Shown here: piece after piece, positions 1 to 33,131 of the stretch
Layout of the letters: every line of letters begins with the position of its first letter
Position numbering within the stretch: position 1 is the stretch's first letter
DNA from: an uncultured Bacteroidales bacterium
GTDB lineage: Bacteria; Bacteroidota; Bacteroidia; Bacteroidales; Muribaculaceae
DNA: 33,131 nt
Assembly (NCBI GenBank): GCA_902784675.1
Contig: CACZVR010000066.1
Coordinates: 1 to 33,131 of the forward strand
Direction: 5' to 3'
Made by a program: the position numbers and the translations under genes
Notes under the pieces: generated by a model
What the model saw: the letters and a program-made list of their open reading frames with translations, nothing else
Databases searched by the model: none
What the model was told of the DNA's origin: nothing

Positions 1-554
1 ATGACCTGCGCTTTATCGGCGCTGTTGCCAACGCGTTCAACTCGTTCCGCCCCAATGACCCGCGCACCGAGTACCTGGTGAACCTGCTGCTTGACGGCCA
101 GCGTCGCCGCCGCGCCATGAATGCTCCCAACGACACCGTGTATGCCGACGTGGCCTCGCTCATCGACATCAAGCTTCAGGACTACACCGGAAAAGAGTAC
201 GCCTTGTCCGAGGTTGCCGCCTCGAACCGCATTGTTGTGCTCAGCTTCACCGCCTACACTGCCGAGTTCTCACCGCAACTCAACAGACTGCTCAACGACA
301 TTTACAAGCAATATCACAGCCGTGGCCTCGAGATTTACCAGGTGAGTCTTGACCAGGACAACGTGGCATGGCGTCAGGCTGCCAAGAATCTGCCGTGGAT
401 TACAGTTTATGACCCGATGAGCATCAATTCCACGAATGTGGGGAACTACAACCTGATGGGCATTCCCACCACATTCATCATTCGCGGCGGTGAGATTGTG
501 GAGCGCATCGAGGATGCCACCCGACTGAAGGCCGCTGTCGCCAAGTACATGTAA
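1..554 (+). CDS. Thioredoxin-like fold protein, C-terminal part, no CXXC
   Basis: The reading frame is open from base 3, so the gene starts outside the window; the Met at 78 is internal. The visible 183 residues include a C-terminal TlpA/AhpC-like thioredoxin domain: a beta strand (IVVLSFTAYTAEFSPQL), a central stretch with VSLDQDNVAWRQAAK, and the cis-proline motif GIPTTFII. Where family members have WCxxC after the first strand, this protein has AYTAEFS, so neither redox cysteine is present. In Bacteroidales such domains often follow a DUF4369 region in exported proteins, but that part is not visible. The fold is likely; disulfide chemistry is unlikely. The role is unknown and may be structural or binding. 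It converges on the glycosyltransferase gene, with a shared terminator between them. Confidence 0.75.
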   Translation, partial: DLRFIGAVANAFNSFRPNDPRTEYLVNLLLDGQRRRRAMNAPNDTVYADVASLIDIKLQDYTGKEYALSEVAASNRIVVLSFTAYTAEFSPQLNRLLNDIYKQYHSRGLEIYQVSLDQDNVAWRQAAKNLPWITVYDPMSINSTNVGNYNLMGIPTTFIIRGGEIVERIEDATRLKAAVAKYM

Positions 555-580
555 GACTGCCGGCATTAACGACAATCAAG

Positions 581-619
581 AAAATGACTGTTATCGCGTG
601 AAGGATAGCAGTCATTTTT
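581..619. terminator. Bidirectional hairpin terminator
   Basis: The left arm is 581-595 and the right arm 604-618. They pair over 15 bp with one G-T wobble around an 8-base loop. Runs of A before and T after the stem make it work in both directions, which fits its position between convergent genes. Confidence 0.8.
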
Positions 620-646
620 CTATTTGTCTTTTCGTCTAATTGTCTA
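615..646 (-). repeat. 8-mer repeat array overlapping a stop codon
   Basis: Read on the minus strand there are four units in strict 8-base register: TAGACAAT, TAGACGAA, AAGACAAA, TAGAAAAA. The TAG of the first unit (bases 646-644) is the stop codon of the glycosyltransferase gene. Related arrays occur at 6112-6135, 6200-6263, 6331-6354, 6415-6438, 7595-7618 and 11316-11347. Confidence 0.6.
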
Positions 647-1762
647 TTGCAAAATCTTGTTCCAGAAGTCAAGGTAGCGCTGGGCAACAATCGAGGCAGC
701 ATTGTGCTTCTCGACGAACACGCGGCTGGCTCTTGACATCTGCGGTAACTGGTCACGGTGCTCGACGAGCCATGACAGCTTGTGGTCGATGTCACCCTCG
801 ACAAGGGGCGACACGTTAACAATAGGCTTGTTGAAGGTCTCGCCAATGAGATCGTAATACTCGGGTTCGGCACCTGAAACCGCCACAAGGCCTTGTGCCA
901 TGGCTATAAGCGCGTTGGTGGCCGGAGTGTAGCTGTAGAGCTGGTCCAGGATGACGTGCGAATTGCGCATGCGTCGTGTATATTCCTCGTAAGGGAGATT
1001 TTCCACAACTTCCAACTCGGTGATACCCGGATAGCGGTCATGGACTCGCTTCATGGCTGCCAACAGTCGGTCGGTGCCCTTGATGACATGGCGGTCGCGC
1101 TGGATGCCGATGAACAGGCGGACCTTGTCGGGCGGAGTCTCCATGGGATGATATTCGAGCGCCTCAACATCGATGGGAAGCCCTGCATAGGCCACTTTAT
1201 CGCCCATGAGGGGCTTGTAAGCCGCATAGTACTCATAGAGGCACGCCACAACACCGTCGATGCCTGCGAGAATGTGGTCGCTGTGCTCGCGCATGAAGGG
1301 CTGTTTCCAGTTATCCTGCTGCTGCGCGACATACTCGCTGGAGCTGACATAGGGCGAAGGCTCGTCACCCAAGCGGTAATCGCTGTAACGGAAGGTGTGC
1401 CCGTCATGGCAGGCGTCATAATAGACCATGTCGGTCGCCAGTGCCGAAAGGACCACATGCCGGTTATTCGCCTTGAGATAGTCGAACACCTTGGCAATGC
1501 GATGCGGCTTGAGTCGCAGGAAAATGGGTGATGCGATTTGGACAATGTCATAGCCTTGCATCAACGGCAAGGCCTGTTTGATATCATAAAGGTAACGCAA
1601 TGAGCCGAGGAAACCAGGGCGTCGCAACAGGTTGATATCGCGGTGTGTATCCATCCACCGTGACCCGTCGGATGCCACTGTGGCCTCATGGCCCATGCGC
1701 CTGAGCTGCTGCGCCAGGCAGTTGTGCATATTGCTTGCGTCTCCCGCAAATAGTATCTTCAT
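644..1762 (-). CDS. GT-B fold glycosyltransferase (family 1/4-like)
   Basis: A 372-residue protein. The start at 1762 (MKILFAGDASNMH) was chosen because it gives the typical first beta strand of GT-B enzymes and lies just below a promoter; an upstream Met at 2032 would run through the divergent neighbour. The N-terminal half should bind the acceptor. The C-terminal half has the nucleotide-sugar side: LFIGIQRDRHVIKGTDRLLAA near residue 220-240, and a stretch ending SGAEPEYYDL, which resembles the ExxxE-like region of GT4 enzymes. No membrane segment is seen, so it probably works in the cytosol on a surface polysaccharide or glycolipid. The exact sugar cannot be told. It pairs divergently with a family 2 enzyme, suggesting a small glycan locus. 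Its stop codon lies inside an 8-mer repeat array. Confidence 0.8.
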   Translation of the reverse strand: MKILFAGDASNMHNCLAQQLRRMGHEATVASDGSRWMDTHRDINLLRRPGFLGSLRYLYDIKQALPLMQGYDIVQIASPIFLRLKPHRIAKVFDYLKANNRHVVLSALATDMVYYDACHDGHTFRYSDYRLGDEPSPYVSSSEYVAQQQDNWKQPFMREHSDHILAGIDGVVACLYEYYAAYKPLMGDKVAYAGLPIDVEALEYHPMETPPDKVRLFIGIQRDRHVIKGTDRLLAAMKRVHDRYPGITELEVVENLPYEEYTRRMRNSHVILDQLYSYTPATNALIAMAQGLVAVSGAEPEYYDLIGETFNKPIVNVSPLVEGDIDHKLSWLVEHRDQLPQMSRASRVFVEKHNAASIVAQRYLDFWNKILQ

Positions 1763-1770
1763 AGCGGATG

Positions 1771-1802
1771 CAAAAGTACTTCTTTTTTTGTGATTTGTCA
1801 AA
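1771..1802 (-). promoter_or_regulatory. Bacteroidetes-type promoter of the GT-B gene
   Basis: On the minus strand a TTTG (1802-1799) is followed after 20 bp by TACTTTTG (1778-1771), matching the TTTG/TAnnTTTG consensus. The expected transcription start is about five bases before the ATG at 1762, so the message would be almost leaderless. Confidence 0.65.
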
Positions 1803-1817
1803 AAAGCACTACCTTTA
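1787..1817 (+). promoter_or_regulatory. Bacteroidetes-type promoter of the GT2 gene
   Basis: TTTG at 1787-1790, a 19-bp spacer, then TACCTTTA at 1810-1817 (one mismatch to TAnnTTTG). The expected start is about eight bases before the ATG at 1829. It overlaps the minus-strand promoter of the divergent gene, so the two may compete. Confidence 0.6.
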
Positions 1818-1828
1818 CCAGCGAAAAT

Positions 1829-2803
1829 ATGGAAGTCACTATCATCATACCCGTCTATAACCGTGCCGACGTTGTGCAAGCGACCCTCGACAGCGTGGTG
1901 GCCCAGACTCATCGCCCCTTGCAGTTGGTGCTGGTGGATAACTGCAGCACTGACAACACGTTGCAGGTGCTTGAGACCTTCAGGAAGGAGCATCCCAGCC
2001 TCAATGTCGTCATCACCCAAGAGCAACATCACACTGCCGGGGCAGCCCGCAACCGCGGTTTTGAACAGGCCACAGGCGAGTGGGTGCTGTTTTTTGACAG
2101 TGACGACCAGATGGAACCCGGACTGGTGGCCTCTTATGTGAAGAAAATCGAGCGCGCCAACAAAAAAGGCAGGGCGCTGGACCTCATCAGCGTGCGTTCA
2201 ACCCTTGTCTTTCCTGACGGCAGCAAGCGCAAAGCCCCTTTCCACACCACCGACCTGTTCGCACGGCACATCCTGCACGGCCAGCTTGCCACCCAGCGCT
2301 ATGCGGTGAGGCGTGACTTCTTTGCCTCGACCGACGGATGGAACATCGACCTTCCCGGTTGGAACGATTGGGAACTGGGACTGCGACTGCTGCTTGCCCG
2401 CCCCCATGTCACCTATCAGCGCGGCCCGTCGCAGGTCATCATCAACCACAACGGAGCCGATTCCATCACGGGCACCGAGTTTCACAGCCGCAGGGGGCAA
2501 TGGGAGCACGTCATCGACATCATGATCAATGAGGTGCGCTGCTCACAACTCAAGGCCAAGCACAAATTGCGCTTTGAGCGACTGCTGGAGTACCGTCGCC
2601 TGGTGCTTGCCGCCCAGTATGAGCGCGAAGGCTATCCCGAAGACGCCAAACCGCTGTGCCGCGAAGCCTATCAGACGCTGCGCGACAGTTACCGCAACAA
2701 CCGCCGCTGGCGTTGGCTGGTGGGTCCCGTGACACGCCGCCTGTTCTCACGCATCGCTGCCGGCAAACGCGGCTCGGCCCGCATTGCCCGTCTGTTGTAC
2801 TAA
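1829..2803 (+). CDS. Family 2 glycosyltransferase
   Basis: A 324-residue GT-A fold enzyme that moves a sugar from a nucleotide donor. The start at 1829 gives MEVTIIIPVYNRADVV, the standard first strand of the family; an in-frame Met at 1790 would lie upstream of the predicted transcription start. The family's signatures follow: VLVDNCSTDNT near residue 35-45, AARNRGFEQATGEWVLFFDSDD with the DxD-type metal site around residue 90, and a downstream PGWNDWELGLRL acceptor-side motif. No membrane helices are seen. The C-terminal 70 residues are rich in Arg and aromatic residues and may touch the membrane. The partner is the divergent GT-B gene, so both probably act on one surface glycan. Donor and product are unknown. 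Confidence 0.87.
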   Translation: MEVTIIIPVYNRADVVQATLDSVVAQTHRPLQLVLVDNCSTDNTLQVLETFRKEHPSLNVVITQEQHHTAGAARNRGFEQATGEWVLFFDSDDQMEPGLVASYVKKIERANKKGRALDLISVRSTLVFPDGSKRKAPFHTTDLFARHILHGQLATQRYAVRRDFFASTDGWNIDLPGWNDWELGLRLLLARPHVTYQRGPSQVIINHNGADSITGTEFHSRRGQWEHVIDIMINEVRCSQLKAKHKLRFERLLEYRRLVLAAQYEREGYPEDAKPLCREAYQTLRDSYRNNRRWRWLVGPVTRRLFSRIAAGKRGSARIARLLY

Positions 2804-2864
2804 TCACCCACCCTGAAATCCTCGCCCAATTGAACTTTGCAACCCGGTTGCAAGAGTTTTGCAC

Positions 2865-2872
2865 TACCTTTG
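2865..2872 (+). promoter_or_regulatory. -7 element of the metal ATPase gene
   Basis: TACCTTTG is a perfect TAnnTTTG, 30 bases before the ATG. No good TTTG element sits 19-21 bp upstream, so this is a partial match. Confidence 0.5.
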
Positions 2873-2902
2873 CCCGCAGAACAACAAAAACAGGACAAAG
2901 GA

Positions 2903-4834
2903 ATGTCACACAATCACGATCATCATCATTGCAGTTGCCATGAGGGCAAATGCGAGAACGTGCCACACGAACACGGCGATAGCGAAAGTACAAATTGGGT
3001 CAAACCCGTCATTTCACTGGTGATGCTTGTCGCCGGCATCGTGATGACACACGCGGGCGTGACATGGTTCCAGGGATGGATTTGCATCGTGTGGTATGCG
3101 CTGGCATGGTTGCTCACGGGGACGGGCGTGCTGCTCGAGGCCATTGAATCGGCCCGCGAGGGAGAAGTGTTCAGCGAGTTCATGCTGATGACAGTGGCCA
3201 GCATCGGCGCCTTTGCCATCGGGGAGTATCCCGAGGCGGTGGCTGTGATGGCGCTGTATTGCATCGGCGAGGCCCTGCAAGACCACGCTGTGGAACGTGC
3301 CCGCGGCAACATCAAGTCGCTCATCGCTTTCCGCCCCGACCATGCCGTCGTCGTTAACGGCAGTGAGCGCGTGACGGTTGATCCCGCACAAGTCAAGGTG
3401 GGTGACACCATTGAGGTGAAAGCGGGCGAACGCGTGCCCATCGACGGCCATCTGCTGGACAAAGTAGCGACATTCGACACCGCAGCGCTCACCGGCGAGA
3501 GTGTGCCTCGCGTCATCGAGGCCCATGGAGAAGTGCTTGCCGGAATGATTTCCAACGAGGGCACCGTCCACATCAAGGCCTCACGTCCAGCCAGCGAGAG
3601 CGCCATGTCGCGCATCCTGGCTATTGTCGAGGACGCCAACGAACACAAAGCGCCGTCCGAACTGTTCATCCGTCGTTTTGCGCGCATCTACACCCCCATT
3701 GTCGTGGGATTGGCATTGCTGGTCGTTGTGCTGCCCTGGCTTTACTCATTGGCAGTGCCGACGGCCGACTACCACTTCACCCAATGGCTGCACCGCGCAC
3801 TCATCTTCCTGGTCATCTCGTGCCCCTGCGCCCTGGTCATCAGCATTCCGTTGAGCTATTATGCCGGCATCGGTGCCGCTTCCCGGCAAGGCATCCTCTT
3901 CAAGGGCGGGAACTATCTTGACGCCATCGCCGGGGTTGACACGGTGGCATTTGACAAAACAGGCACCTTGACGACGGGGCAATTTGGCGTGAGCGAGGTG
4001 CAGGGCCTCACCCCCGAACAGGTTGCCATTGTCGCAGCCATCGAGCAACACAGCCCCCACCCCATCGCCAAGGCCATCGTCGCGCATTGCCAGCCGGCGG
4101 TCGTTGATGTGACCGACATGAAAAACATTGCGGGCTACGGGATGAGCGCCATGGTCAACGGTGAGCAATGGCTGGTGGGCACAACGCGCCTGCTGGCACT
4201 AGAGGGCGTGACTTTTCCCGACAGGCTCAACGCCACTGTGGGGACACTGGTCGCCGTCGCCATTGCGGGGCAATATGCAGGACTGCTGCTGTTGCGCGAC
4301 GAGCCCAAGGAGGATGCCGCAGCCGCCATTACCGCACTGCATCGGCAAGACATCCTGACGGTGCTGCTGTCGGGAGACAAGCAAGCGCTGGTGCAGGACA
4401 TGGCCAATCGCCTGGGCATGGGAGAAGGTCACGGCGACCTACTGCCTCAAGACAAGGCCGAGCATATCCAGCAACTGAAAGCCAAGGACGGGAAACAAGT
4501 GGCCTTTGTGGGCGACGGCATGAACGATGCGCCTGTGCTCGCGACGAGCGATGTGGGTATCGCCATGGGAGCCCTGGGCAGTGACATGGCCATCGAGACC
4601 GCCGATGTGGTCATCCAGACCGACCAACCATCGCGCGTGGCCGACGCCATCACACTGGGTCGCCGCACACGTCGCATCGTCAAGCAGAACATCACATTTG
4701 CCATCGGGGTCAAGGTGCTGGTCATGGCGCTGGGCGTGGCAGGCGTGGCCAACCTGTGGGAAGCCGTGGGTGCCGACGTGGGAGCCGCCCTGCTGTGTGT
4801 GCTCAACGCTCTGCGCCTCATGCGCTCGCGTTAA
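2903..4834 (+). CDS. P1B-type zinc/cadmium/lead-exporting ATPase
   Basis: A 643-residue inner-membrane pump. The start at 2903 gives a His/Cys-rich tail (nine His and three Cys in the first 24 residues) that could bind metal; the Met at 2837 lies upstream of the promoter -7 box. There is no N-terminal HMA domain. In order: membrane helices; the actuator motif TGES; the metal-site helix with C307-P-C309 followed by ALVISIP, which is the CPCx4SxP signature of the Zn/Cd/Pb group; the phosphorylated D351 in DKTGTLT; the SPHPIAKA nucleotide-binding His-Pro; GDGMNDAP; and a final helix with ADVGAALL, as in ZntA. It is therefore likely ZntA/CadA-like rather than a copper pump. No metal-responsive regulator lies next to it. 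Confidence 0.92.
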   Translation: MSHNHDHHHCSCHEGKCENVPHEHGDSESTNWVKPVISLVMLVAGIVMTHAGVTWFQGWICIVWYALAWLLTGTGVLLEAIESAREGEVFSEFMLMTVASIGAFAIGEYPEAVAVMALYCIGEALQDHAVERARGNIKSLIAFRPDHAVVVNGSERVTVDPAQVKVGDTIEVKAGERVPIDGHLLDKVATFDTAALTGESVPRVIEAHGEVLAGMISNEGTVHIKASRPASESAMSRILAIVEDANEHKAPSELFIRRFARIYTPIVVGLALLVVVLPWLYSLAVPTADYHFTQWLHRALIFLVISCPCALVISIPLSYYAGIGAASRQGILFKGGNYLDAIAGVDTVAFDKTGTLTTGQFGVSEVQGLTPEQVAIVAAIEQHSPHPIAKAIVAHCQPAVVDVTDMKNIAGYGMSAMVNGEQWLVGTTRLLALEGVTFPDRLNATVGTLVAVAIAGQYAGLLLLRDEPKEDAAAAITALHRQDILTVLLSGDKQALVQDMANRLGMGEGHGDLLPQDKAEHIQQLKAKDGKQVAFVGDGMNDAPVLATSDVGIAMGALGSDMAIETADVVIQTDQPSRVADAITLGRRTRRIVKQNITFAIGVKVLVMALGVAGVANLWEAVGADVGAALLCVLNALRLMRSR

Positions 4835-4851
4835 GCCTAGATGACAACACA

Positions 4852-4896
4852 TAAAAAAATCACCCGCTTCATCGCAATGACGAGGCGGGTGTTTTT
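4852..4896. terminator. Bidirectional hairpin terminator
   Basis: The arms CACCCGC (4861-4867) and GCGGGTG (4885-4891) pair and are flanked by seven A and five T. It lies between the convergent ATPase and OmpH-like genes. Confidence 0.8.
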
Positions 4897-4914
4897 ATCG
4901 TTGAACGTGAATTA

Positions 4915-5622
4915 TCAGTTCTTCTTCAAGTCAACCTTGCCGGGAGTGGCGGGTTTCTCGGTGCTCAAACCGGTTGCCGTGGTGGCAGCGGGCTTTGCGG
5001 GAGCAGCCTCGGGTTTAACGGGAGCTGCAGTGCTCTTGCCGCCCACCTTGTTGTAGCGCTTGTTCAAGCCTTCGATTACCTCCTTGGTCACGTCATACTT
5101 CTCGTCAATGTACAGCGTGGCGCTCTTGCGCAATACCATGTCAAAGCCTTTCTTCTTGGCATACTCCTTCATGAAGTTGTCGATGGAGTCGAGCAGCTGA
5201 ATCTGGCTCTGGTTGAGCTCGTTGGCGATGCTTTCCTGCAAACCTGAGAGGTAATTCTCGGCATCGGCCTGCATCTTCTGCAACTTGGCCTGGTCGGCGT
5301 TGAAAGCCTCCTCGGTGAGATATTGGTTGTTCTGGTATTTCTGCTGCATGGCATTACCAAACTTGTTGATCTCGTTGCCGCGCTGCTTTTGTGCTGCGTC
5401 ATACTGGTTCTGACGGCGCAGCATGGCCTCGTTGATGTCCTTGGCCAGGTTATAGTTGGCCATGATGGAGTCCTCGTCGATATAACGAATCTTCAGGTTC
5501 TCGACAGCGGTGCCGTTGGCAGCCTTGGGAGCCTCGGCGGGTTTATCGTTACATGAGGTAGCAGCCATCAGCATGATAGCGGCAAACACAGCAAGTTTAG
5601 TGTAGTTTTTAATAAAGTTCAT
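4915..5622 (-). CDS. OmpH/Skp-family periplasmic chaperone, lipoprotein form
   Basis: A 235-residue protein. The N-terminus (MNFIKNYTKLAVFAAIMLMAATSC) is a lipoprotein signal peptide with a lipobox ending at Cys24, so it should be lipid-anchored. Residues about 45-195 form the OmpH core: a short beta stretch (LKIRYIDEDSIMANY), a long Gln/Lys/Glu-rich coiled coil, and a returning strand (GFDMVLRKSATLYIDEKYDVTKEVIEGLNKRY). Skp-like chaperones hold unfolded outer-membrane proteins in a trimeric cage. The C-terminal 35 residues are a low-complexity Ala/Pro/Lys tail not needed by the family. The neighbour upstream on the same strand is a tiny membrane protein 47 bp away, and they may share a transcript. 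Confidence 0.85.
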   Translation of the reverse strand: MNFIKNYTKLAVFAAIMLMAATSCNDKPAEAPKAANGTAVENLKIRYIDEDSIMANYNLAKDINEAMLRRQNQYDAAQKQRGNEINKFGNAMQQKYQNNQYLTEEAFNADQAKLQKMQADAENYLSGLQESIANELNQSQIQLLDSIDNFMKEYAKKKGFDMVLRKSATLYIDEKYDVTKEVIEGLNKRYNKVGGKSTAAPVKPEAAPAKPAATTATGLSTEKPATPGKVDLKKN

Positions 5623-5669
5623 TTCAAACGTTGTTTTTGACTTTTTCTTTTATTGTTATTTGTTCTTGT

Positions 5670-5843
5670 TTATTCGAAGAATTCTTTGTCCTTGGCACAG
5701 GTGATGCCACGCTTGCGCATCTCGGGATTGTCGTGGATGTGGGTGTTGGGGAAACGCCCTCCTTTCACGAAGAAAATCTTCACGCCCAGCAGCACCACCG
5801 CCAGTCCCACAATCGCCAATGTCAATAGTAACGTAGCCATCAT
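5670..5843 (-). CDS. Small single-span membrane protein, 57 residues
   Basis: A short gene found by reading the minus strand. It starts with MMATLLLTLAIVGLAVVLLG, a single membrane helix, then GVKIFFVKGGRFPNTHIHDN and ends with a CAKDKEFFE tail. The positive residues follow the helix, so the short tail is probably cytosolic. From memory, tiny proteins of this pattern (helix, then FPNTHIHxN, then a Cys) occur across Bacteroidetes, usually annotated as hypothetical. A TAAATTTG box lies 26 bases upstream of the start, and the codon use fits the neighbours. Function unknown. The Met at 5840 is an equally possible start. Confidence 0.72.
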   Translation of the reverse strand: MMATLLLTLAIVGLAVVLLGVKIFFVKGGRFPNTHIHDNPEMRKRGITCAKDKEFFE

Positions 5844-5868
5844 CTGCGTTTTTGTGCAAAAAGACCTG

Positions 5869-5876
5869 CAAATTTA
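5869..5876 (-). promoter_or_regulatory. -7 element of the small membrane protein gene
   Basis: On the minus strand the box reads TAAATTTG followed by CAGG, identical over 12 bases to the box before the leucine-rich repeat gene (24655-24644). The -33 element is not clear. Confidence 0.45.
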
Positions 5877-6043
5877 GTGATACTTTGCGAGTTGGGGCAC
5901 GAATTTTCGCAAATATTTTATTCCAAATGCCACCAGTTGGCCACGATTTAACAAAAATTCAGAGCGCTAAAGATTAACTAACACTTCCACTCCACCGCTG
6001 AAGCAGCCCAAAGGGAAAAATGACTAACTTAGCAGTCCTGCCT

Positions 6044-6062
6044 GTTGCGTTGACAACGCAAC
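6044..6062. repeat. Perfect 19-bp palindrome
   Basis: Nine-base arms GTTGCGTTG and CAACGCAAC surround a single A. No run of T follows, so it looks more like a protein-binding site or a relic repeat than a terminator. Confidence 0.5.
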
Positions 6063-6111
6063 ATAGAGGCCGCCTGTTCACCAACAACAGCATCACTATT
6101 CCCTAAATAAA

Positions 6112-6135
6112 GTCTTGTCTGTTCATCTATTCGTC
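6112..6135 (-). repeat. 8-mer array
   Basis: Plus-strand units GTCTTGTC, TGTTCATC, TATTCGTC in register. On the minus strand these are the GACGAATA-type units seen at six other places. Confidence 0.5.
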
Positions 6136-6199
6136 TAAACACTTGCAAACGAGGGAGAAAAGGGAGGTTTTCATCATGTTCTTCCTCCTGTCAACTAAT

Positions 6200-6263
6200 G
6201 CTCATCTTTTCGTCTATTCGTCTACTTTATTATATATAAATAGACAAATAGATGAATAGATGG
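6200..6263. repeat. Inverted pair of 8-mer arrays
   Basis: The left arm has GCTCATCT, TTTCGTCT, ATTCGTCT (6200-6223). A 16-base AT centre follows (6224-6239). The right arm has ATAGACAA, ATAGATGA, ATAGATGG (6240-6263). The arms are imperfect reverse complements, each of exactly three units. Confidence 0.65.
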
Positions 6264-6330
6264 GTTGTGTCATCGCAAGTTTTGACACAATCCTATTCTA
6301 ACTATATATATTCTCTCTTCAATATTTATC

Positions 6331-6438
6331 TGCTCATCTACTCGTCCATTCGTCCAGATGGGCAAGAACAGGAATGTTCCCTGACCTTCTGATTTCTCTC
6401 GCTCTCACACCCGCATAGACAGATAGACGAAGAGACGG
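6331..6438. repeat. Wider inverted pair of 8-mer arrays
   Basis: The left arm TGCTCATC, TACTCGTC, CATTCGTC (6331-6354) and the right arm ATAGACAG, ATAGACGA, AGAGACGG (6415-6438) face each other across 60 bp of unique sequence. Confidence 0.5.
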
Positions 6439-6514
6439 AAAAAACTGTTTTTGAAGAAATATTGCTTTTTGACATGGCGGATGGGAATGTGGCGGTTGTA
6501 ACTTTGCAACGCAC

Positions 6515-6587
6515 TTCAGGCTTTAGGTGTTAGGTGTTAGGTGTAGGGGCATCCGCCAGCTAAAGCCTAAAGACTAAAGACTAAAAC
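6515..6587. repeat. 7-mer inverted array with GGCATCCGC core
   Basis: The left arm units are TTCAGGC, TTTAGGT, GTTAGGT, GTTAGGT (6515-6542). The core GGCATCCGC is at 6548-6556. The right arm units are CTAAAGC, CTAAAGA, CTAAAGA, CTAAAAC (6560-6587). Left units carry TTAG and right units CTAA, so the arms are inverted relative to each other with a 7-base period. The ATPase gene begins 47 bp downstream. Confidence 0.7.
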
Positions 6588-6634
6588 GTCTGATGACTGA
6601 AATAACTTTATTAACTTAATAACTGTCTAATATT

Positions 6635-7597
6635 ATGATTGACCACGATTCATTTTTTGAAGAAATCAGGCTGCAAGCTCATCGCCCACCCGAGGAGCTG
6701 ATTCCTGACGAGTTCAATGAACTCAAAAAGAAATTTATCATTGACCGCAATGTCGAGTATCCCGACCCCGAGTACCTGATAGAGATTGGCGGTGTTCCCA
6801 CGATGCCCAAGGGCAACTTGGTGGCCTTGAGCGCCAAGTGGAAGAACGGAAAGACCTTCTTTTGCGACATTTTGGCTGCCATCTTCCTGGGCAGTGATCA
6901 ATTTGCCAACTGCCGCAGTTTGAAGGAAACGGGACGAGTCCTTTTTTGTGATACCGAGCAGGCCAGGAGCGACACGGCCCGCATCCACCGAATCATCGAG
7001 GCAATGATACCTGAAAATCGCTATGACGACAAAGAGGTGCACTGTCTGCGCGAAGCGGACATCAGTGAAGACATGGAACAGAATGGTGGCATCTCACGTT
7101 TTGATTTCATCAAGTGTTGCATCGAGCATGACCATCCCGATTTGGTCATCATCGACGGCATCGCCGACCTGATCTACAACTACAACGATGTGATAGAGTC
7201 GCAGGAGGTGGTCAACAAACTGGCTGCCATTGCCAACAAGCACAACTGCTGCATCGTGGTGGTCATGCACCAGAACAAGGGCCAAAAGGATAAGAACATG
7301 AAGGGTCACTTGGGCACGATGCTGTTCCAGAAGTGCAGCGATGTGTTCAACGTGGAGAAGTGCGGCAGCGTGTTTGTCGCCAGCCATGCCGTGAGCCGTC
7401 ACCGCAACTGCGAGGACATCGCCTTCAAACTCGATGCCAACGCCGTGCCCATGGATGCCGCAGCCGACCGTCAGCTGCAAGTGGAACTCAATCGCCAGCA
7501 AGCCGAGAGCAAGCTACGGGAAATGTTGGCTTGCGCAGTCCCCGAGGACGGTACTCCTGTCAAGCGCAGTGAGGCCGCCGAGCGCCTTGTCAGATAG
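6635..7597 (+). CDS. RepA-like RecA-fold ATPase (AAA_25 type), apparently truncated
   Basis: A 320-residue protein with a RecA-type core. Its Walker A reads AKWKNGKT (residues about 67-74), fitting [AG]xxxxGK[ST] with Ala in the first place. A Walker B strand follows (PDLVIIDGIADLI), then a sensor strand ending in VVVMHQNKG. Such proteins resemble plasmid RepA helicases and the ATPases of Bacteroidetes mobilisable elements. No primase, relaxase or integrase lies near it, so it seems an orphan. The C-terminus stops abruptly at KRSEAAERLVR, where relatives probably continue into a helix-turn-helix; the stop TAG is the first base triplet of an 8-mer array. It is probably a relic of a mobile element, or a stand-alone regulator; function uncertain. 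Confidence 0.7.
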   Translation: MIDHDSFFEEIRLQAHRPPEELIPDEFNELKKKFIIDRNVEYPDPEYLIEIGGVPTMPKGNLVALSAKWKNGKTFFCDILAAIFLGSDQFANCRSLKETGRVLFCDTEQARSDTARIHRIIEAMIPENRYDDKEVHCLREADISEDMEQNGGISRFDFIKCCIEHDHPDLVIIDGIADLIYNYNDVIESQEVVNKLAAIANKHNCCIVVVMHQNKGQKDKNMKGHLGTMLFQKCSDVFNVEKCGSVFVASHAVSRHRNCEDIAFKLDANAVPMDAAADRQLQVELNRQQAESKLREMLACAVPEDGTPVKRSEAAERLVR

Positions 7598-7618
7598 ACG
7601 AATAGATGAATCGACATT
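7595..7618 (+). repeat. 8-mer array overlapping a stop codon
   Basis: Units TAGACGAA, TAGATGAA, TCGACATT. The TAG of unit one is the stop codon of the RepA-like ATPase, the same arrangement as at the end of the GT-B gene. Confidence 0.6.
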
Positions 7619-7625
7619 TTGTGGA

Positions 7626-8900
7626 TTAGTCCAGGATGCGGGGCTCGGGAATTTCCTGGCCGCGGCAGTAGCGGACGGCAATATGGCGGTCGTCGCCCAC
7701 GTAGATGAAGCGTTCAAGGCGCTGAATCAGCGAGTAGTTATCGTGGTTGAGGTCGCTGTCGTCGATAACGAGGGCATCGAACTCGTAGCCCGGCTCAAAG
7801 CTGCCGACGCGCCCGAAGAAGCTGCCCGCCGACTTGGTGGCAATCCAGAAGGCCTCGGAGAGCGAGAGGAAGCGATCGTTCTTGTACTTCTGGTTGTAAA
7901 GTTTGCTCTCCTGAATGGCATAGACCATCACACGCATGATGCTCATGTCATGGCCTCCGCTGATGTCGCTGCCCAAACCCACCTTGATGCCCTTGTCGAG
8001 GAAGGCGCGGATGGGCGCGATACCGGTTATCAGGTTGATGTTCGATGTGGGGCAATGTGCCACCATCACGTTGCGACGGCTCATCAGTTCCAGTTCTTCG
8101 CCTTGAGAGAAGACGCAGTGTGCCATGATGGTGGGTGTCTGCCCGAACAGGCCATAGCGGTCGTAGGCGTCGCCATAGAAGCGGCTCTCGGGCTCCAACT
8201 CACGCACCAAGGCGATTTCGCCCAGGTTCTCGGACAAGTGCGACTGCACGGGCACCTGGTACTTTTGCGCCTGTTCGCCGCAAGCCCGCAGCATGGCCGA
8301 TGAGCACGAGGGAATGAAACGTGGCGTGAGGATGGGCCGGACGAGACCGTCGGGGTCGTTCCACTGGGCGATGAGCGCCTCGTTTGCGGTCACGGCTTCA
8401 TCGACAGTCTCAAGCAGGGCATCGATGGAGTTGCGGTCCATATTGACCTTGCCGACCAATGCGCCCATGCCTGCCTCGCGGAACAGTTCCATGAGCAGGC
8501 GCGTGCTCTCGAGATGGGTGGTGGCGAAGGTAGCGGTGCGCATCGTGCCATAGCGCCACAGGTCATGCACAAAGCGGCTGTACATGCGCCTTGCGTAGCG
8601 CGTGTCGCGGTACTTCGCCTCCTCGGGGAAGGTGTAGTTGTTGAGCCACTCCAGCAGTTCCACGTCCATGGAGATGCCCTGATTGCGGTACTGCCCCGCA
8701 TGCACATGCATATCGTTCATAGCTGGAATGAGCAGACAGTCACCGTAGTCAATCACCTCTTCGGGCTGCTGGCCAAAAGCGTCGGCACTACTGGCCACGT
8801 CCACAACGCGCCCGTTCTCGACGCCCACATAGCCATGTTCCACGACCTCAAACCGGTCCTTCTCACGAGTAAATATGATGTTAGCCTTGTATAGTTTCAT
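7626..8900 (-). CDS. guaD: Guanine deaminase
   Basis: A 424-residue zinc amidohydrolase that turns guanine into xanthine and ammonia in purine salvage. The metal ligands of the family are visible: H65 and H67 in MHVHAGQY, H221 in QSHLSE, H261 in MAHCVF and D312 in GSDISGG. The stretch ISMDVELLEWLNNYTFPEE (residues 76-94) closely matches the substrate-side signature of eukaryotic and bacterial guanine deaminases (LLEWLxxYTFPxE), and HCPTSNINL matches HCPxSNxxL. This favours guanine deaminase over other members of the chlorohydrolase group. The start at 8900 is 41 bases below a TATCTTTG box. It stands alone, convergent with the ATPase gene and divergent from pepD. Confidence 0.88.
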   Translation of the reverse strand: MKLYKANIIFTREKDRFEVVEHGYVGVENGRVVDVASSADAFGQQPEEVIDYGDCLLIPAMNDMHVHAGQYRNQGISMDVELLEWLNNYTFPEEAKYRDTRYARRMYSRFVHDLWRYGTMRTATFATTHLESTRLLMELFREAGMGALVGKVNMDRNSIDALLETVDEAVTANEALIAQWNDPDGLVRPILTPRFIPSCSSAMLRACGEQAQKYQVPVQSHLSENLGEIALVRELEPESRFYGDAYDRYGLFGQTPTIMAHCVFSQGEELELMSRRNVMVAHCPTSNINLITGIAPIRAFLDKGIKVGLGSDISGGHDMSIMRVMVYAIQESKLYNQKYKNDRFLSLSEAFWIATKSAGSFFGRVGSFEPGYEFDALVIDDSDLNHDNYSLIQRLERFIYVGDDRHIAVRYCRGQEIPEPRILD

Positions 8901-8940
8901 AATTTATAGTGAATCTTGATCTATGAAAATTTGCCGGGTG

Positions 8941-8948
8941 CAAAGATA
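8941..8948 (-). promoter_or_regulatory. -7 element of guaD
   Basis: The minus strand reads TATCTTTG, a perfect TAnnTTTG, followed by CACCCGG. A -33 TTTG at the right distance is not seen. Confidence 0.5.
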
Positions 8949-9000
8949 GTCTTTTTTTTTGCAATGATATAGTTGTTGGCCCAAATCCTGCGGGGCTAAT

Positions 9001-9041
9001 GCTAATTGCACGAAATATTAAAATTATTTCGTGCAATTAGC
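9001..9041. repeat. Perfect 16-bp inverted repeat, cruciform-like
   Basis: The arms GCTAATTGCACGAAAT (9001-9016) and ATTTCGTGCAATTAGC (9026-9041) enclose nine AT-rich bases. Weaker pairing (GCTAA at 8995-8999 with TTAGC at 9046-9050) extends it outward. No T run follows. Confidence 0.75.
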
Positions 9042-9238
9042 TTACTTAGCGAAATTCGCATTAAGAAACATACAGGGTCAACTCCTATATCGTTCCTTTT
9101 TTTTATTCATCTATGGTTTTTTATTGACAATTGGGTGGTGTTTCAAGAAAAAGTTGTAAATTAGCGGTGGCAAACCAAATGCTATGACAACAATTTCATT
9201 AACCACTTAATAACTAACAATTTAACCATTATTTTACA

Positions 9239-10717
9239 ATGCAAGTAAAAGATCTGAATCCGCAGGCAGTGTGGTCTATCTTTGACGAGATCACCAAGGT
9301 GCCCCGCCCCAGTGGCAATGAGGAAGGCAAGTTAGACAAGATCCGCGCATGGCTCGTGGATTTCGCCAAGAAGCACAATCTGGAGTACAAGATTGACAAG
9401 ACCGGCAACGTGGCCATCTTCAGGCCCGCCGCTCCCGGTTACGAGAAGTGCAAGGGCATCGTGCTGCAAGGTCACATGGATATGGTCGCCGAGAAAGGTC
9501 CCGGTTCGACCCACAACTTTGACACCGACCCCATCGAGACCATCATTGATGGCGACTGGGTGCGTGCCAACAACACCACGCTGGGTGCCGACGACGGTAT
9601 GGGCCTCGCCCTTGCCCTCGCTGCCATCACCGAGCCGACACTGCAATGCGGTCCCCTGGAGGCGCTTGCCACCGTTGACGAGGAAACCGGTCTGACCGGT
9701 GCCAGCAACATCGAGGCCGACATGCTCGTGGGCGACTACCTGCTCAACCTCGACGAGGAGGAAGACGCTACCATCACCATGGGTTGCGCCGGTGGTCTGG
9801 TGAGCATCTTCAAGTTCAACTACAAGCCCGAGGCTGCTCCCAAAGACCGCACCTACTTTGAGATCAAGTTTGAACACTTCCACGGTGGTCACAGCGGTGC
9901 CGACATCCACCTGGGCTTCGCCACCACGACCAAGCTGAGCAGCCGTCTGCTGTGGAACATCGGTGAGGAAATGGACTATGTGCTGGCCAAGATTGATGCA
10001 GGCAACCTGCACAACGCCATCGCACACGCCGCTACCCTGGTTATCGGTATCAAGCCCGAGGACAAGGAGAAACTGAGTGTGGTGCTCAACACCTTCATCG
10101 CCGAGGTGAAAAACGAGTACAAGCGCACCGAGCCCAAGATGGAGATCACCTGCCAGAGCGTTGACGCTCCCGAGACCATTATCGACACCGACACCGCCCG
10201 CCGCGTTGTCAATGCCGTTTATGCGGCTCCTCACGGCATCGCCGCCATGAGCATGGAGGTTCCGGGCCTGGTAGAGACCTCGACCAACCTTGCCAGCGTG
10301 AAGATGCGCGAGGGCAACCAAATCGTTGTGGAGATGTTCCACCGTTCGTCGCTCGAGAGCGGCAAGTATGACCTGACCCACAAGTGCGAGACCGTCTTCC
10401 GCATGGCAGGTGCCGACGAAATCATCAGCGAGGGCGGCTACCAGGGATGGGAACCCATCAGTGACAGCCATCTGCTGACCGTTGCCACCGAGCAGTGGGA
10501 GAAACTCTTCGGTGTTCGTCCCAATGTTCGCGCTATCCACGCCGGTCTGGAGTGCGGCCTGTTCCTGAAGGTGCGCCCCGACATGGAGATGATCAGCTTC
10601 GGTCCCACACTACAAGATGTACACTCGCCCGCCGAGCGTTGCCACATCCCCGCTGTGGAGAAGGCCTGGAAGCAAGTGCAAGCCGTCATCAAGGCCCTTG
10701 CCGAGGAGAGCAAGTAA
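9239..10717 (+). CDS. pepD: Aminoacyl-histidine dipeptidase (M20C)
   Basis: A 492-residue cytosolic zinc dipeptidase that cleaves dipeptides such as beta-Ala-His, close to the usual length of PepD (about 485). The dinuclear metal site is intact: H79 and D81 in GHMDM, D118/D119 in LGADDGMG, E148/E149 in DEETGL, and a C-terminal GPTLQDVHSPAER with the last His ligand. The lid domain lies between. The family feature ITKVPRPSGNEEG near the N-terminus is also present. It is preceded by about 340 bp without genes, so it likely has its own promoter. The DUF3127 gene follows on the same strand 104 bp later, behind a 7-mer repeat element. Confidence 0.93.
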   Translation: MQVKDLNPQAVWSIFDEITKVPRPSGNEEGKLDKIRAWLVDFAKKHNLEYKIDKTGNVAIFRPAAPGYEKCKGIVLQGHMDMVAEKGPGSTHNFDTDPIETIIDGDWVRANNTTLGADDGMGLALALAAITEPTLQCGPLEALATVDEETGLTGASNIEADMLVGDYLLNLDEEEDATITMGCAGGLVSIFKFNYKPEAAPKDRTYFEIKFEHFHGGHSGADIHLGFATTTKLSSRLLWNIGEEMDYVLAKIDAGNLHNAIAHAATLVIGIKPEDKEKLSVVLNTFIAEVKNEYKRTEPKMEITCQSVDAPETIIDTDTARRVVNAVYAAPHGIAAMSMEVPGLVETSTNLASVKMREGNQIVVEMFHRSSLESGKYDLTHKCETVFRMAGADEIISEGGYQGWEPISDSHLLTVATEQWEKLFGVRPNVRAIHAGLECGLFLKVRPDMEMISFGPTLQDVHSPAERCHIPAVEKAWKQVQAVIKALAEESK

Positions 10718-10727
10718 TTCATTTAAG

Positions 10728-10814
10728 TTTCTAGTCCTTAGTCCCTGGTTTCTAGTTGGCATCCGCAAACAAAGACTAACTACTAAGGACTAGGGACTAG
10801 AGACTAATAACTAA
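10728..10814. repeat. 7-mer inverted array with GGCATCCGC core
   Basis: The left arm has TTTCTAG, TCCTTAG, TCCCTGG, TTTCTAG (10728-10755). The core GGCATCCGC is at 10758-10766. The right arm has six in-register units, AGACTAA, CTACTAA, GGACTAG, GGACTAG, AGACTAA, TAACTAA (10773-10814). The 7-base phase holds through each arm. It ends eight bases before the ATG of the DUF3127 gene, so the right arm should be in that gene's leader. Confidence 0.75.
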
Positions 10815-10821
10815 AAAAACA

Positions 10822-11238
10822 ATGGACATCAAAGGTAAAATCATACAGAAACTGGATCCGCAGAGCGGCACCTCCAAGGCTGGTAACGCCTGGAAGAAAC
10901 AGGAGTATGTGCTGGAGACGATGGACAGTTTTCCCCGCAAGGTGAAGTTTGACTTCTTTGGGGACCGTGCTGACCAGTACCCTCTCGAGGTGGGCGACGT
11001 GATCACGTTGAGCTATGACATCGAGAGCCGTGAGTTCAATGGCCGCTGGTACACCGACATCCGCGGTTTCAAGGCAGTGAAAGAGGATCCCGCTGTTGGT
11101 GGAGCACCCGCTCCCTACGCTCCCGCTGCCGGCGAGCCCGCGCCCGCCCCTGCTCCTGGAGCCGACGGCATGCAAGCACCGCCTCCTGCCGACACCGCGT
11201 TTGACCAGGGCGGCATGGGCGATGACCTGCCCTTCTAA
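10822..11238 (+). CDS. DUF3127 OB-like protein with SSB-like acidic tail
   Basis: A 138-residue protein. Residues 1-92 form a DUF3127 domain (MDIKGKIIQKLDPQSG, WKKQEYVLET, GDVITLSYDIESREFNGRWYTDI), a small beta-barrel family of Bacteroidetes thought to have an OB-like fold. Residues 93-128 are a Pro/Ala/Gly linker. The protein ends in GGMGDDLPF. That layout (OB-like domain, flexible linker, acidic tail ending in Pro-Phe) is the layout of single-stranded DNA-binding protein, whose tail DDDIPF docks repair and replication proteins such as RecQ. I infer a DNA-linked role; it is not proved. A clear terminator follows. Its start is immediately below a 7-mer repeat element. Confidence 0.8.
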   Translation: MDIKGKIIQKLDPQSGTSKAGNAWKKQEYVLETMDSFPRKVKFDFFGDRADQYPLEVGDVITLSYDIESREFNGRWYTDIRGFKAVKEDPAVGGAPAPYAPAAGEPAPAPAPGADGMQAPPPADTAFDQGGMGDDLPF

Positions 11239-11263
11239 ACAAGAAGATTACACTGAATAACAC

Positions 11264-11298
11264 AACCGCTCGGGAGTCAGTCCCGGGCGGTTTGTTTT
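11264..11298 (+). terminator. Rho-independent terminator
   Basis: AACCGC-CGGGA pairs with TCCCG-GCGGTT around GTCAG, followed by TGTTTT. It lies 26 bases after the DUF3127 stop. Confidence 0.8.
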
Positions 11299-11315
11299 GG
11301 CGTTATCGTGAGGAA

Positions 11316-11347
11316 TAGACAAATAGATGACTAGACGAATGGACTGA
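11316..11347 (+). repeat. 8-mer array
   Basis: Units TAGACAAA, TAGATGAC, TAGACGAA, TGGACTGA in strict register, between the terminator of the DUF3127 gene and the end of the convergent AlbA_2 gene. Confidence 0.6.
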
Positions 11348-11362
11348 AAACGGGATGCGGTG

Positions 11363-12010
11363 TCAGTTGCCCACGATGAGGCATTTGCCGTCGTGATACT
11401 CGAGGGAGAGGACGCCCATGCTGTGGAGGGCGACAACGGTCTGCATCGCGGTTTCCTCGCTAATGTGGGCCAGTTTCATGTAGCCCTCGAGGGTGATGCC
11501 GCCGTGGTTGCGCAAGTAGTCGAGCAGCACCTGCTCACGCTCGCTGTAGCTGATGGTCTCGTCAGGGGGACAGTCATCGCCGACGGTTTTCTGCAAGATG
11601 CGCTCATGCAGACGGCTGGCCAGCACGTTCTCGTCGGCAACGCGGTAATAGACGTGCCACACGCCATTGTCGTCCTGGGCCTGAACGGGTTTTTCGTCGG
11701 CCTCGGCGATATCGGCCTTGACGACCGACTTGCCATTGACATTGAAGACCTTGAACGTCACCTGCTGCTCGGGGCTGCAGTACATCTGTGCCGCGGTCTC
11801 GATCATGTAGATCTCCTCCTCGCTGCGCACCCCGGCAATGTTGCCGTTGTCCTTCACGCCGATGAGCAGGTGGCCGCCACTGTTGTTGGCAAAGGCGGCG
11901 ATGGAGCGGGCAATCTTGCGGGCATCGGTAATCTGGTATTTGAAATCCTGATGCTCGTGCTCGCCCTCAAGAATGAGGTCTTGTATATAATGGCTTTTCT
12001 TGGGCTTCAT
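11363..12010 (-). CDS. AlbA_2/Schlafen-type putative DNA-binding protein
   Basis: A 215-residue protein. Residues about 12-120 match the AlbA_2 (Schlafen AAA_4-related) domain: LEGEHEHQDFKYQITD (the family's ExxxEFK start), IARSIAAFANNSGGHLLIGV and a KDNGNIAGV turn. Residues about 140-215 look like a winged helix (SEREQVLLDYLRNHGG, then ETAMQTVVALHSMGVLSLEY). In bacteria these proteins are usually called transcriptional regulators or ATP-binding proteins, and some belong to defence loci; nothing here supports a defence role. It stands alone between an 8-mer array on one side and the 9-mer array on the other. Nucleic-acid binding is likely and the target is unknown. Confidence 0.78.
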   Translation of the reverse strand: MKPKKSHYIQDLILEGEHEHQDFKYQITDARKIARSIAAFANNSGGHLLIGVKDNGNIAGVRSEEEIYMIETAAQMYCSPEQQVTFKVFNVNGKSVVKADIAEADEKPVQAQDDNGVWHVYYRVADENVLASRLHERILQKTVGDDCPPDETISYSEREQVLLDYLRNHGGITLEGYMKLAHISEETAMQTVVALHSMGVLSLEYHDGKCLIVGN

Positions 12011-12024
12011 CTTCTATAAAAAAA

Positions 12025-12121
12025 CTACGAATTACGCGAATTTTACAAATTTGGCATCCGCTTTCTCATTATTGCCAATTACTCTAATTGCCGCTATTAA
12101 AAACTACAAATTATGCAAATT
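12025..12121. repeat. 9-mer array with GGCATCCGC core
   Basis: The left arm has CTACGAATT, ACGCGAATT, TTACAAATT (12025-12051). The core GGCATCCGC is at 12053-12061. On the right come AATTACTCT, AATTGCCGC (12077-12094), inverted relative to the left, then TATTAAAAA and two units again in the left orientation, CTACAAATT and ATGCAAATT (12104-12121). All right-hand units share one 9-base phase. It fills most of the 156 bp between the AlbA_2 and SGNH genes. Confidence 0.65.
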
Positions 12122-12166
12122 CGCTGATTATCAATCAGTTGAATCTACACAATTCGCAGTTAAAAG

Positions 12167-13345
12167 TCAACGGGGGTCGTTCACACCAGGTTCCTGCGGA
12201 ATGGGGGTGCCGTCGAGCACCGCGCGCAGGTAAGGCTCCAGTTTCTGGGCATACCACCAGAAGCCGATGTCGGTCAAGTGGATGCCATCGACGGTGCCCT
12301 CGTTGTTGGGGCCGTAGAGGTCTTTGCAGGTGATATAGTAGAGGTTATCGGGATTGTCGGCTTTCAGCTTCAAGTAGTTCTTGTGATACTCGTTGTTCTT
12401 GGCAGGCAAGTATTGGCTGTAGAAAGCGCTGTACTTGGCATAGCTGTACATCTGGCCCTCGACCATGAAGATGGGCACCTCGGGGCGCAACGTGCGCAGG
12501 ATGTTGACGAAGCCATAGGTCACCGTGTCGCACATGTCCTTGGTGCAATTGGGGATGGGGTCCAAGATGTAGGCAGCCACATCGGGGATAGACGCCATGG
12601 CCTGGGCCATGCAGGAATCCATCTTGCCCTCGCCGCTGAATCCCAGATTCACACACTCAACATCCAGATCACGCTGAATGATGCTTGTGGCCACCATGCC
12701 GGGGCGGCAGGCACAGCCACCCTGCAAGATGCTGGTGCCGTAGAAGATGAACTTCTTGCCCTCCTTGGGAGAGTCAAGCATGGGCTGCATGATGACCGCA
12801 GTGCTGTCAACACCGATTTCAATCCACCGCACACCGTCATAAAGGGGCAGATAGATCATGTACTCATGCATCTTGCCATCGAGACGGTCCACATAGACCT
12901 TGCTCTGGATGGAGTCCTGACGGGGACGGATGTCATTGTCGATGCGCACGGGACGGTTGCAGTTCACAAACTGCCAGCACTGGGTGTCCTTGTCCCAGAT
13001 ATAGAGGTCGGTGCCCTTGATGCCAGTGTCGGCCATGTGCATCATGTGCATGTTGGTCAACAAGTTGTAACGCACGGCAATCGCCGTTGAGTTGGTGGCG
13101 AAACGGATGGCCTTTCCGCTGGTGCACGAAGCGCGGTCCCACAGTGTGGAGCGCACATTGCCGTAAAACTCCAGAGGGATGCGCGACTTGAGCGTGCGGT
13201 CAAACGCCCAGTTGATCAGGCGGTAATGCATCGCGTCCACATAGCGCAGCGTGTCTTTGTCGGTGAAATCCTGGGCACGCGAGGTCACGGGGACCAATGC
13301 CACAAACAAGGCTGCAAGAGCCAATACTATTCCTTTCAGTCTCAT
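12167..13345 (-). CDS. SGNH/GDSL hydrolase, probable secreted esterase
   Basis: A 392-residue exported protein with a signal peptide ending near TSRAQ (residue 25). Residues about 35-180 form an N-terminal beta domain (SGNH_hydro_N type). The catalytic domain follows: block I is GTSILQGGCA, with Ser as nucleophile, in place of GDSx; block II contains GFSGEG; block III is PIPNC, with an Asn where the oxyanion Asn is expected; block V is DGIHLTDIG, supplying Asp and His. Such enzymes remove acetyl or other acyl groups from polysaccharides. It is last in a minus-strand run, 27 bp after the PHP gene. Substrate unknown. Confidence 0.85.
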   Translation of the reverse strand: MRLKGIVLALAALFVALVPVTSRAQDFTDKDTLRYVDAMHYRLINWAFDRTLKSRIPLEFYGNVRSTLWDRASCTSGKAIRFATNSTAIAVRYNLLTNMHMMHMADTGIKGTDLYIWDKDTQCWQFVNCNRPVRIDNDIRPRQDSIQSKVYVDRLDGKMHEYMIYLPLYDGVRWIEIGVDSTAVIMQPMLDSPKEGKKFIFYGTSILQGGCACRPGMVATSIIQRDLDVECVNLGFSGEGKMDSCMAQAMASIPDVAAYILDPIPNCTKDMCDTVTYGFVNILRTLRPEVPIFMVEGQMYSYAKYSAFYSQYLPAKNNEYHKNYLKLKADNPDNLYYITCKDLYGPNNEGTVDGIHLTDIGFWWYAQKLEPYLRAVLDGTPIPQEPGVNDPR

Positions 13346-13372
13346 GATGGTCTGTCGTGAAAAAGGTGAATA

Positions 13373-14188
13373 TTACAACACTTTCAGGAGCTTGATGGCT
13401 TCCAATCGACCGCTGTTGAGCAGCGTGGGATAGTGAGCATCGCTGTTGACCACCACCGGGGCATTGAAGCGCTTGAGCATCCCGAAATACTTGAGATTGG
13501 GATAGAAACGGTTGCGCTGCAGCCACGCCTTGGTGTTGATTTCGATGACCAGGTGATGGTCCATGATATTCTCGAACAAATCAATGACCAGTTTGTCATA
13601 CCACGGCTCCTCGTCGATGCCGTCGCGGTACTGGCTGGCGTTAAAACCTATCTTATCCATGTGCCCCACAATGTCAAAACCGCCTTCCTCGACCATCGCC
13701 ATCATCTGGGAGAAAAAAGTCTTCACCACATACTCAATGTCACTGCCAAAATATTTTGACATGCGGGCTTTGAATGCCGGATATTTGCCATCGATATCCA
13801 CCATCACGCTGGGATTGTCGATGGCGGGGATGAAATGCACCGACCCTATCGTGTAGTCCAGCGGCAACTGCTTGAAATAGTCGGCTGCCGGTCCGTCGCC
13901 CACGCTCACATAATCAATCTCCATCGACGTGTATAGGTTGATGCGGTCGCCATAGGCCTTGCGCAGACGCTCCAACTCGTCAAGGTAAACGGGGACATTC
14001 TCGCGCGACATGTTGCAAGGACTTTCCACCGAAATGGGCGAATGAGGAGAGAATCCCAAATGTGTAATCCCTGAAGCAATGGCTTCCACCACAAACTCCT
14101 CCATCGTGGCATGGCCGTCACAGAACTGGGTGTGGGTGTGAAGGTTATATAAATCGGTTTCTTGTGTTATCTTCTTAAAGTCAAACAT
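13373..14188 (-). CDS. PHP-domain phosphatase, histidinol-phosphatase-like
   Basis: A 271-residue metal-dependent phosphoesterase. The PHP motifs are complete: HTHTQFCDGH (residues 17-26), SPHSP, a GSVHFI strand, GHMDK and NSDAHYP near the C-terminus, giving the trinuclear metal site. The pattern is that of the HisK-type histidinol-phosphatase family, but no other histidine biosynthesis gene is in the window, so the substrate is open. It starts two bases after the mutL stop, which implies one transcript and possibly coupled translation. Confidence 0.82.
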   Translation of the reverse strand: MFDFKKITQETDLYNLHTHTQFCDGHATMEEFVVEAIASGITHLGFSPHSPISVESPCNMSRENVPVYLDELERLRKAYGDRINLYTSMEIDYVSVGDGPAADYFKQLPLDYTIGSVHFIPAIDNPSVMVDIDGKYPAFKARMSKYFGSDIEYVVKTFFSQMMAMVEEGGFDIVGHMDKIGFNASQYRDGIDEEPWYDKLVIDLFENIMDHHLVIEINTKAWLQRNRFYPNLKYFGMLKRFNAPVVVNSDAHYPTLLNSGRLEAIKLLKVL

Positions 14189-14190
14189 GG

Positions 14191-16050
14191 CTAAAACAAT
14201 TTATTGATTTGCTCCATGGGGATGACCGTGATGATGGTCTTCCCGTCGGGCGTGTAATTGGGCTCGGGCAACTTGAGCAAGTCGGCCACCAACACCTCCA
14301 TCTCCTCCTGCATGAGCGTGCGCCCGACAGGGATGGCGGCCGATTGAGCCAGAGAACTTGCCAGATGCTCCAAAATGCGCTTCTTGACGGGAGCGCCACC
14401 GTCATCGACCGATGCGATGATGTTGTTCACCATCGTGGACGCGTCGACACCATCCAACCCAGACGGAATGGCATTGATAGACCAATCGTTGCCGCTGAGG
14501 TGGGAAAGGCTGAATCCCAGCTGCTCCATCTCGGGCAAGAGCCCCTCGAGCGTGACGCTTTGGGCAGCACCCAGGTGTAACACCTCGGGAAAAAGGACGG
14601 CTTGGGAGGAAAGGTTGCCCGCATGGATGCCGCCGATATAACGGTCAAACAAGATGCGGACATGCGCCCTGTGCTGGTCGATGACCATCAGTCCCGACTT
14701 GGCGGGCGAGAGAATATAACGTCCCTTGAGTTGCAGATAAACCGAGTGCAGGTGTCCCAGGGGCAACTGGTTTTCCTGTTCACCAGCAGCCTCGACCACA
14801 GGTTGCGGTTCACCGCCATCCTGCTGTTCCAAGCCCTCACGTTTCTTGCGCTCGAAGTTGGCAAACAGCTCGTCCCAGTTGCTCACCGCCGCATTGCCGG
14901 CAGATGGGCGCTGATGACGCGCAGGGCCGCTCGAGGCATTTTCCTTGAAAGGGTTATAGGCGGTGTCCACCTCAATCTCGGGATGATGCACCTCGACATG
15001 GTTGCTGTAGGCAGGAATGGTCGGGGCATCCTGAGTGTCGAAGTCAATCGAGGGCACCTCGCTGAAACGTCCCAACGTCTCCTTGACGCCAGCGGCAAGA
15101 ATCTGCCAGATGGGCATCTCGTCCTCGAACTTGATTTCGGTCTTAGTGGGGTGTATGTTCACATCGATAGCTTGCGGATTGACAGTAAAACGCAGGAAAT
15201 AGTTAGGTTGCTCGCCCTCGGGGATGAGCTGGTCGTAGGCCGTCATCACCGCCTTGTGGAAATAGGGATGACGCATGAAACGCCCGTTGACAAACATGAA
15301 CTGGAGGGCATTGCGCTTGCGGGCATTCTCGGGTTTGCCCACATAGCCCTGCACCTTCACCAACGTGGTGTCGATGCTCACGGGCAGCAACTGCTGGTCA
15401 ATGCTGTTGCCCATGAGGGCAGCAATGCGCTGGCGGAAAGAGTCTTTCAGCAGTTTATACATCACCGTGCCGTTGTGGATGAGGGTGAACTCCACCTCGT
15501 TATTGATGAGCGCGAGTTTCTCAAACTCCTTGACGATATTGCTCAGTTCCACTTGATTGGACTTGAGGAATTTGCGTCGTGCGGGCACATTAAAGAAGAT
15601 GTTCTTGATCATGAAGTTGCTGCCCACAGGACACATGTCGGGCTCCTGGCTCTCGCACTGCGACGCGTTGATGAGCAGCCGCGTGCCCAGTTGCTCGTCG
15701 TGACGCCTCGTGCGCAGCTCCACCTGCGAGATGGCGGCTATCGAAGCCAATGCCTCGCCACGAAAGCCCATGGTGTGGAGGGTGAACAGGTCATCGGCAG
15801 TGCGGATTTTGCTTGTGCTGTGCCGCTCAAAGGCCAGTCGTGCATCGGTCTCGCTCATCCCCACCCCATCATCAATGATCTGGATGAGGGTGCGTCCCGC
15901 GTCCTTGAGAATGATTTGCACATGGCTTGCCTGAGCATCAATCGCATTCTCCACCAGTTCCTTAATGACACTGGCGGGGCGTTGAATCACCTCACCGGCA
16001 GCAATCTGGTTGGCGACAGAATCGGGCAGAAGTTTTATCACATCACTCAT
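14191..16050 (-). CDS. mutL: DNA mismatch repair protein MutL
   Basis: A 619-residue protein of normal length. The N-terminal GHKL ATPase is complete: ELVENAIDA (residues 31-39), DDGVGM (60-65), RHSTSKI, and GFRGEALASI (95-104). The middle is a flexible linker. The C-terminal dimerisation domain has DQHRAHVRILFD (near 455) where nicking MutL proteins have DQHAxxERxxYE, and TPDGKT (near 598) where they have CPHGRP. So the endonuclease metal site seems missing, while the dimer fold is kept. It couples MutS to downstream steps in mismatch repair. The start overlaps the stop of the OstA-like gene by four bases (ATGA), so the two are translationally coupled. Confidence 0.95.
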   Translation of the reverse strand: MSDVIKLLPDSVANQIAAGEVIQRPASVIKELVENAIDAQASHVQIILKDAGRTLIQIIDDGVGMSETDARLAFERHSTSKIRTADDLFTLHTMGFRGEALASIAAISQVELRTRRHDEQLGTRLLINASQCESQEPDMCPVGSNFMIKNIFFNVPARRKFLKSNQVELSNIVKEFEKLALINNEVEFTLIHNGTVMYKLLKDSFRQRIAALMGNSIDQQLLPVSIDTTLVKVQGYVGKPENARKRNALQFMFVNGRFMRHPYFHKAVMTAYDQLIPEGEQPNYFLRFTVNPQAIDVNIHPTKTEIKFEDEMPIWQILAAGVKETLGRFSEVPSIDFDTQDAPTIPAYSNHVEVHHPEIEVDTAYNPFKENASSGPARHQRPSAGNAAVSNWDELFANFERKKREGLEQQDGGEPQPVVEAAGEQENQLPLGHLHSVYLQLKGRYILSPAKSGLMVIDQHRAHVRILFDRYIGGIHAGNLSSQAVLFPEVLHLGAAQSVTLEGLLPEMEQLGFSLSHLSGNDWSINAIPSGLDGVDASTMVNNIIASVDDGGAPVKKRILEHLASSLAQSAAIPVGRTLMQEEMEVLVADLLKLPEPNYTPDGKTIITVIPMEQINKLF

Positions 16051-17922
16051 GGCTGTACGGGTGTTTCAGTGGTTATTGCTGACGTGTTTCCAGTTGGTAC
16101 TGATGGCTTGTTGGCACCGCTGCCCGAGCGCCGGCGCGTGCCGCCCTCGATAGAGCGCATGAGTTCCTTGAGCTCATCGCTGACATCATATATATCATCG
16201 GGCGTCTTGGGGCGCAAGGCATCATACCACTTGAACTGCGGCAGATACATGTCGGCCTTTTTGGTCAAATACAGGGGCGAGACCTTGCCCGACACTTCGG
16301 GCCACATGGTGATGCGGTCCACCTCCTGCTTGGGTTTGAGGTTCAGGCGCAGATAGCTGGACTCGGCATTGACCATCTTGTTGTAGGTGGAATCTTCCTC
16401 CTGCGGGAACATGATGACCTGCACATTGCCGTCCACATCCAGGCGCCGCAATTCCTTATCCTCGAACCATGCTTTCATCTTCTTGCCACTGAGCTGGTCA
16501 TAATAAATCTCGCCCAAATGCTCGGCCATGAAGCCCCCTGTGGGCAGTGTCGCCCAGTCGGCAGCGCTGTCGTTGAGATGGATATTGATCTCGTCACCGA
16601 AAATCTGCCGTTCCAGATTCCACACCACAGCATGGCGGTACATGTTGATGATGGTGTCGGCCTCGCTGAGCTGCAACGAGTCGCAAATGCCCTGCACGTC
16701 GCTGCGATAGAAACGCACCTGATTGAAAGCTCGCAGCACTCGCACCGAGTCATTAACCGAATCGTTCACGATGTGGTTGATGAGGGTGCACAGGGTGTCG
16801 GCATGCAGGTAGATGGTATCCTTCTGCGAGAACTCGCGGGCACGGGCGCGACGCGTGACATAGCTGTAATGGGCATTGTCATCGTGGTAGCCGTAATCCC
16901 CGTCCAGGATGACCTTGTTGCTGGGGTCGGTGATGACCACGTTGCCGCTGGCCTCACCATAGTTGCGGTTGCGGTTGTAATAGACCGTGTCGCCCTGCAA
17001 CGTTTTGCCGTCCTTAGCAGTGATGAGCGCCCGCTCATACAAAGTCGCATCATCGGCACTCGTATTATACCACCCGTTACTCGTGTTGATGGTGTTGCTG
17101 TCACTCACGATGAGGGTCTCGCTGGTAATGCGGGCGATGTGGCTCTGGGTGTTGTAATCCAACAGGTCGGTGAACATCTCGTAACGGTCATTCACAAGAT
17201 GCACGTCTCGAGAGAACTCGGCTTGCTTGGTATCCAGCTCATAGCGGCCATATTGCGAACTGAGCTCGGTGTTGTTGCGGTTGTCGACGATGGTGCCGCC
17301 GTCGAAATAATAGCCCACATTGGAATTGATTTCATAGTCGAGCGCATCGGTCAGCAAGGTGGTGCTGCGGTTCTCGAGGCGCACGTTGCTGCGCAACTCG
17401 GCCACGCCCTGGTCACCATAGTAGTGCAACACGTCACTATAGACCCACAAGGTGTCGCCCTGTGTCATGCGCACATGGCCGAACGCATCGAGCGAACTCG
17501 TCTCGGCATAGAAGCTCGGCATAGAAGTAGGCACTGTCACAGAACATATACATGTCGCCCCGGCGGAACCTGACATTTCCCTTCAGCACCTGATAGTCGG
17601 TGCTGACGGCCTCGTTGGCCTTGAGGATGTCGGCATTCTCAAGAAAGACCTTGTTGGTCTGGTTGCGGTTGGCCTTGGGAATTTGCGGGGTGATGCGCTT
17701 CACTGTGGGGCCTTTGGAGCCCTTGCGGGCAGCCTGCGGTGACTGCGGATTGGTGGGCTTGTGCTTGTTGACCTGCTGGGTGGGGCGCGACTTCACCGGG
17801 CGGGAAGGATTCTGTGCCCAAACCATGGGCGACATCATCAACGCCATGAGACAACACACTGCGACAAGGTGCCGCCAACGCTTGTTGACGGTCCATTGCC
17901 TCATGTTGCTTGAAGCCGGCAT
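16047..17922 (-). pseudogene. OstA/LptA-like envelope protein, frameshifted
   Basis: Two overlapping frames make one gene. The first (17922 down to 17437) has a signal peptide (ending VWAQ), a Pro/Lys linker and the first OstA strands (VFLENADILKANE, GNVRFRRGDMYMFCDSAYFYAE). The second frame (stop at 16047) continues with TSSLDAFGHVRMTQGDTLWVYSD and about 480 more residues of OstA_2-type beta-jellyroll. The break is a 13-bp tandem duplication (17502-17527); deleting one copy restores a single protein of about 620 residues. OstA/LptA proteins form the periplasmic bridge carrying lipopolysaccharide. The gene sits between a SurA-like chaperone and mutL. It may be truly broken, switchable by slippage, or a sequencing or assembly artefact. 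Confidence 0.8.
17502..17527. repeat. 13-bp perfect tandem duplication inside a gene
   Basis: CTCGGCATAGAAG occurs twice with no gap (17502-17514 and 17515-17527). Thirteen is not a multiple of three, so the OstA-like frame is lost. Confidence 0.95.
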
Positions 17923-17944
17923 TGCAGCAGGAGAAATAAATTAA

Positions 17945-19333
17945 TTATTTGGTTTTTTCTTTCTTGAGCCAGTCGTACCTGAAATCACAATCGCGCCACC
18001 CTTCCTCGATATAGACATAGACGCTCTTTTGCTTCTGGATGACCCAATCGTGGATGATTCTCTCCTTCTCGGCAGCCTCGCACATGTCCTTGATGATCAT
18101 GTAGTCCTCGGCGAGGTCAGCTTTGTGGCCGTCAATGCGCTTAACCAGCTTGACGATAGCCACCTGCTCGCGACGCGTCTTGGGATTGATCATGACAAAC
18201 GGCTCGCTGATGTCACCAGGTTGCATGTTGGCGACTTTCTTGCCCACCTCGGCGGGCAGGTCGGCCATCTCGAACTGGCTGCTGTGATTCTTCTCGTTGA
18301 GCATGTGGCCATTGTTGTTGCGAGAGTCCTTATCCTGGGAGATGAAAAGCGCCATCTCGTCAAAAGTCTTCTTGCTCTGGAGGATGTCGGTGCGCACCGA
18401 GTCCAGACGTGACAACGCATCGGTCAAATCCTTGTCGCTCACCTTGGGACGGAGCAGGATGTGACGGGTGTTGATGCGGTCACCGCGTTTCTCGATGAGC
18501 TGGATGATGTGGTAACCGTCGTCGGTCTCAACGATGTTGGACACGCGCTTGTTGTCATTGAGGTTGAATGCTGCCGTGGCATACTCCGGCAGGAGAACCG
18601 AACGGCTCTGGAAGCCCGTCTCACCGCCATAGACCGCTGTGGACTGGTCCTGACTGTAGAGGATGGCCAGCGTGGAGAACTCGCGCTCACCGCTGTTGAC
18701 CTGATTGGCGTAGTCGCGCAAACGTGCCTTCACCTCGTCTATTTCCTGTTGGGGAATGACGGGGTTGATGGTGATGATCTGCGTCTCGACCTGCATGGGG
18801 ATGTAAGGCAGCGAGTCTTTGGAGAGGGAATTATAGAACTTGCGCACATCGGCAGGCGTGGCCTTGACATTCTTGGTCAACTCGTTCTGTACCTGCTGGA
18901 TGCAGTATTGGTCGCTATAGACCTCGTTGAGTTTATCGCGCAATCGCGGCAAGGGCATGCGGAAGTACTCCTCCACTTTTTCCTTTGAGCCGAGGTTGGC
19001 GATGAAGAAATTGATTCGGTTCTCGACCTCGGCACTGATGGCCGATGACGAAACCTCGACCGTGTCGATGCGGGCTTGATCCAGGAAGAGTTTGTCCAGA
19101 GCCATCTGCTCGGGAATGACACAATAGGGGTTGCCGTCTATCGCCACCCGCTCGTACAGAGCCTGCTGGTACTGTTCCTCGATTTCGCTCTTGAAGATAG
19201 GCTCGTCACCGATAACCCATGCAACTTCCTCTGCCACACTATTTTGCGCCACTGCCGCCAAGGCTGCTATGGCCAGCATCAACGTGCTAAAAAATCTGTA
19301 TTTCACTTGTATCTTCGTTTTATTCAGTTTCAA
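17945..19333 (-). CDS. SurA-like periplasmic peptidyl-prolyl isomerase
   Basis: A 462-residue exported chaperone. The start at 19333 gives a signal peptide (MKLNKTKIQVKYRFFSTLML...AVAQ); the next Met would remove its basic part. An N-terminal SurA-like helical domain (residues 35-165) is followed by two parvulin (PpiC) domains: about 180-285 (GGETGFQ, DDGYHIIQLIEKRG) and 290-395 (NTRHILLRP, NNNGHML). Such proteins help outer-membrane beta barrels fold. The gene leads the probable operon with OstA-like, mutL, PHP and SGNH genes; the OstA-like gene starts 22 bp after its stop. The promoter box lies so near the ATG that the message may be leaderless. Confidence 0.88.
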   Translation of the reverse strand: MKLNKTKIQVKYRFFSTLMLAIAALAAVAQNSVAEEVAWVIGDEPIFKSEIEEQYQQALYERVAIDGNPYCVIPEQMALDKLFLDQARIDTVEVSSSAISAEVENRINFFIANLGSKEKVEEYFRMPLPRLRDKLNEVYSDQYCIQQVQNELTKNVKATPADVRKFYNSLSKDSLPYIPMQVETQIITINPVIPQQEIDEVKARLRDYANQVNSGEREFSTLAILYSQDQSTAVYGGETGFQSRSVLLPEYATAAFNLNDNKRVSNIVETDDGYHIIQLIEKRGDRINTRHILLRPKVSDKDLTDALSRLDSVRTDILQSKKTFDEMALFISQDKDSRNNNGHMLNEKNHSSQFEMADLPAEVGKKVANMQPGDISEPFVMINPKTRREQVAIVKLVKRIDGHKADLAEDYMIIKDMCEAAEKERIIHDWVIQKQKSVYVYIEEGWRDCDFRYDWLKKEKTK

Positions 19334-19337
19334 ACTG

Positions 19338-19368
19338 CAAAATTACTGAAAGTCGGCCGCAGAACAAA
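19338..19368 (-). promoter_or_regulatory. Promoter of the SurA-mutL operon
   Basis: On the minus strand TTTG (19368-19365), 19 bp, then TAATTTTG (19345-19338), matching the consensus. The start of transcription would fall within a base or two of the ATG at 19333. Confidence 0.6.
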
Positions 19369-19425
19369 AAGAATTGATAAAATGTTTGTTAATTTGAACC
19401 CATGGCTATCGGTGGCAGCAAGAAA

Positions 19426-19452
19426 CAGGGCCACTAGATGAGAGCGGCCCTG
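19426..19452 (-). terminator. Possible hairpin terminator after the M16 gene
   Basis: CAGGGCC (19426-19432) pairs with GGCCCTG (19446-19452). The T run on the minus strand is short (TTTCTT), so this is a weak candidate. Confidence 0.4.
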
Positions 19453-19480
19453 CAGATAAAGGTTGTCTCCCGAGAGAAGA

Positions 19481-19798
19481 TTACTTCTTGAGAGGCTTGG
19501 TGCGATAGATATCTTCTTTCTTGACCTTGACGATGTTGCCATATTTAGCAAGAGCCTTGAGATCAAGTTTCTTGAGGTTGCCCACAATCATCAGCTGATA
19601 GGGCTGATTCTTGATGTTGCGGGCATAGAAATCCTCGATATCCTGCTGGGTCAACGCGGGCAGTTGCTCGACCATTGCAGTATTCTGGTCGGCAGTGTAT
19701 CCCAGACGCTCGGAAAGCGCTATCATCAAGGGTTTTCCGCGGAAGGTGGGATAAGAGTTGTTGATGTCGTTGAGCAGACTCTGACGGGCCGTACTCAT
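19481..19798 (-). pseudogene. M16 protease, detached C-terminal fragment
   Basis: A 105-residue frame (MSTARQSLLNDINNSYPTFR...) that matches the last part of an M16 protease C-terminal domain, in a different frame from the main part. Its ATG overlaps the main stop codon (ATGA), so a separate peptide could in theory be translated by coupling. The frame stays open a short way upstream (VEN before the Met). Family comparison from memory suggests that some 30-40 residues are missing at the junction, so a simple frameshift does not explain it. Confidence 0.75.
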
Positions 19799-22290
19799 AT
19801 TCTCGACGTTGCTGTGGAACGGGCCAGCGACGGCGTTATAGCCACACCTTGCGAAGCATAGGCCATCGAGCGGAACTCGCGCACCTCCTGGAATAGTACC
19901 GAGGACATGCCGCCGCCAAAGTATTCACCCCACATCTGCAGGCAGGCCTTGTCACGGTCGCACACCACGCCTGTCAACGGGCGATAAACACCCAGGATTG
20001 TCTGACGCGACTTGGGCAAGTCAAACACATAGACTGTGGGGGTCTGCGGGGTCTCAAGTAGAGTTTCCTGCATCGGGTTCTCTTGGGTACCCTTGACTTG
20101 AGGCAGTTGGGCAGTCAACAGGTCTGCCACGCGAGCAGCGGGCAACTTGCCGCTGTAAGCAACGTCGCAACGGCAATCATACAAGCTCTTGAACGCCGCG
20201 ATGAGGTCAGCGGCCTTGAGTTTCTTCAACTCCTTGGCAGTCAAGCGGGTGAGATAGGATGAACGCTCGCCTTTTGCCACCTTGTAGGCGAGAGCGGCAA
20301 AGACCTCGGTATTCTCATCCCAGAAGGATTTCTCACTGGGCCCGGCTGCATCTTTGATAGATTCCAATTTTTCCTCATCGGCCTTCATGCGGCCCAGGAA
20401 ATGTCCCAGCAATCGCAAGGTTTCCTCCAAGTTCTCTTCCTCACCCCTGAGCGCGACTGTTGTCATCTGCTCATCAGAAGCGACACTCATTTTCGCTCCC
20501 AGCCGCTGCATCGCAGCGCCGAAATCTTTGACTTCCAAGGAGTCGGTTCCCAGTTCGGTCACATAATCAGCGGCTGCTTCGAGTCGCTTGTCTTGCATGG
20601 TGCCCTTGTGGAAATTGATGATGAGCGTGAAAGCAGTGTTCAACGGGTTGGGGCCGGCATAGAGGGTGTTGCCGCCTTGCATCTTCACCTTCTCGGCGTC
20701 GCGATTGAAATCGAGCAGACGCGGAGCCGCATCCTGAACGGGAATCTGCTCCAGACGCTGGGCGAATGCCGACTTGTCACCCGCATGCTGCGGCTTGACG
20801 GGCGTGTACTCGGGCTTGGCAATCTGCTCGACGGGCACGCGACCGTTCTTCTTGTGGAAACGGTAGAAATTGTCGGTGAAATACTTGCGAGCCACGCGGG
20901 TGACATCCTCGCGGGTGATGTCGCTGACGCTTGAATTAAGACGCACGAAATCCTCCCACTTCACACCGGCCGACATGGCTGCCACCATGAGTTCGCTGCG
21001 CCCGGTAATGGACTCCATCTCCTTCTGGTTGTCGCGGGCGATGCCTTTCTTGACGGCTTGCAACTGTTCGTCGGTGAATTCACCGTTTTTCAGTTTCTCA
21101 ATCTGCTCAAGGCACAGATTCTCGGCCGTTTTGACCTTGCAAAACAGCTTGGGCACAACCATCACTGCCAGGGCCGATGCCTGATTCATCCCCATGTTCA
21201 AGGGCATGCTCAAATAGACGCGGTTCTTGTTGGTCAACTCATCAAGCAGGCCCGTCTTGTTGTCATTGCTGAGCAGGGCCAATGCCACCTTCATGGCGGG
21301 CGCATCGGGATCATAGTCGGTGGGACCGCGGAAGAGCATCGCACTCATGCCGATGAGGGGCATGGGGAAGAGGAATTGCTCCTCGGGCTGCCCCACGATA
21401 GCGGGAGCCACGACTTTTTCACGCACGGGCTTCACGCCACGCTCCAGACGTCCGAACGTGCGCTCCAGCACGGGCATGATAGTGGCAGGATCGATGTCGC
21501 CCGACAGCACCAGCCCCATGTTGGAAGCCACATAGTATTTCTTGTAGAACGCTTCCATGTCGGACTGGCGAGGGTTCTTCAGACTCTCGGTGCTGCCAAT
21601 GATGGGATAAGCGTAAGGGGTACCAGCGAAGAATTTGCCCGAAATCTGCTCCAGCATCATGGAGGCCGGATTGTCGCTGTACATGTTCTTCTCCTCATAG
21701 ACCGTCTCCAACTCACCCTGGAACAGACGGAAAACGGGATGGATGAGACGGTGGCTGTTCAACTCGCACCACTGCTCGATGAACTGGGGCGAGAAGGTGT
21801 TGTGATAGAAAGTGAAATCATAGGAAGTGCCCGCGTTCAGATCCGAGCCGCCATACTTGGAGGTTAGGCGGTTGAACTCGTTGGGAATGGCATACTGTGA
21901 CGCCTTGATGTTGAGCTGATTGATGTCGTGCTGCAGAGCCTTGCGTTGCTTGACATCGGTCGTGTGCGACAGTTCGTCATACTTCATCGAGATGGAGTCG
22001 AGATAAACCTTCTCGGCAGCATAATCGATAGTGCCCAGCTCGTCGGTGCCCTTGAACATGATGTGCTCAAAATAATGGGCGATACCCGTGTCGGGGCAGT
22101 CAATCGATCCTGCGTTAACGACCACGGCCCCAAACACCTTGGGCTGGCTGTGGTCAACATTCAACCACACCTTCATGCCGTTACTCAACTCCAGTTCCTG
22201 CACCTGAAGTGCAGAATTCACCTGTGCCATTGCCATCATCGCGGCAAAAACGCACAACAATCCAGTCAAAAAGCCTCGTCTTATCATCAT
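19795..22290 (-). CDS. M16 family zinc protease, C-terminally disrupted
   Basis: An 831-residue exported protein. The start at 22290 gives a signal peptide (MMIRRGFLTGLLCVFAAMMAMAQ); an in-frame Met at 22380 lies among the duplicated promoter sequence and is unlikely. The inverted zinc site HYFEH (H72, E75, H76) is present, with a downstream acidic ETVYEEKNM (195-203) that supplies the third ligand. Several M16 half-domains follow. The last breaks after REFRSMAYASQGVAITPSL into a short stop, with the remainder in another frame. In family members the C-terminal domain closes the chamber, so activity is doubtful. Bacteroidetes M16 proteases are usually periplasmic or outer-membrane linked. Confidence 0.85.
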   Translation of the reverse strand: MMIRRGFLTGLLCVFAAMMAMAQVNSALQVQELELSNGMKVWLNVDHSQPKVFGAVVVNAGSIDCPDTGIAHYFEHIMFKGTDELGTIDYAAEKVYLDSISMKYDELSHTTDVKQRKALQHDINQLNIKASQYAIPNEFNRLTSKYGGSDLNAGTSYDFTFYHNTFSPQFIEQWCELNSHRLIHPVFRLFQGELETVYEEKNMYSDNPASMMLEQISGKFFAGTPYAYPIIGSTESLKNPRQSDMEAFYKKYYVASNMGLVLSGDIDPATIMPVLERTFGRLERGVKPVREKVVAPAIVGQPEEQFLFPMPLIGMSAMLFRGPTDYDPDAPAMKVALALLSNDNKTGLLDELTNKNRVYLSMPLNMGMNQASALAVMVVPKLFCKVKTAENLCLEQIEKLKNGEFTDEQLQAVKKGIARDNQKEMESITGRSELMVAAMSAGVKWEDFVRLNSSVSDITREDVTRVARKYFTDNFYRFHKKNGRVPVEQIAKPEYTPVKPQHAGDKSAFAQRLEQIPVQDAAPRLLDFNRDAEKVKMQGGNTLYAGPNPLNTAFTLIINFHKGTMQDKRLEAAADYVTELGTDSLEVKDFGAAMQRLGAKMSVASDEQMTTVALRGEEENLEETLRLLGHFLGRMKADEEKLESIKDAAGPSEKSFWDENTEVFAALAYKVAKGERSSYLTRLTAKELKKLKAADLIAAFKSLYDCRCDVAYSGKLPAARVADLLTAQLPQVKGTQENPMQETLLETPQTPTVYVFDLPKSRQTILGVYRPLTGVVCDRDKACLQMWGEYFGGGMSSVLFQEVREFRSMAYASQGVAITPSLARSTATSRI

Positions 22291-22341
22291 TATCAATAAC
22301 TTGTTTTGATTATCAAACGAATGAATTATCATTGAAATTGC

Positions 22342-22415
22342 AAAATTAAAGATAATTTCCCTATTCATCAAACAAGCCAAAATTAAAGATAATTTCCCTA
22401 TTCATCAAACAAGCC
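22342..22415. repeat. 37-bp perfect tandem duplication carrying a -7 promoter box
   Basis: Copy 1 is 22342-22378 and copy 2 is 22379-22415, identical. Each copy holds a minus-strand TATCTTTA (22354-22347 and 22391-22384), close to TAnnTTTG. The M16 start is 57 bases below the nearer one, so the M16 gene may have two tandem promoters. A -33 TTTG at 19-21 bp is not clear. Confidence 0.9.
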
Positions 22416-22440
22416 ACTTTTTTTTCACATCACACACAAC

Positions 22441-22472
22441 CAAAACGGCTACGCTGTAGCGCAGCCGTTTTG
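22441..22472. terminator. Bidirectional hairpin terminator
   Basis: CAAAACGGCT pairs with AGCCGTTTTG around a GC-rich inner stem (CGC/GCG), with A and T inside the arms. It lies 49 bases after the stop of the leucine-rich repeat gene. Confidence 0.7.
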
Positions 22473-22520
22473 ATATCTTGTCCCGCTATCATGCAACGGG
22501 ATCAAATGAGCCTGTCGTGA

Positions 22521-24611
22521 TTACAACGCAAGTCGCATACCAGTATCATTGGTTTTAGTTTCAATATCATCATAGCAGCGGCCGTAGTTGAAGAACCAAG
22601 ATGTACCGGCAGTACGGTTATAGCCACAACTGCGACACACCTTGCCATCACCGCTTGCGGGGCCTTGCGGATTCACTTGCGCTTCACCGCTGTAATAACC
22701 CCACCAGTCTTGGCACCACTCGAACACATTGCCCGTCATGTCATACAAGCCCAATTCATTCGGGGCCTTGGTGGCGACAGGATGCGTTTTATCATCAGAG
22801 TTGGACTTGTACCACGCTACATCACCAAGCGTGTTGCTGCCAGCGTAGTTATATCCTTGGCTCCTGTTTCCGCCACGGGCGGCAAATTCCCATTCCGCCT
22901 CGGTGGGCAACCTGAAATTCTTACCGGTCAATTTAATCATCTTGTTGACAAAGTCCTGACAATCATTCCAATTCACCATTTCAACAGGACGGTTCAAATC
23001 ATCGGAGAATTCACTTGGATTGCTCTTCATCACAGTTTTCCACAACTGCTGTGTCACCTCGGTCTGCCCGATATTGTAATCTGACAGGGTCACTTGATGT
23101 ACCGGCGAAGTAGCTGTCAAGCCACTATTGCCCATCATGAAAGAACCGCCATCGACCTTGATCATCGTGAATGGCACACCTGTGATCAAGAACCGATGCT
23201 CGCCCGGCCTGGTGATTCCATTACTGCTGTTGGTGAGCAACATGTTAATCAAGGCGGTCAAGTCATCCATTGTCACGCTTGTATTTCCATCAACATCAGC
23301 TCCCAGCAAGTTCATTCCTGTGGCGTCTTGTGTCAGCAGGTAATTAATGAGCCTCGTCAAGTCATCCATGTTCACCTCATCATCACCGGTTACGTCACCG
23401 GCCTTAGCAGGCTCAACGACTTGGTCGCTGACAAGATAATTGAACTTGTTCCACACATCGGCGTTTCGATAGGCTTCGTGTGAGCCATAGGGTACACGCA
23501 CAACATTATGTGAGTAAAAGAAAACATAGAACGGATCATAGGAAAATTGAAGTCCATCTTCTTCATACTCAATATGCTCCATCACCGGCGGCACCTCGCG
23601 CTCACAGATAACGGCGGCAAGACTGTCAAGATTACCGAAGGCATCAATTCCAATCCACTCCACATTAGGTCCCAAGGTGAGGGTATGCATTTTAAAGCAC
23701 TGATAGAATGCATTTCGTTCAATCCTGGTGATCTTCTCGGGAATGACAAGGTCCACGTTCCACTTGTAGAGATACATAAATGCACCTACCCCGATGTGCG
23801 TCAATCCCGCTGGCAACGACATATTCTCGATGGCTGAGCAACCGTAGAAAGCATAATCGTTGATTACCGTGACACTCTCAGGCAGCGAGAAATCTGTGAT
23901 CTTAGAGCATTGAGAGAACGCACTTTCACCAATTACAGTAATTGTGTTTGGCAGACTGATACTACGTGCCTGCCCATAAAACAGAGCATAAGGCTCCATT
24001 GATGTCACGGTATAGGTTTTGCCACCATGTGCCACCGTAGCTGGGATGGTAATGTTTTCCAGATTGGTTTGCGCGCTGTTCCAAACATACATCTCATGCC
24101 CAGATTCTTTCCCATAGCCCATATAAGAGGGACACACGCCTACCGTGTTCTCACCGGTAATCTTGTACAATATGTTATCTACAGCAAAATCAAACACCTC
24201 GCCCAAGATGTAGTAGGTGTAGGCCGTGGACCAGCCATCGGCAACATAATAATCCTCCAACGCTTCAAAGGGAACGACGATGTACTCACAAGAACTGAAT
24301 GAGTTAGCATGGACAGCAGGAGGTGTGGTACAATAGCAGTGGATTGTCTCCAAATCACCTGCAGTGGTATAAAAGGCATAATCGCCGATAGAGGTGATGG
24401 CGTATTGTACCCCACCATAGGTCACAGTGGCAGGAATCGTGACTTCGCCAGAGTAGGTGTTGATGGAACCGTTGTTGACAACCGAGACTTCGTTACCGTT
24501 GATGATGGTGTAGTAAATGCCATCCGACACGAAGTCATAAGCATTGGCACCCAAAGCGCATGCGATGCATACCACTAGGGCACAAAACCGAAATAGTAAG
24601 TTTTTCTTCAT
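22521..24611 (-). CDS. BspA-like leucine-rich repeat, dockerin and FGE-like fusion
   Basis: A 696-residue exported protein; the start at 24611 (MKKNLLFRFCALVV) gives a clean signal peptide, and the Met at 24680 lies beyond the promoter. Residues about 25-400 contain BspA/LRR_5-type repeats (ITSIGDYAFY, ITVIGESAFSQC, ITRIERNAFYQC). Residues about 400-455 hold two dockerin-like calcium loops, GDVTGDDEVNMDDL and ADVDGNTSVTMDDL, each followed by a helix. Residues about 475-696 are a formylglycine-generating-enzyme/SUMF1-like domain (GGSFMMGN, FRLPTEAEWEFAARGG, LYDMTGNVFEWCQDWWG, TGMRLAL). In canonical FGE the C-terminus has two copper-binding Cys; here the spacing differs (CRSCGYN, then GRC), so oxidase activity is uncertain. 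It may bind ligands or partners at the cell surface. Confidence 0.85.
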   Translation of the reverse strand: MKKNLLFRFCALVVCIACALGANAYDFVSDGIYYTIINGNEVSVVNNGSINTYSGEVTIPATVTYGGVQYAITSIGDYAFYTTAGDLETIHCYCTTPPAVHANSFSSCEYIVVPFEALEDYYVADGWSTAYTYYILGEVFDFAVDNILYKITGENTVGVCPSYMGYGKESGHEMYVWNSAQTNLENITIPATVAHGGKTYTVTSMEPYALFYGQARSISLPNTITVIGESAFSQCSKITDFSLPESVTVINDYAFYGCSAIENMSLPAGLTHIGVGAFMYLYKWNVDLVIPEKITRIERNAFYQCFKMHTLTLGPNVEWIGIDAFGNLDSLAAVICEREVPPVMEHIEYEEDGLQFSYDPFYVFFYSHNVVRVPYGSHEAYRNADVWNKFNYLVSDQVVEPAKAGDVTGDDEVNMDDLTRLINYLLTQDATGMNLLGADVDGNTSVTMDDLTALINMLLTNSSNGITRPGEHRFLITGVPFTMIKVDGGSFMMGNSGLTATSPVHQVTLSDYNIGQTEVTQQLWKTVMKSNPSEFSDDLNRPVEMVNWNDCQDFVNKMIKLTGKNFRLPTEAEWEFAARGGNRSQGYNYAGSNTLGDVAWYKSNSDDKTHPVATKAPNELGLYDMTGNVFEWCQDWWGYYSGEAQVNPQGPASGDGKVCRSCGYNRTAGTSWFFNYGRCYDDIETKTNDTGMRLAL

Positions 24612-24647
24612 AAGCTGATAAGTTTTGTAAAATATGACATTATCCTG

Positions 24648-24693
24648 CAAATTTAAGCAAAACTCTTTTAAAATTGACAAATCAAGTCAATTT
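24648..24693 (-). promoter_or_regulatory. Promoter and operator-like palindrome of the LRR gene
   Basis: Minus-strand TAAATTTG (24655-24648) with a TTTG 22 bp upstream (24681-24678). The -33 region overlaps an 8-bp inverted repeat, AAATTGAC (24671-24678) and GTCAATTT (24686-24693), which may be a regulator site. Confidence 0.45.
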
Positions 24694-24763
24694 TTATTGC
24701 ATATTCGTGTTTTTGGGCGTGATTAAACATGAATTATGATTCACACATGCCACGGGAGCAAAC

Positions 24764-24799
24764 AAAAACCCCGCAAGAGACAGAGATGCTCTTGCGGGG
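24764..24799 (-). terminator. Rho-independent terminator after the second SurA-like gene
   Basis: CCCCGCAAGAG (24769-24779) pairs perfectly with CTCTTGCGGGG (24789-24799). The minus strand continues with GTTTTTG. Confidence 0.88.
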
Positions 24800-24828
24800 T
24801 CATTATTGTTTAATTTCTTTAAAGCCTA

Positions 24829-26751
24829 TTATTTGACTTGCTTAAGGACCTTCTTGTTGATTTTAGCAGGATATTTGGCTTGAAGTTCCTCTTTCCAACG
24901 CTCCTCGAGCACGTCCTGATAGTCGCTGGTGACAGCACCACGCACGTCGGACATCTCCTCGGGCTGGTTGATGAGTCCGCCCTCAAGAATCATGAACGCG
25001 TCATAGCCCTTGCGCTCGGGTTTCTCACCCTCATGGAAAGCGAGATAGTCGGCATAGGGGTTCTCTCCCTTCTTCACCACCATGCGCTCCATGCGGATGT
25101 CATTGGTGTACTTGTTGTGGAGGGCATCGGTCAAGGTTGCGGGATCAAGGGTCATGATGTCGGCTTTGACCAGATTGAGGACGCTGTCGTTCTTGGCACT
25201 GAGGATGATGCCCTTGAAATGAGGCTCGTCCCAATTGTACTTGGCGCGATTGGCGGCAAAATACTGCTCAAGCCCCACGGTATCCTTGCTTGCAGCCTTC
25301 CAGACACGACGGTTGCTGATCTCAAAAAGCAACATGCCATCGCGGTACTCATTGAGCAAGTTGCGATACTCGGGGTTGGTTTCCACGAGCTGGCGTGCGT
25401 TGTAGTCACCCAAAATCTTCTCGGCAACGGGATTCATCATTGCCATGACATAATCCTTTGCCTTGGAGACATCGGCAATCTTAGCCTTGGGATTCAAGTA
25501 GGCGAAGAGCTCAGACAGGAGTGCTGTCCTCTTGTCGCCATAGGTGAACATGGGCACGGCAGCGCCCTTGATCTTATCGACAACAAAGGTCGAGTCATAT
25601 CCGCCATTGGCTGTGAGCGCACTCATAACATAAGGCTCAAAATTGGGATTGAGGCTGAAACCGCACTTGTTCTTGAGGTCATTAAGGCGATTCTCATGAA
25701 TCAGGCGGGCACGCTCGTCGCGGCTGATAACGTTCTCGATGGTGGGTCGCATCTCGCTCAACGAGGGAAGACCATGAGCCACTTTCTTGACAATGTGATA
25801 GCCATATTGTGTGGCGAAAGGCTCACTGATAGTACCGTCGGGCAAAGAGAAGGACACATTCTCAAATTCGGGCACCATGCGTCCCCTGCGGAACCAGCCC
25901 AGGTCACCGCCACGGGGAGCATTTGCTTTATCATCGGACTCTGCAATAGCCATTTCCTCAAAGTCAGCACCAGCCTTCAGCAGGTTGTAGATTGAATCGA
26001 TTTTCGCCTTGCAAGCAGCCTTTTGCTCCTCGGTGGCATTCTGGGGGAAGAGTTTGAGGATGTGCTTAGCATGAACGTCGCTGCGGGGACGGATATCATT
26101 CACCCTGACCATGTGGATGCCAAACTGTGTGGCGAAAGGCTTGGAAATCTGACCTACAGGCGTGTTGTAAACCTCACTCTCGAAGTCATAGGGGAAAGAG
26201 CAAGCACTAATGTAACCATAATCACCGTGGTTGCGAGACTTGGAAGGATCGCTTGAGAAGCGATCGGCCAACTCGGCCCAATTCTCACCGTTGAGGATAC
26301 AGGTGCGAATGCTGTCCATGAGGGCTATGCTGGCTTGCTTAGCCTCGGGGGTGGTGCCCAACGGAAGCATGAAGTGGTTGATATTGATTTCTTTCTTACT
26401 GCGCTCGTAAGCCTCCTCGACGAAATGCCACTTGTAGGTGGTATCCTCGGTCATGTAAGGGGCAGCGAGGTCGTTCTGATAGCCCTCGAACTCACGACGG
26501 AAGGTATCGGTAGTGTCGATGCCTGCAGCCTCGGCGTCAGCCACCTTCTGCTTGTAGAGCACAAAGCGGTCTACATACTGCTCGAGCGTCTCGCTCTCGA
26601 CTTGCTGTTGATTGTTCTTGTGATAAAGGTACTCAAACTCAGAGAGTTTGATGTCTTTGCCGTTAATGGTCATGAGAACAGGATCCCCCTTGGCTATAGC
26701 GAGGATCGCAGTTCCCAACAGCAATGAAGAAATCAAAAATTTTGCTTTCAT
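24829..26751 (-). CDS. Second SurA-like peptidyl-prolyl isomerase, long form
   Basis: A 640-residue exported protein with a signal peptide (MKAKFLISSLLLGTAILAIA). An N-terminal helical domain (residues 25-115) precedes two parvulin domains: about 120-220 (ININHFMLPLG, GDYGYISA, FGIHMVRVND) and 225-330 (VHAKHILKLFP, GGDLGWFRRGRM, YGYHIVKKV). The remaining 300 residues form a large C-terminal region typical of long Bacteroidetes PpiC proteins, of unknown role. It acts in the periplasm on outer-membrane protein folding. It resembles the shorter SurA-like protein at 17945-19333 in layout but not in length, so the two are not simple duplicates. Confidence 0.88.
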   Translation of the reverse strand: MKAKFLISSLLLGTAILAIAKGDPVLMTINGKDIKLSEFEYLYHKNNQQQVESETLEQYVDRFVLYKQKVADAEAAGIDTTDTFRREFEGYQNDLAAPYMTEDTTYKWHFVEEAYERSKKEININHFMLPLGTTPEAKQASIALMDSIRTCILNGENWAELADRFSSDPSKSRNHGDYGYISACSFPYDFESEVYNTPVGQISKPFATQFGIHMVRVNDIRPRSDVHAKHILKLFPQNATEEQKAACKAKIDSIYNLLKAGADFEEMAIAESDDKANAPRGGDLGWFRRGRMVPEFENVSFSLPDGTISEPFATQYGYHIVKKVAHGLPSLSEMRPTIENVISRDERARLIHENRLNDLKNKCGFSLNPNFEPYVMSALTANGGYDSTFVVDKIKGAAVPMFTYGDKRTALLSELFAYLNPKAKIADVSKAKDYVMAMMNPVAEKILGDYNARQLVETNPEYRNLLNEYRDGMLLFEISNRRVWKAASKDTVGLEQYFAANRAKYNWDEPHFKGIILSAKNDSVLNLVKADIMTLDPATLTDALHNKYTNDIRMERMVVKKGENPYADYLAFHEGEKPERKGYDAFMILEGGLINQPEEMSDVRGAVTSDYQDVLEERWKEELQAKYPAKINKKVLKQVK

Positions 26752-26852
26752 CTTCGTTGGTTTGTAATCTATATTTTACGTTTTTTCATTCTAATGTACT
26801 ATAAAGTAACGCACGCGCACGAGAAAAATTATATCCTGTGCGCTTTTTTTAC

Positions 26853-26908
26853 AAAAACTTCTGTCAATCACCGGCTCTGAAAAGCTTCGTTCGGGTGATT
26901 GACAGAAG
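26853..26908 (-). terminator. Hairpin terminator after recQ
   Basis: CTTCTGTCAATCACC (26858-26872) pairs perfectly with GGTGATTGACAGAAG (26894-26908). The minus strand continues with TTTTTG. The 21-base loop is longer than usual. Confidence 0.75.
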
Positions 26909-26934
26909 CAATGATGTCGTCAGGTAATCAGCGA

Positions 26935-29112
26935 TCAGTTGCCCATTTCGCTCAGGAACTTGATGCGGACGAGGCGGATTTCCTCCTCGGTGTAATCGTC
27001 ACCGAGCTCCCGCATGGCGGTCTCGATATCATCGGTGTCGCTGTCCCTGAAGTAGTCGAAGATATCTTGCTCAATATCAGCATCAAGCGCCTCGTCAATG
27101 AAGTAAGACACGTTGATCTTGGTACCGCTATAGACAATCGCCTCGAGTTCGTCGAGCAGCTCATCAAAATCAAGGTCCTTGCTCTCGGCCAGGGCGTCGA
27201 GGGGCACCTTGCGGTCGATGGCCGTGATGATGTCTATCTTCTTCTGGCTCTTGTTGGGAACGGTGCGCACGCGCATGTCCTCGGGGCGCTCTATCTCGTT
27301 CTCCTCGACATATTTCTTGATGAGTTCGACAAACTCCTTGCCATAGCGCGCCGCCTTGCCGTGTCCCACACCTGGGATATTACGCAATTCCTCAATGGTG
27401 ATGGGATAGGTCGTGGCCATCGCGTCGAGCGAGGGCTCCTGGAAGATGACATAAGTGGGCAGTCCATGCTGCTTGGCGATCTTGCGGCGCAAATCCTTGA
27501 GAATGCTGAAGAGCTGTGAATCAACGGCACCGCTGCCACCGCCATGCAATTCCTCATCGAGCATCTCGGTGTACTCATTGTCCTCGACAATCCAGAATTT
27601 CTCACGGCTCGAGAGGAATTTCTTGCCCTCGGGGGTCACCTTGATGACACCATAGTTCTCGATGTCCTTGGCCAGATAGTCGGCAAAAACACCCTGGCGA
27701 ATGACAGCAAGCAGGAATTTCTCGTCACGTTTCTCGGCGCAGCCGAACACATCCAACTCGTCGTGTTTGTAACCCTTAATCTCGGATGTAGCGTCACCCA
27801 TCATCACATGAGCGATATACTCGGGTTTGAAGCGTTCACGCAGGGTGATGATGGTCTCGATGGCGGCACGCAGTTCTTCGCTAGCCTCGACGCGTTTCTT
27901 GGGCTTGAGGCAGTTATCGCAGTTGCCGCAGTTGTCCTGTTCGTAGGACTCACCGAAGTAGTGTAGCAGCGAGCGGCGGCGGCACACCGAGGACTCGGCA
28001 TAGTCGCGCGTCTCGAGCAACAGCTGTTTGCCGATTTCCTGCTCGGCGATGGGCTTGCCCTGCATGAATTTCTCCAGTTTGTCCAGATCCTTGCGAGAGT
28101 AGAAGGTGATGCACTTGCCCTCGCCACCGTCGCGGCCGGCACGTCCCGTTTCCTGGTAGTAACCCTCCAGACTCTTGGGGATATCGTAGTGGATGACAAA
28201 CCTCACATCGGGCTTGTCAATACCCATACCGAAGGCGATGGTCGCCACGATGACATCGACGTCCTCGCTCAAGAAGGCATCCTGGTTAGCACTGCGCACC
28301 GCGCTCTCCATGCCGGCATGATAGGCCAGCGCCTTGATGTCGTTGAGACGGAGCACCTCGGCGAGTTCCTCCACCTTTTTACGGCTCAAACAATAGATGA
28401 TGCCCGACTTTCCCTCGTTGGCCTTGATGAACTTGATGATTTCACGATCCACGTCTTTGCTCTTGGGCCTCACCTCGTAGTAGAGGTTGGGGCGGTTGAA
28501 CGATGACTTGAAGACCGCGGCATTGGTCATGACAAGGTTCTTCTGGATATCATGCTGCACCTTGGGCGTGGCCGTTGCGGTGAGAGCGATGATGGGTCGC
28601 ACACCGATGCGGTTGATGATGGGCCGGATATTGCGGTACTCAGGGCGGAAATCATGTCCCCATTCCGAGATACAGTGTGCTTCATCGACGGCATAGAAAG
28701 AGATTGGCACATCCTTGAGGAAGGCGACATTCTCTTCCTTGGTGAGCGACTCGGGAGCCACATACAGCAGTTTGGTGCGCCCGCTGCGCACGTCCCTTTT
28801 CACTTCCTCAATGGCCTGTTTGGAGAGAGAGGAGTTCATGAAATGCGCGATGCCGTCCTCCTCGCTGTAACTGCGCATGGCATCGACCTGATTCTTCATC
28901 AAGGCGATGAGTGGAGAGATGACAATGGCCGTGCCTTCCATGAGACGCGCCGGGAGCTGGTAGCACAGGGATTTGCCGCCACCGGTGGGCATGAGGACGA
29001 ACGTGTCACGCTCGGCCATCAGGTTCTCGATGATGGCTTCCTGGTTGCCTTTGAAAGTCTCAAACCCGAAGAATTCCTTCAAGGCAGATACCAACTTATT
29101 GTTTTTCGCCAT
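26935..29112 (-). CDS. recQ: ATP-dependent DNA helicase RecQ
   Basis: A 725-residue helicase, longer than the 610 of E. coli RecQ. Motif I is MPTGGGKS (41-48), motif II DEAHCISEWGHDFRP (143-157), motif III TATA, motif VI QETGRAGRDGGEG. The RQC region contains the four zinc Cys (one in CRRR, then CGNCDNC) followed by a winged helix. An HRDC domain begins near residue 520 (SQLFSILKDLRRKIAKQHGL) and contains IPGVGHGKAARYG. About 110 further acidic residues at the C-terminus (YTEEEIRLVRIKFLSEMGN) have no assigned role. It unwinds 3'-tailed DNA in repair and fork rescue. It has its own promoter, with a palindrome overlapping it. Confidence 0.96.
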   Translation of the reverse strand: MAKNNKLVSALKEFFGFETFKGNQEAIIENLMAERDTFVLMPTGGGKSLCYQLPARLMEGTAIVISPLIALMKNQVDAMRSYSEEDGIAHFMNSSLSKQAIEEVKRDVRSGRTKLLYVAPESLTKEENVAFLKDVPISFYAVDEAHCISEWGHDFRPEYRNIRPIINRIGVRPIIALTATATPKVQHDIQKNLVMTNAAVFKSSFNRPNLYYEVRPKSKDVDREIIKFIKANEGKSGIIYCLSRKKVEELAEVLRLNDIKALAYHAGMESAVRSANQDAFLSEDVDVIVATIAFGMGIDKPDVRFVIHYDIPKSLEGYYQETGRAGRDGGEGKCITFYSRKDLDKLEKFMQGKPIAEQEIGKQLLLETRDYAESSVCRRRSLLHYFGESYEQDNCGNCDNCLKPKKRVEASEELRAAIETIITLRERFKPEYIAHVMMGDATSEIKGYKHDELDVFGCAEKRDEKFLLAVIRQGVFADYLAKDIENYGVIKVTPEGKKFLSSREKFWIVEDNEYTEMLDEELHGGGSGAVDSQLFSILKDLRRKIAKQHGLPTYVIFQEPSLDAMATTYPITIEELRNIPGVGHGKAARYGKEFVELIKKYVEENEIERPEDMRVRTVPNKSQKKIDIITAIDRKVPLDALAESKDLDFDELLDELEAIVYSGTKINVSYFIDEALDADIEQDIFDYFRDSDTDDIETAMRELGDDYTEEEIRLVRIKFLSEMGN

Positions 29113-29139
29113 AGTTTGGTAAAATTTAGGGTTACAACG

Positions 29140-29170
29140 ATTTCACAAATATAGTACACTTTTGTGAAAT
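29140..29170 (-). promoter_or_regulatory. recQ promoter with operator-like inverted repeat
   Basis: ATTTCACAAA (29140-29149) and TTTGTGAAAT (29161-29170) are perfect 10-bp arms whose centres are 21 bp apart, two helical turns. The minus-strand -7 box TATATTTG (29153-29146) lies within it, 30-odd bases before the ATG. No T run follows, so it does not look like a terminator. Confidence 0.55.
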
Positions 29171-29242
29171 GGACAATTATTTTTTATTTTTTAAAATCTT
29201 TTTAGGGTTTACTGAAAACAAGAGGCATCACCCCGATTGGCG

Positions 29243-30490
29243 TCATCCGGCAGTCTGTGACAGCAAATCGAAGTTGGATTTCGAGAGTTGGCGCTCGGCG
29301 AACTCACGCGTCAACACATAGCGTTTCTTGCCCAAGGTGGGCGCCTGATACATGACATCGATCATGATGGTCTCGAACAGGCTGCGCAGGCCTCGGGCAC
29401 CCAGTTTATACTCAATGGACTTGTCCACGATGAATCCCAGCACATCGTCATCGATAACCAGTTCCACGCCGTCCATCTCAAGCAGTTTCTTGTACTGGCG
29501 CACGATGGCGTTCTTGGGCTCGGTGAGGATGCGCAACAGGGCGTCACGGTCCAGGGGCTCCAGGTTGGTGAGGATGGGCAAACGGCCAATGATTTCGGGA
29601 ATCAAGCCGTAGCTGCGCAGATCCTGCGGAGCGACGAAGTGCAGCAGTTTGTCACGGTCGGTCTTGCTGATGTGATTGCCGGCGCCAAAGCCCACGACAT
29701 GGGTGTTGAGTCGCTGGGCGATCTTGCGCTCAATGCCCTCAAAGGCACCACCACAAATGAACAGGATGTTCTTGGTGTCCACAGCAATCATCTTCTGCTC
29801 GGGATGCTTGCGGCCGCCTTGCGGGGGCACGTTGACCACCGACCCCTCGAGCAGCTTGAGCAGTCCTTGCTGGACGCCCTCGCCGCTGACGTCGCGCGTG
29901 ATGGATGGGTTGTCGCCCTTGCGCGCGATTTTGTCGATCTCGTCGATGAAGACGATGCCGCGCTCGGCCTCGGCGACGTTATAGTCACATGCCGCCAGCA
30001 GCCTTGTCAGCAGGCTCTCGATGTCCTCGCCGACGTAACCGGCCTCGGTGAGCACCGTGGCGTCGACGATAGCAAAGGGCACCTTCAACATGCGTGCGAT
30101 GGTCTTGGCCAACAGGGTCTTTCCGGTGCCTGTGGGTCCCACGATGATGATGTTACTCTTCTCGATGTCGATGTCGTCGTTCTTCTGATTCAGTCGCTTG
30201 TAGTGGTTATACACTGCCACCGACAGATAGCGTTTGGCGGTCTCCTGGCCGATGACATACTGGTCAAGATAGGCCTTGATTTCCTCGGGTTTGGGCAATG
30301 TTTCCATATCAAGGTCGGGCAGCATTGAGCGCGACCTTTTGTCGAGGTACTCATGGGATATTTCCACGGCACGCTCGGCACACTCGTTGCAGATGCAGCC
30401 GTTCATGCCGGGAAGCATCAGTTCCACTTCACGGTCTGAACGGCCACAAAAACTGCAATACATTGAATTGGTCTCTTTCTTCTTGGCCAT
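29243..30490 (-). CDS. clpX: ClpX, ATPase subunit of ClpXP
   Basis: A 415-residue AAA+ unfoldase of standard length. The N-terminal zinc domain has C12, C15, C34 and C37. The AAA+ core follows: GPTGTGKT Walker A, the GYVGED pore-1 loop, and Walker B ending FIDEID. The arginine-rich RGxRx region is seen as GARGLRSL in the small domain. The ClpP-docking IGF-type loop is represented by the stretch HVVGFGAG (VGF rather than IGF). It recognises tagged proteins, unfolds them and feeds ClpP. It begins eight bases after the clpP stop on the same strand, so they are co-transcribed. Confidence 0.97.
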
Positions 30491-30498
30491 GCTTAACC

Positions 30499-31194
30499 TT
30501 ACTCTGATTGAGTTTCAGCGGGTTTGTCTTGACGGATGAGGACGTTGTCGATCATGCCATACTCCTTGGCCTCGGCAGCCGTCATCCAGTAGTCACGGTC
30601 ACTATCGGCATAGACCTTGTCATAGGGCTGGCCTGAATGGTCGCTGATGATGGTGTAGAGTTCCTGCTTGAGCTTGAGAATCTCGCGCGAGGTAATCTCG
30701 ATGTCCGATGCCTGACCGCTGATGCCGCCCATGGGCTGATGAATCATCACGCGGCTGTGCTTGAGGGCAAAGCGCTTGTCCTTTTGTCCCGCAACGAGCA
30801 GCACCGCAGCCATCGAAGCTGCCATGCCGGTGCAGATGGTGGATACATCGCTCTGGATATACTGCATAGTGTCATAAATTCCCAGTCCTGCATAGACCGA
30901 GCCACCGGGCGAGTTGATATAGAGCGATATGTCCTTGCCGGGGTCAGCGCTGTCGAGATAGAGCAGCTGCGCCTGGATGACATTGGCAGTGTAGTCGTCC
31001 ACCTGAGTTCCCAGGAAGATGATGCGATCCATCATCAGTCGCGAGAACACGTCGAGCTGTGTGACGTTGAGTTTGCGCTCTTCCATGATGGTGGGCGAGA
31101 TATAGTTGTTAGACACACCGGCGGCGAACTGATCGAGGGCCAGTCCGTTCATTCCGAGATGATGCACAGCAAATTTTCTGAAATCGTTTTCCAT
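30499..31194 (-). CDS. clpP: ClpP, serine protease subunit
   Basis: A 231-residue protease with the catalytic triad S127 (GMAASMAAV), H152 (MIHQPMGG) and D201 (SDRDYWM). The oxyanion region INSPGGSV is normal. It forms the 14-subunit barrel that degrades substrates delivered by ClpX. The N-terminal 35 residues before the handle region are a propeptide-like extension, as in several Bacteroidetes. It lies just upstream of clpX. A TATCTTTG box sits 32 bases before the start, so clpP need not be read from the tig promoter. Confidence 0.97.
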
Positions 31195-31225
31195 AAATAA
31201 ATCAGTCAGTTAAAAAATTTTTGTT

Positions 31226-31233
31226 CAAAGATA
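31226..31233 (-). promoter_or_regulatory. -7 element of clpP-clpX
   Basis: The minus strand reads TATCTTTG, a perfect TAnnTTTG, 32 bases before the clpP ATG. No convincing -33 partner is present. Confidence 0.45.
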
Positions 31234-31387
31234 CTATTTTTTTCTCAATCCCATATCAGATAGGGTAACTTTTTTTTCACAATCCAAAATCTTTCACATG
31301 TCACTACACAAAAAGCGAGCCAGCCGCCCATGGCATGACAAAAATGCAGTCTGCCACATTGGCTGTGCCCCTACACATTAAACAATA

Positions 31388-31418
31388 ATGGGGCGAGGTG
31401 TCAGCACCCCTGCCCCAT
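31388..31418 (-). terminator. Hairpin terminator after tig
   Basis: ATGGGGC (31388-31394) pairs with GCCCCAT (31412-31418), with an inner GGTG/CACC stem. The minus strand continues ATTGTTTAA. It separates tig from clpP. Confidence 0.65.
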
Positions 31419-31445
31419 CATTTTGATTGATTGGTCCGAGAAGGA

Positions 31446-32819
31446 TTACTTCTCGTCCTTCTCATAGAGCTTGCGGAAGTCCTCGACACTGATGGACTTC
31501 TCGTTGACCTTGACAGCCTCGCGAACGGCGGCAAAGAACTTGTTGTCGATGGCGTGCTCCTGAATCATCTCAAAGGCGCGCTCATCCTGCATGTAACGCT
31601 CGGCCTGCTGCTTCACCAGGTCCTCGGGAGCGTTATAGATGCCGTACTGCGACAGCTGCTGCTGTGCAAAGATGAATGCAGCGGTGTCGATGTCTTCCTT
31701 CTCGACCTTGACACCCAGCTCCTGAGCGATGTGGTCCTTGACCAGTTGCCAGCGCAGCTGCTTGAACATCGACTGAGCCTCCTCGACGGTGACCTCGGTG
31801 TTCTCCTTGTTGTCCTGCTCACGACGCAGTTTCAAGAAGCGTTTCAAGAACTCCTCGGGCAGAGCCAATTCGCCGGCCTTGTCGGTGAGGATGCGCTGAG
31901 CGTCCACGGTGAAGCGGTAGTTGCTCTCGGGAATGTTAGCCTGAGCGATCATGCCACGCATAGCCTCGCGGAAAGCGGCCTCGTCCTTGACATCAGTCTC
32001 GACGCCGAGCACGCCCTTGAAGAACTCCTCGTTCATCTCGGCCTCCTGGTTCACCTTAATCTCCTCGATGGTGACACGGAAGTCGCTCTTCACGTCACCA
32101 GCCAGGTTGCGGTCCACGTTGAGCATTGCCGACAGCTCGGCTACGTTTCCGTTATTGGCCTTGTGGGGGTTGAACACGATATTGTCACCCACCTTCACGC
32201 CGACAAACTTGGCAGCCTCTTCCTCGTCGGCCAGATAGCGCGGCGAGATTACGGTGTGCTCCACCTTGATGCCCTCGGGCATGTCGTTGCCCTGCTCATC
32301 GAGCTGGATGAGCGAGCCACGCAGCATCGACTCCTTGTCGCTGACCTCACCGTCAACGAGCGTGCCCAGACGCTTGCGGTCATGGGCGATGGCATCGTCG
32401 ACCATCTGGTCGGTCACCTCGATATTGTAATAGGGGACATTGATGCGCTTGTTGAGCTTGAGCTCGATGGCGGGAGCCAGACCCAGGTCATACTTGAAGG
32501 TCATCTCCTCGTCTTTCATGATGTCCACCTTGGTGTCCTCGTTGGGCAACGGCTCGCCCAGCACGTGCAGCTTGTTCTCGCGGATGTAGTCATAGACGGC
32601 TTTACCCACCATGCGGTCCACCACGTCGGCGGTCACGCTGGGTCCGTAAAACTTCATGAGCAACGACTTGGGAGCCTTGCCGGGGCGGAAGCCCTTAAGC
32701 GGATGGCGCACACCCATTGCTGCAACCTCTTTATTCACATCGTTTGCGAAATCTTCTCTCTTGATGTCAACGGTGAGCATCGCGTTCACCGCATCAATCT
32801 GTTCAAAACTTACGTTCAT
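31446..32819 (-). CDS. tig: Trigger factor, Bacteroidetes form
   Basis: A 457-residue ribosome-bound chaperone. The start at 32819 (MNVSFEQIDAVNAMLTV) matches the family; a Met at 32858 would fall inside the promoter's leader. The ribosome-binding domain carries GFRPGKAPKSLL (the GFRxGxxP signature, near residue 45). The middle region, which has FKBP-type isomerase fold in E. coli, is divergent here (residues about 150-240), as is common in Bacteroidetes. The C-terminal helical arms (240-457) form the chaperone cradle. It catches nascent chains before folding or ClpXP. The gene has a consensus promoter. Confidence 0.9.
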   Translation of the reverse strand: MNVSFEQIDAVNAMLTVDIKREDFANDVNKEVAAMGVRHPLKGFRPGKAPKSLLMKFYGPSVTADVVDRMVGKAVYDYIRENKLHVLGEPLPNEDTKVDIMKDEEMTFKYDLGLAPAIELKLNKRINVPYYNIEVTDQMVDDAIAHDRKRLGTLVDGEVSDKESMLRGSLIQLDEQGNDMPEGIKVEHTVISPRYLADEEEAAKFVGVKVGDNIVFNPHKANNGNVAELSAMLNVDRNLAGDVKSDFRVTIEEIKVNQEAEMNEEFFKGVLGVETDVKDEAAFREAMRGMIAQANIPESNYRFTVDAQRILTDKAGELALPEEFLKRFLKLRREQDNKENTEVTVEEAQSMFKQLRWQLVKDHIAQELGVKVEKEDIDTAAFIFAQQQLSQYGIYNAPEDLVKQQAERYMQDERAFEMIQEHAIDNKFFAAVREAVKVNEKSISVEDFRKLYEKDEK

Positions 32820-32868
32820 TACTTGTTGTGTATAAGGATGATAAATGTTTGTTCTCAAAAAGCGGGTG

Positions 32869-32899
32869 CAAAGGTACTACATTTTACCCGACTGACAAA
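32869..32899 (-). promoter_or_regulatory. Consensus promoter of tig
   Basis: TTTG (32899-32896), a 19-bp spacer, then TACCTTTG (32876-32869) on the minus strand. It is the best promoter match in the window and predicts a leader of about 45 bases. Confidence 0.75.
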
Positions 32900-33008
32900 A
32901 TTTCGGGCCATTTTTTGCCCTAACGGGCATCAAGGATTTTTTCGTTTTTTGTTTTAGACTTTAGAATGGAGGGACTGGATGATCTGGATCGACGGGAGAA
33001 GACGGGAG

Positions 33009-33017
33009 GCATCCGCA
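33009..33017 (+). repeat. Fourth GGCATCCGC core, beside the IS3 end
   Basis: The 9-bp core seen in the 7-mer and 9-mer elements occurs again here, 20 bp from the IS3 terminal repeat. It is followed by ATTCC and GGAAT arms (33018-33022 and 33029-33033) but no clear periodic array. Confidence 0.4.
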
Positions 33018-33037
33018 TTCCGAAGGATGGAATGAAG

Positions 33038-33131
33038 TGACCCCAAAAAGTTGGACGGGTTAAATATTATTGATTTAAGAGTAAAGAGTTCGGTATTGCA
33101 CCGGGCTCTTTCCTTTTAACCGTGATTTGAT
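33038..33131 (-). mobile_element. End of an IS3-family insertion sequence (IS150-like)
   Basis: The boundary at about 33038 reads TGACCCCAAAAAGTTGGAC, the terminal inverted repeat pattern common to IS3/IS150-group elements. The tail of a transposase follows in the expected direction. The element runs out of the window. Confidence 0.75.
33075..33131 (-). CDS. IS3-family transposase (orfB), last 18 residues
   Basis: The minus strand encodes IKSRLKGKSPVQYRTLYS and then TAA. K-x-KGxSPVQYR is the C-terminal signature of IS3-family orfB transposases (DDE superfamily). The rest of the gene is outside the window. The stop codon lies 15 bases inside the terminal repeat. Confidence 0.8.
   Translation of the reverse strand: MKSRLKGKSPVQYRTLYS

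Follow-up and report, generated by a model that had tools for sequence, protein, structure and literature searches.

Stop- and start-anchored heptad arrays of changing dialect in the gene spacers of a Muribaculaceae genome

Many of the short spacers between genes in this genome, most likely that of a ruminant-gut Muribaculaceae MAG, and in its relatives hold short periodic cassettes with a recurrent layout. In its full form a cassette runs from the stop codon of one gene through a few nucleotides, a series of TNAG-type heptads, a centre (often (T)GGCATCCGCnTTC), a series of CTNA-type heptads and a few further nucleotides to the start codon of the next gene. These arrays are replaced at orthologous spacers and their dialects are genome-specific; spacer sequence is replaced fast while the rules of position stay, and we know of no repeat family that explains this combination. 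We propose, with a probability of roughly 0.4, that the cassettes are a positioned spacer family whose CTNA array serves the initiation or re-initiation of translation. The sites in the window (the whole 33,131-nt stretch of DNA analysed here) are tentatively regarded as members of a large cassette family in spacers that would be transcribed. How Bacteroidales ribosomes recognise the internal starts of operons is an open question on which this motif bears, and arrays placed a few bases before starts, with many dialects in the same spacer, amount to a natural experiment that makes the question directly testable.

The window contains four copies of the 9-bp core word GGCATCCGC, all on the + strand, as are the arrays described below. 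At site 1, TNAG-type 7-mers (TTAGGTG, three copies) form a left arm at 6521–6547, the core occupies 6548–6556, and CTNA-type 7-mers (CTAAAGA) form a right arm at 6560–6586; Tandem Repeats Finder reported 3.1 copies of TTAGGTG at 6523–6544 and 3.7 copies of CTAAAGA at 6560–6585. The right arm ends ~48 nt short of the ATG at 6635, more distant than is typical, and this long, divergent spacer is an exception to the rule of start proximity. At site 2, a left arm of TNAG-type 7-mers in the CTAGTCC dialect (10725–10757) starts ~8 nt past the stop codon of an M20 peptidase gene (9239–10717), followed by the core (10758–10766) and by a right arm of CTNA-type 7-mers of the form RACTARR (10774–10815; a 7-mer array at 10774–10807 in Tandem Repeats Finder), which ends ~6 nt ahead of the ATG of a DUF3127 gene (10822–11238); by eye, no T run of the sort expected of a Rho-independent terminator follows the palindrome on the sense strand. 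Site 3 lies between a Schlafen/AlbA_2 gene (11363–12010, − strand) and a GDSL gene (12167–13345, − strand), and here a 9-mer array (ACTACGAATTACGCGAATTTTACAAATTT; 12022–12052) adjoins the core (12053–12061). A second 9-mer array at 12098–12160, judged by eye to be a direct-orientation relative of the first, has its own palindrome with sequence after it. Inverted arms, which the initial annotation described at all three sites (at the 9-mer site for the first two right-hand units only), are present at sites 1 and 2 and in part only at site 3. A 9-mer array does precede the core at site 3, yet from ~12098 onward, over most of the right side, that array recurs in direct orientation, and the inverted pair that looks better by eye adjoins the core instead of surrounding it. 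The fourth core (33008–33016) has flanks whose periodicity is, by eye, weak at best. Rfam gave no matches at gathering score within the window.

Against the four copies of GGCATCCGC (starts 6548, 10758, 12053 and 33008), 0.53 were expected in the window, and at least four were reached in 0 of 100 dinucleotide shuffles, which upholds the earlier impression that an identical core at three intergenic sites was unlikely to match by chance. The 2.7-Mb genome holds 134 copies, against 8 of the same word spelled backwards. Among 84 distinct copies (the first 81 of 100 listed from the genome's 134, plus the window's four, minus one duplicate), 54 were intergenic, 27 genic and 3 at stretch edges, with a noncoding share of ~13% in the 432 kb surveyed (simple custom gene caller). 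Periodic flanks were defined by a score of at least 9 at lag 7, 8 or 9 within 60 nt on either side. Of the 57 cores that fell outside called genes 39 had such flanks, compared with 0 of 27 genic cores and 44 of 352 random intergenic positions. The core is in excess between genes and other copies also have periodic arms. The data bear out a recurrent intergenic element with a common core, inverted arms in register with that core and fast-changing unit sequences. Across 101 genomes of the genus, the core ranges from 7 to 273 copies per genome; its orientation relative to transcription showed no significant bias in three genomes (29 same, 20 opposite; p 0.25). Where it is found in a cassette it sits between the TNAG and CTNA arrays, and it is one part of a wider array family.

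In co-directional spacers the heptads have a common skeleton, with TNAG units after the stop and mirror-image CTNA units before the start. The chirality is fixed: AG[TG]-type heptads fall on the left (26 versus 1) and [AC]CT-type heptads on the right (22 versus 0). This runs counter to the suggestion that a protein or RNA reads spacing rather than sequence, which is not right as it was put. Triple CTNA heptads in the tandem spacers of the genome end at a median of 5 nt ahead of the start (16/16 within 26 nt) and triple TNAG heptads set in at a median of 4 nt past the stop (17/18 within 20 nt), and shuffling would place such triples in 0.4 and 0.6, respectively, of 268 own spacers. Ten of the 33 own spacers with triple heptads were two-armed, as were 26 spacers in G009 and 9 in G025, two congeners; the TNAG array preceded the CTNA array in 43 of these 45 cases (9/10, 26/26 and 8/9, in the same order). 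Within 30 nt, CTNA triples were near the start in 31/40 cases in G009 and 8/12 in G025, and TNAG triples near the stop in 27/29 and 9/12, frequencies that are inflated because the stretches from both congeners, like some of our own, were picked for containing cores.

Arrays occurred in 26 of 187 tandem, 6 of 37 convergent and 1 of 44 divergent own spacers (p 0.02). Periodicity was detected in 36 of 252 own spacers, where 0.4 would be expected, the best lag being 7 in 17 of them, 14 in 8, 9 in 10 and 8 in 1. The N of CTNA was A in 169 units, G in 77, T in 70 and C in 9, and the commonest of 434 units were ACTAAAA (70), ACTAAGG (44), ACTTAAA (37) and ACTGAAA (34). Numerous spacers carry one arm alone, or 9-mers in place of heptads; the 9-mer arrays fill the same spacers, and the skeleton is not clearly common to both.

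Four orthologous spacers, each in ~30 forms drawn from related and therefore not independent genomes, hold arrays in differing 7- or 9-mer dialects, and the presence of differing dialects in the same gap points to a real gene-spacing element with fast turnover. Median identity among distinct spacers at one site was 0.57–0.60, compared with 0.50–0.54 for shuffled copies. The M20–DUF3127 spacer exists in 33 distinct orthologous forms with arms of several dialects; the core (at most one mismatch) was found on the + strand only in 20, in both orientations in 1, on the − strand only in 0 and not at all in 12. Single genomes hold several dialects. Matches to the dialect AGTTTAGAGTTTAGNG (overlapping matches within one array counted separately) numbered 0 in our genome, 33 in G025, 95 in G021 and 114 in G109, and it was present in 48 of the 101 genomes and absent from 53. 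On the tree of the flanking genes, dialect changed about 14 times (minimum possible 5; shuffled 18.2), a figure that is approximate because labels were set by word counts, with L104 (TCAG left arm, mixed right) labelled F4 and L107 being mixed. One form, L119, contains a nested copy, and two others, L111 and L114, are nearly empty at 24 and 27 nt; the latter are too diverged for a target duplication to show by eye.

The initial annotation had suggested growth from the core outward, and several observations speak against it. Many arrays, and even whole palindromes, have no core; the arms take their position instead from where the neighbouring genes have their stop and start codons; another spacer (L190:3403, in which the core of our genome has one mismatch) has the core in opposite orientations in two species; and variants in a left arm are without a mirror in the right arm opposite. 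Copying between arms was rejected, as left-arm 8-mers did not recur more often in the right arm at the same locus than in right arms at other loci (0.212 v 0.219, 0.088 v 0.250 and 0.032 v 0.077). Arm dialects agreed at the N position in 29 of 49 cases over four orthologous sites, compared with 16.4 expected, an excess that is overstated because the rows are related and that comes mostly from the M20 spacer (17/21 versus 9.1); own spacers showed no excess (13/17 versus 13.4). Stem mismatches comprised 30 G.U and 41 A.C in the M20 spacer and 22 and 24 in 24 own tandem palindromes of any kind; as G.U shows no excess over A.C, RNA hairpins are not evidently under selection.

A different account, which we hold to be somewhat unlikely, is that the cassettes are REPIN/MITE-like mobile palindromes, copied by a transposase as hairpins and tolerated in promoterless spacers with no host function. 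Dispersed dialect copies with a common core, the wide range of core numbers across the genus, the nested copy and the nearly empty spacers all fit such movement, and REPs, too, are found chiefly where the neighbouring genes are unidirectional or convergent (PMC3733652). The order of core-adjacent units is kept among 14 copies of one G009 dialect (0.839 v 0.768; 0/300 permutations), but only weakly in the TTAGG dialect, where permutations scored as high in 8/300 cases for G009 and 34/300 for our genome. Insertion by itself, moreover, would not set arms near both a stop and a start. A RAYT (Y1_Tnp) was rejected as the mover: over 101 genomes, core count did not correlate with Y1_Tnp genes (rho 0.13, p 0.21), and among the three of four own Y1_Tnp genes checked, two lacked cores and triple heptads alike within 600 nt and the third had its sole core inside the gene itself, with no flanking repeats within 600 nt. 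No mover for the cassettes was found among the Y1_Tnp genes of the 101 genomes, and around 58 cores the REP tags GTAG and CGTC were rarer than in shuffles (34 v 53.9 and 29 v 43.2, counted irrespective of position).

Neutral slippage of short tandem repeats, with dialects arising by chance, appears improbable. In most genomes, 7-base repeats outnumber the other classes of long simple repeats (Mrazek 2007, cited in PMC4679880), and the number of units does vary between relatives; fixed chirality, a skeleton and anchoring on stop and start all tell against it, local slippage alone would not give dialects and a core common to many loci, and 7-nt steps are not evident in the gaps, of which 23 of 144 (at least 3 nt long) measured 7, 14 or 21. 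We give about the same low credence to the idea that stop-bearing heptads at 7-nt pitch cover three frames and halt stray ribosomes at both gene ends. Sense stops are present in 89% of the units on the CTNA side and in 84% of those on the TNAG side, exceeding column shuffles on the CTNA side (0.894 v 0.844, 0/1000; distinct units 0.723 v 0.640, 29/1000), but the excess is not sense-specific, because the antisense strand shows stops as well, in 80% of CTNA units and, on the TNAG side, above shuffles (0.763 v 0.650; 0/1000). On the stop side, TCAG, which has no stop, outnumbers TGAG by 27 to 6, and a 9-nt pitch stays in a single frame. Arrayed sites for a sequence-specific protein that binds double-stranded DNA would suit a palindromic, strand-symmetric skeleton and the lack of RNA pairing bias in the mismatch counts above; such a role is less probable still, given that arrays are rare in divergent (promoter) spacers and that one genome can have multiple dialects.

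Shine-Dalgarno leaders are mostly absent from Bacteroidales. Under the preferred reading, a role of the start-proximal array in translation, the arrays would be transcribed within the spacer mRNA, and their functional part would be the CTNA array adjoining the start codon, which may offer ribosomes on the mRNA a linear series of landing or standby sites for initiation or re-initiation; TAACTGA repeats have been proposed to work in this way. The cassette would then disperse as a palindrome, with the TNAG arm and core as its passenger half, and new dialects could spread among the spacers of one genome and displace older ones, presumably because the skeleton is all that an array needs to get right. 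We think it unlikely that stop- and start-anchored arrays in the spacers of cotranscribed genes are written or maintained by a system that acts in trans and is specific to the species, with a common skeleton (CTNA/TNAG; 7-nt, at times 9-nt pitch), dialects set per genome and the spacer rewritten as species diverge.

Several known systems resemble the cassettes in part. Cyanobacterial STRR heptamers also form intergenic heptamer arrays; to our knowledge, they have neither inverted arms nor a core. The open-access matches listed held nothing on Muribaculaceae spacers. REP/REPIN elements (Di Nocera 2013, PMC3733652) are likewise small dispersed intergenic palindromes in tandem and convergent spacers, with several families per genome, whereas the present arms are periodic, with no GTAG/CGTC enrichment and no RAYT link found. 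The BrickBuilt MITE of Porphyromonas gingivalis (PMC4596501) also lies between genes in a member of the Bacteroidales and has inverted ends around a tandem repeat; unlike in our cassettes, the repeat measures 23 nt, one strain has 19 copies, and the nearest genes are 49–591 nt away. The closest known kind is the TAACTGA heptamer repeats upstream of starts (MacGregor 2015), which the portion of PMC4679880 consulted describes as intergenic, mostly forward, in 2–6 copies that end one to several nt before starts, scattered in phylogeny and present in a few Bacteroidetes. Here too the heptamers are direct and intergenic (lag 7 or 14 in 25 of 252 own spacers), the forward arrays end close upstream of starts (16/16 own), and CTNA-arm words such as AACTGAA are nearly the same word. 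The TAACTGA repeats, however, consist chiefly of one heptamer in one orientation, with inverted sets in 1 of 170, whereas TAACTGA is not the favoured word here, several dialects occur and inverted sets are frequent (10/33 own spacers two-armed); a core, for which that portion gives no counterpart, 9-mers, a mirror array after stops and differing orthologous arrays further set the present family apart. We read the cassettes as a palindromic, fast-turnover variant of TAACTGA-type repeats, the variant being new.

Three cores with periodic flanks, at 6548 (site 1), 10758 (site 2) and 12053 (site 3), are present in the window, as the initial annotation had claimed in describing inverted arms around an identical 9-bp sequence between genes; at site 3 the 9-mer array left of the core was borne out, but the right side is mostly in direct rather than inverted orientation. 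A fourth core lies at 33008. The genome-wide search that the annotation called for found the core 134 times in the window's own genome, compared to 8 times for the reversed word. Among 84 distinct copies examined (81 from the top of a list of 100 places, together with the four in the window, less one duplicate), 54 lay between genes, 27 within genes and 3 at the edge of a stretch. The proposed check of the flanks found periodicity at 39 of the 57 copies that lie outside called genes and at 0 of the 27 genic ones, compared to 44 of 352 random intergenic points. The core extends past 9 bp as (T)GGCATCCGCnTTC followed by T-rich sequence, with C at +12 in 44 of 58 copies. Three fetched loci (L016, L041 and L070) hold chains in which a 9-mer array and core are followed by a T-rich stretch and then by another 9-mer array and core, with approximately 50-60 nt per step; in locus L259 and at G025:C12:6518-6730, in a congener, cores recur at regular intervals (76-bp and 51-bp steps), array and core being duplicated together as longer tandem units.

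The core is part of a wider array system and not the whole story. Strong short-period arrays were found in 36 of 252 spacers of the own genome (0.4 expected), in a set of 432 kb partly selected for holding cores; best lags were 7 or 14 (25 spacers), 9 (10) and 8 (1), and about 20 of the 36 have no exact core. By-eye comparison revealed that the unit families, which we refer to as dialects, share one skeleton, with CTNA, or the mirror-image TNAG, recurring at 7-nt intervals. Arm types were compared at 144 distinct cores from three genomes, 111 of which, genic copies included, had no clear heptad arm on either side: the left arm was of AG[TG] type in 26 cases and [AC]CT type in 1, and the right arm was of [AC]CT type in 22 and AG[TG] type in 0. 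C is scarce at the N of CTNA (9/325), and the stop-proximal arm mirrors this word (TCAG 27 vs TGAG 6). Other repeats in the window include partly inverted 8-base arrays, TCTATTCG / AATAGATG, at 614-648, 6205-6262, 7594-7615 and ~11308-11345, the last adjoining GGGATGCGG, which may be an opposite-strand variant of the core; a perfect 37-bp tandem duplication of 2.1 copies at 22341-22416; and a perfect, non-periodic 17-bp stem, GCTAATTGCACGAAATA, with a 7-nt loop at ~8999-9042.

The two skeletons occupy opposite ends of spacers. In the 187 tandem spacers of the own genome scored for triple heptads, CTNA arrays stopped short of the start codon by a median of 5 nt (16/16 spacers within 26 nt) and TNAG arrays followed the stop codon at a median distance of 4 nt (17/18 within 20 nt); shuffling all 268 own spacers predicts 0.4 and 0.6 such spacers, respectively. 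TNAG came first in 9 of the 10 own spacers with both arms. In the congeners G009 and G025, a 30-nt limit took in 31/40 and 8/12 CTNA arrays when measured from the start codon and 27/29 and 9/12 TNAG arrays when measured from the stop codon, and the order was the same in 26/26 and 8/9 spacers. Of the own genome's spacers, 26 of the 187 tandem ones carried arrays, as did 6 of the 37 convergent ones and 1 of the 44 divergent ones (tandem plus convergent vs divergent, p 0.02). Site 1, in a divergent spacer of over 700 nt that lies outside these tallies, is an exception to the position rule.

Orthologous spacers differ markedly in their arrays. At site 2, between the M20 peptidase and DUF3127 genes, 28 of 33 distinct forms were periodic (0.1 expected), with units including CTAGTCC, GTTTAGA, TTTTCAG, GTAAGTT and ATAGTTG; two forms were nearly empty (24 and 27 nt) and some were unrelated. 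Three spacers of a second locus had 15/30, 21/31 and 24/31 periodic forms (1.2, 0.1 and 0.2 expected), again with differing unit families, some of them 9-mers; a fourth, longer spacer (4 forms) showed no periodicity. Inverted families also differed between species, by eye, among 30 forms of the site 3 spacer, and a 38-74 nt spacer (L192:11495) held two different 7-mers and a 9-mer across the own genome, G009 and G025. The proteins encoded on either side of the window's two spacers mostly shared 81-98% identity with those of the own genome, and matching DNA at the second locus, for which 29 congener loci were fetched, was 81-90% identical. Distinct same-site spacers had median identities of 0.57-0.60, compared to 0.50-0.54 for shuffled copies, and 273/496, 310/465, 268/378 and 319/435 pairs did not exceed the shuffled 95th percentile. 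A 32-row tree built from the flanking genes required 14 dialect changes (minimum 5, shuffled mean 18.2), and 0 of 200 shuffles needed as few: dialects are common to relatives, yet frequently switched. Array replacement is not genome-wide, since L398:6395 with L242 keeps its dialect between the own genome and G025. One 220-nt site 2 spacer (L119) holds nested copies: a CTAGTCC element there has a TTAGGCT array and a reversed core within its right arm.

Several dialects stand side by side in one genome. In the genus, 48 of the 101 genomes examined carry AGTTTAGAGTTTAGNG, with 0 matches in the own genome and 114 in G109. A short hairpin module resembling GCGAGCGYTGCTCGC often lies ahead of the arm in the GTTTAGAG dialect (site 2 spacers L101-L142, and L231-L260). 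Core counts across these 101 genomes ranged from 7 to 273, with a median of 136 (minimum 53) in the 40 genomes with DUF3127 protein identity of at least 76% and 29 (maximum 93) in the remaining 61, which include 6 without a DUF3127 match. Best named matches of the neighbouring M20 peptidase were MAGs from the ruminant gut, assigned to Muribaculaceae, Prevotellaceae, Porphyromonadaceae or Bacteroidales, and on this basis we read the window as probably Muribaculaceae. In 24 genomes from 24 other families of the order the core occurred 1 to 52 times, in several cases two- to eightfold or more above the reversed-word control (e.g., 52 vs 19, 37 vs 8, 24 vs 3). Of 198 genomes from the order, three contained CCTAAAGCCTAAAGCC: the own genome (20 matches) and two from other families, G139 (3) and G269 (7). 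TTAGGCT words in the latter two (L441, L442, L444, L445) apparently adjoin gene ends by eye, most clearly at L444, closely after a stop codon; the core was absent from all four loci so inspected.

We tentatively propose, at a probability of roughly 0.4, that the arrays act in translation. A start-proximal CTNA array of two or more heptads was present in 28/33, 12/30, 25/31 and 24/31 forms of four spacers and is frequent across dialects and species; it sits where operon mRNA would be read. Selection on the start side, with the stop side following, would predict the mirrored stop-proximal word. The scarcity of N=C is compatible with a word recognised by a protein or with a stop function in all frames; a stop-codon excess also appears antisense on the TNAG side, and is therefore undecisive on the latter.

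One may instead postulate that these are plain mobile palindromes, which we consider rather unlikely. Unit order beside the core was kept among 14 copies of the G009 TCAG dialect (0/300 permutations as high) and only weakly in the TTAGG dialect (8/300 in G009, 34/300 in the own genome), suggesting that some dialects spread as copies while others look reshuffled. Core orientation was constant at site 2 (20 forms only +, 0 only -, 1 both, 12 without core), flipped at L190:3403 and not generally tied to transcription (29 vs 20), so that arm rewriting and cassette replacement are both possible. Arm dialects agreed beyond expectation at site 2 (17/21 cases, 9.1 expected) but not in own spacers (13/17, 13.4 expected), and we saw no sign of arm-to-arm copying. 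As far as tested, tag count and RAYT spoke against REP elements, and Rfam gave no match in the window. Nor was selection for an RNA hairpin visible, stem mismatches being G.U 30 vs A.C 41 at site 2 and 22 vs 24 across all kinds of palindrome in own tandem spacers.

In the literature searched we found no precedent for a core common to many sites, a mirrored arm on the stop side, 7- and 9-nt pitches occurring together or dialect change at orthologous spacers. Heptamer repeats upstream of start codons are already published, and the start-proximal CTNA array of the proposed translational reading has the same placement as the TAACTGA repeats for which MacGregor proposed a role in translation (PMC4679880).
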